A stretch of 64,000 nt of DNA from Bacteroidia bacterium. GTDB taxonomy: Bacteria; Bacteroidota; Bacteroidia; Bacteroidales; GWA2-32-17. Positions 1-64,000 of this stretch are shown here, piece by piece; within the stretch, counting starts at the first letter, position 1, and the number at the start of each line of letters is the position of its first letter. The notes beneath the pieces are model-generated. The model had not been told where the DNA came from. It searched no databases and saw nothing but the letters and a program-made list of their open reading frames with translations. The position numbers and the translations under genes are program-made. The stretch covers positions 124,001 through 188,000 of the forward strand of contig JACREQ010000032.1 in assembly GCA_016218155.1 (NCBI GenBank), written 5' to 3'.

Positions 1-1
1 C

Positions 2-976
2 CAATTTAAAAATATTAATATTTCAATTTCAAATTATTTTGCAAATAAAGAACTTGATTTACAAAATGAACGAAGAATAAAAAGAGAGGTAGAACTAATA
101 ATCTCAAATAAAGAGCTTGATTTTAAAAACAAGGAAGAAAAAAGAGTTGCTGAATTAATTATAGTAAACAACCAAAAAGCAGAAGTTGAGAAGTCAAAAC
201 AAGTAATTGAAAAAAGAAATAAAGATATTACTGATAGTATAAGGTATGCAAAACGTATACAGCAAGCAAAACTACCCAAGAAGGAAGAAATTTATTCGGC
301 ACTGTCTAATTGTTTTGTACTATTTAAACCAAAGGATATTGTTAGTGGCGATTTTTATTTTTTTTATAAAAATAATTTATCTCTTTTTATTGCCGCTGCT
401 GATTGTACCGGTCATGGAGTACCTGGTGCATTTATGAGCATGATAGGATCAGAAAAGCTGGCAACTGCAGTTTCGTTAAGTACCGATACATCTGAAATAT
501 TAAAGAAATTAAATAAAGGGATTAAAGAATCACTTCGCCAATCAGAGAGTTATGATTCTACCAGAGATGGAATGGACATTGCACTTTGTTCTGTTGATAT
601 TAAAAAGCGTATAGTTAAGTTTGCCGGTGCAAACAGACCGCTTTGGATTATTCGTAATGGACACTATGAAATTGAAGAAATAAAAGGAACTAAAAAAGCT
701 ATTGGTGGTTTTACTGATGATAACCAGCATTTTGAAAGTCATGACTTGAAATTAAAAAAAGGTGACACTTTTTATATAACAACAGATGGATATTCTGATC
801 AGTTTGGTGGAATAAGAGGGAGAAAATTAATGACCAAAAAATTTAAACAAATTCTACTAGAAATTCAGGATATGACAATGAATGAACAAGAAAAACATTT
901 AAATGATTTTGTAGAGGACTGGAGAGCTGAAGAGGAGCAAGTGGATGATATCCTTGTCATTGGTGTTAGATTGTGA
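2..976 (+). CDS. SpoIIE/PP2C-type protein phosphatase, C-terminal part (start lies outside the window)
   Basis: The frame is open from the first bases of the window to the stop at 976, so this is the 3' part of a longer gene. The visible N-terminal part is a charged coiled coil with repeated NKELD segments. It leads into DSIRYAKRIQ, the usual entry to Bacteroidota SpoIIE-like phosphatase domains. The catalytic core follows: VSGDFY, DCTGHGVPGAFMS, DGMDIA, TTDGYSDQFGG and VDDILVIG, with the metal-binding Asp residues present. Family members dephosphorylate Ser/Thr regulators, often anti-sigma antagonists, and usually carry an N-terminal sensor, which is not visible here. The ATG at 434 is internal (Met of GAFMSMIG), not a start. 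A two-component cyclase follows after 44 bp on the same strand. The substrate cannot be inferred. Confidence 0.85.
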   Translation, partial: QFKNINISISNYFANKELDLQNERRIKREVELIISNKELDFKNKEEKRVAELIIVNNQKAEVEKSKQVIEKRNKDITDSIRYAKRIQQAKLPKKEEIYSALSNCFVLFKPKDIVSGDFYFFYKNNLSLFIAAADCTGHGVPGAFMSMIGSEKLATAVSLSTDTSEILKKLNKGIKESLRQSESYDSTRDGMDIALCSVDIKKRIVKFAGANRPLWIIRNGHYEIEEIKGTKKAIGGFTDDNQHFESHDLKLKKGDTFYITTDGYSDQFGGIRGRKLMTKKFKQILLEIQDMTMNEQEKHLNDFVEDWRAEEEQVDDILVIGVRL

Positions 977-1020
977 TAGGTGTATTAATTATAAATAAAA
1001 TGTTATAATAAAATAAATAA

Positions 1021-2166
1021 GTGATAAATACTAAACCACTAATATTAATTGTTGACGATTCACCTTTAAATATAAAGGTACTTAAAAGTGTTCTGAAACA
1101 AAATGGCTATAAAGTTTCTTTCGCAACTTCTGGCATTGAAGCTCTTCAATATTTAAAAGAAAAAACTCCTGATTTAATTTTACTTGATATCCAAATGTCA
1201 GGAATGGATGGATATGAAGTATGTACGTTGTTAAAGAAAAATGATGTGACTAAAGATATTCCGGTTATATTTTTAACTGCTAATACTAAAACCAGTTATT
1301 TGTTAAAAGGTTTTGAGTTAGGTGCAGTTGATTACATTACTAAACCATTTAATTTTTTAGAACTAACCGCCCGTGTTGCTACTCATATTGAACTAAAGAG
1401 AGCTAAAGAAAATCTTGAAGAAGAAAAGACAAAAATTGAAACATTAAACACTATACTTCAAAATAAGAATAGTGAACTTATAGAAGCAAATATTGAAATT
1501 AAAAAAGAGAGAAATCGGTCAGATGAATTGTTATTAAATATTCTTCCATACGAAACTGCCAAAGAGTTAAAAGATACTGGCAAATCGTTGCCGCAAAAAT
1601 TTGAAATGGTTACTGTTTTGTTTACAGATTTTAAGGGTTTCACGCAGGTTTCGGAGAAAATGACTCCGGAACATCTAGTTGGAGAATTACATTTAATATT
1701 TTCGGAATTTGACAAAATTATTTCCAGATATCCAATTGAAAAAATTAAAACAATTGGTGATTCATACATGTGTGCAGGTGGTTTGCCTACACCAAATTTT
1801 ACTAATTCGATGGATGTTGTTTTAGCTGCTTTGGAAATGAAAGAATTTATAGAAAATCGTACAACAAAATTCAAAAATAACTCAGATATACCTAATTGGC
1901 AAATCAGAATTGGGGTACATACAGGCCCTGTTATTTCAGGAGTCGTTGGAACCAAAAAATTTACTTATGATATTTGGGGTGATACTGTAAACATTGCTTC
2001 GCGAATGGAATCCAGCGGAGAAGAAAATATGGTTAATATTTCTAATACTACATTTAAGCTTATTAAAAACAAATTAGTAGAAAATAAAATTTCAGTAACT
2101 TATAGGGGCGAGATAGCAGCTAAGAATAAAGGAAAAATAAAAATGTATTTTGTTTATAAGGATTAA
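1021..2166 (+). CDS. Response regulator with class III adenylate cyclase output
   Basis: 381 residues from a GTG start. Residues 1-122 are a receiver domain: acidic pair D12/D13, phospho-acceptor D56, T86 and K108. A long signalling coiled coil (about 125-175) ends in the ILPYETAKEL motif that precedes cyclase domains. The class III catalytic domain (about 195-380) has both metal-binding Asp (D203 in FTDFKGFT, D247 in TIGDSYM), the ATP-selecting pair K243 and D317 (YDIWG), and the transition-state pair N324/R328 (NIASRM). Lys plus Asp predicts cAMP rather than cGMP synthesis, gated by phosphorylation. The phospho-donor could be the hybrid kinase at 3254 or lie upstream of the window. No cAMP receptor gene is seen here. 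Confidence 0.9.
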   Translation: MINTKPLILIVDDSPLNIKVLKSVLKQNGYKVSFATSGIEALQYLKEKTPDLILLDIQMSGMDGYEVCTLLKKNDVTKDIPVIFLTANTKTSYLLKGFELGAVDYITKPFNFLELTARVATHIELKRAKENLEEEKTKIETLNTILQNKNSELIEANIEIKKERNRSDELLLNILPYETAKELKDTGKSLPQKFEMVTVLFTDFKGFTQVSEKMTPEHLVGELHLIFSEFDKIISRYPIEKIKTIGDSYMCAGGLPTPNFTNSMDVVLAALEMKEFIENRTTKFKNNSDIPNWQIRIGVHTGPVISGVVGTKKFTYDIWGDTVNIASRMESSGEENMVNISNTTFKLIKNKLVENKISVTYRGEIAAKNKGKIKMYFVYKD

Positions 2167-2183
2167 TTATTAGGCTTTATTTG

Positions 2184-2207
2184 ATGTCAGGTCTTTCGAC
2201 CTGACAT
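2184..2207 (+). terminator. Perfect 10-bp hairpin after the cyclase gene
   Basis: Arms ATGTCAGGTC and GACCTGACAT enclose a TTTC loop, 17 bp after the stop at 2166. Only a weak T/A-rich tail follows, so this is a terminator-like hairpin or a repeat unit: the core is repeated in inverted form at 2241-2267. Confidence 0.5.
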
Positions 2208-2240
2208 TGTTAAAAATTAAGATTTTGCAATTTATTAATG

Positions 2241-2315
2241 GCAGTCAGGTCGAAAGACCATGACTGCAAGAAACCCTCTTCAAAAAGAGGGACTTGCCTA
2301 CCGGCAGGCAGGCAA
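2241..2315. repeat. Cluster of short palindromic repeats (REP-like)
   Basis: Three palindromes stand side by side in an otherwise AT-rich gap. The first (2241-2267) has an imperfect stem around a GAAA loop and is the reverse complement of the hairpin at 2184-2207. The second (2274-2291) is CCCTCTT-CAAA-AAGAGGG. The third (2294-2315) is TTGCCT...AGGCAA around a CCGGCAGGC core. The GC-rich composition differs from the flanks, and such units are often dispersed in Bacteroidota genomes. No transposase is present. Confidence 0.55.
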
Positions 2316-2362
2316 TTGGTTGTACTATTTTATAATTATGTTGGTATTATTTAAGCAGTAAT

Positions 2363-2450
2363 ATGTGTGAATCATGTAACTTTTTTCAAAAGTTATGTAA
2401 AACAATCTGAAGAAATATGAAAGACCTTTATTTCGTGAAAATTCATTCAC
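2363..2450 (+). promoter_or_regulatory. Shared 21-bp direct-repeat promoter, copy A
   Basis: TGTGAAT at 2366, ATGTAAC at 2374 and ATGTAAA at 2395 (exactly 21 bp apart), then a degenerate -7 element CTTTA at 2426. GTGAA (2435) and TTCAC (2446) form an inverted repeat at the predicted transcript start. The DUF3494 gene starts at 2467. This is the weakest -7 box of the seven copies. Confidence 0.75.
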
Positions 2451-2466
2451 ACCATGAAACATAAAA

Positions 2467-3216
2467 ATGAAAACACAATTAGACTTATTTAACAAAGCAA
2501 TTGGATCAATGTATGAAATGATTGGTTATAAAAAAAAACAAAATAAACTTCTGCCTTCACGAACAACTCCTATTTTAATTCCATTTCAAATTACCAAACA
2601 ACTTTCAGTAATCTTAAATACTGCTTCAGGTTATGCCATACTTGCAGGTTCAGCAGTTAGAAATACAGGTAAAACTGTAATTACCGGTAATCTTGGATTA
2701 AGCCCTGGTACTTCTGTTGGTGGTTTTCCTTCAGGAATATTAATCGGGAGTGAACATATTAATGATGAAAGTGCAAATCAGGCAAAAAATGATTTATCTA
2801 CTGCATATTATGATGCTGCAGGGCGAATGACCGAAGATTTAGTAAAATTATCTGGAAATATTGGAGGATTAACATTAACTCCCGGACTTTATAAATCTCT
2901 TTCGTCAATAGCTCTTTCGTCAGGTGATTTAATTCTTGATGCTAAAGGGAACACAGATGCTGTTTTTATTATTCAGATTGCTACAACATTAATTGTTAGA
3001 ATAGGACGAAAAGTGATTCTGGCTGGAGGAGCTTTAGCCTCAAATATCTTTTGGCAAGTAGGCGGCTCGGCAACTTTTGAAACTAATTCTGTGTTTAACG
3101 GGTCTGTTTTATCAATGCATTCTATAACATTAAATACAGGTGCAAAACTTAATGGAAAAATATTTGCAATAAATGGTGCTGTTGTATTAGCTGGTAACAC
3201 TATTGTAAAACAATAA
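2467..3216 (+). CDS. DUF3494 (ice-binding-like) domain protein without a signal peptide
   Basis: 249 residues. From about residue 55 to the end it is one DUF3494 domain: YAILAGSAVRNTG, VITGNLGLSPG, LILDAKGNTDAVFIIQI, NIFWQVGGSA, FNGSVLSMHSITLNTGAKLNGK. This right-handed beta-solenoid fold occurs in ice-binding and adhesive proteins and is normally exported. The first 50 residues are polar and basic, with no hydrophobic signal core. The upstream promoter (-7 box at 2426) leaves no room for a longer N terminus. There is no T9SS sorting domain either, so it is cytoplasmic or leaves the cell by an unknown route. Ice binding itself is not shown: DUF3494 proteins with no antifreeze activity are plausible. 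Confidence 0.85.
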   Translation: MKTQLDLFNKAIGSMYEMIGYKKKQNKLLPSRTTPILIPFQITKQLSVILNTASGYAILAGSAVRNTGKTVITGNLGLSPGTSVGGFPSGILIGSEHINDESANQAKNDLSTAYYDAAGRMTEDLVKLSGNIGGLTLTPGLYKSLSSIALSSGDLILDAKGNTDAVFIIQIATTLIVRIGRKVILAGGALASNIFWQVGGSATFETNSVFNGSVLSMHSITLNTGAKLNGKIFAINGAVVLAGNTIVKQ

Positions 3217-3253
3217 AATTTCATGATTTAAAATATAATTGAAAGGCAAACAA

Positions 3254-6166
3254 ATGAAGCAAATTAATCTTGATAGAATTAATCTTCTCAACATCCGAAA
3301 AATTATTCTGAAAATAGTTCTTGTATTTGGGATTATTGCAGGTTTGTTTTTTATTGCTATAAAAATATCACATGAAAAATTTTCTAAGTTATCTCAGAAG
3401 GTTTCATCTATATTAGAACCTAATATTAAACTTGTTGAATTAAAACAAATATCTGTGAGTATTTATAATGCTGAAGCTAATGTAAAAGCTTACGTCATTA
3501 GTAAGGATACAGTTTATTTGTTATATTATGAATATTATATTAATAATTTAAACTCAAGGTTAGATACTTTATATTTATTGTCAAAAGAAAGTAAAATTGT
3601 TGACGAAAATCAATCAAAGTCCAATCATTTATTTTCAGCACAGATTATCACTTTAAGAAAGCTGATTAAAAACAGAATTGATTTGTTTAATGAATATATT
3701 GAATTAAAAACTGGCAAAAATTCTCAGAACGAACTGTTAAAATTGATTCATAAGATAAAAATTAATAAAAAAGAAGTAAAAAATAGTAACGAGCAAAATA
3801 TTGAAATTCCCAAAAAATCTTTTTTTTCACAAATCTTTTCTTCAAAGAAGAAAAATGAAGAGCAAGTAAATGTTGAATTACCTGTAATATCATCAGATTC
3901 ATTACAAAAAAATATACTTAAAATAATAATTCAAACACAAAGAGAAGAAAAGATTAATGCTGGTAACAAATTATTAAATGAAATAGATATTTCTCAAAGA
4001 GAATATGTTGTAATGAATAATATTTTTTCCATCCTTGAAAACATGGAAGAAAAAGAACTTTTGGAAGGAATAAATAGAGTAAAAATAGCATCAATAGAAA
4101 CTAATAGACAAATAAGTTTAATAAGCTATTGGTTAACATCGCTGGGTTTAATTTTAGTGCTTATATTTTCGTATTATATATACTATGATATTTTAAGAGT
4201 TAAGAGATTTAAAGAACAATTATTACTTGCAAAATCTAATGCAGAAAAAAAAGCTTCAAGATATGCTTTAAGTCTTATCGAAGCAAGTCTTGACCCATTG
4301 GTAACAATAAGTTCTGATGGTAAAATAACAGACATGAATGAAGCAACGGTTAAAATTACCGGCATTTCTCGTGAAGAATTGACAGATACTGATTTTTTTG
4401 AATATTTTACAGAGTCACAAAAAGCCAATGAGGTTTATCAGGAAGTTTTTAACAAAGGATTTGTAAAAGATTATCCGCTCACACTTCGTCATAAAGATGG
4501 CAGTCACACTGAAGTGCTATTCAATGGTTCGGTATACAAAGATGATTCCGATGCCGTATTAGGGGTTGTAGTTGTTGCAAGAGATATAACAAGCCAAAAA
4601 CTTTTTGAATCTGAACTGATTAATGCAAAAAGTAAAGCAGAACAAGCTACTATAAAAGCTGAAGAGTCAACTAAATTAATTGAAGCATTTCTTGCTAACA
4701 TGAGTCATGAAATTCGTACGCCAATGAATGCAATCATGGGTTTTTCTGATTTGTTATCAAAAAAGAGCCTGGGAGAAAAAGAAACTAATTATGTAACAAT
4801 AATAAAATCAGCAGGTGAAAAGCTTTTGACAATAATAAATGATATACTTGATATTTCTAAAATTGAAGCAGGTATGATGTCTTTTGAGGAAGAAGTATTT
4901 AGTGTTAAGGAAACGCTGAAGTCGCTAAATGTTTTGCTTATGGGTAAAGCAAAAGATAAGAATATTGAATTGTTATTTACCTGTGATGAATCTGTGCCAA
5001 ATGTTTTGCTTGGTGATCATACCCGCCTTACTCAAATAATAATAAACCTTGTAGATAATGCTATTAAGTTTACACAAAAAGGAAAAGTTCAGGTATCTGC
5101 AAATGTTATCAATAATGTTAACGATACTTATTTAATTGAATTTTCAATAAAAGATTCAGGAATAGGAATTCCTCAAGAAAAACTAGTAAATATTTTTGAG
5201 AGATTTAGACAAGCAGAACATTATACAACAAGAATGTATGGTGGAACCGGGCTTGGTTTGAGTATAGCAAAGCAACTGGTAGAATTACAAGGTGGAAATA
5301 TATCCGTTAAAAGTGAAATAAATGTAGGTTCTATTTTTACATTTTCTATTAGTTACAAAAAAACATCTCAAATTCATTTGAGTCCAGAAACAATTGATAA
5401 AAAGTGTAATATGCAAGAATTAAGTAAATTGAGCATATTGTTAGTTGAGGATAGTTTATTAAATGTGCAATTGATACAAAGTTTATTTATTGAAAATAAT
5501 TTAAAATTACAGATTGCAGAAAATGGAAGTGTTTGTTTAGAAAAACTTAAAACTAATATTTTTGATATTATACTAATGGACATGGAAATGCCGGTAATGA
5601 ATGGATATGAAGCTGCAACAAAGATCAGAAAAGAACTAAATAACAATATTCCTATCATTGCAATGACGGCACATGCAATGGCAGGAGAAAGAGAAAGATG
5701 TTTAGGTATGGGAATGAATGATTATATTTCAAAACCAATTAATTCACTATTACTTTTTGAGAAAATAAATGACTTAACATTTCCTGAAATTTTAAAAAAC
5801 GAACCGAATATTACTATCTCAAATGTTTGTAATTTTATTAATGCAAATAAAATAGCAAATGGTAAATTGGATGTTTTTAAAGGATTTATGGATGTCTTTT
5901 TAAGGCAAGCACCTGCCGACCTACATTGTATTAATGAGGCAGTAGCTAAAGCTGATTATGCAATTATTAAGGATATTGCCCATAAGATGAAATCTTCTGT
6001 TTCTATAATGAGTATTTCTATGCTTATACCTGTTTTACAGGAGTTGGAAGAACTAGGTGGGAAGGCTATGGATATTGTTAAGATAAATGAGCTTAATCAG
6101 ACACTAAATTTAATATATAAGCAGGCAATTGAAGAAGTAAAAATTGAAAGACAAAATTATACTTAA
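3254..6166 (+). CDS. Hybrid sensor histidine kinase with PAS, receiver and Hpt domains
   Basis: 970 residues from the ATG at 3254; an in-frame TTG five codons earlier is possible. TM helix (about 17-38), a 250-residue sensor region with helical stretches, second TM (about 290-312), PAS (about 338-450), HisKA with phospho-accepting H485 in FLANMSHEIRTPMN, HATPase (NLVDNAIKF, DSGIGIP, GTGLGLSIAKQL), receiver (IVEDS-like LLVEDSL, phospho-acceptor D776 in LMDMEMP, K827) and a C-terminal Hpt domain with H910 (DIAHKMKSS). This is a complete phosphorelay up to Hpt with no DNA-binding output. The standalone receiver at 6288 lies directly downstream and is the obvious candidate acceptor. The stimulus is unknown. 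Confidence 0.92.
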   Translation: MKQINLDRINLLNIRKIILKIVLVFGIIAGLFFIAIKISHEKFSKLSQKVSSILEPNIKLVELKQISVSIYNAEANVKAYVISKDTVYLLYYEYYINNLNSRLDTLYLLSKESKIVDENQSKSNHLFSAQIITLRKLIKNRIDLFNEYIELKTGKNSQNELLKLIHKIKINKKEVKNSNEQNIEIPKKSFFSQIFSSKKKNEEQVNVELPVISSDSLQKNILKIIIQTQREEKINAGNKLLNEIDISQREYVVMNNIFSILENMEEKELLEGINRVKIASIETNRQISLISYWLTSLGLILVLIFSYYIYYDILRVKRFKEQLLLAKSNAEKKASRYALSLIEASLDPLVTISSDGKITDMNEATVKITGISREELTDTDFFEYFTESQKANEVYQEVFNKGFVKDYPLTLRHKDGSHTEVLFNGSVYKDDSDAVLGVVVVARDITSQKLFESELINAKSKAEQATIKAEESTKLIEAFLANMSHEIRTPMNAIMGFSDLLSKKSLGEKETNYVTIIKSAGEKLLTIINDILDISKIEAGMMSFEEEVFSVKETLKSLNVLLMGKAKDKNIELLFTCDESVPNVLLGDHTRLTQIIINLVDNAIKFTQKGKVQVSANVINNVNDTYLIEFSIKDSGIGIPQEKLVNIFERFRQAEHYTTRMYGGTGLGLSIAKQLVELQGGNISVKSEINVGSIFTFSISYKKTSQIHLSPETIDKKCNMQELSKLSILLVEDSLLNVQLIQSLFIENNLKLQIAENGSVCLEKLKTNIFDIILMDMEMPVMNGYEAATKIRKELNNNIPIIAMTAHAMAGERERCLGMGMNDYISKPINSLLLFEKINDLTFPEILKNEPNITISNVCNFINANKIANGKLDVFKGFMDVFLRQAPADLHCINEAVAKADYAIIKDIAHKMKSSVSIMSISMLIPVLQELEELGGKAMDIVKINELNQTLNLIYKQAIEEVKIERQNYT

Positions 6167-6205
6167 ATCGAAAGACGTTATTTAGAATTTAAATAACATC
6201 AGAAT

Positions 6206-6255
6206 CAATTCGTAAACTCTATAACCTAAAGGGAACGAATTGGTTTAAATTTTTT
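6206..6255 (+). terminator. Possible rho-independent terminator after the hybrid kinase
   Basis: CAATTCGT (6206) pairs with ACGAATTG (6235-6242) across a 21-base loop, and a run of seven T follows shortly after. The long loop makes this a weak call. An 8-bp stem GTTATTTA/TAAATAAC also lies just upstream, at about 6178-6198. Confidence 0.35.
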
Positions 6256-6287
6256 TAATCTAACAATGTTTGCAATTATAACAAATT

Positions 6288-6791
6288 ATGAAACTAAAAA
6301 ATCAAATTAATATTTTTATTGTAGAAGATAATCAATTATTTCTTCTCACATTAAAAGCTGACATAGAAAATACTTTTGTAAATATGCCTATTCGAATATA
6401 CAGCTTTGCAACCGGTGAAGAATGTATGGAACGATTTAATGAAAAAAATCCTCAGATAGTTATCTTAGATTATCATCTAAATACTAAAAATCCATTAGCT
6501 TCAGATGGCATTCAAGTTTTAGATTTGATAATAAAGGAAAACCCTGATACTAAAGTTTTAATTTTAACAGGCGATGATAATGTTGATATAGCATTAAATT
6601 CATTTAAGCATGGAGCTTCAGATTACATTGTTAAAACTGATACGCAATTCAGAAAAGTAATTTATTCATTATTTAATTTTTTTAATTTAATAGAAGCCAA
6701 AAATGAAACAAGAAAATATAAGTTTATTGCAATTATTTTGTTCGCATGTCTTGCTTTATTAATAGGAGGATTAATAGTTTTGGGTGTTTAA
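6288..6791 (+). CDS. Receiver domain with C-terminal transmembrane anchor
   Basis: 167 residues. Residues 6-130 are a receiver domain with acidic pair E13/D14, phospho-acceptor D61 (VILDYHL), T94 and K116. After a short basic linker (NETRKYK) the last 22 residues form one hydrophobic helix and end the protein. There is no DNA-binding or enzymatic output. A receiver tethered to the inner membrane by a C-terminal helix is unusual. It could accept or drain phosphate from the Hpt domain encoded just upstream, or interact with membrane partners. A possible promoter (TTG at 6240, AATGTTTG at 6265) precedes it. Confidence 0.85.
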   Translation: MKLKNQINIFIVEDNQLFLLTLKADIENTFVNMPIRIYSFATGEECMERFNEKNPQIVILDYHLNTKNPLASDGIQVLDLIIKENPDTKVLILTGDDNVDIALNSFKHGASDYIVKTDTQFRKVIYSLFNFFNLIEAKNETRKYKFIAIILFACLALLIGGLIVLGV

Positions 6792-6823
6792 ATAATAAAA
6801 ATATATTTTTAATTATTTAAACA

Positions 6824-6914
6824 ATGTGTGAATCATGTAACTAATTAATAAAGTTATGTAACAATATAGTTAGTGAAGTAAAGCAACTTTGTTTAGTGAA
6901 AACTCATTCACTAA
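6824..6914 (+). promoter_or_regulatory. Shared 21-bp direct-repeat promoter, copy B (best match)
   Basis: TGTGAAT at 6827, ATGTAAC at 6835 and at 6856 (21 bp apart), CTTTG at 6887 in CAACTTTG (-7 element). TTAGTGAA (6893) and TTCACTAA (6907) form a perfect 8-bp inverted repeat at the predicted mRNA start. The gene starts at 6930. Confidence 0.8.
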
Positions 6915-6929
6915 TTAAACTATCAAAAA

Positions 6930-8546
6930 ATGAAAACTCAACTACTAAATGCATTAATTTTATTAATGCTTGTATTAATTCCTGCAATAAATTTTGCACA
7001 AGCTCCTCCTTTGGGAACTGCATCTGAATTTGTGCTTTTTTCTACTGATGGAGCATTAGTGAATACTGGCATTTCTCAGCTTACCGGTAATGTGGGAACA
7101 AATAATGGTTCTATTGGTGGATTCGGAAATGTGAATGGTGTTATGAATAACGCAAATGGTGCAAGTGCACAATGTGCTGCTGATTTATTGATTGCATATA
7201 ATCAACTTAACAGCACTGTTCCAACTTTTTTTCCTGCTCCTTTATTAGGTAATGGACAAATTTTGATTCCTGGAGTTTATTCAATTTCTGGAGCAGCAAC
7301 ACTTAATTTAGACATTACTTTAAATGCACAAGGTAATGCAAATGCTGTATTTATTTTCCAAATTCAGGGACCTTTATCAACAAATGCAGATGCAAAAGTT
7401 AAATTAATTAATGGTGCATTAGCATGCAATGTTTTTTGGAAAGTTGAAGGTTTGGTAAGTATGGCTTCTGGAACAACTATGAGAGGAACAGTTATAGCAA
7501 ACAATGCAGCTATTAATATGAACAGTGGCGATACCCTTGAAGGTAGAGCTCTTACTACAGCTGGTGCAATTAATATTGATGGTGTTCTTGCTTATACTCC
7601 AACCGGTTGTGGAAGTCCTGTTTTAACAGGTCCATCTGCAGCTAATCTTGGATCTACAGCATGCTATGCAGTGTTTTCAGCTAACGGCTCTGTTACAAAT
7701 TCGGGTATAACAAATCTTACTGGTGATGTTGGTACAAATGTCGGTCTCACAACTGGATTTGATGCATTAACCGTTTTAGGTTCTATTCACCCAATTCCAG
7801 ACGTTTCTACAGCAGCATGTGCAGCAGATTTAGGTAATCTTTACACTTATCTTAACACTTTGCCTTATGATATTGAGCTATTATACCCTGCTCAGTTTGG
7901 AAACAATCTAGTATTAACACCTCATACATATATTATGAATGCTGCTACTGTTTTTACGGATACTCTTTATTTAGATGCAAGAGATAATGCAAATGCTGTA
8001 TTTGTTATCCAGATTAACGGAGCCCTTTCTACAAGTACTTATTCAAAAGTGCTTTTGATTAATGGAACACAGGCAAAGAATGTTTTCTGGAAAGTTGATG
8101 GCGCAGTAAGTATAAGTGATTATTCAGTTTTTAACGGAACAATTATTTGTAACAATGGTGCAATTGACTTAACAACCGGAGTTCATATCAACGGTAGAGC
8201 TCTTACTACTACTGGTACTTTAACAACAGCATCTGTAACTGTAAATATGACTCCAGGATGTATTACAGGAATAGATGTTTTAGAATTAAATAACAGCAAT
8301 GAAATTGTAACAATTTTCCCAAATCCTATAAGCTCTTCAACATCAATTATGATAAATGAATTATCGAAAATAAATAATGCAGAATTAAGAATCTATAATG
8401 TATTAGGAGCTGAAGTTTTAAACATTAATGTTACAAAGCAATTAACCGTTATTGAAACTGGTAATTTAATTTCTGGAATTTATTTCTATAAAGTTATAAA
8501 TGAAAATAAAATTATTCAATCAGGTAAGTTAATCTCAAATCAATAA
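6930..8546 (+). CDS. Secreted protein with two DUF3494 domains and a type A T9SS sorting domain
   Basis: 538 residues. A signal peptide (1-23, ending INFAQA) is followed by two DUF3494 (ice-binding-like) beta-solenoid domains at about 30-228 and 236-445, each with the FVLFSTDGA / YAVFSANGS start, ANAVF(I/V)(F/I)QI and NVFWKV(E/D)G motifs. Residues about 455-538 (IFPNPISSSTS, LRIYNVLGAEV, SGIYFYKV) are a type A T9SS C-terminal domain, so the protein should be secreted and attached to the cell surface or released. Similar tandem DUF3494 arrays serve in adhesion or ice binding in other bacteria; the ligand here is unknown. It follows promoter copy B and is probably monocistronic. Confidence 0.9.
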   Translation: MKTQLLNALILLMLVLIPAINFAQAPPLGTASEFVLFSTDGALVNTGISQLTGNVGTNNGSIGGFGNVNGVMNNANGASAQCAADLLIAYNQLNSTVPTFFPAPLLGNGQILIPGVYSISGAATLNLDITLNAQGNANAVFIFQIQGPLSTNADAKVKLINGALACNVFWKVEGLVSMASGTTMRGTVIANNAAINMNSGDTLEGRALTTAGAINIDGVLAYTPTGCGSPVLTGPSAANLGSTACYAVFSANGSVTNSGITNLTGDVGTNVGLTTGFDALTVLGSIHPIPDVSTAACAADLGNLYTYLNTLPYDIELLYPAQFGNNLVLTPHTYIMNAATVFTDTLYLDARDNANAVFVIQINGALSTSTYSKVLLINGTQAKNVFWKVDGAVSISDYSVFNGTIICNNGAIDLTTGVHINGRALTTTGTLTTASVTVNMTPGCITGIDVLELNNSNEIVTIFPNPISSSTSIMINELSKINNAELRIYNVLGAEVLNINVTKQLTVIETGNLISGIYFYKVINENKIIQSGKLISNQ

Positions 8547-8572
8547 TAAAATCTAATATTATAAATCCTCTG

Positions 8573-8606
8573 TTCTTATTTTATAAGGATGGAGGATTTT
8601 TTATTT
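8573..8606 (+). terminator. Terminator after the two-domain DUF3494 gene
   Basis: AAATCCTC (8573) pairs with GAGGATTT (8592), an inner CTTAT/ATAAG stem lies in the loop, and a T-rich run follows. The position, 27 bp after the stop, fits intrinsic termination. Confidence 0.6.
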
Positions 8607-8617
8607 TATAAATTAAT

Positions 8618-8682
8618 ATGTGAATAATATAAGTAATATTTAAAGTTGTGTAACGTATTAAAATTATTAAACCAGAACTTTG
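8618..8682 (+). promoter_or_regulatory. Shared 21-bp direct-repeat promoter, copy C
   Basis: TGTGAAT at 8619, ATATAAG at 8627 and GTGTAAC at 8648 (21 bp apart), CTTTG at 8678 in AGAACTTTG. The spacing to the -7 box is 30 bp here, not 31. The GTGAA/TTCAC inverted repeat of copies A, B, E and F is absent. The small gene starts at 8713. Confidence 0.7.
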
Positions 8683-8712
8683 TAACAACAAACTATTATT
8701 GAAATAACTCAA

Positions 8713-8965
8713 ATGAAAACAAAAAAAAATAAAGACTCTTTAAAAAAAAGGAGGAAATAAAATTAAACGTAAAAATTCAGCGGATTTTACCGATCCTGAA
8801 ATTAATACCGATAAAACAGTGTCAGATAATGATGCAGACAAAACAGTTAAAAGAAAAAGTTTTGAGAAAACAAAATTAGAAATAAATCCTGATTCCACAG
8901 GTATAGATACTAAAGCTGATAAAACAAAAAAAGAAAAATTTCCAGAAACAGAAAAAAACAAATAA
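8713..8965 (+). pseudogene. Small highly charged protein gene, frameshifted in a run of eight A
   Basis: The ATG at 8713 opens MKTKKNKDSLKK and then runs to TAA at 8758. Frame 2 opens at 8744, with no start codon of its own, and reads a coherent charged protein to TAA at 8963 (RKNSADFTDPEINTDKT...). Removing one A from the A8 run at 8742-8749 joins both into an 83-residue protein with a repeated D-KT(V)KRK pattern. This may be a real frameshift, a homopolymer sequencing error, or slippage on the A run. The promoter upstream (copy C) and the close partner gene at 8973 argue that the locus is used. I do not recognise a named family. Confidence 0.6.
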
Positions 8966-8972
8966 GAAAATC

Positions 8973-9116
8973 ATGGGAAATATACTTTATTTAATAGCAG
9001 TAATATTAGTTATTATATGGGCAATAGGATTCTTCGGTTACAACGTCGGTGGGATTATACATGTATTATTAGTAATTGCTTTAATCTCTGTAATATTAAG
9101 AATTATTAAAGGTTAA
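8973..9116 (+). CDS. lmo0937-family small membrane protein (first copy)
   Basis: 47 residues: starts MGNILYLIAVILVIIWAIGF, then FGYNVGG-IIHVLLVIALISV and a basic end. Two hydrophobic helices are joined by a Gly/Asn turn, as in the lmo0937 family. Members are common next to stress genes; their function is unknown. It begins 7 bp after the frameshifted small gene and so shares its transcript from promoter copy C. A paralogue lies at 27280. Confidence 0.8.
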   Translation: MGNILYLIAVILVIIWAIGFFGYNVGGIIHVLLVIALISVILRIIKG

Positions 9117-9170
9117 AAATATTATATAATAAATTCTGTCTCATTTATTTACAAAACGTAAAATTTTAAT

Positions 9171-9983
9171 ATGGCTATTACTTACTACATGCTTCAGATA
9201 CCTCCATTTTTATTTTTTATTTTAATTGTTTCTTTTGGTGGAATATTTGCTGCATTGACTACTTCTTTATTCCGAAAATATATAAGAGTAAAAATATTAC
9301 GGTCACACAACGAAGTAACAGGCTTTCTCTTTTTAGCTATTTCTAGTTTTTACTCATTGTTACTTAGCTTTACAGTATTTGTTGTATGGGATCAATTAAA
9401 CTCAACACGAAGTAATGTTAGCAAAGAGGGTAGTTCTGCCATGAGCTTATACAGAGATATTAAATTTTATCCTGATACAGTTGAATCAAAACAGTTAATG
9501 ATGGTTTATCTAGATTTTGTATACAATGTTATTGATGAAGAGTTTCCTGATATGGAACATATGAAGCTAAGTCGTAAAACACCAGAATCATTTAATAAAG
9601 TGTTTTATAAGATGGAACATCTTAATCCTAAAAATCAATATCAAATACAGTTGGTAGCTCAAATGTTTAATCATTTAAACGAACTTGCAACATACAGGGG
9701 ACTTAGAATTTCATCAATGGAAACAGAAATACCCCCACCTATGTGGTTCCCAATTATATTAGGAGCAGTTATAACTTTATTGTGTGCAATGCTACTTGAC
9801 ATTGAACACGCTCGCATGCATGTGTCACTCAATGCATTTCTGGGTATTGTTATTGGAATGTTATTTTTTATAATTATTATACTTGATCATCCATTTACAG
9901 GTAGCTTGAGCCTTAAACCAAAATCTTATAGGCAAATATTTACAATGGAACAGTTAGCAAATGAACATTCTTTAGAAAAATAA
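9171..9983 (+). CDS. DUF4239 (bestrophin-like) membrane protein
   Basis: 270 residues with about four TM helices: two at the N terminus (10-31, 50-73) and two at the C terminus (190-210, 220-242), around a soluble middle part. Family landmarks are VVWDQLN...N-V-EGSSAMSLYRD after TM2 and DHPFTGSLSL near the end. DUF4239 proteins are annotated as bestrophin-like; no transport activity is established. It sits 54 bp after the lmo0937 gene, probably in the same operon from promoter copy C. Confidence 0.75.
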   Translation: MAITYYMLQIPPFLFFILIVSFGGIFAALTTSLFRKYIRVKILRSHNEVTGFLFLAISSFYSLLLSFTVFVVWDQLNSTRSNVSKEGSSAMSLYRDIKFYPDTVESKQLMMVYLDFVYNVIDEEFPDMEHMKLSRKTPESFNKVFYKMEHLNPKNQYQIQLVAQMFNHLNELATYRGLRISSMETEIPPPMWFPIILGAVITLLCAMLLDIEHARMHVSLNAFLGIVIGMLFFIIIILDHPFTGSLSLKPKSYRQIFTMEQLANEHSLEK

Positions 9984-10021
9984 ATAGAATCTAAAAAAAT
10001 AAAATTTTAAAAAAGAAGAAA

Positions 10022-10492
10022 ATGAATAAATATATTTTCCCGAAAGTAGTGTTAGTTAGTTGTTTCTTAATTACATTGCTTTCATGCGAGTCACGCGAAC
10101 AAAATAAAGATGATGCATTTGATATGGTTAAAGAAGAAAAAATGCTTTCAAATGATAACTATATTTTTAGTAAAGAAAAAATTAAAGTGCCAATTAAAAT
10201 AGAACAAAATGCAAATAATGATGAGTGGATAAAATTTAAAAATGAAATTGAAAAGAGAATCATGATTAATGTAAAGCTGATTAAAGATATTAAAAGCCTT
10301 ACTGGTACTAGTAAATATCTATTCAAAAAAATTATAAGTTTAGAGAAAGATAATTATGATTTGAGAAATCAAATGGAAATATATAATGAGGAAGTAAATG
10401 CTAACTTAAAAAGATTTAAATTACTTATCAATTCTGATGTTGATAATATAAGATTAGAGCTAAGTAATCTTTCAGAGGGTATTGAAAAATAG
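10022..10492 (+). CDS. Putative lipoprotein, coiled coil
   Basis: 156 residues. Signal peptide with lipobox LLSC (Cys22), then a charged, largely helical protein with coiled-coil character over about 65-150. The family is not recognised. It follows the DUF4239 gene by 38 bp and probably closes that operon. A second coiled-coil lipoprotein of similar size (26068) sits in the other CsbD/lmo0937 gene group, so the two groups seem to have parallel gene content. Confidence 0.65.
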   Translation: MNKYIFPKVVLVSCFLITLLSCESREQNKDDAFDMVKEEKMLSNDNYIFSKEKIKVPIKIEQNANNDEWIKFKNEIEKRIMINVKLIKDIKSLTGTSKYLFKKIISLEKDNYDLRNQMEIYNEEVNANLKRFKLLINSDVDNIRLELSNLSEGIEK

Positions 10493-10563
10493 AAACAGTC
10501 AGAATGTTAAGGTATTTAGAAAATGAAATTATTATATTAAAACATCTATTATTTGTTAAATAA

Positions 10564-10631
10564 ATGTGTGAATGTTGTAAGTTATTTCAATAGTTATATA
10601 ATACAATAGAGTTGAAAGTACTGCAACTTTG
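10564..10631 (+). promoter_or_regulatory. Shared 21-bp direct-repeat promoter, copy D
   Basis: TGTGAAT at 10567, TTGTAAG at 10575 and ATATAAT at 10596 (21 bp apart), CAACTTTG with CTTTG at 10627 (31 bp after the second repeat). Instead of the GTGAA/TTCAC repeat the leader has ATCCC...GGGAT (about 10652-10671). The gene starts at 10686. Confidence 0.75.
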
Positions 10632-10685
10632 TAATATCAAATTTATAGTAATATCCCATTATTTTAGGGATCTAATATTCAAAAA

Positions 10686-10880
10686 ATGAACACGAAATTA
10701 GAAGAAGAAAGCTTTATCGAGAAAAATGAAAAGCTTGATGAAAAAGTTTTTCTAACAAAGGAGAATGACCTACAGCAGGAGGAATTGAAAAATGATGAAA
10801 GGCTAGAAAAACTTCAAGCCAGACTAGGTAAATCAAAAGAAGAAATAAAAAAAATCATTAACGCACTTCATTCTTCTTAA
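10686..10880 (+). CDS. Small charged protein with CsbD-type C-terminal motif
   Basis: 64 residues. The N-terminal 40 are Glu/Lys-rich, predicted helical and of low complexity. The last 24 (ERLEKLQARLGKSKEEIKKI...) match the end of the CsbD protein at 25789 (EEMLGRLQIKLGKSKEEMHKI...) almost position by position, but the CsbD N-terminal half (GNWNEQKGKLKQKF) is missing. CsbD proteins are small stress-induced proteins of unknown mechanism. It has its own promoter (copy D) and precedes the first Mla-like operon by 20 bp, so it probably leads that transcript. Confidence 0.7.
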   Translation: MNTKLEEESFIEKNEKLDEKVFLTKENDLQQEELKNDERLEKLQARLGKSKEEIKKIINALHSS

Positions 10881-10900
10881 ATTAATTTGCATTAGAAATT

Positions 10901-11694
10901 GTGAGAAAATCTTTTTTAAATAAATATTTATTTTCCAAAAGTATTGATCAATTCTTTATTGATGTTAACAATACATACAAATTTGTACTTCGCTTTTTTA
11001 AGGAAGCGTTTAATTCTCCATTTTATTTACGTGAAATTATAAATCAATGCTTTGAAATAGGTGTAAAATCCCTTCCATTAATAACTCTTACGGGTTTTAT
11101 AATAGGTATCGTCTTTACTCAACAATCAAGACCTTCTTTATCAGAATTTGGTGCACTTCTTGGTTGCCTTCGTTAGTGTCTATTGCAATTGTCAGGGCAC
11201 TTGGGGCTTTAGTTACAGCATTAATCTGTGCCGGGAAAGTTGGTTCAAGCATAGGTGCCGAATTAGGTTCAATGAGAGTTTCCGAACAAATAGATGCTAT
11301 GGAAGTTTCGGCAATAAATCCATTTAAATATTTAGTCGTAACACGTGTAATTGCAACAACTATTTCTATTCCTATATTAGGCTTATATTGTAGTGTTGTT
11401 GCACTTTTGGGCTCATATTTTAATGTTCACTCATTTGAGGCAACAAGTATAATTAGTTTTTTTAATAATGCATTTTCTACAATTACATTTTTAGATCTTT
11501 TATCATCACTTTTAAAATCCATGGTTTTTGGATTTACTATTGGAATAATAGGAACTTATAAAGGATATAATGCAATTAAAGGAACATGGGGAGTTGGTAG
11601 AGCAGCAAATCAAGCAGTTGTGCTTGCAATGTTTTTGATTTTTATAGAAGAAGTTGTAATTGTTCAAATGGCTAATTGGATTAGATATTATTAA
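10901..11694 (+). pseudogene. MlaE-type ABC transporter permease, broken by a one-base deletion
   Basis: A GTG start at 10901 gives 91 residues to the stop at 11176 (through FIIGIVFTQQSRPSLSEFGA). The rest continues in another frame from about 11164 (LPSLVSIAIVRALGALVTALICAGK...). The intact paralogue at 20521 has three residues between FGA and LPG; here there are eight bases in place of nine, so one base is missing at about 11157-11163. Repaired, the protein is about 264 residues with the MlaE motifs ALICAGKVGSSIGAELGSM and VSEQIDAME. Downstream ATPase and MCE genes are intact, which favours sequencing error or recent loss. Confidence 0.8.
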
Positions 11695-11698
11695 CAAA

Positions 11699-12484
11699 AT
11701 GGAAAAGCAAATTACAATATCAAATCAGGAAGCTATTATTTCTATCAAAGGATTGTATAAATCGTTTGGTGAATTAGATATTTTAAAAGATATAAACCTT
11801 GATGTTTTTAAAGGTGAGAATATTGTTATACTTGGTCGTTCAGGTGCAGGAAAATCTGTTCTTATAAAGATTATTATTGGCTTATTGTTTCCTGATAAAG
11901 GAATTGTTACTGTTTTTGGTAAACAAGTAGATAAATTATTAGGTAAAGAATTAGACATTCTTCGTTTAAAAATTGGATTTTCGTTTCAGAGTAGTGCATT
12001 ATACGATAGTATGAATGTTAGAAAAAATCTTGAGTTTCCGTTAACAATTAATAGAACAAAATTAACAAGATTGGTAATTGATAAAACTGTAGAAGAAGTA
12101 TTAGATGCAGTTGGCTTACTCGATAAAATTAATGAAATGCCATCAGATCTTTCAGGTGGACAAAGAAAAAGAATAGGAATAGCTCGAACATTAATTCTTA
12201 AACCAGAAATAATGTTATATGATGAACCTACATCTGGATTGGACCCTATTACTTCAGCAGAAATAAATAAATTAATAAATGAAGTTCAGGAAAAATACAA
12301 TACAACTTCCATAATTATAACTCATGATCTTACTTGTGCTAAAGAAACTAGTAACCGAGTAGCTATGTTGTTAGATGGTAGCTTTGTTAAAGTAGGCAAA
12401 TTCAATGAAGTATTTGATCCCGATAGCAATCGGGAAAACAACGAACAAATAAAAAGTTTTTATAATTATAATTTTATACAATAA
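11699..12484 (+). CDS. MlaF-like ABC transporter ATPase (first copy)
   Basis: 261 residues from the ATG at 11699; a longer in-frame start at 11660 would overlap the permease and is unlikely. Walker A GRSGAGKS, Q-loop FSFQSSALYDSM, signature LSGGQRKR, Walker B IMLYDEPTSGLDP and H-loop ITHD are all intact. The SALYDSM sequence is typical of Mla/MCE-associated ATPases, which drive phospholipid movement between the membranes. It lies between the frameshifted permease and the MCE protein and should pair with them. If the permease is truly lost, the ATPase might use the permease encoded at 20521. Confidence 0.9.
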   Translation: MEKQITISNQEAIISIKGLYKSFGELDILKDINLDVFKGENIVILGRSGAGKSVLIKIIIGLLFPDKGIVTVFGKQVDKLLGKELDILRLKIGFSFQSSALYDSMNVRKNLEFPLTINRTKLTRLVIDKTVEEVLDAVGLLDKINEMPSDLSGGQRKRIGIARTLILKPEIMLYDEPTSGLDPITSAEINKLINEVQEKYNTTSIIITHDLTCAKETSNRVAMLLDGSFVKVGKFNEVFDPDSNRENNEQIKSFYNYNFIQ

Positions 12485-12487
12485 GTC

Positions 12488-13441
12488 ATGAATGAGTTAT
12501 CTAAAAGTCGACCCGTAGTAGTTGGTGTTTTTATTTTTATTGGAATTATATTCCTTATAGGTGGAATCATGATTGTTGGTAATTTGCATTCAACATTTAC
12601 TAAGAAGATGTCCATATCAACTGTTTTCGGTGATGTTAATGGTTTGCATTCTGGAAATAATATTTGGTTTTCCGGAGTTAAAATCGGGACAGTTAAAAAA
12701 ATTGAGTTCTACGGAAAATCACAGGTAAAAGTAATTATGCATATCAACATCGAATCCAAACAATATATACGAAAAGATGCAAAAGTTAAAATTAGTACAG
12801 ATGGGTTAATTGGAAATAAAATTCTTGTAATCTATGGAGGAACTTCATCTGCAGCAGAGATAGCCGAAGGCGATATGCTTAATAATGAAACAATGTTATC
12901 TACAGATGATATAATGGCAACTTTTCAGCAAAATAATCTTAATGTTTTGGCTTTAACAAATAAAATGGCAAAAGGTGAAGGATCTATTGGGAAACTTATG
13001 AATAATGATTCAATCTATTACAGTATTTATGCTACTACAAATGCTCTTCAAAAAGCTTCGGTTAATGCACAAAAACTCCTTGCTTCTTTAGAAAAATTCA
13101 GTGAAAACATGAATAAGAAAGGTACCTTGGTAAATGAATTAACAACAGATACAACAGTGTTTAACTCATTAAAAAAATCTGTTTTTAAATTGAATAGTAT
13201 AACTGATACTGCAAATATATTTGTGAATAATATTAAAAGAGCAAGTGATAATACTAAAAGCCCTGTTGGAGTATTATTGTATGATGAGCAATCAGGTGAT
13301 AATTTAAAATCTACAATCAGTAATTTAAAAACTAGTTCTGAAAAATTAGACAAAGACCTTGAAGCGCTTCAGCATAATTTTTTATTACGTAGATATTTTA
13401 AGAAAGAATTGAAAAAAAGTAAGAAATCAAATGAAAAATAA
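12488..13441 (+). CDS. MCE-family (MlaD-like) lipid transport protein (first copy)
   Basis: 317 residues: N-terminal TM helix (about 11-32), then one MCE domain (about 38-120: VNGLHSGNNIWFSGVKIGTVKKIEF, DGLIGNKILVI), then helical regions with a GEGSIGKLMNN segment and a basic C terminus. MCE domains form periplasmic hexameric rings that shuttle phospholipids. It starts 3 bp after the ATPase gene and overlaps the next gene by 11 bp, so it is one operon. The second copy is at 22160 and is shorter by about 75 residues. Confidence 0.9.
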   Translation: MNELSKSRPVVVGVFIFIGIIFLIGGIMIVGNLHSTFTKKMSISTVFGDVNGLHSGNNIWFSGVKIGTVKKIEFYGKSQVKVIMHINIESKQYIRKDAKVKISTDGLIGNKILVIYGGTSSAAEIAEGDMLNNETMLSTDDIMATFQQNNLNVLALTNKMAKGEGSIGKLMNNDSIYYSIYATTNALQKASVNAQKLLASLEKFSENMNKKGTLVNELTTDTTVFNSLKKSVFKLNSITDTANIFVNNIKRASDNTKSPVGVLLYDEQSGDNLKSTISNLKTSSEKLDKDLEALQHNFLLRRYFKKELKKSKKSNEK

Positions 13442-14300
13442 AATTATAATTACTATACTTATAATAATTGCTTTTTTACTTATTTGTGGTACAGTTCTTT
13501 TTGTGTTCAGAAAAAAGATTGTTGAGCATTTTATACCAACAGTTCAACAGATTGGTGAAATACATGTTGTTGTTAAAAATGATACTGCTTATATAAATTC
13601 AAAACTTGTAGTTAGGAATAAATCATTTTATAAAATCAAAATTGATTCGATAAAATACAAAGTTTCATTATTCGATAAAGTGTATTTGAACAATCAAAAA
13701 TATTTAGGAGTAGCATTACAAGCAAAGGGAGTAGATTGTATTAATTTTTCGTTAAAAATACCTTATAAAGCTATTTTAAATGATTTAAGTATAGAAAGAA
13801 AAAAAGGCGATAGTGTAAGCTATCAAATAAATATTTTTCTTCAATATTCAACAGTTCTTGGTAAAGTAGAAATTCCAATAGAAAAATCAGCATTGATTAA
13901 AATACCACAACCACCAGAAATAAATATTATTGAAATAACATATAGTAAAATTGGAATGAAATCTATTCTAGCTAATGCGAAAGTAGAAATAATTAACTAT
14001 AGCAATGTAAACTTATCTATAAAAGATATTAGTTATACTATGAGTATTTTAAAACGTGGTAAATTAAACGGAAATCTTAAACAACAAGTTAATATTAAAC
14101 CAAACAGATCTACATTTATTAATCTTCCAATTGAAGTCAATCTCAAAAATATAGGGAAAATATTTTTTGAAGTAATTTTTAATAATGATAATTATGATTA
14201 TACATTAACTCTTAATGCAATTTTAGAATCTACTTATCCAATTAAGCAGTCCTTTTCTTTAGATATTGTTAAGACTGGACAAATGGAATTGAAGAAATAA
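13431..14300 (+). CDS. Membrane-anchored LEA2/WHy-like protein
   Basis: 289 residues with an N-terminal TM helix (4-27) and a periplasmic part made of two similar beta-rich halves (about 38-150 and 158-285). Each has the pattern of LEA type 2/WHy domains (KLVVRNKSFYKIKIDSIKYKVSL; AKVEIINYSNVNLSIKDISYTMSI). WHy proteins are linked to desiccation and membrane stress. The assignment rests on pattern, not on a search. It overlaps the MCE gene and is the only gene of this operon with no counterpart in the second Mla-like operon. Confidence 0.6.
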   Translation: MKNKIIITILIIIAFLLICGTVLFVFRKKIVEHFIPTVQQIGEIHVVVKNDTAYINSKLVVRNKSFYKIKIDSIKYKVSLFDKVYLNNQKYLGVALQAKGVDCINFSLKIPYKAILNDLSIERKKGDSVSYQINIFLQYSTVLGKVEIPIEKSALIKIPQPPEINIIEITYSKIGMKSILANAKVEIINYSNVNLSIKDISYTMSILKRGKLNGNLKQQVNIKPNRSTFINLPIEVNLKNIGKIFFEVIFNNDNYDYTLTLNAILESTYPIKQSFSLDIVKTGQMELKK

Positions 14301-14317
14301 TGTTTTATATTCTAAAC

Positions 14318-14403
14318 GTGTGAATTATATAAGTTATTTCGAAAGTTCTGTAACACATTACCTCTTCAACTTACTCACCTTTGTATTGTGAAAATATTTT
14401 CAC
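14318..14403 (+). promoter_or_regulatory. Shared 21-bp direct-repeat promoter, copy E
   Basis: GTGTGAAT at 14318, ATATAAG at 14327 and CTGTAAC at 14348 (21 bp apart), CTTTG at 14379 (31 bp after the second repeat). GTGAAAAT-ATTTTCAC (14388-14403) is a perfect palindrome at the predicted mRNA start. The gene start is therefore the ATG at 14421, not the GTG at 14388, which lies inside the palindrome. Confidence 0.8.
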
Positions 14404-14420
14404 TAATTAAAACATTAAAA

Positions 14421-17411
14421 ATGAAACTCAATTTATTACTTATTATAACAGTAGTTACTCTATTGTTTTTTCCGAAAGTAAATTTCGGACAGGTGATAAG
14501 CCTAGGTCCTGATGCCTCAAAATTTGTACTATTTACTTCCTCTGGGGCAGTAGGTGACAATGCCAGTGCACATTCACATATTACTGGTGATGTTGGAACG
14601 CTTACGGCTGGTCCTATGACAGGGTTTGGCAATATAGATGGTATAATGCATCCTGGTGTTGATCCTGCAACTACTGCTTGTGAAATAGATTTACAAGCTA
14701 CGATTGCTCAATTAAATAGTAACCCTGCAACTTTAGTTGGTCCTCTTGCGTTAGGGAGCGGTTTAACTTTAACTCCTGGAATTTATTCAATCCCAGGAAA
14801 TGCAACACTTACACTAGATCTTATTTTAGATGGGCTAGGAAGTGCAAATGCCGAATTTGTTTTTAAAGTTGCAGGAACATTCTCAACCAATACTCTATCC
14901 AGAGTGAGATTAATAAATGGTGCAAAAGCTTGTCATGTATTCTGGAAAATTGATGGTGCTGTTACTATGGCGTCATTAACTACTATGAGAGGAAATATTA
15001 TTAGTGGTGGCTTAATAAATATGGGTTCTGGTGATTCTTTAGAAGGAAGGGCTTTCTCAACACCTGCCGGAGCTATTACTATTGATGGAATTACAGCATA
15101 TATGCCTATTGGCTGCGGTAGCCCTATTCTTACAGGACCACCTGCGGTCGATCTTGCTTCTCTATATTGTTATACAATATTTTCAAGTATTGGTGCATTA
15201 GATGGTAATTTATCATCTACTTCCATTGGTGATGTTGGAAATGCCGGCGGTGGCTCTGTTACTGGATGGACAGCGGGTAATGTAACAGGTACCCTTCACC
15301 CTACCGGTGATCCTTCCACAATGTTAGCTGCTACAGATTTAACAAATGTATATAATACTTTAAATGCAATGATTCCTGATATTGAATTACTTTATCCCGT
15401 CTTGTTTGGACGTAATTTAGTACTTACACCTCATGTTTACCTTATGAGTTCAGGTGGTGCATTTGGACCTGCAACATTAACTGATTCACTTTACCTTGAT
15501 GCTCAAGGAAATTCAAATGCAGTTTTTGTTATAAAAATTACAGGTGGTGGTCTTACAACAAGCGTTAACTCAAGAGTTAAATTAATTAACGGAGCACAGG
15601 CTAAAAACGTATTTTGGATGATTGATGGCGCAGTTGAGATTAGTGATAATTCTATTTTCAGAGGAAATATTGTTGTGTCGGCTGGTGCAATAAATTTAAG
15701 ATATACTGGAGTTGTACTTGAAGGCAGAGCTCTTTCTATAAATGGTGCAATTACTACTGCAGGTTTAGCTGCTGCTATGACTCCTGGTTGTGGAGCTCCT
15801 TGTGTTCCAACTATTACAAATAATCCTCAAACAATATGCAATGGAGGAAGTTATACATTTAATGGAAACATTTATACATTAGCAGGTAATTATAATGATA
15901 CACTAACAGCAATAGATGGTTGTGACAGTATAATTGTTACTCAACTTTCAGTTTCTCTTTTATTAATAACAAATAATCCCCAAACAATATGTAATGGTGG
16001 TAGCTATATATTCAATGGAAATACATATATTTTAGCTGGCAATTATAATGATACTCTTACTTCAATTAGTGGTTGTGATAGCATAATTGTAACTCAACTT
16101 TCTGTATCTCCATTATTTACAACAAATAATCCACAAACAATATGTAATGGTGGTAGTTATATCTTCAATGGAAACACATATACTTTAGCTGGTAACTATA
16201 ACGACACCCTTATTTCAATTGCTGGCTGCGACAGTATAATTGTAACTCAACTTTCTGTTGTCCCTTTTTATACTACTAATAATCCACAAACAATATGTAA
16301 TGGTGGTAGTTATATCTTCAATGGAAACACATATACTTTAGCTGGCAACTATAACGATACCCTTATTTCAATTGCTGGTTGCGATAGTATAATTGTAACA
16401 CAACTTTCTGTTGTGCCTTTTTATACTACTAATAATCCACAAACAATATGTAATGGTGGAAGTTATATTTTCAACGGAAATACTTACACTTTAACTGGTT
16501 ACTATAACGATACCCTTATTTCAATTGCTGGTTGCGATAGTATAATTGTAACACAACTTTCTGTTGTGCCTTTTTATACTACTAATAATCCCCAGACAAT
16601 ATGTAATGGTGGAAGTTATATTTTTAACGGAAATACTTACACTTTAGCTGGTAACTATAATGATACCCTTATATCTATAAATGGCTGTGACAGTATAATT
16701 GTAACTCAACTTTCTGTTGTTCCTTTTTTCACTACAAATAATCCTCAAGCAATATGCGATGGAGTTAGTTATATATTTAATGGAAATATTTACACTTTAA
16801 CAGGGAACTATAATGATACTCTTTTATCTGTTAATGGCTGTGATAGTATTATTGTAACTCAGTTAACAGTAAATCAAATACCTGTTTCTGCTGCAAGTAG
16901 TAATTCTCCTGTATGTATTGGTAGTGCAATTAATTTAAGTACTTTATCAATTGCTGGAGCTACATATAGCTGGATAAATACTAATGGATATACTTCAGTA
17001 AGCCAAAATCCAATAATTTCTTCCGCTTTAGCTACCGATGCAGGTATTTACACTTTGGTAGTTTCAAATAACGGATGTTCTTCAATCCCATTAAATATTA
17101 CAGTTGTAGTTAATGATTGTGATACTGTTGATTTCTTTATTCCTGAAGGATTCTCTCCAAACGGTGATGGCATTAATGACTTATTTGTTATAAGAGGAAT
17201 TGATAGATTTCCTAACAATGCATTTGAAGTTTTTAATCGTTGGGGTAACAAAGTATTTGAAGCAAATTCTTACTTAAATACATGGGATGGTACAACCACA
17301 TTTGGAATACGAGTAGGTGGAGATAAATTGCCTATTGCAACATATTTTTATGTACTTGATTTAGGTGATGGCTCTAATGTTTACAAAGGAACAATTTATC
17401 TTAATCGGTAA
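14421..17411 (+). CDS. Large secreted DUF3494 protein with seven tandem repeats and type B T9SS domain
   Basis: 996 residues from the ATG at 14421, which gives a clean signal peptide (MKLNLLLIITVV...NFGQ). Two DUF3494 beta-solenoid domains (about 25-230 and 235-455) are followed by seven exact 51-residue repeats (466-822; core NNPQTICNGGSYIFNG... and GCDSIIVTQLSV). Then come one Ig/PKD-like domain (about 823-905; GIYTLVVSNNGCSS) and a gliding-motility type (type B) T9SS C-terminal domain (about 912-996; FIPEGFSPNGDGINDLFVI, FNRWGNKVFE, GTIYLNR). Type B cargo typically needs a dedicated PorP/SprF protein, encoded directly downstream. The repeats look like a stalk that displays the solenoid head. 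Ligand unknown. Confidence 0.92.
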   Translation: MKLNLLLIITVVTLLFFPKVNFGQVISLGPDASKFVLFTSSGAVGDNASAHSHITGDVGTLTAGPMTGFGNIDGIMHPGVDPATTACEIDLQATIAQLNSNPATLVGPLALGSGLTLTPGIYSIPGNATLTLDLILDGLGSANAEFVFKVAGTFSTNTLSRVRLINGAKACHVFWKIDGAVTMASLTTMRGNIISGGLINMGSGDSLEGRAFSTPAGAITIDGITAYMPIGCGSPILTGPPAVDLASLYCYTIFSSIGALDGNLSSTSIGDVGNAGGGSVTGWTAGNVTGTLHPTGDPSTMLAATDLTNVYNTLNAMIPDIELLYPVLFGRNLVLTPHVYLMSSGGAFGPATLTDSLYLDAQGNSNAVFVIKITGGGLTTSVNSRVKLINGAQAKNVFWMIDGAVEISDNSIFRGNIVVSAGAINLRYTGVVLEGRALSINGAITTAGLAAAMTPGCGAPCVPTITNNPQTICNGGSYTFNGNIYTLAGNYNDTLTAIDGCDSIIVTQLSVSLLLITNNPQTICNGGSYIFNGNTYILAGNYNDTLTSISGCDSIIVTQLSVSPLFTTNNPQTICNGGSYIFNGNTYTLAGNYNDTLISIAGCDSIIVTQLSVVPFYTTNNPQTICNGGSYIFNGNTYTLAGNYNDTLISIAGCDSIIVTQLSVVPFYTTNNPQTICNGGSYIFNGNTYTLTGYYNDTLISIAGCDSIIVTQLSVVPFYTTNNPQTICNGGSYIFNGNTYTLAGNYNDTLISINGCDSIIVTQLSVVPFFTTNNPQAICDGVSYIFNGNIYTLTGNYNDTLLSVNGCDSIIVTQLTVNQIPVSAASSNSPVCIGSAINLSTLSIAGATYSWINTNGYTSVSQNPIISSALATDAGIYTLVVSNNGCSSIPLNITVVVNDCDTVDFFIPEGFSPNGDGINDLFVIRGIDRFPNNAFEVFNRWGNKVFEANSYLNTWDGTTTFGIRVGGDKLPIATYFYVLDLGDGSNVYKGTIYLNR
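15816..16886 (+). repeat. Seven 153-bp tandem coding repeats
   Basis: Seven in-frame units of exactly 153 bp (51 codons) without gaps encode the stalk of the DUF3494 protein. Units 3 to 6 are nearly identical also at silent sites, while units 1 and 7 diverge. This points to recent expansion or gene conversion, and copy number may vary between strains. Confidence 0.9.
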
Positions 17412-17441
17412 CAATAAATAAAATTTAATAATAAAAACAAA

Positions 17442-18383
17442 ATGAAAACATTAAATAAAATATTAGTAGTATTGACTTTATCCATTGGAAGTCTAACTGC
17501 CTATTCTCAGCAAGCTCCAATGTATACTCACTATATGTACAATACTTTAATGATCAACCCTGGTTATGCCGGAAGTAGAGATGCATTAACAGTTACTGCG
17601 CTTCATCGTTCCCAATGGGTTGATTTTAAAGGTGCTCCAAGAACTCAAACATTAACATTACATACTCCTTTAATAAACGAGCATATTGGAATTGGAATGT
17701 CTGTCTTAAATGATAAAATAGGACCTGTTAATAATACAACAGCACTTGTCGATTTTGCCTATATTATGAAACTTAATGAAAAATCAAAATTAGCACTTGG
17801 TTTAAGTGCAGGAGTTAATGTTTTTCAGGCAAATTTAAATACACTGCAGTTAGATCAACAACTTGATCCAGTATTTCAGACTAATATAAATAATAAAATA
17901 ACTCCAAATTTCGGTTTTGGTGCATATTACTACAGAGATCGTTTTTATGCAGGTGTATCTGCACCTAATTTGATCCAAAATAGTTATACAGTAGCAAATC
18001 AATCAGGCGAGAATATAATGATAGCAAAGGAACAAAGACATTATTTCTTTATTACCGGTGCATTGTTTAATTTATCAAATAACCTGGCATTTAAACCTAC
18101 AGCGTTTATTAAATTAACTCCTGCTGCTCCAATTCAAGCCGATCTTACTGCATCTTTTGTAATAGCTAAGAAATTATTATTAGGTGTAATGTTTCGTACT
18201 GGAGATGCTTTTGGAGGTCTAATTGGATTTGATGTTACCGAGCAATTACATTTAGGTTATTCATATGATTGGTCTTATGGTCTTAGAACATTTAAGTATA
18301 ATCAGGGCAGTCATGAAATAGTTTTACGATATGATTTTATCTATTCAAGTAAAAAGCAAATTCATTCTCCAAGAAATTTTTAA
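17442..18383 (+). CDS. PorP/SprF family type IX secretion outer membrane protein
   Basis: 313 residues with signal peptide (1-22, ending LTAYSQ). Family start QAPMYTHYMYNTLMINPGYAGSRDALTVTALHRSQWVDFKGAPRTQTLT is clear and the rest is an alternating beta-barrel pattern. PorP/SprF proteins are outer membrane components linked to secretion or surface anchoring of type B T9SS cargo. The gene lies 30 bp after such a cargo gene and 20 bp before the PorE-like gene, the arrangement expected of a functional trio. Transcription likely continues from promoter copy E. Confidence 0.93.
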   Translation: MKTLNKILVVLTLSIGSLTAYSQQAPMYTHYMYNTLMINPGYAGSRDALTVTALHRSQWVDFKGAPRTQTLTLHTPLINEHIGIGMSVLNDKIGPVNNTTALVDFAYIMKLNEKSKLALGLSAGVNVFQANLNTLQLDQQLDPVFQTNINNKITPNFGFGAYYYRDRFYAGVSAPNLIQNSYTVANQSGENIMIAKEQRHYFFITGALFNLSNNLAFKPTAFIKLTPAAPIQADLTASFVIAKKLLLGVMFRTGDAFGGLIGFDVTEQLHLGYSYDWSYGLRTFKYNQGSHEIVLRYDFIYSSKKQIHSPRNF

Positions 18384-18403
18384 CAAATTAAAATATAAAC
18401 AAA

Positions 18404-20425
18404 ATGAAAAATATATTTATTCCCTTAGTTGTTTTTACAGGGATTAGCATTAACATAAGCGCACAAGAAAAGGCAGTAGAAGAGGTTTATGGAGAAAGAA
18501 ACTTAATGAAATATTCTATTAGTGACAATGTAGAAAAATCTCACAAAGAATTAAAAGGCGATAAGCAATCTTTCAATTACTCATACGATAAAGCTATTGA
18601 GAAATATACACATACTAAAAATTTAAGTGTTGAGGGTCAAAGAAGGCTAGCTGAAGCATATCATAATACTGTGCAAAACATAGAGGCAGAAATAGCTTAT
18701 TCTAAGTTGATTAATAGAAACGAAGAACTGTTTCCAGAGGATTATTATAATTATGCTATGGTTTTAAAAGCAAATGGCAAATATGAAGAATCAAATAAAT
18801 GGATGATAAAATTTAGTGATTTAAAACCGACAGATTTGCGAGCTATTAGTTTTACTGAAAATTCAGGTACTTATTCTAATTTGATAAATGACAGTAGTAG
18901 ATATCTTATAACACATATGGATATTAATACTCTTGCCGATGATTTTGGTTCAGTTTATTATAAAAATGGTATCGTGTTTTCGTCTACAATATCAAAACCT
19001 AAAATGATTGTTAGAAAATATAATTGGACAGGAAAGCCATTTTGGGATATGTATGTTTCAGATGTAGAAGATGGACAATTAAAAAAACCAAAGAAATTTG
19101 ATAGAGGTTTAAATAAAAAATTTCATGATGGCCCAGCTAGTTTTAGTAACGAAGGTAATTCTATGGCATTCACTAGAAATCATTATAATGATAAAAGTAA
19201 AGACAAAGTGGTAGAACTTCAAATTTGGTTTAGCAATTTTAAAGATAAAAAATGGTCAAAACCTGAGCCTTTTATTCTAAATAGCTTTGATTATTCGGTT
19301 GGTCAACCCTCTTTAACTTCTAATGGAAATACAATGTATTTTACAAGTGATATGTCTGGTGGTTTCGGTGGTTCAGATATTTATAAAGTAACAAAAAATG
19401 AAAAAGGCGAATGGGGAAATGCAGTAAATATGGGAAATAAAATAAATACAGAAGGCGATGAAATGTTTCCATTTTTTGAAGAAAAAAATGAAGTTTTATT
19501 TTTTGCATCAAATGGACTTTATGGATTAGGTGGTTTGGATATTTTTATGTGCCCAATGATTGGCTCAAAACAAGGTAAAGTATATAATGCAGGTGCTCCA
19601 TTAAATTCACAATATGATGATTTTGCAGTAATTTCAGATAATAATTTAGCTAAGGGTTATTTTACATCTAACAGAAGTTACGGTAGTGGTGGCGATGATA
19701 TATATTCTGTTGCTTTTAATTCGTTAGAAATTGGAAAAAAAATAATTGGAAATGCATTAGATATTGATAGTAATTTGTTATCTAATACTTTTATCAAATT
19801 AATTGATGAGCAAAGTAATTTTATTGATACTGTAACAACTGGAAGTGATGCTGCATTTAGTTTTTTAGTGGAATCAAATAAAAATTATAAAATATTTGGA
19901 AAAAAAGAGAATTATAAAGAAGGTGATAGTATTGCAAGTACATTTGGAAAAGAGTTTATTGTAAAAGCTGATGTAATTCTTCTTAAAAAAGAAGAAACTA
20001 TTATACCTAAAACATTTGAAGAAAAACTTGAAGTAGGTAAGGATTTGGGTAAGATATTAGAGTTTGATCCTAAAACAATATATTTTGATTATGGCAAATA
20101 TAACATTCGTCAGGATGCTGTGGCTGATTTAAATGAAATTGTTAGGGTAATGAATGAATATCCAGAAATGACGATTGAATTGGGATCACATACTGATTGT
20201 AGAGGAACTGAAAAATTTAATCAAACATTATCTGAAAATAGAGCTAAATCATCTGCTAGCTATATTAAATCGAGAATAACAAAGCCAGAACGTATTTATG
20301 GCAAAGGATATGGTGAAACTAAATTAGTAAATGCATGTTCTTGCGAAGGTACTGTTGTTTCAGAATGTTCAGAAGAAGAACACCAAAATAACAGACGTAC
20401 AGAATTTATAATTATTGTAAAATAA
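18404..20425 (+). CDS. PorE-like OmpA-family protein (TPR, PD40 propeller, carboxypeptidase-like, OmpA)
   Basis: 673 residues. Signal peptide (1-21), TPR-like helices (about 40-145), PD40/WD40-like beta-propeller (about 165-440; repeated N-MYFTSD-SGGFGGSDIY, FFASNGLYGLGGLDIF, YFTSNRSYGSGGDDIY), a carboxypeptidase regulatory-like beta domain (about 445-515) and a C-terminal OmpA peptidoglycan-binding domain (about 555-670; IYFDYGKYNIR, GSHTDCRGT, NRRTEFII). P. gingivalis PorE has this order of domains. PorE is a lipoprotein, whereas this one has no lipobox Cys. It probably anchors the PorP-cargo assembly to peptidoglycan. It ends the operon before a strong terminator. Confidence 0.88.
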   Translation: MKNIFIPLVVFTGISINISAQEKAVEEVYGERNLMKYSISDNVEKSHKELKGDKQSFNYSYDKAIEKYTHTKNLSVEGQRRLAEAYHNTVQNIEAEIAYSKLINRNEELFPEDYYNYAMVLKANGKYEESNKWMIKFSDLKPTDLRAISFTENSGTYSNLINDSSRYLITHMDINTLADDFGSVYYKNGIVFSSTISKPKMIVRKYNWTGKPFWDMYVSDVEDGQLKKPKKFDRGLNKKFHDGPASFSNEGNSMAFTRNHYNDKSKDKVVELQIWFSNFKDKKWSKPEPFILNSFDYSVGQPSLTSNGNTMYFTSDMSGGFGGSDIYKVTKNEKGEWGNAVNMGNKINTEGDEMFPFFEEKNEVLFFASNGLYGLGGLDIFMCPMIGSKQGKVYNAGAPLNSQYDDFAVISDNNLAKGYFTSNRSYGSGGDDIYSVAFNSLEIGKKIIGNALDIDSNLLSNTFIKLIDEQSNFIDTVTTGSDAAFSFLVESNKNYKIFGKKENYKEGDSIASTFGKEFIVKADVILLKKEETIIPKTFEEKLEVGKDLGKILEFDPKTIYFDYGKYNIRQDAVADLNEIVRVMNEYPEMTIELGSHTDCRGTEKFNQTLSENRAKSSASYIKSRITKPERIYGKGYGETKLVNACSCEGTVVSECSEEEHQNNRRTEFIIIVK

Positions 20426-20439
20426 TTATAACAATATTA

Positions 20440-20476
20440 AAAAACGCCATTCTTAATGAATAGGCGTTTTTTTTTA
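20440..20476 (+). terminator. Rho-independent terminator after the PorE-like gene
   Basis: AAAACGCC and GGCGTTTT form a stem that continues with ATTC/GAAT around a short TTAAT loop and runs into a T9 tract. It separates the T9SS operon from the second Mla-like operon. Confidence 0.85.
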
Positions 20477-20520
20477 ATAATAACTATGAAAAGTTACTTA
20501 ACATGAAAATTATGTAACAT

Positions 20521-21363
20521 ATGAAAAAATTTACTCCTGTTATAAAAGCTAAAGTTTTTGCAAAAACCCAATCAATAAAACTTAGTGATAAAACAATAGC
20601 CAAAACAGTAATAGCAAGTAATATTTTGACTGATATTGCAGATGTGTTTTTGTTTATTTCACAAATAATAAAAGAAACATTTTCGCGAAATTTTGAGTTC
20701 AAAGAATTTTTACGTCAGTGTTTTCAAATTGGATATAAATCTTTACCACTCATCTCAATTACAGGAACTATTATGGGATTAGTTCTTACAATCCAATCAC
20801 GACCAACACTTATAAATTTTGGTGCAGTAACAATGCTCCCCGGAATGGTTGCTGAATCTTTAATAAAAGAAATGGGTCCTGTAATAACAGCACTAATTTG
20901 TGCAGGCAAAATTGGATCTGGTATGGGTGCTGAACTTGGTTCGATGAAGGTATCCGAACAAATTGAAGCAATGGAAGTGTCCTCAACTAACCCAATGCGT
21001 TTCTTAGTTGTTACAAGAGTTTTGGCAGCAACATTAATGATACCTGTATTAATATTATATGCTGACGCACTAGGAATATTTGGCAGCTGGGCTGGAGCAA
21101 ATATAAAAGGCGATGTTTCATTTTATTTATTTTTTTCACAAGCATTTAGTCATATCACATTTTTAGATTTCTTACCAGCTGTTATTAAATCATTTTTCTT
21201 CGGAGCCGTGATAGGTTTGGTAGGTTGTTACAAAGGATACAATGCAGGGCGTGGAACAGAAAGTGTGGGTATTGCTGCAAATTCTGCTGTGGTGTTAGCT
21301 TCATTAATGGTTATTATAGTTGATTTAATTGCAGTACAAATTACTGATATGCTTGTAATATGA
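20521..21363 (+). CDS. MlaE-like ABC transporter permease (second copy, intact)
   Basis: 280 residues with a 65-residue polar N-terminal extension before the MlaE core (about 70-280; five to six TM helices). Motifs: LISITGTIMGLVLTIQSRPTL, EMGPVITALICAGKIGSGMGAELGSMKVSEQIEAMEV, GAVIGLVGCYKGYNAGRGTESVG. MlaE-type permeases sit in the inner membrane with MlaF ATPase and MCE proteins and move phospholipids. It overlaps the ATPase gene by 4 bp. It is the intact homologue of the frameshifted gene at 10901 and shows what that gene should encode. Confidence 0.92.
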   Translation: MKKFTPVIKAKVFAKTQSIKLSDKTIAKTVIASNILTDIADVFLFISQIIKETFSRNFEFKEFLRQCFQIGYKSLPLISITGTIMGLVLTIQSRPTLINFGAVTMLPGMVAESLIKEMGPVITALICAGKIGSGMGAELGSMKVSEQIEAMEVSSTNPMRFLVVTRVLAATLMIPVLILYADALGIFGSWAGANIKGDVSFYLFFSQAFSHITFLDFLPAVIKSFFFGAVIGLVGCYKGYNAGRGTESVGIAANSAVVLASLMVIIVDLIAVQITDMLVI

Positions 21364-22136
21364 AAATAGAAAGTGTAAATAAATCATCTTTAAAAACTTT
21401 AAATGATGATGATGTAGTGATTGAAATAATTGATCTTAAGAAATCATTTGGCAAACAAAATGTACTGACTAATGTTTCATTAAAACTATATAATGGCGAA
21501 AACCTTGTTGTACTTGGTAAATCAGGAAGTGGGAAATCGGTTTTAATAAAGTGCATAGTTGGGTTATTAAAATTTGAAGGTGGAACAATAAATGTTTTTG
21601 GACAAAATGTTGCTTCCTTAAATAGAAAAGAATTAAGTGAAATGAGGCAGAAAATAGGCTTTCTATTTCAATCTGGTGCGTTATATGATTCAATGACTGT
21701 AAAGCAAAATCTTGAATTTCCATTACGAAGATTAAAAAAGAATTTAAATGAAAAAGAAATTTCAGAAAAAGTTAATGAAGTATTAGAACACGTTGGTTTA
21801 GCAGACACTTTAAATAAAATGCCCTCTCAACTTTCGGGAGGTATGAGAAAACGTATAAGTTTAGCTCGTACTATTGTTGTTGATCCTTTGATAATGCTTT
21901 ATGATGAACCAACAACAGGCCTTGATCCCATTACCTCTGATGAAATAAGTGAGCTTATTTTAAATGTTCAGAAAAAATATAAAACATCATCCATTATTAT
22001 TACTCACGATATTAAATGTGCTCATAACACAGCAAATAGAATAATAATGTTAAAAGATGGTGAAGTCTATCTGGAGGGAAATTTAGACTTTTTCGAAAAT
22101 TCATCGGATTCATTAGTAAAATCATTTTTTAATTAA
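21360..22136 (+). CDS. MlaF-like ABC transporter ATPase (second copy)
   Basis: 258 residues, starting in an ATGA overlap with the permease stop, which implies translational coupling. Walker A GKSGSGKS, Q-loop FLFQSGALYDSM, signature LSGGMRKR, Walker B IMLYDEPTTGLDP and H-loop ITHD are intact. It is clearly paralogous to the ATPase at 11699. It powers the permease at 20521 with the MCE protein at 22160. Confidence 0.93.
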   Translation: MKIESVNKSSLKTLNDDDVVIEIIDLKKSFGKQNVLTNVSLKLYNGENLVVLGKSGSGKSVLIKCIVGLLKFEGGTINVFGQNVASLNRKELSEMRQKIGFLFQSGALYDSMTVKQNLEFPLRRLKKNLNEKEISEKVNEVLEHVGLADTLNKMPSQLSGGMRKRISLARTIVVDPLIMLYDEPTTGLDPITSDEISELILNVQKKYKTSSIIITHDIKCAHNTANRIIMLKDGEVYLEGNLDFFENSSDSLVKSFFN

Positions 22137-22159
22137 AGAAGTAATTAACAATATAAATT

Positions 22160-22888
22160 ATGGATACGCATACACAAAAATTTAAAATACGATTAGGACT
22201 ATTTGTTGCAATAGGATTTGCAATATTTATGATGGCAATATTTATTATTGGAAAACAAAAGAATTTGTTTAATCCGGTATTTAATCTTAATGCAACATTT
22301 TATAATGTTAGTGGATTACAAGTCGGAAATAACGTTCGTTTTTCGGGTGTTAATGTTGGCACAGTTGATAATATCATTATTATTAATGATTCAACCGTTA
22401 AGGTTGATATGCTTATAAAAAAAGAAGTAAAACAGTTTATTAAATCTGACTGTGAAGTTGTAATTGGATCAGAGGGCATTATTGGCGACAAGCTTTTAAT
22501 AATTACACAGGGAAGTTTTAATGCCCCTTTAGCTATAACAGGCCAACAACTAGAATCTATCGAGCCAGTCGAGACTGATGCTATTTTAACAAGTTTGCTT
22601 GTGACTGCATCAAATGCTGAAATTATTTCGCAACAATTATCAGAAATTATGTCCAAAATAAATAGTGGCAAAGGTACGCTTGGTCGATTAATTCAAGATT
22701 CTACTATTGCAGAAAACATTAACATGACAATTGTTAATCTTAAAAAGAGTAGTAAAGGATTAGACGAAAACATGGATGCGGTTAAGCATAATTTTCTATT
22801 AAAAGGGTTTTTTAATAAAAAGTCTAGAGAAGCCGCTAAACTTAGAAAAGAGGCTGAACAAAGCAGAAGAAAAGCAAACAAGAAATAA
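22160..22888 (+). CDS. MCE-family (MlaD-like) lipid transport protein (second copy)
   Basis: 242 residues: N-terminal TM (about 11-31), one MCE domain (about 38-120; VSGLQVGNNVRFSGVNVGTVDNI, SEGIIGDKLLIIT), then a helical stretch with GKGTLGRLIQDS and a basic Lys/Arg-rich tail. Its counterpart at 12488 ends in the same LDENMDAVKHNFLLKGFFNKK-like segment (LDKDLEALQHNFLLRRYFKK), so both tails are conserved and may contact the inner membrane or nucleic acid-free cytosolic partners. It lies 23 bp after the ATPase gene. Confidence 0.92.
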   Translation: MDTHTQKFKIRLGLFVAIGFAIFMMAIFIIGKQKNLFNPVFNLNATFYNVSGLQVGNNVRFSGVNVGTVDNIIIINDSTVKVDMLIKKEVKQFIKSDCEVVIGSEGIIGDKLLIITQGSFNAPLAITGQQLESIEPVETDAILTSLLVTASNAEIISQQLSEIMSKINSGKGTLGRLIQDSTIAENINMTIVNLKKSSKGLDENMDAVKHNFLLKGFFNKKSREAAKLRKEAEQSRRKANKK

Positions 22889-22925
22889 TTTGTAATAAGA
22901 ATGTTTATTCATTCAATAATATTAA

Positions 22926-24764
22926 ATGCAAAAGTGGTTAAAGATTATTATTGTTTTAATTTCAACATTATGTTATAATTATGTTGTTGCACAAAATATT
23001 ACTGTTAACTCTGATTCTTCTAATATTTATAACAAAATTGAAACCTACTCTAAACGTCACAATTTTACAAAGTTTTTATATAAAATAGTTTTTAGACCTG
23101 TTGTTTCGAGTTCTCAAATACCAGAAGTTTTTATAAAAGAATTTGTAATAGTGAAACAACATTCATTTGTCAATTTTGAAGGAAAAATAATAAGACATAT
23201 TTACATTCAAACTCTGGATCCGTTTGGATATTCGATTTCAAAACCATTAGTAGAATCAAAAAATATTATTTTTAATGCAGGAAATAAATTACATATAAAA
23301 TCCCGGCATTTAACAATAAGCAATTTATTGCTAATTCGTAAAAATCAAATATTCGATTCACTGCTTTTAAAAGAGTCGGAACGATTAATTAGAAGTAGTG
23401 GATTTGTTAGGGATGTTTCGGTATTTGTTATTGCAACATCAAAACTATCCGATTCAATTGATATATATATTCGTGAATTAGATAAGTGGAGTATTATACC
23501 GAATATTGATTTGTCTTCCTCAAAACTAAAAATAAACATAGTAGAAAAAAACTTTTTAGGATTAGGCCACGAATTTAAAAATGCTTTTACGTGGTATCAT
23601 ACAACAGGTAAAAATTCCTATAATACAAGTTATTATATTCCTAATATCAATAATACATTTATAAACTCAACTTTACATTATAATTCAGATGAATTTAGGA
23701 ATTACAGCAAAAGTTTTGCACTTGACAGACCATTTTTTTCCTCATTTACAAAGTGGGCAGCAGGATTTAATTTAGCACAACAATATAGCGAATATATAAT
23801 AAATTCAGGCGATTCACTTTTATTTTGGCAGAAACTTAAATTAAACATACAAGATTATTGGGCAGGTAATGCAATGCAAATATTTAAAGGAAAATCAGAG
23901 ACTAATCGTACAACAAATTTTATTACTGCTATTCGTTTTTTACGAACACGGTATATAGAAAAACCGATAGGATTGTACGATTCACTTAGGGTATTTTCGA
24001 ATGAGGACTTTTATTTAACAAGTGTTGGAATTTCAATGAGAAAATATGTACAAGATAAATATATATTTAAATTTGGGGTTACTGAAGATATTCCAATAGG
24101 AAAGGTTTTTAGTCTAACTGGAGGTTATCAAAAAAAGAATACAAATCGCTTTTATGTAGGATCAAGATTTTCATTAGGTAATTATTTTAATTGGGGATAT
24201 CTTAGTTGTAACATAGAATACGGAACTTTCTTTCGTGCATCTAATGCCGAACAAGGTATAATTAATGCGAATGTAAATTATTTTACAAGAATTCTTGAAA
24301 TTGGAAATTGGAAAATCAGACAATTTGTAAAATCACAAGTTACCATTGGAGTAAATCGTTTACCAAATGAAAATATAACAATCAATGATGGCTATGGCAT
24401 TGATGGTTTTAATAGTCCTGAACTAATAGGAACTAAACGTATATTATTCACATTACAAACACAATCTTATGCCCCCTGGAATTTTATTGGATTTTGTTTT
24501 GGCCCATATCTTAATTATTCAATTGGTATGTTAGGTAATGAAACAAAAGGGTTTATTAATAATAAAATTTACACTCAAATTGGAATAGGTGTTTTAATTA
24601 AGAATGAAAATCTTGTGTTAAATACCTTTCATGTTTCTGTATCATTTTATCCTATCATTCCAGGAAATGGAATAGATATATTTAAAACAAACTCATTCAA
24701 AACAAATGATTTTGGTTTAAGAGATTTTGAAATCGGAAAACCAGATGCAATCAGATATCAATAA
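22926..24764 (+). CDS. Omp85-like outer membrane protein with POTRA-type N terminus
   Basis: 612 residues with signal peptide (1-22). Residues about 65-185 resemble POTRA repeats: GNKLHIKSRHLTISNLLLIRKNQIFDSLLLKESERLIRSSGFVRDVSVFV carries the typical pattern of a first helix, the 'D..L..SE..LR' helix and closing strand. The remaining 400 residues alternate hydrophobic and polar positions with many aromatic residues, as expected of a beta-barrel. It follows the second Mla-like operon by 37 bp and could provide its outer membrane partner for lipid or protein insertion. The family call is by pattern, and the C-terminal aromatic signature of classic BamA is not obvious. Confidence 0.6.
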   Translation: MQKWLKIIIVLISTLCYNYVVAQNITVNSDSSNIYNKIETYSKRHNFTKFLYKIVFRPVVSSSQIPEVFIKEFVIVKQHSFVNFEGKIIRHIYIQTLDPFGYSISKPLVESKNIIFNAGNKLHIKSRHLTISNLLLIRKNQIFDSLLLKESERLIRSSGFVRDVSVFVIATSKLSDSIDIYIRELDKWSIIPNIDLSSSKLKINIVEKNFLGLGHEFKNAFTWYHTTGKNSYNTSYYIPNINNTFINSTLHYNSDEFRNYSKSFALDRPFFSSFTKWAAGFNLAQQYSEYIINSGDSLLFWQKLKLNIQDYWAGNAMQIFKGKSETNRTTNFITAIRFLRTRYIEKPIGLYDSLRVFSNEDFYLTSVGISMRKYVQDKYIFKFGVTEDIPIGKVFSLTGGYQKKNTNRFYVGSRFSLGNYFNWGYLSCNIEYGTFFRASNAEQGIINANVNYFTRILEIGNWKIRQFVKSQVTIGVNRLPNENITINDGYGIDGFNSPELIGTKRILFTLQTQSYAPWNFIGFCFGPYLNYSIGMLGNETKGFINNKIYTQIGIGVLIKNENLVLNTFHVSVSFYPIIPGNGIDIFKTNSFKTNDFGLRDFEIGKPDAIRYQ

Positions 24765-24776
24765 TTATATAATGTT

Positions 24777-25682
24777 ATGAAAATATTAATAGTTCCCAAA
24801 AAGATAATTTACCTTTTAAAAGAAACAACAAATGAATTTATTGATGATAATGCCCTTAAATTAAGTGCAGCGTTATCATATTACACTATTTTTTCATTAC
24901 CCCCTTTGCTCATTATTATAATAAGCTTATGTGGATATATTTTTGGTGCAGATGCTGTAAATGGTGAAATATTCGGACAAATAAATGGAGTTATAGGAAA
25001 CGATGCTGCACTTCAAATTCAGAATACAATAAAAAATGTAAAACTTTCAAACAGTAATGCGTTTTTTACATCAATTGGTATAATCATTCTAATTATTGGT
25101 GCATCTGGAGTTTTTTCTGAAATTCAAGATTCTATAAATTTTATTTGGGGAATAAAAGCAAAGCCTAAACGTGGTTTTATAAAATTTATAAAAAATCGTC
25201 TAATGTCATTTTCTATGATTGGTTCAGTTGGTTTTTTATTGTTGGTTAGCTTAATTATAAATTCATTTATTGAAATTCTAAATAAAAAATTATCCGCGTT
25301 TTTTACATATGATTCAATTATTGTATTCTATGTTATAAATTTACTTACAATCTTTATTGTTATAACTATTTTATTCACTATAATATTTAAAACACTACCA
25401 GATGGAAGAATTGCACTCAATGATTGCTTGATTGGTGCATCTTTTACTTCTTTTTTATTTATGATTGGCAAATTTGCTATTGGATATTATATAGGCAAAA
25501 TAAGCATAATATCAGCATATGGAGCTGCTGGTTCTGTTATCCTAATACTTGTCTGGATTTATTATTCAGCAATTATTCTATATTTCGGTGCCGAATTTAC
25601 AAAAGTGTATGCGCATACACATGGAAAAAAAATAATTCCTAACAATTATTCTTATAAAATTGAGAAAATAATTTATAGTTAA
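24777..25682 (+). CDS. YihY/virulence factor BrkB family membrane protein
   Basis: 301 residues with about six TM helices. Family landmarks: DDNALKLSAALSYYTIFSLPPLLIIII near the N terminus, GIIILIIGASGVFSEIQDSINFIW in the middle and a conserved YGAAGSVILILVWIYYSAIILYFGAEFTKVYA end. The YihY family is widespread and its role is unresolved; transport and cell envelope roles have been proposed, and it is not RNase BN. It begins 12 bp after the Omp85-like gene and likely ends the second Mla-like operon. Confidence 0.9.
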   Translation: MKILIVPKKIIYLLKETTNEFIDDNALKLSAALSYYTIFSLPPLLIIIISLCGYIFGADAVNGEIFGQINGVIGNDAALQIQNTIKNVKLSNSNAFFTSIGIIILIIGASGVFSEIQDSINFIWGIKAKPKRGFIKFIKNRLMSFSMIGSVGFLLLVSLIINSFIEILNKKLSAFFTYDSIIVFYVINLLTIFIVITILFTIIFKTLPDGRIALNDCLIGASFTSFLFMIGKFAIGYYIGKISIISAYGAAGSVILILVWIYYSAIILYFGAEFTKVYAHTHGKKIIPNNYSYKIEKIIYS

Positions 25683-25772
25683 TGTGTGAATCATGTAAAT
25701 TAATTTAAAAATTCTGTAATACATTCTAATCCTTTGTTGCTCAACTTTGCTTAGTGAAAATTTATTCACTAA
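25682..25772 (+). promoter_or_regulatory. Shared 21-bp direct-repeat promoter, copy F
   Basis: TGTGAAT at 25685, ATGTAAA at 25693 and CTGTAAT at 25714 (21 bp apart), CAACTTTG with CTTTG at 25745. TTAGTGAA (25751) and TTCACTAA (25765) form a perfect inverted repeat. The site begins at the stop codon of the YihY gene. The CsbD gene starts at 25789. Confidence 0.8.
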
Positions 25773-25788
25773 AATATAAATTAAGAAA

Positions 25789-25974
25789 ATGAATACAACA
25801 GAATTAAAAGGAAACTGGAATGAGCAAAAAGGCAAGCTTAAACAGAAATTCGCAGAATTAACAGACAATGATCTAATGTTTATTGAAGGCAAGAAAGAAG
25901 AAATGCTAGGTAGACTTCAAATAAAATTAGGCAAGTCAAAAGAAGAAATGCATAAAATTATTGAAAGTCTATAA
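25789..25974 (+). CDS. CsbD family stress protein
   Basis: 61 residues with the full CsbD pattern: LKGNWNEQKGKLKQKFAELTDNDL, then EGKKEEMLGRLQIKLGKSKEEMHKII. CsbD-type proteins are small, soluble and stress-induced (sigma-B controlled in Bacillus), with no known biochemical activity. It is controlled by promoter copy F, 40 bp downstream of the predicted -7 box. Its C-terminal half is shared with the protein at 10686. Genes for a lipoprotein, barrel protein, lmo0937 protein and YtxH protein follow on the same strand. Confidence 0.9.
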   Translation: MNTTELKGNWNEQKGKLKQKFAELTDNDLMFIEGKKEEMLGRLQIKLGKSKEEMHKIIESL

Positions 25975-25995
25975 TCTTGTGTTTTTAAATAGTAT

Positions 25996-26020
25996 TGTTT
26001 AATATGAATATTGTTAAACA
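25996..26020 (+). other. Hairpin between CsbD and lipoprotein genes
   Basis: TGTTTAATAT and ATATT-G-TTAAACA pair around a GA centre (one bulged G). Only a weak T-rich tract follows. It may attenuate read-through from the CsbD gene or stabilise the upstream mRNA. No separate promoter was recognised between it and the lipoprotein gene. Confidence 0.4.
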
Positions 26021-26067
26021 TTAGTTATTTTAAATTAGAAATAAATTAAATCTTAAATATAAACAAA

Positions 26068-26496
26068 ATGAAAAAAACAATTTTTATCTTAGCTATAACA
26101 GCATTTATAGCAGGAACAATTTTAACAAGTTGCCAATCATCAGCAAAAAAAGTAGCTAACGCACAAGATGACGTTATTAAAGCTAACGAAGAATTAAATA
26201 AAGCTAATCAAGAATATCTTGAGGATATTAAAAGCTATAGAAAAATAACAGCTGAAAACATTGTTGCTAACGAAAACAACATTGCTGAATTTAAAGCAAG
26301 AATTGAAAAAGACAAGAAAAATGCAAAATCTGATTACAAGAAGAAAATTGCTTTGCTAGAGCAAAAAAACAGTGATATGAAAAAGAAAATGGATGAATAT
26401 ACAGATCAGGGTAAAGAAAACTGGGAAATATTTAAAGCCGAATTTAATAACGAGATGGATGAAATGGCAAAAGCGTTAAAAGAATTGCAGTTTTAA
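26068..26496 (+). CDS. Coiled-coil lipoprotein, stress-protein-like
   Basis: 142 residues. Signal peptide with lipobox LTSC (Cys22), then a continuous charged helix with Ala/Lys/Glu heptads over about 30-140. It resembles small helical stress lipoproteins seen next to CsbD and YtxH genes in Bacteroidota, but I cannot name the family with certainty. A lipoprotein in the equivalent position of the other gene group is encoded at 10022. It lies 93 bp after the CsbD gene. Confidence 0.7.
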   Translation: MKKTIFILAITAFIAGTILTSCQSSAKKVANAQDDVIKANEELNKANQEYLEDIKSYRKITAENIVANENNIAEFKARIEKDKKNAKSDYKKKIALLEQKNSDMKKKMDEYTDQGKENWEIFKAEFNNEMDEMAKALKELQF

Positions 26497-26536
26497 TTTG
26501 ACGATAGAATAAATATATTATTAAAATAAAAACAAA

Positions 26537-27175
26537 ATGAAAAAGTTATTTTTATTATTCGCAGTAGTTGCTGGTTTGTCTTATTTAGGTACTGCACAGG
26601 AAAACGAAACTGATTTTCGTGAAAAAGTCCAATTTGGTGGCAAAATAGGTTTAAATTACTCAAACGTATATGATGCAAGGGGAGAAGAATTTAATGCTGA
26701 TGCAAAATTTGGATTAGCAGCTGGTGGATTTGTGTCTATTCCATTAGGAAAATATTTAGGTGTTCAACCTGAAGTTTTATTTTCTCAAAAAGGATTTCAG
26801 GCAACAGGTGTAATTTTAGGTAGTACTTATAAATTTACTAGAACAACAAGTTACATTGATATACCTATATTTTTTGCATTTAAGCCCAGTGAATTTATTA
26901 CAATTCTTGGCGGTCCACAATATTCGTACTTAATAAAACAAAGAGATGTATTTGGAAATGCTACAACAAGTATTGCTCAAGAGCAAGAATTTGAGAACGA
27001 TAACATTCGCAAAAACACTATGTGCATTTTAATTGGAGCTGATTTTACAATAAAACATATTGTTATAGGTGCTAGGGCTGGATGGGATTTTCAGAATAAC
27101 ATCGGAGATGGAACATCAACAACTCCTCGATATAAAAATGTTTGGTATCAGGCAACTTTTGGTTACAGGTTTTAA
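26537..27175 (+). CDS. PorT-family-like outer membrane beta-barrel protein
   Basis: 212 residues with signal peptide (1-20, ending GTAQ). The rest shows the eight-stranded outer-membrane barrel pattern of Bacteroidota (FGGKIGLNYSNVY, GLAAGGFVSIPLGKYLGVQPEVLFSQKGF, SYIDIPIFFAFKP, ILGGPQYSYLI, ATFGYRF with terminal Phe). Such barrels are usually structural or of unknown function. It is 40 bp downstream of the lipoprotein gene and probably co-transcribed. Confidence 0.85.
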   Translation: MKKLFLLFAVVAGLSYLGTAQENETDFREKVQFGGKIGLNYSNVYDARGEEFNADAKFGLAAGGFVSIPLGKYLGVQPEVLFSQKGFQATGVILGSTYKFTRTTSYIDIPIFFAFKPSEFITILGGPQYSYLIKQRDVFGNATTSIAQEQEFENDNIRKNTMCILIGADFTIKHIVIGARAGWDFQNNIGDGTSTTPRYKNVWYQATFGYRF

Positions 27176-27279
27176 TGCCTAGCTTAATGAGCATTTGCGA
27201 AAATTGTTAGTTGGAAAAGCAAATGTTTATTAAGCAAAAAACAGAAAAGATAAATTAATTGTAATAACAAAAAAACATT

Positions 27280-27438
27280 ATGGGAAACCTACTTTATTTC
27301 ATAGCAGTAATTCTTCTAATATTTTGGGTGATCGGGTTCTTTGCATTCAGTGTAGGAAGCATAATACATATACTCCTCGTTATTGCACTTATTTCAGTAA
27401 TCCTACAAATTATTAGAGGTAAAAATTTTAACAAATAA
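27280..27438 (+). CDS. lmo0937-family small membrane protein (second copy)
   Basis: 52 residues: starts MGNLLYFIAVILLIFWVIGF, then FAFSVGS-IIHILLVIALISVILQII and GKNFNK. Two TM helices around a Ser/Gly turn; a clear paralogue of the protein at 8973. It lies 104 bp after the barrel gene and 23 bp before the YtxH gene. Confidence 0.8.
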   Translation: MGNLLYFIAVILLIFWVIGFFAFSVGSIIHILLVIALISVILQIIRGKNFNK

Positions 27439-27461
27439 TCTTATAAAAAAACAATTTAAAA

Positions 27462-27719
27462 ATGGAAAATTCAAACAGTTCAATCAAAGTAATTGGAGCG
27501 TTATTGATAGGCGCTGCAGTTGGTGGTGCATTAGGTATTTTATTTGCTCCAGCAAAAGGTTCAGACACTCGTAAAAAAATTTTAAAAAAGGGTGGTGATT
27601 ATACAGATGAAGTTAAAGATAAATTTAATGAATTTATTGAAGAGATCACTGAGAAATTTGAAAAAGTAAAGGAAGATGCTGCGGATTATGCTGAACAACA
27701 AAAGGCAAAATCTGAATAA
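27462..27719 (+). CDS. YtxH domain protein
   Basis: 85 residues. N-terminal glycine-rich TM helix ([30 protein letters not shown]) followed by a charged amphipathic helix (about 35-80), the standard YtxH layout. YtxH proteins are general-stress proteins in Firmicutes and are frequent beside YqjE- and CsbD-type genes here. Molecular role unknown. Confidence 0.9.
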
Positions 27720-27734
27720 TATAATAGTTAGAAT

Positions 27735-27761
27735 TACTCTGAGACTTTTTTTCTCAGGGTA
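27735..27761 (+). terminator. Hairpin after the YtxH gene
   Basis: TACTCTGAGA and TCTCAGGGTA form a 10-bp stem (one G-U pair) around a T-rich loop. No T run follows on the plus strand, so termination is possible but not assured. It lies between the YtxH and YqjE-like genes. Confidence 0.45.
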
Positions 27762-27820
27762 TTCTAGCTGCTATTATTGTTAGTAAAAGCAACGATGTTT
27801 TAACCAATTATAAAAAAAAT

Positions 27821-28162
27821 ATGGAAGATAATGCAAAATTAGTCGAAACACTATTAAAAAAAGCGACAGAATATGCTAAAACAAGTTATGAATTAGCTAA
27901 ACTTAAAGCACTTGATAAGATTTCAGATATTTCATCTATTTTAATAGTAAATTCATCAGTAATGTTATTTTTTGCCTCTTTCCTGATATTTTTAAATTTT
28001 GGAATTTCATTTTGGTTAGGAGAAATTTTAGGTAAAATATATTATGGGTTCTTTGTTGTAGCGGCTTTCTATGTTTTAATAGGAATAATATTACAAATCT
28101 TTTTTAATAAATGTTTAAAAAAACGTATTCGCAATTTTATAATTAAACAAGCGCTTAAATAA
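27821..28162 (+). CDS. YqjE / holin superfamily III-like membrane protein
   Basis: 113 residues. A polar N-terminal helix (YAKTSYELAKLKALDKISDISS) is followed by two TM helices (about 42-62 and 72-94) and a basic tail. This matches the YqjE/'phage holin family' layout (PF07332-like), usually found next to YtxH genes and DUF883-type proteins. It is not a phage gene here. It overlaps nothing and lies 8 bp before the next gene. Confidence 0.7.
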   Translation: MEDNAKLVETLLKKATEYAKTSYELAKLKALDKISDISSILIVNSSVMLFFASFLIFLNFGISFWLGEILGKIYYGFFVVAAFYVLIGIILQIFFNKCLKKRIRNFIIKQALK

Positions 28163-28170
28163 TTGTTATT

Positions 28171-28554
28171 ATGCAAAAAAGAACTTCAACTACTGACCTT
28201 AAGGATGCCATTCAACTTTTAGAATTTGAGCAAACTATTAAATTAGAACTTTTAAAAGAACAATTTCATATTACTTATGAAAGTTTAAAGCCAGTAAATA
28301 TTATTAAAAATACAATAAGGGACGTTGTTAAGTCACCTAATTTAGTTGAAAATGTATTAGGTACAGTTATCGGCATGGCTACCGGATATGTTTCAAAAAA
28401 AATATTTATAGGTACTTCAGGTAATGTTTTCAGAAACCTATTAGGTTCCTTGATACAATTTGGAGTAACAACTGTTGTTTCAAAAAATTCGGATGCAATA
28501 AAATCAGTAGGTCAGAATTTGATAAATAGTGTTTTCAAAAAAAGAGAGCAGTAA
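28171..28554 (+). CDS. Hypothetical protein next to YqjE-like gene
   Basis: 127 residues. Polar N-terminal third with a helix (LEFEQTIKLELLKEQFHITYESLKP), then Gly-rich moderately hydrophobic segments (LGTVIGMATGYVSKKIFIG; LLGSLIQFGVTTVV) that could associate with membrane. It occupies the place of the small protein that often follows YqjE in Bacteroidota stress clusters. I do not recognise a named family. Confidence 0.65.
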   Translation: MQKRTSTTDLKDAIQLLEFEQTIKLELLKEQFHITYESLKPVNIIKNTIRDVVKSPNLVENVLGTVIGMATGYVSKKIFIGTSGNVFRNLLGSLIQFGVTTVVSKNSDAIKSVGQNLINSVFKKREQ

Positions 28555-28565
28555 AATCTTTTAAT

Positions 28566-29672
28566 GTGAATATAGATAAAGATTTTAAAATGCCTTTTTA
28601 TATTAAGGCAACAATATTTTTAATAGGCTTATTTGCCTTAATTGCCATATTGTATATCCTTCAAGGCATTATTGTGCCTATTGTATTTTCTTTAATTATT
28701 GCTATAGTATTACACCCTATAGTTAATTTTCTTGTTCTTAAAAAATTTAACAGAGTTTTAGCAATTGTTATAACTTTAAGTTTTACCTTTATTATAATTT
28801 CTGCATTTAGTGCTCTTATATTTTCACAATTAAGTAGGTTTAGCGATTCGTGGCCTGTATTAGTTGATAAAATAACATTGCTTTTAAATCAAACCAGTAC
28901 CTGGGCATCAGGTTATTTTGATATTAACCCAATAAAAATTCAGGAATGGATATTAAAAACAAAAGCAGAACTAGTTAATTCAAGTAGTGCAGCAATTGGA
29001 AAAACATTACTAACAATAGGTAATAGTATAGTAGTATTGTTTTTGGTACCTGTTTATGTTTTTATGTTATTATTTTATCATCCTTTATTAATCGATTTTA
29101 TTCGTAAGCTTTTCGTATCCACTAATCAAGGTAAACTCAGTGAAATAATCTCACAAATTAAAACAGTAATTCAACACTACCTTATAGGATTAGTCATAGA
29201 ATTTGTTATTGTAGCGATACTAAATTCTATTGCACTATTATTACTTGGTATTGATTATGCCATTTTGTTAGGTATTATTGGGGCTTTGCTTAATCTTGTT
29301 CCTTATGTTGGAGGATTAGTTGGAGTAGCATTGCCAATGACGATCGCCTTAGCAACAAAAGATACCGCATGGTATGCTATTTACGTTCTTATCTGTTATT
29401 ATATAATTCAATTAATTGATAATAATTATTTAGTGCCCAAAATTGTTGCTTCAAAAGTAAAAATAAATGCACTATTCTCAATAATAGTTGTAATTGCAGG
29501 AAATGCTCTTTGGGGTATTACTGGTATGTTTTTATCAATTCCACTCCTTGCTATTATAAAACTAATTTTCGATCATATTGAACCATTAAAGCCTTGGGGA
29601 TTTTTGTTAGGAGATACAATGCCTCCAATTTTAAAAATTAAACCAATTTTTAAGAAAAAAACAGCTAAATAG
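28566..29672 (+). CDS. AI-2E family transporter (TqsA/PerM-like)
   Basis: 368 residues from GTG 28566; the ATG at 28590 is an alternative start eight codons in. About eight TM helices with the family layout: paired N-terminal helices (IAILYILQGIIVPIVFSLIIAIVLHPIVNFL), a soluble segment, then GALLNLVPYVGGLVGVALPM and a C-terminal DNNYLVPKIVASKVKINALFSIIVVIAGNALWGITGMFLSIPLLAIIK. The family exports varied substrates; AI-2 export is not implied. It lies 11 bp after the preceding gene, in the same run. Confidence 0.9.
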   Translation: MNIDKDFKMPFYIKATIFLIGLFALIAILYILQGIIVPIVFSLIIAIVLHPIVNFLVLKKFNRVLAIVITLSFTFIIISAFSALIFSQLSRFSDSWPVLVDKITLLLNQTSTWASGYFDINPIKIQEWILKTKAELVNSSSAAIGKTLLTIGNSIVVLFLVPVYVFMLLFYHPLLIDFIRKLFVSTNQGKLSEIISQIKTVIQHYLIGLVIEFVIVAILNSIALLLLGIDYAILLGIIGALLNLVPYVGGLVGVALPMTIALATKDTAWYAIYVLICYYIIQLIDNNYLVPKIVASKVKINALFSIIVVIAGNALWGITGMFLSIPLLAIIKLIFDHIEPLKPWGFLLGDTMPPILKIKPIFKKKTAK

Positions 29673-29696
29673 TATATAATAATATATGCATAACAA

Positions 29697-30374
29697 ATGA
29701 AAAATATAATAGTTTCGTCAGAATTTGATAATAATGTTTCAAAAGAGCATTTTGTTGATTCAAGTGACCTTCCAGCAGTTCTAGTCGTAACTCCATATTC
29801 AAATGAAGAGTCTGATATAGCACTATATTCACGTAATTTAATTAAAATTATTAACGAAAAATTTATTAATTTAATTTCTGTTCAGGTTTGTGCGTTAGAA
29901 ATAGGGAATAAAAAACATTTGTACTCCAATGAGGTTAAGTACATAATTAATACTTCTTTAGTTGAAGAATATGTAAAATTAGCAATAAATATAAATAATG
30001 AAGAACATTTAAAAATTATTCTATTACAATATGAATTAGTATTATTTATAGCACAGGAAAAAGCTTTTATTCAATTTCTATACGAGGTATCAAAACCAGT
30101 TATTATTTTTTTTCATACTGTATTACCAAACCCAGACGAAGAATTAAAATCAAAAATTAAAAATATAGTAGATGTTTGTGAATCCATAATAGTATTTAAT
30201 AATATTTCGTTTGAAATATTATTAAACCAATATGATGTTCCTGGAATAAAGATTTATTTATATCAAATAAATAATTCTTGTACATATTGTTTTAACATTG
30301 AAAATGCAAATATGCATCTAAATCAGGAGGCTGGATCGGCAATTAGTTATCTTATGAAAAGGTTAGCATTTTAA
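29697..30374 (+). CDS. Glycosyltransferase-like protein, N-terminal domain only
   Basis: 225 residues resembling the N-terminal Rossmann half of GT4-type glycosyltransferases: PAVLVVTPYSNEESDIALYSRNLIKII, a central ILLQYELVLFI (usually 'LQHEFGIFGG'), KPVIIFFHTVLPNPDEELKSKI and ...ESIIVFNNISFEILLNQYDVPGIKI. The protein ends where the family's Ile-Pro-His-Gly stretch and the entire donor-binding C-terminal domain (with the E-x7-E motif) should follow. In place of His in LQHE it has Tyr. It is therefore either a degenerated enzyme or a stand-alone domain without transferase activity. Confidence 0.55.
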   Translation: MKNIIVSSEFDNNVSKEHFVDSSDLPAVLVVTPYSNEESDIALYSRNLIKIINEKFINLISVQVCALEIGNKKHLYSNEVKYIINTSLVEEYVKLAININNEEHLKIILLQYELVLFIAQEKAFIQFLYEVSKPVIIFFHTVLPNPDEELKSKIKNIVDVCESIIVFNNISFEILLNQYDVPGIKIYLYQINNSCTYCFNIENANMHLNQEAGSAISYLMKRLAF

Positions 30375-30428
30375 AAGCATAACAATTATTAAAAATTAAC
30401 TTTAGTTAAAATTTTGTTTCACATTAAA

Positions 30429-30496
30429 ATGTGTGAATGATGTAACTATTTTCCTTAATTATGTAATGCTTTTTCCTTCCAAATCTGGTAGGTTTG
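30429..30496 (+). promoter_or_regulatory. Shared 21-bp direct-repeat promoter, copy G
   Basis: TGTGAAT at 30432, ATGTAAC at 30440 and ATGTAAT at 30461 (21 bp apart), GTTTG at 30492 in TAGGTTTG, the only copy with a perfect TAnnTTTG -7 element. No GTGAA/TTCAC inverted repeat. The gene starts at 30543; the Usp genes follow. Confidence 0.75.
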
Positions 30497-30542
30497 TTTA
30501 AGAATATATTAAAACATATATGATTAATCAAATTTTAAAAAC

Positions 30543-30758
30543 ATGAAAAATTCATTTTACTTTCTTGCTGTATTCACTATTTTTTTATGGCTTATTTTAT
30601 TTCTCGGATTTAATACCAATAATGGTATTCATCTTTTACTATTAATTGCTGGCATTATGGTTATTATTAGAATTGGATTTGACAGCGAATTTTCAATCAG
30701 TAAAATAAGAAAGTATAAATACTTTAAGTTTGACACAGTTAAAAAATTTTTAACATAA
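30543..30758 (+). CDS. Small two-TM membrane protein
   Basis: 71 residues: two hydrophobic helices (about 5-24 and 29-45) around GFNTNNGIH, then a basic tail (KIRKYKYFKFDTVKKFL). The layout recalls the lmo0937 proteins, but the sequence is different. It is the first gene after promoter copy G and precedes three universal stress genes by 30 bp. No family recognised. Confidence 0.6.
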   Translation: MKNSFYFLAVFTIFLWLILFLGFNTNNGIHLLLLIAGIMVIIRIGFDSEFSISKIRKYKYFKFDTVKKFLT

Positions 30759-30788
30759 TAAAGAAAATTAACCTCAAAAACAAATATT

Positions 30789-31274
30789 ATGAAAACAAAT
30801 AAAATGAAAAAGGTTTTAATTGCTTTAGATTATAATGATACTGCACAAAAAGTTGCAGAAGAAGGATTCGCACTAGCAAAAACTATTGGATCTGAAGTCA
30901 TTTTAATTCATGTGATTTTAGATGCTGTAAATTATACATCAACAGGACATATAACAATAATGGGGTTTGCCGGAAATATGGATATAGCATCAATACCTAT
31001 GGATAGTGTTGAAGGTTTAAAAAAAGCGTCGCAACATTTTCTTGATAAATCAAAACAGCATCTTGGTGATGATTCAATTAAAACTGTAATAAAGGAGGGT
31101 GATTTTGCTGAAACTATATTAAAAGCAGCAAAAGATCTAAAAGTAGATGTTATTGTAATGGGATCACATAGTCAAAAGTGGTTGGAAAATATTGTTATGG
31201 GAAGTGTTACAGAAAAAGTATTACGTAATACTTTAATTCCATTATATATAATTCCTACAAAAAAGCAGAAATAA
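30789..31274 (+). CDS. Universal stress protein (UspA family), tandem copy 1
   Basis: 161 residues, one Usp domain: KKVLIALDYNDTAQKVAEEGFALAKTIGSEVILIHV at the N terminus and DVIVMGSHSQKWLENIVMGSVTEKVLRNTLIPLYIIP at the C terminus. The nucleotide-binding motif is G-x2-S-x9-GS, with Ser in place of the second Gly, so ATP binding is likely but not certain. First of three tandem paralogues that share the WLEN(I/L)VMGSVTEK(V/L)L end. Usp proteins act in general stress survival. Confidence 0.93.
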   Translation: MKTNKMKKVLIALDYNDTAQKVAEEGFALAKTIGSEVILIHVILDAVNYTSTGHITIMGFAGNMDIASIPMDSVEGLKKASQHFLDKSKQHLGDDSIKTVIKEGDFAETILKAAKDLKVDVIVMGSHSQKWLENIVMGSVTEKVLRNTLIPLYIIPTKKQK

Positions 31275-31298
31275 AAAAAATGATTAAAACAAAATACA

Positions 31299-31787
31299 AT
31301 GAAAATAAATAGCAAAGTATTAATTGCATTGGATTATGATTTTACAGCTCAAAAAATTGCAGAAACCGGATTTGTCATGGCAAAAGAAATGGGTGCTGAA
31401 ATAATACTTCTGCATTTAATTACAGATAAAACATATTATACTGCTCTTGAATATACCCCCATCAAAAAACTAATGGGTTTCAGTATGGCAGATACAAGTG
31501 ATTTATTTGAAAAAAATGGTCTTAAAAAAACAATGATACATTTTCTGGAAAAAACAAAAGAACATCTTGCAGATGAAACTATTCAAATACTTGTAAAGGA
31601 GGGAGATTTTGCAGAAACAATATTAAAAACGGCAATAGAAAAAGATGTTGATATTATTGTTATTGGCTCTCATAGTCGGAAATGGTTAGAGAATATTGTT
31701 ATGGGAAGTGTAACTGAAAAATTATTAAGACTGACCACCATTCCTCTTTATATTATTCCTACAAAAAAACACAATTTGTTTGATTAA
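31299..31787 (+). CDS. Universal stress protein (UspA family), tandem copy 2
   Basis: 162 residues with the same domain: SKVLIALDYDFTAQKIAETGFVMAKEMGAEIILLHL and VIGSHSRKWLENIVMGSVTEKLLRLTTIPLYIIP. The middle segment (about 45-80) differs most from copies 1 and 3. It lies 24 bp after copy 1, so it is probably co-transcribed from promoter copy G. Confidence 0.93.
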   Translation: MKINSKVLIALDYDFTAQKIAETGFVMAKEMGAEIILLHLITDKTYYTALEYTPIKKLMGFSMADTSDLFEKNGLKKTMIHFLEKTKEHLADETIQILVKEGDFAETILKTAIEKDVDIIVIGSHSRKWLENIVMGSVTEKLLRLTTIPLYIIPTKKHNLFD

Positions 31788-31840
31788 AAACATTAATAAA
31801 GAATATTTAATTAATCAAATATATTACAACAACAATAAAT

Positions 31841-32296
31841 ATGAAAGTAAATAAAATAAAAAAAGTGTTGATAGCTCTTGATTATGGTCCAACTGCTAAA
31901 AAGGTTGCTGAGACCGGATTCTCATTAGCTAAATCAATTGGAGCCGAAATAATTTTGATTCATGTTGTAGTTGAATATGTTTACTATTCAATAGGATATC
32001 TGAGTATGGGTCCAATGCAATTAGACAGTATTGGTGAATTGAATGAAGCGTCTCAAAAATTTCTTGATAAAACAAAGAAGCATTTAGGTGATGATACAAT
32101 TCAAACTATTATAAAAGAAGGCGACTTTGCTGATTCTATTTTACTGGCTGCAAAAGAATCGCATGCTGATTTAATTGTTATGGGTACTCTTAGTCAGAAA
32201 TGGTTGGAGAACCTTGTTATGGGAAGTGTAACAGAAAAGGTTTTACGTCATACAACTAAACCTCTATTTATAATTCCGACTAAAAATAACAGGTAA
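31841..32296 (+). CDS. Universal stress protein (UspA family), tandem copy 3
   Basis: 151 residues: KKVLIALDYGPTAKKVAETGFSLAKSIGAEIILIHV and IVMGTLSQKWLENLVMGSVTEKVLRHTTKPLFIIP. It is closer to copy 1 in the KEGDFAxSIL segment and shorter in the variable middle part. The first motif Gly-Ser is Gly-Thr here. Its stop is followed after one base by a truncated P-type ATPase reading frame. Confidence 0.93.
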   Translation: MKVNKIKKVLIALDYGPTAKKVAETGFSLAKSIGAEIILIHVVVEYVYYSIGYLSMGPMQLDSIGELNEASQKFLDKTKKHLGDDTIQTIIKEGDFADSILLAAKESHADLIVMGTLSQKWLENLVMGSVTEKVLRHTTKPLFIIPTKNNR

Positions 32297-32297
32297 A

Positions 32298-32639
32298 TTG
32301 AACTCTAATATTGCATTAAAGGAGTACAAGGGACTTAGTGCCGGTAAGGCTAGAGAAAAGCTACTGGCAGAAGGTTATAACAATTTACCATCTTCAAAAC
32401 CAAAAAACTTTTTTTCAATAGCTCTTAAAGTAGTTAAAGAGCCTATGTTTATACTTTTAGTTGCCTGTGGAGCTCTTTATCTATTTTTGGGTGATGTGCA
32501 AGAAGGATTAATGCTTTTAGGTTTCGTATTTGTAATAATGGGAATTGAGTTTTTTCAAGAAAAGAAAACTGAAAAAACTCTAGATGCATTAAAGGATAAT
32601 CTGTTGTTTAACTGGATTATTAAGTATCATTTGGTTTGA
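32298..32639 (+). pseudogene. P-type cation ATPase remnant (N-terminal 100 residues)
   Basis: A TTG-started 113-residue frame encodes the start of a P-type ATPase: YKGLSAGKAREKLLAEGYNNLPSSKPKNFFS, then TM1-TM2 (EPMFILLVACGALYLFLGDVQEGLMLLGFVFVIMGIEFFQE) and KKTEKTLDALKD. Homology ends there; the last residues (NLLFNWIIKYHLV) are unrelated and the gene stops. The actuator, phosphorylation (DKTGT) and remaining TM regions, normally more than 700 residues, are absent from the window. No insertion sequence marks the break. This is a deletion remnant. Confidence 0.8.
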
Positions 32640-32699
32640 GATATATAAGCTTTTCAAACTTAAGCAAAGAATGCCATTCTAACATAATACAATAATCAA

Positions 32700-33590
32700 A
32701 TGACCTTTGTAGACTATTATAAAGTATTAGGTGTTACAAAAACGTCAACTCCTAAAGACATTAAAAATGCTTACAGAAAATTGGCCAGAAAATATCATCC
32801 TGATTTAAATCCTAATGATAAAAAGGCAAAAGCTAATTTTCAGCAGGTAAACGAGGCTAATGAGGTGCTAAGTGATCCCAAAAAGCGCGAGAAATATGAT
32901 CAGTATGGAAATGATTGGCAGCATGCGGATGAATTTGAAAATACAAAACGAAGTCAAAAACAATATGCAAATACTAGTGGACAAAGAAATCAAGGACATC
33001 AATCTGGAGCTGATTTCTCAGATTTTTTTGAATCAATGTTTGGCGGGTCGTCAGGTGGTATGGGTAGAGGTAGACAGGCAAAATACAAAGGAGAAGATTA
33101 TAATGCAGAATTGCATATAGATTTTATCGATACATATAGGACTCATAAACAAACATTAACTGTTAACCAGGAAAAAATAAGAATTACAATTCCGGCAGGT
33201 ATTGAAAACAAACAAACAATTAAAATTACAGGACATGGAAGTAATGGGGTTAATGGTGGACCAAATGGTGATTTATTCATAACATTTCTAATTGTAAATA
33301 ATACAAAGTTTAAGAGAATTGAAAATAATTTACATGCTTCTGAAGATTTAGATTTATTTACTGCAGTTTTAGGTGGTGAAATAACAATTGACACATTGGA
33401 TGGAAAAGTAAAACTAAATGTGAAACCAGAAACTCAAAATGGTAGTATTATAAAGCTAAAAGGAAAAGGATTTCCTGTTTATAAAAATGAGGGGCAATTT
33501 GGAGATTTATATTTAACATATAACATTAAAATTCCAACAAACTTAACAGATCAGCAAAAAGCATTATTTGAAGAGTTATCTAAAAGTTGA
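32700..33590 (+). CDS. DnaJ C-terminal domain co-chaperone (CbpA-like)
   Basis: 296 residues. J domain (5-67) with intact HPD (KYHPDLN), a Gly/Ser-rich linker with [12 protein letters not shown] (about 95-120), no zinc-finger repeats, then the substrate-binding C-terminal domains (about 130-290; [67 protein letters not shown]). This is the CbpA (class B) layout: it stimulates DnaK. It starts 60 bp after the ATPase remnant. The stress context is consistent with its role. Confidence 0.93.
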
Positions 33591-33776
33591 TTGAAGTTAC
33601 ATATACAATTTATATAAGGACTAAATGGAAATAAGTGGAATCAATAAGCGCTTCTTATACTCCTGATTGGATTCGAAGGAAGGCAGAGTGTTAAATGTTT
33701 ATTTATTCGAAATTCGAATTGCCTAAGCTAAGTGTAGGACTGGAAATTGGATTTTATTAGTTAATAGATGGCAAAA

Positions 33777-33865
33777 AGTATGATGTCATTCAGAACTCCG
33801 CTGCGGCGGAGTGAAGAATCTGGTACGTGTCTAGATTCTTCGCTTTGCTCAGAATGACATACTGC
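33777..33865. repeat. Large imperfect palindrome of the GTCATTC/GAATGAC type
   Basis: Outer arms ATG-TCATTC / GAATGACAT flank a GC-rich patch (CTCCGCTGCGGCGGAG, itself a palindrome) and perfect inner arms GAAGAATCT (33813) and AGATTCTTC (33833). The 'TCATTC...GAAGAATCT' core is a dispersed intergenic repeat known from many bacterial genomes. It lies between convergent dnaJ-type and GGGP synthase genes and could also work as a two-way terminator. The preceding 33591-33776 shows nothing else recognisable. Confidence 0.65.
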
Positions 33866-33871
33866 TTATTT

Positions 33872-34591
33872 CTAGTTTTTTAAAACCTTTCCAAGTTTTT
33901 TTATAACAGTTTTATCTTTTTCTACTGCAGTGCCTATTACAGCAATGTCAGCTCCGGCTTTAAAAATTGAGTTTAATTGTTTGGCATCGTTAATTCCACC
34001 TCCAACAATTAAAGGTATTGAGACAGTTTTTTTTACTTCTTTAATTATTTCTTCTGAAACGGAATTGTTAGCTCCACTTCCTGCTTCAAGGTAAATAAGT
34101 TTTAACCCGAGCATTTCTCCCGCTAACGCAGTTGACTTTATTATGTCAATTTTTGAAGCAGGAATTGCTTTTGTATTGCTCATGTATTCTGTTGAAGAAA
34201 CCTTTCCTCCATTAATTAATATATATCCTGTGGGTATTGTTACCAGTTTATACTTTTTAATTACCGGTGCAGCATTAACGTGGTGACCAATTAAATATTC
34301 GGGATTTCTTCCTGAAATTAACGACAAAAGTAATAAGCCATCAGCATTTGGTGTGAGCTGAAACGGACTTCCGGGAAATAAAACAACAGGAATATTACAT
34401 GATTTTTTTATTTTCTCAACTAATTCGTCAATCGGTTCGGTAACTAAACTACCACCTACAAAAATAAAACTGAACCAATTTGCTTCAGCTTCTTTGGCAA
34501 GCTTTGCCGCCTCTATACCTGATGTTTTGTCAGGATCAATAAGCAAAGCCAGCTTTTTGTTTTTTGTAGTAAACTTAGAATATAGATTCAT
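33872..34591 (-). CDS. Geranylgeranylglyceryl phosphate synthase family protein (PcrB/GGGPS)
   Basis: 239 residues, TIM-barrel prenyltransferase. Motifs: LLIDPDKTSG at the N terminus, FIFVGGSLVT, VVLFPGSPFQLTPNADGLLLLSLISGRNPEYLIG, YLEAGSGANNSVS, LIVGGGINDAKQ and GADIAVIGTAVEKD. These bind glycerol-1-phosphate and the prenyl diphosphate. Bacteroidota carry this group of ether-lipid-like enzymes; the physiological product is not settled. Monocistronic, with its own promoter box. Confidence 0.9.
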   Translation of the reverse strand: MNLYSKFTTKNKKLALLIDPDKTSGIEAAKLAKEAEANWFSFIFVGGSLVTEPIDELVEKIKKSCNIPVVLFPGSPFQLTPNADGLLLLSLISGRNPEYLIGHHVNAAPVIKKYKLVTIPTGYILINGGKVSSTEYMSNTKAIPASKIDIIKSTALAGEMLGLKLIYLEAGSGANNSVSEEIIKEVKKTVSIPLIVGGGINDAKQLNSIFKAGADIAVIGTAVEKDKTVIKKLGKVLKN

Positions 34592-34948
34592 TTTACAAAC
34601 CTACAAGTATTTTTTAATATATAAATAAAAGGTTAGTAGATAAAAAATATAATTATTCTATTACGCATGTATACAGGCACATATAATGTATGATAAAAAA
34701 TAATTAACTATTTGTGGTTACTAAATTAAAGTTATTCGACTATGGGGTGTTAAATGCATATAATTAAAAAACTAAAATCATTAATCATTTAAAAGAATAA
34801 AGAAAAATAAATAACAAATCAAGCTATTCAAGGTAAATGGCAATTTGTGCGTCAACATAATTTTATTGTAACAAATATCAAATGTCTGACGAAAGCGGTA
34901 TGTGTTTTAAAAAATAATGTTTATATGTAATAATTAAAAACAGCAAAA
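34592..34948. other. 357-bp intergenic region
   Basis: AT-rich gap between divergent genes. It holds the minus-strand -7 box at 34596-34603 (TAGGTTTG, eight bases from the GGGPS start, implying a very short leader). No convincing promoter for the gene at 34949, ORF or hairpin was found in the rest. Confidence 0.5.
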
Positions 34949-37900
34949 ATGAAAAAACTATTTCTAACTTTTTTTACAGCATTAATGATTATACTTAACA
35001 TTAATGCACAAACGGGGTCTAGTTGCAATAACCCATATTTGCTATCGCTTAATAGCGAGGGAGAATTTACAGGAAGTATACTAATTAGTAGTTCGCCATT
35101 TTGGATTTCGTTTATTCCTGAATCAGATTCATATAATATTGACATTTTTAATGGACCAAATGTACAGTCCCTTGATTTAATTTCTGGTAGTTGCTCACAG
35201 CAAACAGTAATTGTAAGTAAAACTGATAGTCTATCTATTAATTATCGAAGCTTTATTTCTGGTAATCAGTATTATTTGAAAATTATTAGTTCGAATATTA
35301 ATACTAATATTAATTTAAATCTATTTAAATCAATTGATGACGTAAATCCACCACCACCGGTTTCTAATTGTAATAATACTTGCCCTTACTCTTCAGGTAA
35401 TCTTGTAGGTCAGAATTGGAATTTCTCTACTGGTACTACCACTGGTTTTCAATCCACATATGCATATGAAACACCTAGTGGGCTGCTTAGCACAGGCGCA
35501 ATTACTATTGTAAATAACTCAAATGCTGCAGTAACTTCTTGGAATAATACTACAACTGGAGCCCCTTTCTTGTGTGTAAATGGAAGTAGTCCTTTATCAT
35601 ATTTTTTAAGGAAAACTATAACTGGATTAACAATTAACAGGAGGTATTATTTACTTGTAAAAGTCAGAAATCCAAATACGGAAGCGTCTACTACATATTC
35701 TATTCCTGAATTTAAAGCTCGAATTAACGGCATAGATGTTATTCCAGGGACATTGATCCCTAGAAATAATTCTGTTAATGTCTGGTACCAATTATGCGGA
35801 ACATGGATTGCAACTTCATCTACAGCAAATATTGATTTGTGGATCTGGCCACCTATTAGCGGTAGTGGAGATGATTTGCTTGTTGATGAGATTGAATTTT
35901 ATCAATTAAACTCACCTTTAATTACAGCTTCTGCGTCTCCATCAACAGTTTGTTTGGGAGCAAGTGTAAATCTAACATCAACGTATGGACCATCATATGT
36001 CTACCAATGGACAGGTCCGGGAGGGTTTCAGGCAAATAGTCAGAATACCACTGTCACTCCAACATCGTCTGGAGCATATACTGTTGTTGCGACTTATCCT
36101 GCTGGCTGTACAGGTTCATCAACTGTTAATGTAACAGTGAATCCAATACCAGTAGTAACAACTAATGCCTTCAGCAACATTTGCTCAGGTAGTACATCCA
36201 ATATTATTTTATATAGCAATGTGCCTGGAACAACATTTAGTTGGACTGCAACCTATAATTCTGTAACAGGTGGTGCGGCATCAGGTATATCAAACCCGAT
36301 TACTCAAACTTTAAATACAACTGGTTCTTCTCCAGGAACAGCTACTTTTATTATTACTCCAACAGCTAACGGTTGTACCGGATTGCCTGTAACTGTAACA
36401 ATTAATGTAACACCGAATCCTATGAGTTCAATAGTTACTTCTCCAACTAGTGTACAATGTTATGGACAATGTAATGGGCAGGCTACGGTTAATACACCTA
36501 TTATTGGTGGAACACCACCATATACATATTTATGGAGCAATTCACAAACAACAAATCCAGCTGTTAACCTCTGCGCCGGTACTTATTTTGTTACAGTCAG
36601 AGATGATGTAGGATGTACTAAATCTAGTTTTGTAACAATTACTCAGCCAACTAATATTGGTTATACAATAACCAAAACTCAACCAGGTTGTAATGGAGTT
36701 TGTAATGGGCAGATTACCCTTAATCCAACTGGTGGCACTCCACCATATACATATTTATGGAACACCACACCTCCACAAACAACAGCTACAGCAACTAACT
36801 TGTGTGCTGGTTCTTATGGTTTTACGATAACAGATCAAAATAATTGCACTGTTTCATCATTAACCAATTTAACAAATTCATCAACTAGTGGTTGGCCTTG
36901 GGAAATGGTAAACACTACCGGTTATCAGGAAATTTGTGATATGGTTTACGACAACAATTATATTTATGCAATTGGTATGGCAAATGGAGATTTTACATTG
37001 GGTACAACTACATATAATCTTGGCACATCATTTAGCCCTTATTGGAATTGGTATAGATGGATTTACGTTGTAAAATTAGACTATTGTGGACATGCAATAG
37101 ATGGAAAAATTTATGGGTATTTATATGATCCTATTTATGCTAATAATTCGCCAGTCAAAACGGGTAGATTTCAAATTGATAAATTAGTTGATGGCAGTGG
37201 AAATTTAACTAAAATTGTTGTTGCAGGTATTTACGATTATTCAATGAATTTCACTAATGGGTTACCGGCTCTACCAAATACGAATTATTCAGATATATTC
37301 CTAGCATATCTTGATCCAGGCAATTTGTATTGCAGTAATGGAAGTGATCAGATTTCTTTTTCGAGTGGGAATTCCTTAGATTATGCATTAGGGCTCTCGA
37401 CCGAAGGGCAGACAGCATTTATTACTGGTGATTTTATGGGCACATCCATAAACTTTTTAAATCCGGTAACTGCTACAAACACCACTTTGACTAATGCATC
37501 GGCTTATGCTGATTTATTTATTGCAAAATATGATTGGAACACCACTTTAAGTAAACCCGAATTAAAATGGGCTTTTAATAATTATAATGGAGCGCCAAAT
37601 ACCTTGAACGATTGGGGATTTAATATGAAGTTTATAAATGACATCAATGGTGGAAAATTATATTTTACATCAATGACCGCCAATTCTACTTATGGTAATG
37701 TATCGTTTTTATGGTGGGTAAATGCTACCACAGGTGCATATCAGAATTATTCGAGACTGGGCACCGGAACACAATACTTCGGAGTAACTGATATGGCTAC
37801 CTATAGTGGCAAATTGTTTTTAAGTGGATATTATCAGTCGGTTTATAACCAGAATAGTACTGCAAACAAGCAGGCATTTGTATATGTTTACCCTAGCCCT

Positions 37901-38629
37901 TCTACTGCCATAACATGGAATACTTCTAATCTTAAACTATCACCACAAGCTGATCCTGCAAACTGGGCCACAAAGCTGGCTGTAAATACTACAACCGGTG
38001 ATGTTTTTGTTTCAGGTACTTTTGCTTCTTCTGCATTTTACTTCGATATCCCTTTTCAAATTAGTCTTGCTATAGGTACAACACAAAATCAATTTATTAC
38101 AAAGTTCAATTCAAACTTAAGTGGCATTTGGAATAAGGGTATCTTTAGCGGAATCTCCGGTAGCTTTTCATCAGCGAATGCAGTGGTTTTCGATAATACA
38201 CATAATATGTTTTATATTGGTGGAGCTTTTAACGGTACTATTAACCTTGAAAACGGATCGCAGCAAATGGTTTCAACCACAGGAACTACCGATGCATTTG
38301 TTGCCCGCTTTAGAGATAACGGAACCAATGCAACATACTTGCGACCGGTAAACCCTCAGTTGATAAACGATTCTATTTCTGTGGTAAATAATGATTTGGT
38401 AAAGGTTAACCCCAACCCAAGTAATGGTACTTTTGAAATTACTACAGAAAGTAATGCAACAATTGATAATATTATTGTAAGCGATATTACAGGAAGAATA
38501 GTTTATAATGATAGACCTGTAAGTAGTTCTATAAAAATTGACTTGTCTGATTTGTCGATAGGTACATATTATTCAATTTTTACTTCTAACAATAAAGTTT
38601 CTTACAAAAAACTTGTTATTATTAAATAA
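34949..38629 (+). CDS. Large T9SS-secreted protein with SprB-like and PKD-like domains
   Basis: 1226 residues. Signal peptide (1-20), a lectin-like N-terminal region, Ig/PKD-like domains (about 325-490; NPIPVVTTNAFSNICSG... and TATFIITPTANGCTG), two SprB-type repeats (about 493-565 and 566-630; CYGQCNGQATVNT..GGTPPYTYLWSNSQTT and CNGVCNGQITLNPTGGTPPYTYLWN), then a propeller-like region (about 640-1130) and a type A T9SS C-terminal domain (about 1140-1226; VNPNPSNGTFEI, SDITGRIVY, IGTYYSIF). SprB repeats occur in adhesins of gliding bacteria. Probable surface adhesin. Confidence 0.88.
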   Translation: MKKLFLTFFTALMIILNINAQTGSSCNNPYLLSLNSEGEFTGSILISSSPFWISFIPESDSYNIDIFNGPNVQSLDLISGSCSQQTVIVSKTDSLSINYRSFISGNQYYLKIISSNINTNINLNLFKSIDDVNPPPPVSNCNNTCPYSSGNLVGQNWNFSTGTTTGFQSTYAYETPSGLLSTGAITIVNNSNAAVTSWNNTTTGAPFLCVNGSSPLSYFLRKTITGLTINRRYYLLVKVRNPNTEASTTYSIPEFKARINGIDVIPGTLIPRNNSVNVWYQLCGTWIATSSTANIDLWIWPPISGSGDDLLVDEIEFYQLNSPLITASASPSTVCLGASVNLTSTYGPSYVYQWTGPGGFQANSQNTTVTPTSSGAYTVVATYPAGCTGSSTVNVTVNPIPVVTTNAFSNICSGSTSNIILYSNVPGTTFSWTATYNSVTGGAASGISNPITQTLNTTGSSPGTATFIITPTANGCTGLPVTVTINVTPNPMSSIVTSPTSVQCYGQCNGQATVNTPIIGGTPPYTYLWSNSQTTNPAVNLCAGTYFVTVRDDVGCTKSSFVTITQPTNIGYTITKTQPGCNGVCNGQITLNPTGGTPPYTYLWNTTPPQTTATATNLCAGSYGFTITDQNNCTVSSLTNLTNSSTSGWPWEMVNTTGYQEICDMVYDNNYIYAIGMANGDFTLGTTTYNLGTSFSPYWNWYRWIYVVKLDYCGHAIDGKIYGYLYDPIYANNSPVKTGRFQIDKLVDGSGNLTKIVVAGIYDYSMNFTNGLPALPNTNYSDIFLAYLDPGNLYCSNGSDQISFSSGNSLDYALGLSTEGQTAFITGDFMGTSINFLNPVTATNTTLTNASAYADLFIAKYDWNTTLSKPELKWAFNNYNGAPNTLNDWGFNMKFINDINGGKLYFTSMTANSTYGNVSFLWWVNATTGAYQNYSRLGTGTQYFGVTDMATYSGKLFLSGYYQSVYNQNSTANKQAFVYVYPSPSTAITWNTSNLKLSPQADPANWATKLAVNTTTGDVFVSGTFASSAFYFDIPFQISLAIGTTQNQFITKFNSNLSGIWNKGIFSGISGSFSSANAVVFDNTHNMFYIGGAFNGTINLENGSQQMVSTTGTTDAFVARFRDNGTNATYLRPVNPQLINDSISVVNNDLVKVNPNPSNGTFEITTESNATIDNIIVSDITGRIVYNDRPVSSSIKIDLSDLSIGTYYSIFTSNNKVSYKKLVIIK

Positions 38630-38642
38630 ACTACATTAATTT

Positions 38643-38671
38643 AGGAGCCTGCTTTTGCAGGTTCCTTTTAA
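38643..38671 (+). terminator. Terminator after the SprB-like gene
   Basis: GGAGCCTGC and GCAGGTTCC form a stem with one G-U pair around TTTT, followed by TTTTAAT. It lies 14 bp after the stop codon at 38629. Confidence 0.75.
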
Positions 38672-38691
38672 TATTAAATTCATAATATATC

Positions 38692-39651
38692 ATGAAATTG
38701 TTTCTTCTAGTTTTTATTTTCATCTCCTGCAATTCTTTTTCTCAAAACATAGTAATCAATCCAAGTTTTGAAGATAATCTTACTTGTCCATATGATGCAG
38801 GTTTAATGTATTTATGTAATCACTGGAATTCGTTTAGAGAAACTCCAGATTACTTTAATACTTGTTCTTCAAACCAAATCATCATGCCACCAAATAATTA
38901 TGCAGGGTTTCAATTTCCACATACGGGCAGTGCTTATTCAGGAATGTATTCAGCGTATCTATTAGCATCAAATGCTAGAGAATATATTGGCTCAAATTTA
39001 ATATCTACGTTAATTATTGGGCAAAAATATTATGTCTCATTATTTATTAATTTAGGAGGTGAGGTTAATAGTTACATGACCACAGTTGCAATTAATAAAA
39101 TGGGAGTTAAGTTTTCTACTGTTCCATATTCATGGGGTGCTCCAGTGCCCATTACAAATTCTGCTCATGTGTATACAGATAGTATTATTACCGACACTAT
39201 TAACTGGACAAAAATATCAGGATCATTTGTTGCCGATTCTGCTTATAATTATATTATGATTGGCAATTTTTTTGATGATTCAAACACAGAATACATTTTG
39301 ATTGACAAAGATGGAATTATGGCATATTATTTTATAGATGATGTATGCGTAACAACGGATTCGTTATTTAATGAGAACTGGACTGGAATAAATGCACTTT
39401 ATGAAAACAAAAATGAAACTATAACAATATACCCAAATCCATGTTTTAACGAACTTAATTTAAAGTTTAACAAAGAGCCTAACGCAATAAATACTTTAAG
39501 CATTATAGATATTACTGGCAAAACAATATTACAAACCAAAACAACTGAAAATGAGTTTGTTTTTAATACCGAAAAACTTGCAAAGGGGTTATATTTGGTA
39601 AAGCAGGAGAGTGGAGATAATGTGTTGCTAACAAAGTTTACAAAAGAGTGA
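38692..39651 (+). CDS. T9SS-secreted protein with type A sorting domain
   Basis: 319 residues with signal peptide (1-18, ending SFSQ). The mature part starts NIVINPSFEDNLTCPYDAGLMYLCNHW and continues as a beta-rich carbohydrate-binding-like domain (NPSFED-type, about 20-225). A type A C-terminal T9SS domain follows (about 235-319; ITIYPNPCFNELNLKF, SIIDITGKTIL, AKGLYLVKQ). The ligand is unknown. It follows the terminator at 38643 and may have its own promoter. Confidence 0.82.
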   Translation: MKLFLLVFIFISCNSFSQNIVINPSFEDNLTCPYDAGLMYLCNHWNSFRETPDYFNTCSSNQIIMPPNNYAGFQFPHTGSAYSGMYSAYLLASNAREYIGSNLISTLIIGQKYYVSLFINLGGEVNSYMTTVAINKMGVKFSTVPYSWGAPVPITNSAHVYTDSIITDTINWTKISGSFVADSAYNYIMIGNFFDDSNTEYILIDKDGIMAYYFIDDVCVTTDSLFNENWTGINALYENKNETITIYPNPCFNELNLKFNKEPNAINTLSIIDITGKTILQTKTTENEFVFNTEKLAKGLYLVKQESGDNVLLTKFTKE

Positions 39652-39745
39652 AATGTATTGAGTGGTGTGAAGATTCTGAAACAATTCGCGGCGGAGAACG
39701 GAATGACGGTGGTGGGTTTGTAAGCTTCCACATTCTTCGGCCATT
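39652..39745. repeat. Degenerate copy of the TCATTC/GAATCT repeat
   Basis: This stretch contains AGATTCTGAAACAATTCG, CGGCGGAGAACGGAATGAC, and CTTCCACATTCTTCGGCC. Read on the other strand it has the order GTCATTCCG, CTCCGCCG, CAGAATCT seen in the palindrome at 33777, so it is probably a worn copy of the same element. Confidence 0.45.
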
Positions 39746-39811
39746 TTAAAATAGAGAACTAAAAAAAGTTTTATTAATTTTGTGTATCTCTGTGAAATTT
39801 GTGTCTTTGTG

Positions 39812-40426
39812 TTAACTTTCTACAACCCATACAATAACAAATTTATCATTAACAATATATTGTAATTCAATATTTATAAAAGAATCTTGAAATATTACCT
39901 TAGCATTTAATTTACTTTTATTAAAAATTGTAAATTTTTCAATAATAATATCTCTGTCAAATTCCAGAAAACTATCGGAAAGTTTATAAATGGCTTCTTT
40001 TGCACACCATATTAAATAGAGCATTTCGGTTTTCTGAGTTTCATTTTCTAAATATTCTTTTTCGGAAGTGTGAAGAAATTTATGAGCTATTTTATGAATT
40101 CTTGGAGTTATTTCTTCAATATCAATTCCTACTTTTTTATTTTTACTGGTAATAACAGTAGCATAATTTTGAGAATGTGAAATGCTAATGTTATCAGATT
40201 TATCAATTAATACCGGCTTTAAAATATTGTTATAACTATATGTAGTTTTAGCATGAAAAATATTTTCTAATATAAAATGAGTTGTTTGCCATTCTTTTTT
40301 TCTTTTTATACTTTTAAATATCTGGGTATAAAAATCAGAATAATTTAGCGATAAATCCTCAGAAATAATAGGGCAGAGGGCAATTATACAATCAGAATCA
40401 TTTTTTATGTATTCAACTTTAGGCAT
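39812..40426 (-). CDS. 4'-phosphopantetheinyl transferase superfamily protein (Sfp-like)
   Basis: 204 residues. KVGIDIEEI (about 102-110) and the WCAKEAIYK signature (about 145-153) give the conserved Mg and CoA-binding Asp, Glu and Lys residues of Sfp-type transferases, which load the phosphopantetheine arm onto carrier proteins. The N-terminal half is less conserved, as usual. It lies 4 bp after gldD in the sfp-gldD-gldE-ssb run that is typical of gliding Bacteroidota. Confidence 0.88.
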   Translation of the reverse strand: MPKVEYIKNDSDCIIALCPIISEDLSLNYSDFYTQIFKSIKRKKEWQTTHFILENIFHAKTTYSYNNILKPVLIDKSDNISISHSQNYATVITSKNKKVGIDIEEITPRIHKIAHKFLHTSEKEYLENETQKTEMLYLIWCAKEAIYKLSDSFLEFDRDIIIEKFTIFNKSKLNAKVIFQDSFINIELQYIVNDKFVIVWVVES

Positions 40427-40430
40427 TTTG

Positions 40431-41000
40431 TTATTTCCAGCGTATGGTTTCTACAATGTGAGTAATATCTTCCTCAAGAAAATTTATTACTGGAGCCAGA
40501 CTGTCTTTATTTGGTTTAACCTCAAAATACAATGCTCCCCTTACCAGGTTATTTAAGCTGTCGGTAACATAAAATTGTATGCTGGAGGCAGCATTTCCTT
40601 TAATTTCATATAAGGTTCCGTACACTTTGTTAATTGAATCTGAATATGGAACTTCTTTTATGGCATCGGCTTTAATATCATGTTTATATACAAGAGTTCT
40701 ACATTCTTCTATAGCTTCATTTAAGTCGCTTGTAACTTTAATATAACTTAAATGTATTTTGGCTTTAAAATCCGGAAAATTTAAATTTAACCAGCAAGGT
40801 AGTGCGTTTGTCTGATCGCTGACATGAGCCTGTGAATACAATGGATATTCAAAAGTGTATGGACAGTCTTTATCATAAACCTGATATTTTTTTTCGGGTA
40901 AATCTATTCTGAAATATCCGGCTGGTTTAGGAATATAGTCCTGATTACATGATATGAGCAGTAATAAAGTTGAAACTAAAAACAAGTATAGTGTTTTCAT
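40431..41000 (-). CDS. gldD: Gliding motility lipoprotein GldD
   Basis: 189 residues from the ATG at 41000. The in-frame ATG nine codons earlier (41027) would overlap gldE and put polar residues before the signal peptide. Lipobox LLISC (Cys18), then YIPKPAGYFRIDLPEKKYQVYDKDCPYTFEYPLYSQ, the GldD hallmark, and ...IKGNAASSIQFYVTDSLNNLVRGALYFEVKPN. GldD is needed for gliding and T9SS in Flavobacterium; its exact role is unknown. It sits 4 bp after gldE, as in other gliders. Confidence 0.93.
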   Translation of the reverse strand: MKTLYLFLVSTLLLLISCNQDYIPKPAGYFRIDLPEKKYQVYDKDCPYTFEYPLYSQAHVSDQTNALPCWLNLNFPDFKAKIHLSYIKVTSDLNEAIEECRTLVYKHDIKADAIKEVPYSDSINKVYGTLYEIKGNAASSIQFYVTDSLNNLVRGALYFEVKPNKDSLAPVINFLEEDITHIVETIRWK

Positions 41001-41004
41001 AAAA

Positions 41005-42336
41005 TTAAGTTGTTGAATCTTTTTCAAGATTTACAATTAGCTGTTTTATTCTTCTGTTATCAACAGATTTTATTTTAAAATTTATTTTTTCAATTTTAAT
41101 TAGTTCATTTTTTTGAGGAATGCTTCCCTTAATTTCAAGAATTAATCCGGCAAGAGTTTCTGCTTCTCCTTTAATACTATCAAAATAGTTGTCGGCTACG
41201 TTAACAGCTCTGTAAAAATCATTTAAAAGTGTTTTTCCTTCAAAAAGATATTCTGTTTCAGAGATTTTTACAAAACTTGTATTTTCTTTATCGAATTCAT
41301 CATCAATATCACCAACTATTTCTTCTAAAATATCTTCTAATGTAACAATACCAGATGCTCCACCATATTCATCAATTACAACTGCCATATGAATTTTTTT
41401 AAGCTGAAACTCTTCAAGTAAATCATTAATCTTTTTAGTTTCGGGTATAAAATATGGAGGTCTTATAAGAGATTGCCAGCGAAACTCAGTTTTGTGAATA
41501 TGTGGTAGCAAATCCTTAATATATAGTATTCCTTTTACATTATCAAAACTATTTGATATTGCTGGAATTCTGCTATAACCTGATTCAATAATAATAGAAA
41601 CTACCTTAGAAAATGGATATTTCATATCAACGGTAACTACATCCATTCTGGAAATAATTATTTCCTTTACATCAGTATTACCAAAGTTAACAATACCTTT
41701 TAAAAGTTTTTCATCATCCCTAAGTTCTGTTGATGCAAGGTCAATAGCGTGTGATAAGTCGTTTATTGACACAGCTGTTTGCCTTTGCACTCTTTGTTTT
41801 ATTACATCTGAGCTTTTAACAAGAAGGAATGTGATAGGAAATAGTAGCTTGGATAGAAATGTAATAGTTGTGGCCATAAAATTCGCAGTTCTCATTCTAA
41901 ATTGAGTTGCAAATGCTTTGGGAAAAATTTCTCCAAAAAATAATATAATTAATGTAATAACTACTGCCTGAAAAATAAATATTACAAGATTTGATGCTCT
42001 TGGGAAATAGGAATTAAAAATTGCAGTAGAAACCCATGTGGAAATAATAACAATTCCAATATTTACAAAGGTATTTGCAATTAAAATAGTTCCAATAAGT
42101 TTTTCAGGATTGTCAAGCAATTTAAGAATCTTGTTGCCTTTAGAATTTGGTTTTTTCTTTAATTTTTCAATTTCTGAAGGAGTAAGTGAAAAATAAGCAA
42201 CCTCACTGGCAGACATCATTCCTGAAAGAATAATTAAAATTATAATTACAATTATTCCGGATATTTGTCCGAAAGTGATATTATTCAGCACAATGTTACA
42301 AATTAACATTGCCGAAGGAAATGGGTCGGCTTCCAA
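41005..42336 (-). CDS. gldE: Gliding motility-associated protein GldE (hemolysin/CorC family)
   Basis: 443 residues. DUF21 (CNNM) membrane domain with four TM helices (about 17-200; LSGMMSASEVAYFSL), two CBS domains (about 210-340; EIIISRMDVVTVD, KIHMAVVIDEYGGASGIVTLEDILEEIVGDIDDE) and a CorC_HlyC domain (about 355-440). The length and the position between ssb and gldD identify GldE. In Flavobacterium it partly substitutes for GldD when overexpressed. It lies 16 bp after ssb, one operon. Confidence 0.92.
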   Translation of the reverse strand: MEADPFPSAMLICNIVLNNITFGQISGIIVIIILIILSGMMSASEVAYFSLTPSEIEKLKKKPNSKGNKILKLLDNPEKLIGTILIANTFVNIGIVIISTWVSTAIFNSYFPRASNLVIFIFQAVVITLIILFFGEIFPKAFATQFRMRTANFMATTITFLSKLLFPITFLLVKSSDVIKQRVQRQTAVSINDLSHAIDLASTELRDDEKLLKGIVNFGNTDVKEIIISRMDVVTVDMKYPFSKVVSIIIESGYSRIPAISNSFDNVKGILYIKDLLPHIHKTEFRWQSLIRPPYFIPETKKINDLLEEFQLKKIHMAVVIDEYGGASGIVTLEDILEEIVGDIDDEFDKENTSFVKISETEYLFEGKTLLNDFYRAVNVADNYFDSIKGEAETLAGLILEIKGSIPQKNELIKIEKINFKIKSVDNRRIKQLIVNLEKDSTT

Positions 42337-42352
42337 TTAAATAATATTTAAA

Positions 42353-42793
42353 TTAAAAAGGTAAATCGTCAGTAGGAGCACCCTGGTTAATGTCAATCTG
42401 ATTTGTTGCTACATCATTTTGAACAATAGAGTTAGTGCCATTATTCTGAAAATCATCAGAATTTTCTCTTTTCCCCAATAACGTCATATTATCAGCTGTT
42501 ATCTCGGTAAAATATTTTTTATTCCCGTCTTTATCATCATAAGAGCGTGAACGGATTTTTCCTTCAATATATAATTGACTGCCTTTTTTTACATATTTCT
42601 CTGCAACTTGCGCAAGACCTCTCCATAATACAATATTATGCCACTCTGTGTTTTTAACTACTTCTCCGGTTGATTTTTTATAAGATTCTGTTGTAGCAAG
42701 TGTAAAACGGGCAACTGCAACATTGTTTTCCAAATAACGAACTTCAGGATCTTTTCCTACATTACCTACTAAAATTACTTTATTTACAGACAT
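42353..42793 (-). CDS. ssb: Single-stranded DNA-binding protein
   Basis: 146 residues. OB-fold domain (1-105; VNKVILVGNVGKDPEVRYL, ATTESYKK, EWHNIVLWRGLAQVAEKYVKKGSQLYIEGKIRSRSY) and the acidic C-terminal tail ending DDLPF that recruits partner proteins. SSB coats ssDNA in replication and repair. It leads the ssb-gldE-gldD-sfp operon; its own -7 box is at 42817. Confidence 0.96.
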   Translation of the reverse strand: MSVNKVILVGNVGKDPEVRYLENNVAVARFTLATTESYKKSTGEVVKNTEWHNIVLWRGLAQVAEKYVKKGSQLYIEGKIRSRSYDDKDGNKKYFTEITADNMTLLGKRENSDDFQNNGTNSIVQNDVATNQIDINQGAPTDDLPF

Positions 42794-42816
42794 ATTAAGT
42801 TTGAATTTTTTATATT

Positions 42817-42824
42817 CAAAGATA
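42817..42824 (-). promoter_or_regulatory. -7 element for ssb operon
   Basis: On the minus strand the sequence is TATCTTTG, a match to TAnnTTTG, 24 bp upstream of the ssb start. No good -33 TTG at the usual distance was found. Confidence 0.55.
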
Positions 42825-42936
42825 AATAAAATTTAATGAATCATAAAAATGTATTTATTCTCATATTAATTATAGGCATTATTGTATTGTAATTAAAAAG
42901 CCTTTGTAGATAAGGGTTTAGATACACAAGGCATAT

Positions 42937-42995
42937 GTTAAGCTATTTTGGTTATTACTAACTTTTATACATTGCTAGTTTAATAATAGCTTAAC
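42937..42995. repeat. 11-bp inverted repeat in the ssb-HU gap
   Basis: GTTAAGCTATT (42937-42947) and AATAGCTTAAC (42985-42995) are perfect reverse complements around a 37-base loop. It lies in the 391-bp gap between ssb and the HU gene, where I see no ORF. It could be a small structured RNA, the ends of a MITE remnant, or a chance palindrome. Confidence 0.45.
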
Positions 42996-43100
42996 TTTAA
43001 TGTTTATATACCAGCAAATTAATACGTCACAGAATATTAAGCATTGGTCAACATATATCAGACAATTAAAAAATTATGAAACAAAAAATGTTAATTATAT

Positions 43101-43131
43101 TTTTTGGAATTAAAATTTACTGCTATATTTG
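43101..43131 (+). promoter_or_regulatory. Promoter of the HU gene
   Basis: TTTTTG (43101-43106) and TATATTTG (43124-43131) match the Bacteroidota -33 and -7 elements; the 17-base spacer is short. The HU gene starts at 43185. Apart from the inverted repeat at 42937, the rest of the 42794-43184 gap shows nothing recognisable. Confidence 0.65.
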
Positions 43132-43184
43132 CCGACTGAAAAATATTATTAGTAAACAGTTGTAAAAATAAAAACTATTTTAAA

Positions 43185-43472
43185 ATGACAAAAGCAGACA
43201 TCGTAAACGAGATTTCCAAACACACTGGAATCGAAAAAGTAACTGTTCAAAAAACAGTTGAATCATTCATGGATACCTTAAAAGGATCAATGGTAAAAGG
43301 TAACAATGTTTATTTAAGAGGCTTTGGTAGCTTTATTATTAAAAAGAGAGCTAAAAAAACAGCTAGGAATATTTCTAAGAATACAACTATTATTATTCCA
43401 GAACATTTTATTCCTGCTTTCAAACCTGCTAAATCTTTTTCAAGCAAAGTTAAATCTCATATTAAAAAATAA
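43185..43472 (+). CDS. HU-family DNA-binding protein
   Basis: 95 residues. KADIVNEISKHTGIEKVTVQKTVESFMDTLKGSMVKGNNVYLRGFGSFIIKKRAKKTARNI is the HU/IHF core with a dimerisation helix and beta-arm; the region after it (TIIIPEHFIPAFKPAKSFSSKV) is the conserved second arm strand and C-terminal helix. It bends and organises DNA. It precedes the AURKAIP1-like small protein and rng on the same strand, a conserved gene order in the phylum. Confidence 0.93.
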   Translation: MTKADIVNEISKHTGIEKVTVQKTVESFMDTLKGSMVKGNNVYLRGFGSFIIKKRAKKTARNISKNTTIIIPEHFIPAFKPAKSFSSKVKSHIKK

Positions 43473-43496
43473 TCAGTATCTTACTGAAAATTTGTT

Positions 43497-43592
43497 ATGC
43501 CAAGCGGAAAAAAGAGAAAAAGACATAAAATGTCTACTCATAAGCGTAAAAAACGCTTAAGGAAAAATAGACACAAGAAGAAAATTCGTTAG
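43497..43592 (+). CDS. AURKAIP1/COX24-like (mS38-type) 31-residue basic protein
   Basis: 31 residues starting MPSGKKRKRHKMSTHKRKKR and ending RKNRHKKKIR. The KKRKRHKM-THKRKKRLRKNRHKK pattern is that of the AURKAIP1/COX24 domain, related to the mitochondrial ribosomal protein mS38. In Bacteroidota it is a very short protein encoded between HU and rng. It most likely binds rRNA. It lies 24 bp after the HU gene and is too short for normal gene finding. Confidence 0.8.
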   Translation: MPSGKKRKRHKMSTHKRKKRLRKNRHKKKIR

Positions 43593-43621
43593 TAATTTAC
43601 TTGTGTTTGTTAAGTTAATAT

Positions 43622-43657
43622 AATAAACCTATAGTACTTTTGTTCTATAGGTTTATT
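43622..43657 (+). terminator. Terminator before rng
   Basis: AATAAACCTATAG and CTATAGGTTTATT are perfect 13-bp arms around a 10-base loop (43635-43644). It follows the small ribosomal-type gene by 29 bp. Only a short T-rich tail, so rng may still receive some read-through. Confidence 0.65.
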
Positions 43658-43693
43658 GTATTTATATTAGTTAGTATTATTAATAATTAAGAT

Positions 43694-45244
43694 GTGACTA
43701 GAGAACTTGTTTTAAACGTTACTTCAAATGAGATATCGATTGCACTTTTAGAAGATAAGCAACTCGTTGAATTAAATAAAGAAAAAAATAATTTACGCTT
43801 TTCGGTAGGTGATATTTATCTTGGTCGTGTAAAGCGTATTATGACTGGACTTAATGCAGTTTTTGTTGATGTAGGTTATCATAAAGATGCTTTTTTGCAT
43901 TATTTGGATTTAGGACCACAGGTATTAACCCTTCAGAAATATGTAAATCAAGCATTAACAAGTAATGAAGTTCATACTTCATTACATACATATCGTGTAG
44001 GTGAGGATATTGATAAGAATGGAAAAATTGGAAATATTTTAAAATCGGGCCAAACAATTTTAGTACAGATTGCAAAAGAGCCAATTTCAACAAAAGGACC
44101 AAGATTAACTTCAGAAATTTCAATAGCAGGCAGAAACCTTGTACTGATACCATTTTCAAATAAAGTATCTGTTTCGCAGAAAATTGAATCAGCCGAAGAA
44201 AAACATAGATTAAAAAAGCTGATTCAAAGCATAAAGCCCAATAATTACGGAGTAATAGTAAGAACTGTTGCTCAGGGTAAGAAATTATCAGAACTGGATA
44301 ATGAGTTACGTGAATTAATACAAAAATGGGAAAATGCTTTTAAAAACATTAAAGAAGTTCAGCCACCAAAGCTAATTATTGGTGAAATTGATAGAACTTC
44401 AGCTATACTTCGTGATATGCTAAATCCATCATTTAGTAATATTCATATAAACGAAGAAAATTTATATACTCAGGTTAAAGATTATATTAAGAGTATTGAA
44501 CCTGAAAAAGAAAAGATTGTTAAATATTATTCAGGCACAAAACCAATTTTTGAGCATTTTAGCGTAGATAAACAAATAAAGTCGCTTTTTGGTAAAACAG
44601 TTTCAATGAAATCTGGTGCATACCTTATTGTTGAACATACCGAAGCACTGCATGTTATCGATGTTAATAGCGGAAACAGATCAGTTAGTGAGCAAAATCA
44701 GGAACGTAATGCACTTGAGGTAAACTTGCTTTCTGCTGATGAAATAGCCAGACAATTAAGATTGCGTGATATTGGTGGGATCATTGTTATAGATTTTATA
44801 GACATGCATGATTCCGAAAACAGACAAAAGGTTTTTGATCATGTTAAAACATTGATGGAGAAAGATCATGCAAAACATCATATCCTTCCTTTAAGTAAGT
44901 TTGGCTTAATGCAGATTACACGTCAGCGTGTACGCCCCGAAACAAATATTATAACAATAGAAAAATGTCCTACCTGCAATGGTTCGGGTGAAATTGCGCC
45001 ATCTGTAGTTTTTGTTGACCAGCTTGAAAGCAATATTGAGTACCTTGTTAAGAAAATAACAAATAAGATATTAGTATTAAAAACTCATCCGTTTGTGTCG
45101 GCTTTCCTTAGAAAAGGACTAATGTCACAAAGATTTAAATGGAGTTTACAATATAAGAAAATAATAAAGATTAAATCAGACCCATCATATACCTTTTTAG
45201 AGTATCATTTTTTTGAGTCGGGTGGGGAAGAGATTGAAATATAA
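43694..45244 (+). CDS. rng: Ribonuclease E/G family protein
   Basis: 516 residues from a GTG start 37 bp after the terminator. N-terminal S1 region (about 38-130; GDIYLGRVKRIMTGLNAVFVDVGYHKDAFLHYLDL), 5'-sensor/RNase H-like region (KGPRLTSEISIAGRNLVLIP), then the catalytic part with the two metal-binding Asp in ALHVIDVNSGNRS and GGIIVIDFIDM, and the Zn-link CPTCNGSG. Single-domain length without an RNase E degradosome arm. Rng/Rne enzymes process rRNA and turn over mRNA. Confidence 0.95.
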   Translation: MTRELVLNVTSNEISIALLEDKQLVELNKEKNNLRFSVGDIYLGRVKRIMTGLNAVFVDVGYHKDAFLHYLDLGPQVLTLQKYVNQALTSNEVHTSLHTYRVGEDIDKNGKIGNILKSGQTILVQIAKEPISTKGPRLTSEISIAGRNLVLIPFSNKVSVSQKIESAEEKHRLKKLIQSIKPNNYGVIVRTVAQGKKLSELDNELRELIQKWENAFKNIKEVQPPKLIIGEIDRTSAILRDMLNPSFSNIHINEENLYTQVKDYIKSIEPEKEKIVKYYSGTKPIFEHFSVDKQIKSLFGKTVSMKSGAYLIVEHTEALHVIDVNSGNRSVSEQNQERNALEVNLLSADEIARQLRLRDIGGIIVIDFIDMHDSENRQKVFDHVKTLMEKDHAKHHILPLSKFGLMQITRQRVRPETNIITIEKCPTCNGSGEIAPSVVFVDQLESNIEYLVKKITNKILVLKTHPFVSAFLRKGLMSQRFKWSLQYKKIIKIKSDPSYTFLEYHFFESGGEEIEI

Positions 45245-45264
45245 AAATTAATTAGGAATTAAAT

Positions 45265-45298
45265 AAAAAGAGCGATTGTGAAAACAATCGCTCTTTTT
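45265..45298. terminator. Bidirectional terminator between rng and the surface-protein gene
   Basis: Perfect 15-bp arms AAAAAGAGCGATTGT and ACAATCGCTCTTTTT around GAAA give poly-T tails on both strands. It ends rng (plus) and the 45303-48137 gene (minus), which is 4 bp away. Confidence 0.93.
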
Positions 45299-45302
45299 AT
45301 TT

Positions 45303-48137
45303 TTACTTTGTTATAATAAGTTTCTGTTGAATGACAGTTTGTTTGTCATTTAATATAAAACTATATATTCCTTGAGATATATCATTAGTGCCTATTACAA
45401 CATATCCTTTTGCAGAATTACTTGCTTTGATTACGTTTTTCTTTATTGGTCTACCCGTCATATCATATATTGTATAATAATAATTTTCGTTAGGTACACC
45501 ATTAAAAGAAACAAAAATTTCCTGTGTTGAGCTTGCATAGTATGCATTCAAAGAATTTAAAGTTTCAGTAAAACTATCAGGATTTAATACCTTAACATCT
45601 GAATAAGAAAATTTGCCATCTTTATCAGTTTGCTTTAATCTGTAATATGTAGTTTGATTTAGTGCTTCTAAATCAACTGCAGAATAGTATTGTGCAGTAT
45701 TTGAATTTCCTGCAGAATTAACTTTACTAATAGGTTTATAAATATTAGCATCGTAAGATTTAAGTACAGTAAAGTAATCGTTATTAGTTTCAGAAACTGT
45801 GGTCCATTCTAACTGAACAAAATTATTTTTCTTAAATGCATTAAAGTATGATAATTCAATAGGTAGTGTAATAGCACAATCCATAGCTCCACCTTCACTA
45901 AAATTCCAAATTAAATCAAAACCAGCTGCACCTGGTGACCAGTTATTAACCATTAAATAATACGATTCACCAGCATTTACAGGCATACTAGATACCCAAC
46001 TATTACCAGTTACATCTTCAGAAACATCTGTTGCTACATTGTTAGTTCCTGTATTTGTTGGCCAGTTGCTTGCTGCACATGAAACACAATCTACACCTCC
46101 ACAATCTACTCCGGTTTCGTCAGCATCTTTAACGTTGTTGGAACAATGTGTACCGTCATTAATAAATATGGCATAATCTTCAATTTCGCCATTTGCATAT
46201 GAAGTACAAGCATTAGCAGCTGGTGGATAACCACCTCGAGCAGTATAAATTCTAAATCCAGTTTTGCCTGCCCGCGCAGTTGGAGGTATTGTTATGCTAA
46301 TTGGTCCAATAACACCTGGCCCTCCTGTTCCAATTACATAATATTCGCCTGCATCAAATGTAAGGCTTTTATCCCAATCAAACCAAGCAACAACTTCCAT
46401 CCCATTACCAACAACAGTTACACTTAAATTGTAGGAAGATCCAGAATTTACATTAGTACTTATTGATGTGTAGTTTGAATGATTATCGGTATTTTCAGTT
46501 GATGTATTATTAATAGTATTAAAACTCACATTAGAGATATAATAAGAAGCTCCATCTGAAATATTATTGCAATATGTTGGCGAAGCAGCATAAGTACAAC
46601 TTACAGGATTTCCTAGCGAAGTGCAATTTGTTGCCTGGTATAATGCAAAGTCGTAATCTTCGAAAAAATCTTCGGGTTTTAAATCTAAAGAAAGTCTTCC
46701 ACTATTTGTAATTTCAAAATAGTACCAACTTGAATAATTCTCACTTAAATTACAGCCACCACATACTGATGTGATTCCAGGTCCTGTGCTTGCGGATGAC
46801 ATATTAGTGGCTCCACAGATTGGTGTTGCTGTGATACAGTCATTATTAGTAAGAGTTGTTCCACAGTCATTACAGCTTAAGTTTATTGACCATCCTGGTC
46901 TTTCGTTTACAGCACTTGAATAAAACTGAAAAGTAAGACAGCCACTTTGATCAGTTGAAACAATAGGATTTGCCCATGTACCACCCCCGGTAATCGGAGT
47001 TGCTAATGTTCCGGCTCCAACCCATAATGTTGGACTTCCCTGAGTAGGTCCATCCTTTATAAATAGATAATCAGTCCAACCAGCATTATAGTAAATATCC
47101 ATAGATGTAATAGTTGCCTGTAAACATTTGCCTGGTGCATCCGGACAGAATGTTCTATAAACTCCGTTTATATTAGGTGAATAATAACCAGCACCTCCCA
47201 ATCCGTCATCTGTGTAAACACCAGCACATGTATTTACCATACAGTCGCCTAAATATGTGCCTTGTAGGCTTGTTGTAGAATGTTGATAATTGCCAGGCGT
47301 TTCTGGACAAACTATGTTGAAAATATGAGTAGAGCTAGCAGCATCCTCATCGTCAACTAAAAAATAGTAAGTTAATCCGGCAGTTAAATTAAAAGGACCA
47401 TATGCACCAGAGGTGCTTATTCTTGAAATGCAATTCCAGCCAGATGACTCACAAGTACCTTCCTGAAAGGCATAAGACATCCAACTTCCATCTGTAGTAA
47501 CAGAAATATAATAACTATTTGTTGATGGAGCTACGTAGCTATAAATTTTTTCTTTGCCTGGTGTTCCACTTCCACATAAACCTGAGTTCCAAATACCACT
47601 ACCGCCACCTGAAGTAACAGTTTGGTTAGTTCCACAAGTTGCAATAGAAGTTACACTCGCACATGCACCTAAGCCTGGATCGTATACACAAATAGAAAAT
47701 GAACCATTATTGTTATTTCCATATTCCCATACTCTTATGTAAATTGTAGATCCAGCAGTTAAGCCTGCTTGATCAATCATAGCCATTAATCCATTATTAC
47801 TATTGTCATCATCACAATTAATAAGACTAAGGCTTCCGCATGCTCCAGAATATATTGCCATACCTGCATCTGTTACAACACCTGCTTGCGAGTCAAAAAT
47901 TAAATGTCCTGAAGCAGGTACTACAACTGAGTACCAAACATCACCGCCAAGATAATTTGCACAACCAGGAGCAGGAACACCAGCAGATGCAGTTGCTAAA
48001 GCATTTGTTGTTGCAGTATATGAGCAGGTAGCTCCAACTGTTAAAGGAATAGCACCAGCACATTCGTCATTTGCAGGTTGAGCAAAAGCATATGAGACAA
48101 TTAAAACAAATAAAATGTTTAAAATGATAGATTTCAT
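45303..48137 (-). CDS. Large T9SS-secreted protein with CUB and GEVED domains
   Basis: 944 residues. Signal peptide (1-19), an Asp/Cys-rich N-terminal domain (about 22-150; ANDECAGAIPLTVGATCSYTATTNA, CDDDNSNNGLMA), a CUB-like domain (about 290-425; CAGVYTDDGLGGAGYYSPNINGVYRTFCPDA, DYLFIKDGPTQGSPTLWVG), a GEVED domain (about 545-665; WFDWDKSLTFDAGEYYVIG, IPPTARAGKTGFRIYT, GEIEDYAIFI) and a type A T9SS C-terminal domain (about 860-944). CUB and GEVED domains are binding modules of secreted proteins. The start overlaps the upstream stop by 4 bp (ATGA). Confidence 0.9.
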   Translation of the reverse strand: MKSIILNILFVLIVSYAFAQPANDECAGAIPLTVGATCSYTATTNALATASAGVPAPGCANYLGGDVWYSVVVPASGHLIFDSQAGVVTDAGMAIYSGACGSLSLINCDDDNSNNGLMAMIDQAGLTAGSTIYIRVWEYGNNNNGSFSICVYDPGLGACASVTSIATCGTNQTVTSGGGSGIWNSGLCGSGTPGKEKIYSYVAPSTNSYYISVTTDGSWMSYAFQEGTCESSGWNCISRISTSGAYGPFNLTAGLTYYFLVDDEDAASSTHIFNIVCPETPGNYQHSTTSLQGTYLGDCMVNTCAGVYTDDGLGGAGYYSPNINGVYRTFCPDAPGKCLQATITSMDIYYNAGWTDYLFIKDGPTQGSPTLWVGAGTLATPITGGGTWANPIVSTDQSGCLTFQFYSSAVNERPGWSINLSCNDCGTTLTNNDCITATPICGATNMSSASTGPGITSVCGGCNLSENYSSWYYFEITNSGRLSLDLKPEDFFEDYDFALYQATNCTSLGNPVSCTYAASPTYCNNISDGASYYISNVSFNTINNTSTENTDNHSNYTSISTNVNSGSSYNLSVTVVGNGMEVVAWFDWDKSLTFDAGEYYVIGTGGPGVIGPISITIPPTARAGKTGFRIYTARGGYPPAANACTSYANGEIEDYAIFINDGTHCSNNVKDADETGVDCGGVDCVSCAASNWPTNTGTNNVATDVSEDVTGNSWVSSMPVNAGESYYLMVNNWSPGAAGFDLIWNFSEGGAMDCAITLPIELSYFNAFKKNNFVQLEWTTVSETNNDYFTVLKSYDANIYKPISKVNSAGNSNTAQYYSAVDLEALNQTTYYRLKQTDKDGKFSYSDVKVLNPDSFTETLNSLNAYYASSTQEIFVSFNGVPNENYYYTIYDMTGRPIKKNVIKASNSAKGYVVIGTNDISQGIYSFILNDKQTVIQQKLIITK

Positions 48138-48517
48138 GCTTTTATTTTGAGTTTAATAAGATAGTTTGATATTTTCTTATCTATGTCTTCTATTGATAAT
48201 CCTTTATTTAATGTTTGTTTTCGTTCAAGTAAAATTTCATTAAGAGTATTTCTAGTTAAAACATCAATCTCAATTTTATTCAAATCAATTTCCAATAGTT
48301 CTTCTAATGTTAAATATTTTTCTCTTAATGTAATTGTATTATTTTGTGTGTTAGAGTTATTTGATTTGTTTGGTGATATCTTTGATGAATTGTCATCTAT
48401 AATTACACTTATTGTTTCTTTTACTTCAGTATTTGCATTGTTTTGCTCTATGGTTTGACCAATAGCATTATAAAAATTAAAAATTATTAATATTGAAATT
48501 AAAAAAGGAGGTTTCAT
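48134..48517 (-). CDS. Small secreted protein of unknown function
   Basis: 127 residues from ATG 48517, which gives a signal peptide (MKPPFLISILIIFNFYNAIGQ). An earlier ATG at 48574 is upstream of the predicted transcript start and so unlikely. The mature part is Asn/Ser-rich then helical (LTLEELLEIDLNKIEIDVLTRNTLNEILLERKQTL). No recognised domain and no T9SS sorting domain. It is translationally coupled to the CUB/GEVED protein gene by ATGA overlap, so it may assist or regulate that protein. Confidence 0.7.
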   Translation of the reverse strand: MKPPFLISILIIFNFYNAIGQTIEQNNANTEVKETISVIIDDNSSKISPNKSNNSNTQNNTITLREKYLTLEELLEIDLNKIEIDVLTRNTLNEILLERKQTLNKGLSIEDIDKKISNYLIKLKIKA

Positions 48518-48571
48518 AATAAATATTTTTAAATTTTTAGTTGTATGAGATTGGCGAAATACGAGTATTAA

Positions 48572-48602
48572 CAAATTTACACTATAAAAAACCGGAAGTC
48601 AA
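48572..48602 (-). promoter_or_regulatory. Promoter of the 48517-45303 operon
   Basis: On the minus strand: CTTGAC with TTG at 48602-48600, a 20-base spacer, then TAAATTTG (48579-48572). Matches the Bacteroidota TTG-N20-TAnnTTTG consensus. Confidence 0.75.
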
Positions 48603-48693
48603 GTATTTTGTTGTTTTTTTGACAGAATATTAAATAAATTAGATGTATTCTTTTAATTTGTATTTATTCAGCTTTAATTTTTATAATTAATAT

Positions 48694-50094
48694 TTAATGA
48701 TTTATAATTAAAGCCTTACTTATATTTTTTGTTTCGGTTTGCATTACTAGGTAATACATACCAATAGCTAAATTAGTATCATAAATTCGTGCAGTTTGCT
48801 GGAAATCTACTAAATTAATTGTTTTATTTGCAATTACCTGTCCTAAAAGGTTAGTTAATTTAATTTCATATGAAGTACCGGGAATTCCTTGTATGATAGC
48901 ATCTACATTGTTGTTTGAAGGTGAAACTGGAAGTATATCTTCTTTGAAATTATCTGATTTGCAGTTTAAACTAACTATATTAGAAAATGATTCTTGACCA
49001 TCTAAATCGTATTGATGTAATCGATAATAACTAGTGCCTATAAAAGGATTAAAATCAACAGCGTTATAGTTTTGAATTATAGAGCTATTGCCTTGTGAAT
49101 AAACTTGAGTAAAAGACGAAAAATTTTCTCCATCTGGGCTTTTCTCAACAGAAAAATAATTGTTATTAAATTCACTGGCTGTTTGCCAGATTATATTATT
49201 TACATTGTTATCACATTCTGCTTTAAAATTAATTAATTCTACAGGTAATGGTGTTGTTGTGCTTCCAAGCGTAATGCGAATAATTCCGCCCACTGAATTA
49301 TTTACCGAAGTGGATGAAACGAAATCTGCTCCAGCGTTGGGAGTGCTAGTCCTAGGTTCCCAGAATGTTGGTCCTCCATAATTCACTCTTTGAAACATTT
49401 GTAAATTTGCTTCAGTATGTCCGTTTAATTCGGGGTTTCCTACACCTCCCCAATAATTAAAATTGTTTACAGAAATTGTAGTCATTGTGGTTGGCTGAAT
49501 ATCATAATAACGGAGAACGCTCCAACTTCCAGAAAAACTTCCTGAGCCTGCTTGTCTAAGATGACCACGTGTTATAACTGTATTACCTAAAGCAACAGTT
49601 GGGGTAATATTTAATCCTAAGCCTGCTACATTACCGCTTGGATTAAGACGAGTAGTTTGAATAGTTCCTGATCCCAACCCATCAATTCCAAATCCATCAG
49701 TTCCTTTTATTCTATTTGTTTCAGTTTCACCAGAAATGGAACCGGTAGTTGATAAATCTATATTGTTATTTGTTAAATCTATACTTCCTTGTGTAATTAA
49801 TAGTGTTCCCAATGTGCTAATATTTCTTCCAATTATTATTCCTCCACCAGAATTATTTACTGTTAAATTAGAAAATGATGTTGTGTTTGTTCCCTGAATA
49901 GTTTGCAATGTGTTGCCAACAAAGTTTACTGTGCTTCCTGAAACACAATTTACTGTTCCGTTATTTGTCCAGTTTCCATTGGCAGCAATTACAACATTTC
50001 CACCTTCAATCCTAAGTTGACCGGCATTAATGAGAAGCCCTTGGGAGAATAGGCATAAAGGAAAAAAGAGAAATATTAATAAAATTGATTTCAT
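48694..50094 (-). CDS. T9SS-secreted protein with type A sorting domain
   Basis: 466 residues. Signal peptide (1-18, ending LFSQG), then a beta-helix-like region (LINAGQLRIEGGNVVIAANGNWTNNGTVNCVSGSTVNFVG, repeated 'N-G-I' turns) over about 20-260, a fibronectin-like part (about 290-370; IIWQTASEFNNNYFSVEKSPDGENF) and a type A C-terminal domain (about 380-466; GIPGTSYEIKLTNLLGQVI, AIGMYYLVMQ). It lies 2 bp after the tail-fibre-like gene and is the second gene of that operon. Confidence 0.85.
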   Translation of the reverse strand: MKSILLIFLFFPLCLFSQGLLINAGQLRIEGGNVVIAANGNWTNNGTVNCVSGSTVNFVGNTLQTIQGTNTTSFSNLTVNNSGGGIIIGRNISTLGTLLITQGSIDLTNNNIDLSTTGSISGETETNRIKGTDGFGIDGLGSGTIQTTRLNPSGNVAGLGLNITPTVALGNTVITRGHLRQAGSGSFSGSWSVLRYYDIQPTTMTTISVNNFNYWGGVGNPELNGHTEANLQMFQRVNYGGPTFWEPRTSTPNAGADFVSSTSVNNSVGGIIRITLGSTTTPLPVELINFKAECDNNVNNIIWQTASEFNNNYFSVEKSPDGENFSSFTQVYSQGNSSIIQNYNAVDFNPFIGTSYYRLHQYDLDGQESFSNIVSLNCKSDNFKEDILPVSPSNNNVDAIIQGIPGTSYEIKLTNLLGQVIANKTINLVDFQQTARIYDTNLAIGMYYLVMQTETKNISKALIINH

Positions 50095-50096
50095 TT

Positions 50097-51995
50097 TTAA
50101 TTTTTGTTAATTGAAGATATAATGTTTTTTTTAGTCGATTTATTTTCAATAATATTATTGTTTTTGTGTATTGTTTCTTTAGAAAGAGCAGTTTTTTTAT
50201 TTAAATGTGATGGTACAGAGTCAAAACGTAATTGTTGTCCATCCCACCATATAGGTAAAGCAGAATTATTTAAATCAGATTCGTTAAACATAACACCGTT
50301 CATATTAGTTTCATAACTTTTTGGAAGTAATTCTTCAGGTGTAACAGGATTTTCATATCCTTTTCTTGTTCCAACTGCTATCCATGTAAATTGTAATGGT
50401 GTAGTTTTATCAAATGATTGATCGCCAGCAACTACTTTAAAACCGTTTTTTGTACAATTATCAATATATAATCCAGCATTTCTGCCAACTGGTGTAACTG
50501 TTACTATAACAGGGTCTATATCAGAAGTTACATCTTTAAATGATTTAGAGAAATTAATAATGGTTTCACCGTTAACAAGGGTAGCCGTTCCACGAGCGTA
50601 AACATCAACAGTCATTGAACTAGGAACATAAGTAGGTATTCTGGAATCTGAATTTGGAACATCAGCTAATAATGTAATTATATCATTAGAATACTGGCGA
50701 CCATGAGTATATATGCTATATCTTTCACCTTTTACATTTAACCCATAAATGTTACCATTAATCCAACCACCCATTAAATCACCACTTCCACCCATACCTA
50801 TCTCAGTTGCTATGTGATTCACACTTTTACCTGCAGTAACACCTCCTCCAACATAGCATAAACCGTATGCAGTTCCTGCGCTATTTAGATAGCCTAAAGA
50901 TCCCCAATCTGAAGTCCAGTATGTTCCTAAAACTCCACCACTTCTTCTACCTGTACCTGCACCAGCATATCTGCCAACAACACCATAATTGTAAGTTGTT
51001 GTTAGCCAAGCTCCATTCCCTTCAACTGCACCAACGTTTGCAGAAAAATAATCAGATCCATTTGCGTTATCAGAACTTTCTCCATATAATCCAACACCGT
51101 ATGCTGTTCCTGTACAAGAAGCTACACCCATTATTCCATATGAGTCCTGACTTTGACCAACAGCAATACCTTGTACACCAACGGTATATCCCGAATTGCC
51201 AGAAGCTGCAGTTCTATTTGAATATCCAAATAATGCTGATTGATAACCACTTAAGGTTGTGCTTGAAACGTTTAATTCTCCGTAATTTGCACATGGGTTA
51301 TAGGTATCAGATGCATTGTCAACTTTATTAAAACTTGCAATCCATACATTAGAGAAATTTATATTTGCAGCAACAGATGCTGTTCCTGTAGTTCTAAAAA
51401 AACCACCAGTTCTGTTAGGATCATCTACAACACCGTATACTGCAGAACCATCAACACTCAAAGTGCCAGAGGTATAATTGCCATTAAATCCAAGATAACC
51501 ATAAGTTTGATTACCAGAAACGTCAGAAAATCCAACTATAGCAGAAGTTGGTGAGGTTGCTGATTGTGTTCTTGCATAAATTGCATACTGACTTGTAGAA
51601 CCATCATACCAAACTCCATATGTTTGTCCTGCATCATAAGCTCTGATATTTGCATTAGATATTGGTTGAATATAATTGGCTGCGGCTGGTCTGATCCACC
51701 ATTCTGTACCAGTTGGAGCTGAAGAAAGTTGGGTCCAGGCAGTTCCATCATAAAACCAAAAACCAATTGATAAATTTGTTTGAAACACTAACAAACCTGT
51801 TGCAGGCGCACCAATAGCCAGTCTTTCAGCTTGAGTCATTCTTGGAATAAGTAAACCTCTTGTTGTTGAAGTTATATCAAGCATTGATGATGCAACAGGA
51901 GCTAAACCGGAAGTGTTAATTGAAACTTGTGCTTCAGATACTTGAATTGAAAAAAGCAGAATAGTTAAAAACGTGATTGTAAGTGTTGTTTTCAT
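50097..51995 (-). CDS. Secreted tail-fibre-like protein (paralogue of 52566-54662)
   Basis: 632 residues. Signal peptide ending SEAQ, then QVSINTSGLAPVASSMLDIT and GLLIPRMTQAERLAI, ATGLLVFQTNLSIGFWFYDGTAWTQL, the same opening as the protein at 52566. The middle (about 100-460) consists of Gly/Tyr/Asn-rich beta segments resembling phage tail-fibre or adhesin stalks (short NYGVVG, YGVWY turns). The C-terminal 120 residues are a distinct domain rich in Ser/Asn/Lys. No T9SS sorting domain is seen, so export is open. It begins 5 bp before its partner T9SS gene. Confidence 0.7.
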   Translation of the reverse strand: MKTTLTITFLTILLFSIQVSEAQVSINTSGLAPVASSMLDITSTTRGLLIPRMTQAERLAIGAPATGLLVFQTNLSIGFWFYDGTAWTQLSSAPTGTEWWIRPAAANYIQPISNANIRAYDAGQTYGVWYDGSTSQYAIYARTQSATSPTSAIVGFSDVSGNQTYGYLGFNGNYTSGTLSVDGSAVYGVVDDPNRTGGFFRTTGTASVAANINFSNVWIASFNKVDNASDTYNPCANYGELNVSSTTLSGYQSALFGYSNRTAASGNSGYTVGVQGIAVGQSQDSYGIMGVASCTGTAYGVGLYGESSDNANGSDYFSANVGAVEGNGAWLTTTYNYGVVGRYAGAGTGRRSGGVLGTYWTSDWGSLGYLNSAGTAYGLCYVGGGVTAGKSVNHIATEIGMGGSGDLMGGWINGNIYGLNVKGERYSIYTHGRQYSNDIITLLADVPNSDSRIPTYVPSSMTVDVYARGTATLVNGETIINFSKSFKDVTSDIDPVIVTVTPVGRNAGLYIDNCTKNGFKVVAGDQSFDKTTPLQFTWIAVGTRKGYENPVTPEELLPKSYETNMNGVMFNESDLNNSALPIWWDGQQLRFDSVPSHLNKKTALSKETIHKNNNIIENKSTKKNIISSINKN

Positions 51996-52016
51996 AAATT
52001 AATATTTTATCAGTTG

Positions 52017-52047
52017 CAAATTTATGTTATTTAGCATATCGTGTCAA
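52017..52047 (-). promoter_or_regulatory. Promoter of the tail-fibre-like gene at 51995
   Basis: Minus strand: CTTGACA with TTG at 52047-52045, 20-base spacer, TAAATTTG (52024-52017). The start codon is 22 bp downstream. Confidence 0.75.
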
Positions 52048-52243
52048 GTAATTTTACGTTTTTTATTAAAAATAAGTTAGGTGAAAATACCTGAATTATA
52101 TTTAAAATTGACAATTGATAAAAATATGTAAATTAATAGCATTAAATTAAATGTGAATATTTTGCTTGTTTATGAATGAAAATAAAACTGGGTTTAAAGT
52201 AGTACAATTTGGGTTTAATGGTTGCTCTCATAATAAAGATTTT

Positions 52244-52561
52244 TTATTTAGAATTTGAAATAGTTACGGTAGTTTTTTTATAAACTATAAAATCAAACTT
52301 ACCATTCATACTGATTTTGGATTCTACAGTAAATGAATAATTATTTTTTTCTGAAATAAATAATTCTAATGGTTGAGTTATCTCTGTAAGAGAGACAACA
52401 TAGTTTTCGGGATTATCACATTTTTGACATTTAATAACTGCTTTTCCATTTTCTAATATACCATTACCAATTTCAACAATATCAATTTTTTCTCTTGTAA
52501 TTTCTTGTGATTTTACGGTAATGGTAATTATAACCAAGAGAGATAAAAAAAAAGTTTTCAT
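52244..52561 (-). CDS. Small secreted protein of unknown function
   Basis: 105 residues with signal peptide (1-18, ending TVKSQ). The mature 87 residues are beta-rich with a CQKCD pair (about residues 43-47), which could form a disulfide or bind metal. It lies 4 bp after the large gene at 52566, so it is translated from the same mRNA. No family recognised. Confidence 0.65.
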   Translation of the reverse strand: MKTFFLSLLVIITITVKSQEITREKIDIVEIGNGILENGKAVIKCQKCDNPENYVVSLTEITQPLELFISEKNNYSFTVESKISMNGKFDFIVYKKTTVTISNSK

Positions 52562-52565
52562 ATTA

Positions 52566-54662
52566 TTAATTTTTTAGAACATATATAATTAATACCCCTT
52601 CAGTTGCTTGAGTAGAGTTTCCTCCAACTGAAATAGTACCACTTCCTGACATGTAAGCACGAACGTCAAATGTGTAGTTGCCATTTGCAGGGATTGTATA
52701 TCTGGCAACGGAAGAAAAATTTTGCCAACCAACCCAATTTGTTCCAGAATAATCCAAACTAAATCTAGAATATCCGCCAATAGCGATCATAACACCATTT
52801 GAGAATGCGGCTGTACTAACATCTGCGTGATCACTTGAAGTCATTAATGCATTACCAGAATAATTAATTAATACCCTATCACCGGCAATTAAGCCGTTAA
52901 TAGTAAGGCTTTCTCCAGGAATAATTTGCCAAGAACCATTCAAAGTAACTGAAGATGTACTTTCAACGCTGTATATCTGAGACGGAGTAATTACACCGCT
53001 CCATGTAGGTTCTAATCCCGCTCCTTGTGATATTAATGCTTGACCTGCATTACCTGCTGTACTTGTCGCTAAAATTAATTTCCATGCCTGAGAAGCATTG
53101 TTGTTAGTCTTTCGAAAATATAATTCTTGATCAAAAAAACCGCCTGCTAGTTGTAGAGCATAATTATTTCCATTGTTGGAATGTCTGCAATCAATTAAAT
53201 GCCACCAGCTTCCTGCTCCAGTTGGCCAACTTGTTGCAGGTGCAGGAGCAGATGTTTGAAAAAATCCTGATTGAGTAGCCATTTGCCCGGCATCGTTTCT
53301 GGTTTCAGTTCTTGATCGATAAGAACCTGCTGTACCGTCACCGAATCCAAAACTGCCATCTATTTCTAAATCATAAGCTGGAGTTGTAAGTCCTATTCCA
53401 ACATTACCTCCCATAATTGCAGTTCTTCCAGAACCATAAATTGTTAGATTATCATCAATATCTTCATCCAGATATACATAATTTCCATCGCCAAAATTTA
53501 GCCTGGCAGTTGAACCAAATCCACCTGGTCCTATTAATCTAAGAGTGCTAATTGTTCCGCTTTGAATTGTTAATTTATGTGTAGGAGCATTTATTCCAAT
53601 ACCAACTAATCCACCACTTGTAATTCTTGCATTTTCAGAATTATTTGTTCTTATAACAAAATCTACTGCATCTGTTGTTCCAATAAAATTTGTAGAAGCA
53701 ACAGTTCCAGCATTTCCTAATAAATCCCATGCACTTGTTGTTCCTGAATATAATCTAACCCAAATTGTTCCGTTAAAGTACCAGAAACCTGTAAGTCCAT
53801 CAGTCTGATACACTAATAATCCTGTGGCAGGAGCAGTTATTGCAGTTTTCTGAGCAAGGGTCATTCTTGGTGTAAGCATACCACTTGTAGTTGAGGTTAA
53901 ATCTAAAATTGAAGTAACTGCTGGGGATGTTGTTCCGATTCCAATTGAACCATTGGGCATAATTCTCATTTTCTCGGTATAACTGTTTATGTTGTTAGTG
54001 AAGAATCTTAAATCACCTGAGGCATTTCCTCCAGCGTATGCGGTTAAATTACTTTCAATTGATCCGGTTCTTCTGTCATTTGTTACTTGAGTTGCTGAAA
54101 AGATTAAATTTCCTGTTTTTGCTCCTGCAGTTGTTGAGTGTGTACTTAAAATAAGTTGAGATGGAATAGCACTACCACCGTCATGTAAATGTAATATAGA
54201 TGCATTACCATCTAAATTTGTTACAGGAAATGAAGTTCCAATTCCAACGGTAGGATATACACTGCTTTTTATTAGTATTTTATTTATATTATTTGTTCTG
54301 AATTGAAGATCTTGACCATCTGTAGTTCCTAAGAAATTTGTTGCTGAAGAAGTTCCGGTATTTCCTAGTATATCCCATGCATTTCCACCAAATAATCTAA
54401 TCCATGCAGTGCCATTAAAATACCAGAAACCATTTTGTCCGTCAGTTTGATAAACCAGTAATCCAGTTGCAGGTGCAGCAATAGCTGTCTTTTGTACAAG
54501 TGTCATTCGTGGAATAAGCAACCCACTAGTAGTTGAAGTAATATCCAACATTGATGATGCAACCGGGGCAAGTCCGGAAGTATTTATTGAAACTTGAGCT
54601 TTTGAATTTTGGGAAATAAAACAATAGAGCAATATAATTGCAATTGTTAGTTTAGTTTTCAT
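52566..54662 (-). CDS. Secreted tail-fibre-like protein (paralogue of 50097-51995)
   Basis: 698 residues from ATG 54662, which gives the signal peptide (MKTKLTIAIILLYCFISQNS...KAQ) and follows the promoter at 54683. Starting at 54713 would put the start upstream of the transcript. The segment SSMLDITSTTSGLLIPRMT...TGLLVYQTDGQNGFWYFNGTAWIRL is present twice (about 27-140 and 235-345), an internal duplication shared with the gene at 50097. The remainder (about 350-698) has tail-fibre-like Gly-rich beta segments. No T9SS sorting domain. Surface or secreted role is inferred from the signal peptide only. Confidence 0.75.
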   Translation of the reverse strand: MKTKLTIAIILLYCFISQNSKAQVSINTSGLAPVASSMLDITSTTSGLLIPRMTLVQKTAIAAPATGLLVYQTDGQNGFWYFNGTAWIRLFGGNAWDILGNTGTSSATNFLGTTDGQDLQFRTNNINKILIKSSVYPTVGIGTSFPVTNLDGNASILHLHDGGSAIPSQLILSTHSTTAGAKTGNLIFSATQVTNDRRTGSIESNLTAYAGGNASGDLRFFTNNINSYTEKMRIMPNGSIGIGTTSPAVTSILDLTSTTSGMLTPRMTLAQKTAITAPATGLLVYQTDGLTGFWYFNGTIWVRLYSGTTSAWDLLGNAGTVASTNFIGTTDAVDFVIRTNNSENARITSGGLVGIGINAPTHKLTIQSGTISTLRLIGPGGFGSTARLNFGDGNYVYLDEDIDDNLTIYGSGRTAIMGGNVGIGLTTPAYDLEIDGSFGFGDGTAGSYRSRTETRNDAGQMATQSGFFQTSAPAPATSWPTGAGSWWHLIDCRHSNNGNNYALQLAGGFFDQELYFRKTNNNASQAWKLILATSTAGNAGQALISQGAGLEPTWSGVITPSQIYSVESTSSVTLNGSWQIIPGESLTINGLIAGDRVLINYSGNALMTSSDHADVSTAAFSNGVMIAIGGYSRFSLDYSGTNWVGWQNFSSVARYTIPANGNYTFDVRAYMSGSGTISVGGNSTQATEGVLIIYVLKN

Positions 54663-54682
54663 AGGGTTAGGTTTACACTTTA

Positions 54683-54713
54683 CAAAAATAAACCAAATTA
54701 AGGTGACATTCAA
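54683..54713 (-). promoter_or_regulatory. Promoter of the tail-fibre-like gene at 54662
   Basis: Minus strand: CTTGAA with TTG at 54713-54711, 20-base spacer, TATTTTTG (54690-54683). The start codon is 21 bp downstream of the -7 box. Confidence 0.75.
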
Positions 54714-55035
54714 GTGTTTTATTGATTTAATTTCATGTAGTTATAGCTGTTTAAACAAATATTAAAATTAACTAAATCGAATAAGTTCAAAGCTGTGTTA
54801 CGATACATAAAATGTAATAACATGTTAAAATTGTTAATATAGTGTTGAAAAATATCATATTATGATTTCTATATGTAAAATAAAAAAAAGATGTTCTGCA
54901 AAATATTTATTTAATGTTTTTTATATGATTTTCATTTTTTTTTGGATTTTAAATGCACTATTTATTTTACCTTTGCGTAGATTCAGGTAAAAGGATTTAG
55001 TTTTTAACTATATGTGAAATTTTAATTAGTAAAAT
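54714..55035. other. Divergent intergenic region with a dsbD promoter candidate
   Basis: AT-rich gap. A -7 match TACCTTTG lies at 54970-54977, 59 bp before the dsbD start; a TTTG at 54941 is 25 bases further up, slightly far for a -33. A 10-bp palindrome TAACATGTTA lies near 54825. No ORF was found. Confidence 0.5.
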
Positions 55036-57111
55036 ATGAGAAAAGATTTTTATTCAATAATTACGATTTTATCGTTATTAATTATAACAGTTACTTCTAA
55101 TCAGGTTATTTCACAGAATATTCAAAAGCATGTTTCGTGGAAATACTCTGTTAAAAAGGTTACTGAAAGTGAAGCTGATTTAATTTTTAAAGGAACATCT
55201 GAAAAAGATTGGCATTTTTATACACTTAAGGATGAGTTAAATCCAATGATTTTCACTTTTGAAAAATCTAAAGATTATAAGTTGATTTCAATGTCAGAAA
55301 CTCCTGCTCCTAAAAAAGAATATGACGATTTAATGGCTGCCAACAGATCCTTTTATGAAAAGGGTGGTTCATTTATTCAAAGAATAAAAATATTGACTGA
55401 TAAGCCATTCAAAATAAAAGGAACGCAAGAATATCAAGCCTGTCTTTTAGATGGAATGTGTGTGATGGAAGATCAGGATTTTATTTTTAATATAGAACCA
55501 AGTATTTCGCAAGTTAGTAATAATGATACAATCTCAACTGACACTCTGCACAATGTTGCAACATTAAATGCAGATTCCAGTAAAACAGTTGAACAAAAAA
55601 CTGACTCTGTTAATGCACCGGTAAATACTACAGTTCCGGGTATGTCTGATTCTTTGTGGGTATTGTTTTTCTTTTCGTTTTTAGCAGGTTTGGCAGCTAT
55701 TCTTACGCCATGTGTTTTCCCTATGATTCCAATGACAGTATCATTCTTTATGCATAATTCTGATAATAAAAGGAAAGCAAGGTTTCAGGCATTGGTTTAT
55801 GGTTTATCAATAATACTTATTTATACTGTTATTGGGACTGTTGTTGCGATAACATTAGGTGCTAATTTTGCTAACTTCCTAAGTACACATTGGATTCCCA
55901 ATATATTTTTCTTTTTGATATTTGTTATTTTTGCAGCTTCATTTTTTGGAATGTTTGAAATTACTTTGCCTTCATGGATGGTAAATAAGGCAGATAGTAA
56001 ATCAGAAAAAGGTGGTGTGTTGGGATCTTTCTTTATGGCATTTACATTGGTACTCGTGTCATTTTCATGTACCGGTCCTATAGTAGGTGCAATTTTGGTA
56101 AAGTCGGCAGGTGGTCAGATTCTTGAACCAATAGTGGGAATGTTTGGATTTTCTTTAGCATTTGCATTACCATTTGCAACTTTTGCTTTCTTTCCTTCAT
56201 TGTTAAACAGCTTACCAAAATCAGGTGGTTGGCTAAATTCTGTAAAAGTTGTTTTAGGATTTTTAGAACTTGCATTAGGTTTAAAATTCTTAAGTATTGC
56301 CGATCAGACTTACCATTGGGGAATATTAGACAGAGAAGTTTATCTGGCTTTATGGATAATAATTTTTGCATTAATGGGATTTTATTTGTTAGGAAAATTA
56401 AAATTTGCTCACGATAGTGATTTAAAACATATTGGAGTTCCGCGTTTAATGTTATCCATTATTACTTTTTCATTTGTTTTGTATATGATACCTGGTATGT
56501 TTGGTGCTCCATTAAAATTATTATCAGGATATATGCCGCCTCAAACAAGTCTTGATTTTGATATTTCGCGAATTGTAAGAGAAAATGCAGGTTCTGGTGG
56601 AGTTCAGTCAGAAGAGTCAAAACTCTGTGAAAAACCTAAGTATAGTGATTTTCTTCATTTGCCTCATGGTCTTGAGGGTTATTTTGAATATGAACAGGGA
56701 TTAGCTTGTTCTAAAAAATTAAATAAACCAATTTTTGTAGATTATACTGGACATGGTTGTGTTAATTGCCGAGAAATGGAAGCCAATGTATGGTCAGATC
56801 CACGGGTTCTTAAAAAATTAAAAGAAGATTTTATTATAATTGCAATGTATGTTGACGATAAAACAGAATTGCCTGAAAAAGAATGGATTACTTCAAAATA
56901 TGATGGAAAGGTGAAGTCAAGTATAGGAAAGAAAAATGCAGATATCCAAATTTCTAAATATAATGTTAATGCCCAGCCATATTATGTTTTATTAGATACA
57001 GATGGTGAAATTTTGGTATCTCCAAAAGCATATGATTTAAATGTAGATTCATTTATTGAATTTTTGGATAATGGATTGGCAGAATTTAAAAAGAGAACAG
57101 AAAAGAAATAA
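55036..57111 (+). CDS. dsbD: Thiol:disulfide interchange protein DsbD-like
   Basis: 691 residues. Signal peptide, an N-terminal DsbD-alpha-like periplasmic domain (about 30-160; WHFYTLKDELNPM, LLDGMCVMEDQDFIF), eight TM helices (about 205-500) with the redox cysteines in ILTPCVFPMIPMTV and FSCTGPIVG, and a C-terminal thioredoxin-like domain (about 545-690) with a CVNC active site (GHGCVNCREME). It transfers reducing power from cytoplasm to periplasm for cytochrome c maturation and disulfide repair. Domain order and cysteines are complete. Confidence 0.93.
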   Translation: MRKDFYSIITILSLLIITVTSNQVISQNIQKHVSWKYSVKKVTESEADLIFKGTSEKDWHFYTLKDELNPMIFTFEKSKDYKLISMSETPAPKKEYDDLMAANRSFYEKGGSFIQRIKILTDKPFKIKGTQEYQACLLDGMCVMEDQDFIFNIEPSISQVSNNDTISTDTLHNVATLNADSSKTVEQKTDSVNAPVNTTVPGMSDSLWVLFFFSFLAGLAAILTPCVFPMIPMTVSFFMHNSDNKRKARFQALVYGLSIILIYTVIGTVVAITLGANFANFLSTHWIPNIFFFLIFVIFAASFFGMFEITLPSWMVNKADSKSEKGGVLGSFFMAFTLVLVSFSCTGPIVGAILVKSAGGQILEPIVGMFGFSLAFALPFATFAFFPSLLNSLPKSGGWLNSVKVVLGFLELALGLKFLSIADQTYHWGILDREVYLALWIIIFALMGFYLLGKLKFAHDSDLKHIGVPRLMLSIITFSFVLYMIPGMFGAPLKLLSGYMPPQTSLDFDISRIVRENAGSGGVQSEESKLCEKPKYSDFLHLPHGLEGYFEYEQGLACSKKLNKPIFVDYTGHGCVNCREMEANVWSDPRVLKKLKEDFIIIAMYVDDKTELPEKEWITSKYDGKVKSSIGKKNADIQISKYNVNAQPYYVLLDTDGEILVSPKAYDLNVDSFIEFLDNGLAEFKKRTEKK

Positions 57112-57131
57112 TTTTTAATTAAGTAAATTTT

Positions 57132-57165
57132 AAAAGGGTGTATAATTTTTATACATCCTTTTTTA
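57132..57165 (+). terminator. Terminator after dsbD
   Basis: AAAGGGTGTATAA and TTATACATCCTTT form a 13-bp stem (one G-U pair) followed by a T run. Confidence 0.8.
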
Positions 57166-57170
57166 TTTTT

Positions 57171-57200
57171 TTTGAAATTTGTAAAAAATTCATACTTTTA
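57171..57200 (+). promoter_or_regulatory. Promoter of the Tim44/TerB gene
   Basis: TTTG (57171-57174), 18-base spacer, TACTTTTA (57193-57200, seven of eight bases of TAnnTTTG). Start codon at 57223. Confidence 0.6.
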
Positions 57201-57222
57201 ACTATTCAAAAAATTCTAACCT

Positions 57223-59040
57223 ATGATAACTAAAAACCCTATGATTAATTTTAAACGACCCTTATTAAACGTACTATTTACGTTTCTGATTTTATTGGCG
57301 GTAAATTATGCATATGCCAGAGTTGGAGGTGCTGGTGGTAGCTCTAGCCATAGTGGCGGAGGTGGTGGAGATGGATTAATAGGAATAATTTTTTATATTC
57401 TTATGCTGATCCCATTCCCATATAATCTTATTGTTATAGCAATCATAATTGTTCTAGCATATTTTGGAATGAAAAAGGCAAAGCAAAGAACTATTTTAAA
57501 TCAAATGCCTTCAGGTGAATCGGTAGATAAAGTTAAAGGATATAGCGAATTTATTCAGCATAATCCAAATTTCAATGAAGCATCGTTTAAAGAAAAAGTT
57601 AAAACATCATTCATGCAGATTCAGGAAGCATGGCAAAACAAAGACATGTCTAAAGTTCGCAAGTACATTAGTGATGGAATGTATCAGCGTTTGAATGTTC
57701 AGTTTAAAATGATGGATAAACTTTCTCAGAAAAACACTATTGACAAGCTGACTGTTAAAAATATTTATATTGACAGAGTAGATACAGATGGATTTTTTGA
57801 TGTTGTTCATGTTGCTATTCATGCTTCAATTGTTGATCGATTTATTAGTGATAAATATTCTGAATTGAACTCAGGTGGCAGTGAAGAATTTGTTGAATAT
57901 TGGTCATATCTGAAAAAGCGTGGTGCTGAGGAAAAAGATATGTTTTCTTCAGATAATTGCCCATCTTGTGGTGCTGCACTTTCAAAAGAAACAGCTGAAG
58001 TTGCAAAATGTGAATTCTGCGGAACTCTAACAAATAGTGGTGAATACGATTGGGTACTTGCAGAAATTACACAGGCTGATGATTATATTTCATCTAACCC
58101 ACTTGTAATTAAGGCTACTAATCTACAGGAAAAAGTTTTAGAAATAGAACAACATAACGATGACTTCTCTATTCAGCTGATAGAAGATAAAGCCAGCAAT
58201 GCATTCTTACAGGTTGAAACTGCAAGAGTACTTAACGATCCGGCAATATTGCGTCGTTTTGCTTCAGATGAAGCTTTCGAAAAAATTAAAGCTACATTTA
58301 ATCCTGCAGAACCATTTGTATATAACCGTATATTCTTAAGTGATGTAACTTTAATTGGAGCATTACAGAAAGATAATATGAATACAATGATTGTATCAAT
58401 TAAATACTCTTATCAACGTGTTCTTCCTAAAGAAAAATCTGTAGTTAAACTTGATCCGGTTGTAGTAACAGATACTAAAATTATTTTATTAAGTCGTAAC
58501 ATCAATCCTGAAGTTTCAAAAGGTTCATTATATGCTCACAGATGTCCGTCTTGTGGCGGACCAGTAGGAGATACTATTGATTTGAAATGCCAATATTGCG
58601 GACATGAACTTAACAGCCCAGCTAATGAATGGATTGTTACAGATTTAATGACCTTGAATGATTATTATACATATTATGCAATGAATGGTGCTGCATTTGC
58701 CGGTGGCATTAAACCAAATGCAATAGATAATGTGCTCGATGTTAGAGATTATGCATTTAATAATGCGCTTATTGTAATGGCTTGTGATGGCGTATTTGCT
58801 CAGGAGGAACGTGATTATGCAGAACAATTAGCTAAGAAATTCGGATATAATGTTGATAAAGTTGAACCGATGTTTCAAATGGCACAAAACGGACAACTTT
58901 CATTAAAAATGCCTGAGGATCAGAAGAAGCGTGAAAAGGTTTTCCGTTTAATGGAAAAAGCTGCAAATATTGACGGAACTGTTGATCCTAATGAACGTCA
59001 GTTATTAGATAGTTTAAAACAACAATACGGATTCAATTAA
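57223..59040 (+). CDS. Tim44-like membrane protein with two zinc ribbons and a TerB-like domain
   Basis: 605 residues. N-terminal signal or anchor helix, a Gly/Ser-rich stretch (VGGAGGSSSHSGGGGG), a second TM (about 45-75), a Tim44-like domain (about 105-235; VKTSFMQIQEAWQNKDMSKVRKYISDGMYQRLNVQ), zinc ribbon CPSCG...CEFCG (about 245-268), a second Tim44-like domain (about 300-425), zinc ribbon CPSCG...CQYCG (about 445-465) and a TerB-like helical domain (about 500-605; VMACDGVFAQEERDYAEQLAKKFG, RLMEKAANIDGTVDPNERQLL). TerB domains occur in tellurite and stress islands. The duplicated Tim44-ribbon pair is notable. Role unknown; probably an inner membrane-anchored scaffold. Confidence 0.8.
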   Translation: MITKNPMINFKRPLLNVLFTFLILLAVNYAYARVGGAGGSSSHSGGGGGDGLIGIIFYILMLIPFPYNLIVIAIIIVLAYFGMKKAKQRTILNQMPSGESVDKVKGYSEFIQHNPNFNEASFKEKVKTSFMQIQEAWQNKDMSKVRKYISDGMYQRLNVQFKMMDKLSQKNTIDKLTVKNIYIDRVDTDGFFDVVHVAIHASIVDRFISDKYSELNSGGSEEFVEYWSYLKKRGAEEKDMFSSDNCPSCGAALSKETAEVAKCEFCGTLTNSGEYDWVLAEITQADDYISSNPLVIKATNLQEKVLEIEQHNDDFSIQLIEDKASNAFLQVETARVLNDPAILRRFASDEAFEKIKATFNPAEPFVYNRIFLSDVTLIGALQKDNMNTMIVSIKYSYQRVLPKEKSVVKLDPVVVTDTKIILLSRNINPEVSKGSLYAHRCPSCGGPVGDTIDLKCQYCGHELNSPANEWIVTDLMTLNDYYTYYAMNGAAFAGGIKPNAIDNVLDVRDYAFNNALIVMACDGVFAQEERDYAEQLAKKFGYNVDKVEPMFQMAQNGQLSLKMPEDQKKREKVFRLMEKAANIDGTVDPNERQLLDSLKQQYGFN

Positions 59041-59050
59041 CCGATTTTTC

Positions 59051-59115
59051 TCAGAGTCCTTGAAAAGGACTCTGACTAAATAAAAAGGAGAAGATTATTT
59101 AATCTTCTCCTTTTT
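59051..59115 (+). terminator. Tandem hairpins and terminator after the Tim44/TerB gene
   Basis: First stem TCAGAGTCCT/AGGACTCTGA (59051-59075). Second stem AAAAAGGAGAAGATT/AATCTTCTCCTTTTT (59082-59115), 15 perfect pairs with an A tail and a T tail, so it can terminate on either strand. This also isolates the minus-strand ORF at 59181. Confidence 0.9.
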
Positions 59116-59180
59116 AAATTTTGACTTAACTGATTTGTACAATCTGTTAGTTCTAAATTCTCAAACGTGTTAGTTATAAA

Positions 59181-59330
59181 TTATTTCTTTAATTGTTTTT
59201 CTTTAAGTTTGTGTTTAACCAAAAGTGCACAATCTAAATAAGCTTCTGCAACTTTATTGCAACAGGCTGTTTTAAATTTTTTTTCCAGCTCTCTTATTAT
59301 TTCTATCGCAAATACTTCGGTTTCGCTCAT
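59181..59330 (-). CDS. Short minus-strand ORF, possible small protein
   Basis: 49 residues from ATG 59330 (starts MSETEVFAIEIIRELEKKFK), highly charged and helical with a CC pair (TACCNKVAEAYLDC) and a basic KHKLKEKQLKK end. Composition and codon use look like neighbouring genes and the frame fills the gap between two transcription units. No family was recognised and no promoter on the minus strand is obvious. It could be a genuine micro-protein or a chance frame. Confidence 0.5.
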   Translation of the reverse strand: MSETEVFAIEIIRELEKKFKTACCNKVAEAYLDCALLVKHKLKEKQLKK

Positions 59331-59407
59331 ATTATAGAATATTTAAACTTTAATCAAACCTAATTTATTTTTTAATTAATCACAAATGTACATTTGAAAA
59401 ATCAATA

Positions 59408-59443
59408 TTTTGAATTTATAGCCAGTCTAATTTACTACTTTTG
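59408..59443 (+). promoter_or_regulatory. Promoter that fixes the start of the FtsX-type gene
   Basis: TTTTG (59408-59412) and TACTTTTG (59436-59443) with a 23-base spacer, close to the Bacteroidota consensus. The predicted transcript starts around 59450, downstream of the TTG at 59394, so translation starts at the TTG at 59457 on a leader of only about 7 bases. Confidence 0.75.
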
Positions 59444-59456
59444 CAAAAAAAAATAT

Positions 59457-60701
59457 TTGAATACTGAGTTTTATATAGCCAGACGAATAATTACAGGTAA
59501 GGGCGGAGGAAACAGAATATCACGTCCTATTGTAACTATTGCAGTTGCCGGAATTGCACTTGGATTGGCTGTAATGATAATTTCAGTTGCTGTGGTTGCA
59601 GGATTCAAATCCGAAATTAGAAATAAGGTATTTGGATTTGGCTCTCACATTCAGATAATTAATTACGATTCTAATTATTCTTATGAAACAACTCCTATAA
59701 GAAAAGACCAGTCGTTTTTACCTGAATTAAAAAAGCTTAAAGGTGTTACTCATATTCAGTATTATGCTACAAAACCTGGTATAATAAAGACTACTGATAA
59801 TATTCAGGGAGTCATTTTAAAAGGCGTTAGTTCTGATTTTGATTGGAATTTTTTTGATGAGCATATGGTAAATGGAAGGCATCTGGTATTGCCTGATACT
59901 GTTAAATCAAATGAAGTTGTTATTTCAAAAAAACTTTCTCAGTTATTGAATTTAAATGTTGGAAATAATCTTTCAATGTATTTTATTCAAGATCCGCCAA
60001 GGATGCGTAAATTTAAAATAGTTGGAATTTATCAGACTTATATGGAAGAGTTTGATAAGATGTTTGTAATTGCAGATTTAAGGCATATTCAAAAATTAAA
60101 TGACTGGGGTGAAGATAGTATTTCTGGTTTTGAAATTTCTATTAATGATTTTGATAATATTAACGAAATCGCTGCAAATGTTTTTGATATTGCAGGTACA
60201 AAAATTCAACCTGATGGAAGTAAATTAAGAGTTCAGACAATAATTGAGAAATATCCTTATATTTTTGACTGGATAGGTTTGTTTAATACAAATTTATGGG
60301 TAATTCTTGTTCTAATGGTTTTAGTTGCAGGTTTTAATATGATTTCGGGCTTGTTAATTATGATACTTGAGCGAACTAATATGATTGGTATTTTAAAAGC
60401 TATGGGCTCAAAAGATGCAAGTATTCGAAAAATATTTTTATATAATGGAGCATTTTTAATTACAAAAGGTTTGTTTTGGGGCAATTTGTTAGGAATAGGA
60501 CTTTGTTTAATTCAATATTATTTTAGGGTTTTTACTTTAGACCAGGCTTCGTATTATATTGAATATGTTCCAGTGTATTTAAATATAACTCAAATTTTAT
60601 TACTAAATATTGGTGCATTAGTTGTTACATTTTTAATGCTTATTATACCTTCATTTGTAATTTCAAGAATAACTCCTGTTCGAGCTATTAAATTTAATTA
60701 A
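59457..60701 (+). CDS. FtsX/LolE-type ABC transporter permease
   Basis: 414 residues from TTG 59457; a frame extension to 59394 exists but lies upstream of the promoter -7 box. N-terminal MNTEFYIARRIITGKGGGNRISRPIVTIAVAGIALGLAVMIISVAVVAGFKSEI leads to the first TM, then a large periplasmic domain (about 60-270) and three TM helices at the C terminus (about 275-405; MISGLLIMILERTNMIGILKAMGSKDASIRKIFL). This is the LolC/LolE-MacB fold. It may take part in lipoprotein release or cell-division signalling. rbfA follows after 16 bp. Confidence 0.88.
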   Translation: MNTEFYIARRIITGKGGGNRISRPIVTIAVAGIALGLAVMIISVAVVAGFKSEIRNKVFGFGSHIQIINYDSNYSYETTPIRKDQSFLPELKKLKGVTHIQYYATKPGIIKTTDNIQGVILKGVSSDFDWNFFDEHMVNGRHLVLPDTVKSNEVVISKKLSQLLNLNVGNNLSMYFIQDPPRMRKFKIVGIYQTYMEEFDKMFVIADLRHIQKLNDWGEDSISGFEISINDFDNINEIAANVFDIAGTKIQPDGSKLRVQTIIEKYPYIFDWIGLFNTNLWVILVLMVLVAGFNMISGLLIMILERTNMIGILKAMGSKDASIRKIFLYNGAFLITKGLFWGNLLGIGLCLIQYYFRVFTLDQASYYIEYVPVYLNITQILLLNIGALVVTFLMLIIPSFVISRITPVRAIKFN

Positions 60702-60717
60702 ATTAAATCGGTTTATT

Positions 60718-61056
60718 ATGGATTCAATAAGACAAAATAAGGTTTCAAGGTTAATTCAAAAGGAATTAAGTGAAATATTTCAACGTGAGGGTGTAAGCCT
60801 TTTTAATGGGAATATGATATCTGTAACAATGGTCAGAATGAGTCCTGATTTAGCTCTTGCAAAAGTTTATCTTAGTATTTTTACTCCAAATGGAAAAGAG
60901 AATGCATTTCCGCTAATTGATGAAAATAAAAAAGTTATTCGTCATAATCTGGCTCAGAAAATTAAAAATCAGGTAAAGCTAATTCCAGAACTTGCTTTTT
61001 TTATTGATGATTCCATTGATTATATGAACAGAATAGAAGAACTATTAAAGAAATAA
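60718..61056 (+). CDS. rbfA: Ribosome-binding factor A
   Basis: 112 residues: RQNKVSRLIQKELSEIFQREG at the N terminus and NMISVTMVRMSPDLALAKVYLSIF, the RbfA signature. It assists maturation of the 30S subunit and cold adaptation. It sits between two FtsX-type permease genes with gaps of 16 and 3 bp, so they form one operon. Confidence 0.95.
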   Translation: MDSIRQNKVSRLIQKELSEIFQREGVSLFNGNMISVTMVRMSPDLALAKVYLSIFTPNGKENAFPLIDENKKVIRHNLAQKIKNQVKLIPELAFFIDDSIDYMNRIEELLKK

Positions 61057-61059
61057 GAA

Positions 61060-62295
61060 TTGAATTTAAGGTATTTCATAGCAAAGCGTTATTTATTTTC
61101 AAAGAAATCAACAAATGTAATTAATGTTATTTCTGCGATTACGGCAACGGGCATTGCTGTAGGTACTATGGCTCTTGTTGTTGTGTTATCAGTTTTTAAT
61201 GGATTGGAAACATTAATTGTAGATCGATTTAACTCTTTTGATCCTGATTTAAAGGTAGTGCCTGTATACGGAAAAACATTTGTACCTGACAGTCTAAAGT
61301 TACAGATTCTTAATTCAATGCCTGGTGTTAAGCTTTATTCTGAATCAATAGAAGAAAATGCGCTGGTTAAGTACGAACAAGTTTATCACCCTTTTATAAT
61401 GAAAGGTGTGAGCCCTTCTTTTGCAGAAATGACAGGAATAGATTCTATGATAGTTACTGGTCATTTTATGCTTGAATATCAGAATAATCCGGTTGCAGTT
61501 ATAGGTATGGGGGTTAATGCTTACTTGTCTGTTTCAATGAACTTTATATCTCCATTAAAAGTTTATATTCCTAAAAGAACATCAGGGTTTTCAGATGATC
61601 CAAACAAAGCATTTAAAATAAAAACAATTTACCCGGTTGGTGTATATGGTATAGATCCTGAAATTGATCAATATATTATTGTGCCGATAAGCTTCGCAAG
61701 AGAATTATTAGAATATAATAAAGAGGTAAGTGCAATTGAAATTAAGCTTAAAAATGGTGTAAAAGCAAATTCTGTGGAAAGGGAAGTACAAAAACTTTTT
61801 GGAGATAAGTATAATGTTAAAAACAGGTACGAGCAACATGAACTTATTTATAAAATTATGAAGTCAGAGAAAGTGATTGTATTTCTTATTCTGGCATTTA
61901 TTTTATTAATTGCTTCTTTTAATATTATTGGTTCACTTACAATGCTTATTATAGAAAAGAAAGAAGATATTAAAACTTTACAATGTATGGGAATGACCAT
62001 GCCAGAAATTAGAAAACTATTTCTTCTTGAGGGTTGGTTGATATCAATAATTGGAGCATTAGCAGGTTTAGCTATCGGAGCAATTATTTGTCTTCTGCAA
62101 ATTAAGTTTGGACTTATTCCTATGCAGGGTAGTAATCCCGGAGCATTTGTAGTTAATGCTTATCCTGTTGAAATGCGATTATTGGACTTTGTTCTAACAT
62201 TTTGTACTGTACTTGTTATAGGTTATCTTGCTTCCCGTTTTCCTGTAAGATATATTACCCGTAAATATATGGGCGAGGAGAGTCCTGGAGTATAA
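61060..62295 (+). CDS. FtsX/LolE-type ABC transporter permease (second gene)
   Basis: 411 residues from a TTG start, 3 bp after rbfA. Same layout as the gene at 59457: MNLRYFIAKRYLFSKKSTNVINVISAITATGIAVGTMALVVVLSVFNGLE, periplasmic domain (about 55-265), then C-terminal TM region (about 268-405; FNIIGSLTMLIIEKKEDIKTLQCMGMTMPEIRKLFLLEGWLISIIG). The pair probably forms a LolCE-like heterodimer. No ATPase gene is visible in the window, so the ATPase is encoded elsewhere. Confidence 0.9.
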   Translation: MNLRYFIAKRYLFSKKSTNVINVISAITATGIAVGTMALVVVLSVFNGLETLIVDRFNSFDPDLKVVPVYGKTFVPDSLKLQILNSMPGVKLYSESIEENALVKYEQVYHPFIMKGVSPSFAEMTGIDSMIVTGHFMLEYQNNPVAVIGMGVNAYLSVSMNFISPLKVYIPKRTSGFSDDPNKAFKIKTIYPVGVYGIDPEIDQYIIVPISFARELLEYNKEVSAIEIKLKNGVKANSVEREVQKLFGDKYNVKNRYEQHELIYKIMKSEKVIVFLILAFILLIASFNIIGSLTMLIIEKKEDIKTLQCMGMTMPEIRKLFLLEGWLISIIGALAGLAIGAIICLLQIKFGLIPMQGSNPGAFVVNAYPVEMRLLDFVLTFCTVLVIGYLASRFPVRYITRKYMGEESPGV

Positions 62296-62336
62296 TATTA
62301 TGCAAAATTTATTAAAAAATATGTAAAAATTTATTT

Positions 62337-63974
62337 ATGAAACAAGTAAATATTATTCTTTTAATTGTTGCAATAATTTTTGTCAAAATTGCAAGTGCTC
62401 AAACAATGGGTGTAATGACTCATACAGCCGGAAGTACTGACAATGGTTATGTTTTGTTTGCGCCAAATTCATATACTGAAACTTATTTAATTGATAAATG
62501 TGGCAGGCTTATGCATAGTTGGCATAGCAATTATTTACCTGGAAATTGTGTTTCATTGTTACCTGATGGTAATTTGTTACGACCTGGAAATTGTCAGAAT
62601 ACTGTTTTTGTTGCTGGTGGCAGAGGCGGTGTAATTGAGAAAATTGACTGGGATAGTAATGTATTGTGGCGTTATTTTATTTCTGATTCAACACAATGCC
62701 AGCACCATGATGTGTATCCGATGCCAAATGGTAATGTTTTAGCTGTTGTTTGGGATTATAAAAATCCTGTTGAAGCAATTGCAGCAGGTCGAGATACTGC
62801 AAAAATAGATACTGCTATTTGGTCAGAAAAAATAATAGAACTACAACCTATTGGAACCGATTCAGCAATAATTGTGTGGGAGTGGAAATTATGGGATCAT
62901 TTAGTGCAGGAATATAATTCAGTTTTGCCAAACTATGGTGTAGTTGCAGATCATCCAGAATTAATAAACATTAATTTTACCAGACCTTTTGCTACAAAAG
63001 AGGCCGATTGGGTTCATATGAATTCTGTAGCATATAATCCATATCTTGATCAAATTGTTATGAGCGCACATAATATGAATGAAATATGGATTATAGATCA
63101 TAGTACAACTAAAGCAGAGGCTGCTGGGCATACCGGTGGTAATTCAGGTAAGGGCGGTGATTTGTTGTATAGGTGGGGAAATCCATTGGTTTATGGTCAT
63201 GGAGTTGTTGCTAATAAAAAGCTTTATGGACAACATTCTGCATATTGGATAGAGCCCGGGTTTCCATTTGGTGGAAGTATAATGTTATTTAATAATGGTG
63301 CTAATCGTCCTACTGGAAGTTTTTCAACGGTTGACATTATAACAACTCCTGTTGATTCAAATGGAAACTACAATCAAACTCTTCCATATTTACCTACATC
63401 ACTTGCATGGACTTATTCAGCAACTGTTCCAACAAGCTTTTTTTCTTCTAAGGTTTCAGGTGCTCAGATGCTACCAAACGGACATGTAATGGCATGTCTT
63501 GGAAATCCCGGAAAGCTGTTTGAATTTGATGAAACAAATGCTACAGTTTGGAAATATTTTGTTCCGGTTGGAACAACAGGACCTTTAACACAGGGAACCA
63601 CACCAATTGGAAACTCAGTTTTTAGATGTACGTTTTACCCTGATACTTTTTCAGGATTTAATAATCATATTATGGTTTCCGGTTTGCCAATAGAGTTAAA
63701 TCCATTAACTACCTGTGAATTGTTTACGAATATAGATGGTGTGAGTAACGAAGTTGAAATATTTATTACTCCAAATCCTGCTAACGACTTTATTGAAGTG
63801 AGTAATAAATGTATTTCTGAATTGATGATTACAACAGTTGATGGTAAGCAAATAAGAACTGTGAAAAATAATAGTCAGATAAGTACTCAAAACCTAAGCA
63901 ATGGAATGTATCTTTTAAAAGTAAAAGATTGCACAGGAGTTGTTAGTTATAGTAAATTTATGGTTAATAAATAG
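62337..63974 (+). CDS. Arylsulfotransferase (ASST)-like T9SS-secreted protein
   Basis: 545 residues. Signal peptide (1-20, ending ASAQ). Residues about 30-455 form an ASST-like beta-propeller: YLIDKCGRLMHSWHSNYLPGNCVSLLPDGNLL, QHHDVYPMPNGNVLAVVWDYK, ADWVHMNSVAYNPYLDQIVMSAHNMNEIWIIDH, GAQMLPNGHVMACLGNPGKLFEFD. The His residues of HHDVYPMP and WVHMNSV are at positions conserved in such proteins. A type A T9SS domain (about 470-545; IFITPNPANDFIEVS, MITTVDGKQIRTV, NGMYLLKVKD) ends it. Sulfotransfer activity is not proven; the donor is unknown. Confidence 0.85.
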   Translation: MKQVNIILLIVAIIFVKIASAQTMGVMTHTAGSTDNGYVLFAPNSYTETYLIDKCGRLMHSWHSNYLPGNCVSLLPDGNLLRPGNCQNTVFVAGGRGGVIEKIDWDSNVLWRYFISDSTQCQHHDVYPMPNGNVLAVVWDYKNPVEAIAAGRDTAKIDTAIWSEKIIELQPIGTDSAIIVWEWKLWDHLVQEYNSVLPNYGVVADHPELININFTRPFATKEADWVHMNSVAYNPYLDQIVMSAHNMNEIWIIDHSTTKAEAAGHTGGNSGKGGDLLYRWGNPLVYGHGVVANKKLYGQHSAYWIEPGFPFGGSIMLFNNGANRPTGSFSTVDIITTPVDSNGNYNQTLPYLPTSLAWTYSATVPTSFFSSKVSGAQMLPNGHVMACLGNPGKLFEFDETNATVWKYFVPVGTTGPLTQGTTPIGNSVFRCTFYPDTFSGFNNHIMVSGLPIELNPLTTCELFTNIDGVSNEVEIFITPNPANDFIEVSNKCISELMITTVDGKQIRTVKNNSQISTQNLSNGMYLLKVKDCTGVVSYSKFMVNK

Positions 63975-64000
63975 CAATATTATTCAGCAATAAAAAAGGC

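What the first reader, a model, noticed from the sequence alone, without database searches (positions are those of the whole stretch)
8713..8965. Small stress-type gene split by an extra A in an eight-A run
Two frames, each meaningful (MKTKKNKDSLKK and the charged RKNSADFTDPE... part), join perfectly if one A of the run at 8742-8749 is dropped. The gene has a regulon promoter and a close neighbour gene, so it may be alive through transcriptional or ribosomal slippage on the A run.
Basis: partly seen in the sequence, partly recalled or inferred. Interest (0 to 1): 0.55.

Follow-up and report, generated by a model that had tools for sequence, protein, structure and literature searches.

The report
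Frameshifted small stress gene, probably off
A small charged-protein gene in a bacterial stress-gene cluster is cut in two by a one-letter shift near its start; the rest of the gene looks well preserved, so the break is probably recent (or a sequencing error), and there is little to suggest that the cell reads through it.

Summary
ATG 8713 reads 15 codons to a stop (8758-8760); a second frame, open 8744-8962, carries the rest. The joined product belongs to a real, unnamed family of short charged proteins: 25 loci in genomes of the same class, 14 of 25 with an lmo0937/DUF5670 gene beside them. In 23 of 25 the core has an ATG in its own frame. The window and one unrelated genome (L021) are split, both next to an A8 run and both needing the same shift. 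The tail is conserved (24 residues identical to a relative, all differences there synonymous) and is not accelerated, so the break is recent or an error. Expression through slippage is poorly supported: the needed direction is loss of one A (or gain of two), whereas published E. coli data show no deletion slippage on the poly(A) runs tested. The exact extra base is not settled, because relatives keep the A-run in the head's own frame. Best reading: a recent frameshift in an A-rich 5' tract that leaves the gene off. The gene lies, under an intact shared promoter element, in a ~53-kb segment of stress genes that a congener lacks; it also holds a frameshifted MlaE gene. That segment may be more interesting than the split.

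The parts
8620..8653 (+). Shared regulon element GTGAATNATRTAA-N14-TNTGTAA, perfect match, upstream of the split gene
   Evidence: other sites in the window at 2367, 6828, 10568, 14320, 25686 and 30433; 11 further sites with up to 2 mismatches upstream on the same contig
8676..8683 (+). Promoter-like AACTTTG shared with other genes behind the element (inferred)
   Evidence: read by eye from the aligned upstream regions; not tested
8713..8760 (+). Head reading frame, 15 codons plus TAA
8742..8749 (+). A8 run; the likeliest but not proven place of the extra base (any single base 8742-8760 would do)
   Evidence: comparison with relatives
8744..8965 (+). Tail reading frame with the conserved core of the family, 73 codons plus stop
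8762..8764 (+). ATT with GGAGG at 8750-8754: a conceivable non-standard start for the tail
   Evidence: sequence only
8819..8821 (+). GTG, first standard start codon in the tail frame (48-aa product)
8973..9116 (+). lmo0937 family/DUF5670 small membrane protein, intact

Best explanation
This is a genuine member of an unnamed family of short, highly charged proteins encoded in Bacteroidota stress clusters, switched off by a recent one-base frameshift in its A-rich, weakly conserved leader. Slippage of DNA polymerase on the A8 run is the likely cause (inferred). The promoter element, the tail and the downstream lmo0937 gene remain intact. Ribosomes starting at 8713 stop after 15 codons, so little or no core protein is made from that start (inferred). 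The allele may be a plain recent null, or one phase of a reversible A-tract; the sequence cannot tell which.
For: Head and tail both match one intact ORF in L012. 23 of 25 family loci have an ATG in frame with the core. Tail pairwise dN/dS is about 0.08 to 0.18 against L012, L017 and L039 (dN 0.19-0.20, dS 1.06-2.41), and outgroup distances are no longer than those of intact copies: to L018 0.33 against 0.33/0.27/0.35, to L019 0.36 against 0.35/0.41/0.43. So the protein was under selection until recently. Both split members are among the 7 of 25 loci with an A run of 8 or more in the first 75 nt; Fisher p = 0.07. High indel rates in 5' poly(A) tracts, with two independent origins of the same off allele, are documented for Listeria inlA (PMC2831843: abstract and two result sections read). 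A second gene nearby, MlaE, is frameshifted too: Pfam profile 1-40 in one frame, 46-211 in the next.
Against: No reads, so a consensus error is not excluded. Absence of decay in the tail is equally expected of an error or of a gene still expressed. The A run is not clearly longer than in relatives: L012 also has A8, in frame. Among substitutions private to one of four sequences the window has 13 nonsynonymous to 3 synonymous, against 3:4, 5:11 and 3:5 in the relatives, which could mean earlier relaxation; the outgroup distances do not support that, and the filter favours conserved sites.
Confidence: 0.52

Rival explanations
1. Assembly or consensus error: the cell's gene is intact.
For: The genome is a draft of 113 contigs; a second frameshift (MlaE) lies 2.4 kb away; the tail shows no decay.
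Against: 9 of the 23 A/T runs of 8 or more in the window lie inside ORFs of 100 aa or more that stay open, and 51 of 89 runs of 7 or more do, so homopolymers are not miscalled in general. The MlaE break is at CTTCTTGG, not a homopolymer, and an intact MlaE-like paralogue lies at 20521-21363, so loss there is plausible. L021 shows the same kind of split in an unrelated genome.
Confidence: 0.22
2. The core is made from an internal start (ATT 8762 behind GGAGG, or GTG 8819), so the frameshift only removed a dispensable leader.
For: The leader is the least conserved part of the family; in L021 an in-frame ATG opens exactly at the core (MPDIGADKTG).
Against: ATT starts are very rare and Bacteroidota depend little on Shine-Dalgarno sites (recalled). 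GTG 8819 would drop half the core. The intact relatives have an ATG upstream of the core.
Confidence: 0.14
3. The gene is alive through transcriptional slippage on the A8 run.
For: Slippage rescue of poly(A) frameshifts is known: tssM with A11 in Citrobacter (PMC4256274, abstract read) and Blochmannia/Buchnera genes (PMC3017870, passages read). A second family member is split in the same direction beside A8.
Against: Needs loss of one A or gain of two. E. coli RNA polymerase showed no deletion rescue on the poly(A) runs tested and no slippage below eight A (PMC6260861). Deletions in homopolymers are rare in E. coli transcripts (PMC5574713, passages read). The split is not conserved: 23 of 25 loci have the core in frame with an ATG.
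Confidence: 0.08
4. Programmed ribosomal frameshifting joins the frames.
For: A-rich slippery run followed by GGAGG.
Against: The run suits minus-one slippage (recalled), which leads to the third frame; plus-one would be needed; relatives need no shift.
Confidence: 0.04

Closest known systems
Listeria monocytogenes inlA 5' poly(A) tract (PMC2831843)
   Same: A one-base indel in an A run near the start truncates the protein to a few residues; the same lesion arose more than once; tail left otherwise intact
   Different: There both phases are seen among isolates and rates were measured; here one genome plus one distant homologue, no population data
Citrobacter rodentium tssM1 with A11 (PMC4256274)
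   Same: Stop codon soon after an A run, downstream part in another frame
   Different: There the run is 11 A, slippage inserts A and both products were shown; here 8 A and the wrong direction
Frameshifted homopolymer genes of Blochmannia (PMC3017870)
   Same: Single indel in poly(A), gene otherwise undecayed and not accelerated
   Different: Reduced endosymbiont genomes; here a 4.8-Mb genome in which other A/T runs stay in frame
lmo0937 family/DUF5670, YtxH and CsbD stress genes
   Same: Physical neighbours of the family
   Different: The split gene itself matches no Pfam or NCBIfam model above its cut-off

Membership tests
Short charged protein family next to lmo0937/YtxH (defined here) | Conserved core (PDxxxDKTGTD...NPDxTGIDTxADKTKK) | tested here: met
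   (own tail E 8.8e-23 with the 17-row profile, which includes it); independent: 69% identity to L012
Short charged protein family next to lmo0937/YtxH (defined here) | lmo0937 or YtxH gene close by on the same strand | tested here: met
   lmo0937 at 14 of 25 loci, the window among them; lmo0937 or YtxH at 17 of 25 (about 1.5 kb of flank or less on each side at most loci)
Short charged protein family next to lmo0937/YtxH (defined here) | Core in frame with an upstream ATG | tested here: not met
   met by 23 of 25
Programmed or rescuing transcriptional slippage | Split conserved among relatives | tested here: not met
   2 of 25 split
Programmed or rescuing transcriptional slippage | Shift reachable by the favoured slip direction (insertion) | tested here: not met
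   needs -1 or +2; +1 nt leads to the third frame
Programmed or rescuing transcriptional slippage | Mixed transcripts or fusion protein | not testable with these tools
   no reads or proteome
Phase-variable contingency locus | Long homopolymer near the 5' end | tested here: met
   A9 8721-8729 and A8 8742-8749; 7 of 25 members have a run of 8 or more
Phase-variable contingency locus | Both phases in one population | not testable with these tools
   no second genome of the species at hand; none of the 4 congeners searched has the gene
Decayed pseudogene | Disabling mutation | tested here: met
Decayed pseudogene | Further decay or accelerated evolution | tested here: not met
   no other stop in the tail; outgroup distances equal to intact copies; the private-substitution count points weakly the other way

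The most novel reading that the evidence does not exclude
The A-rich leader of this stress-protein family acts as a reversible genetic switch: A-tract slippage during replication flips the small protein off and on within populations, and two unrelated genomes were caught in the off phase.
Probability: 0.12. Interest if true: 0.5.

Novelty: new member of a known kind. Interest (0 to 1): 0.27.

Why it matters
As a split gene it is an ordinary kind of event. Its worth is what it led to: a family of short charged proteins that Pfam and NCBIfam do not name and a 53-kb block of stress genes under one shared promoter element, with related gene sets on contigs of another bacterial order. If the A-tract proves variable in populations, it would be a small contingency locus in a stress regulon.

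Tried and rejected
The first search with the tail alone hit two further genomes of 99 (G059, G077) inside frames of 1670 and 490 aa; I took them as composition matches and did not inspect them. Searches of phages and plasmids and viral contigs found nothing. Contamination of the assembly was considered: a neighbouring protein is 91% identical in a congener and the contig is collinear with it on both sides of the 53-kb segment, so rejected for the contig. My first motif pattern had a spacing error and found nothing; corrected. The antisense ORF 8740-8961 was judged a by-product of lysine-rich DNA and not pursued. The Fisher test of splits against A-run length is only suggestive (p 0.07). YtxH as a rate control was not informative, because the three copies may not be orthologues. 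No structure was predicted: the protein looks too short and charged for it to help.

Full report
What is there. The head frame from ATG 8713 reads MKTKKNKDSLKKRRK and stops at 8758-8760. The tail frame is open 8744-8962 and ends 8963-8965, with no standard start before GTG 8819. The run 8742-8749 is eight A. Reading one base fewer there joins them into 83 residues. One base lost anywhere from 8742 to 8760 would do the same, from the positions of the two stops.

It is a real gene. The joined product found one intact homologue, L012 (Bacteroidetes bacterium RIFCSPLOWO2_12_FULL_35_15), 69% identical over query residues 5-76, in a single 87-codon ORF beside a YtxH gene. Profile searches then found a member in 18 of 395 genomes of the class, 19 of 395 with a 17-row profile, 8 of 36 in the order of G974 and 1 of 10 in the order of G963; the first two counts include the window's own genome. 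In the window's own order only the window's genome has it, 1 of 393 (two-row profile). Together these are 25 distinct loci; two of them (L040, L041) are weak and differently built, one (L031) lacks the C-terminal half of the core, and one (L032) is joined in frame to a catalase-like ORF (name recalled). No Pfam or NCBIfam family fits. An lmo0937 gene lies beside 14 of 25.

Frame status of relatives. In 23 of 25 the core has an ATG in frame. The exceptions are the window and L021: ATG 1485 reads MKTTNKTSPKGGVKKNYKFRR and stops, the core lies in the +1 frame, and an A8 run is at 1524-1531. A G5 run lies close by in L021, and the core there also has an internal ATG, so the parallel is not exact. 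In L012, L017 and L039 the codons AAA AAA AG(T/C) stand in the head's own frame at the corresponding place; L012 even has eight A. So the window's run may be ancestral, with the extra base just behind it. An A gained in the run remains likelier on mutation rate (inference).

Age of the break. Tail against L012, L017 and L039: dN 0.19-0.20, dS 1.06-2.41 (near saturation), third positions changed most. A block of 24 residues (KLEINPDSTGIDTKADKTKKEKFP) is identical to L012, its DNA differences all synonymous (read by eye). Outgroup distances are no longer than for intact copies. A count of private substitutions (13 nonsynonymous to 3 synonymous in the window) points the other way but is biased to conserved sites. 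The break is therefore young, false, or tolerated.

Could it be read through? The needed change is -1 or +2 nucleotides. The third frame, reached by the commoner slips, gives no family-like protein. In E. coli, deletion rescue was not seen on the poly(A) runs tested, and nothing was detectable below eight A (PMC6260861, abstract and one section read); in E. coli transcripts deletions in homopolymers are rare (PMC5574713, passages read). Known rescues use a longer tract and insertion (PMC4256274, abstract) or concern endosymbionts (PMC3017870, passages). I rate slippage at 0.08. A 5' poly(A) lesion that recurs and switches a gene off is well documented in Listeria inlA (PMC2831843).

Surroundings. 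The gene sits behind a shared element, GTGAATNATRTAA-N14-TNTGTAA, with 7 sites of 0-2 mismatches in the window, all on the + strand. In the 124 kb of the contig examined, all 18 sites with up to 2 mismatches fall between contig positions 104,931 and 154,433. The congener G004 is collinear on both sides but lacks contig 104,554-157,716 (window about -19,446 to 33,716): its flanks lie 45 bases apart. Of 63 mechanically chosen ORFs in that segment, 47 (hand count of the rows; one is the antisense ORF over the tail) have tblastn hits in stretches of two contigs from another order (G974 C62, G873 C56), and in C56 the order ice-binding gene, charged gene, bestrophin-like gene, lipoprotein-like gene is kept. 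Whether G000 gained the block or G004 lost it is not proven; absence of the charged family from the rest of the order favours gain.

Verdict. Observation confirmed; interpretation as a living slippage gene not supported; most likely a recent off allele, with sequencing error the main rival.

Noticed in passing
window about -19,446 to 33,716 (G000:C32:104554-157716): A ~53-kb block of stress genes (Dps-like, Usp, CsbD, YtxH, lmo0937, hybrid kinases, ice-binding-like; some names by eye) absent from congener G004, with 18 copies of one promoter element all on one strand and related gene sets in another order.
   Followed up: partly
window 10901-11694: MlaE permease gene broken by a one-base shift near 11150 (CTTCTTGG, not a homopolymer); an intact second MlaE-like gene at 20521-21363.
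   Followed up: partly
window 32298-32639: Remnant of a P-type cation ATPase: only the N-terminal domain remains before the DnaJ-like gene.
   Followed up: no
window 2367, 6828, 8620, 10568, 14320, 25686, 30433: Promoter element GTGAATNATRTAA-N14-TNTGTAA, also near family loci in other genomes (L012, L017, L019, L023, L026, L027, L039); regulator unknown.
   Followed up: partly
L032 1501-3003 (-): A family core joined in frame to the end of a catalase-like ORF (catalase recalled from sequence, not tested).
   Followed up: no
L012 2489-2662: A decayed partial copy of the neighbouring YtxH gene lies upstream of the intact charged-protein gene.
   Followed up: no
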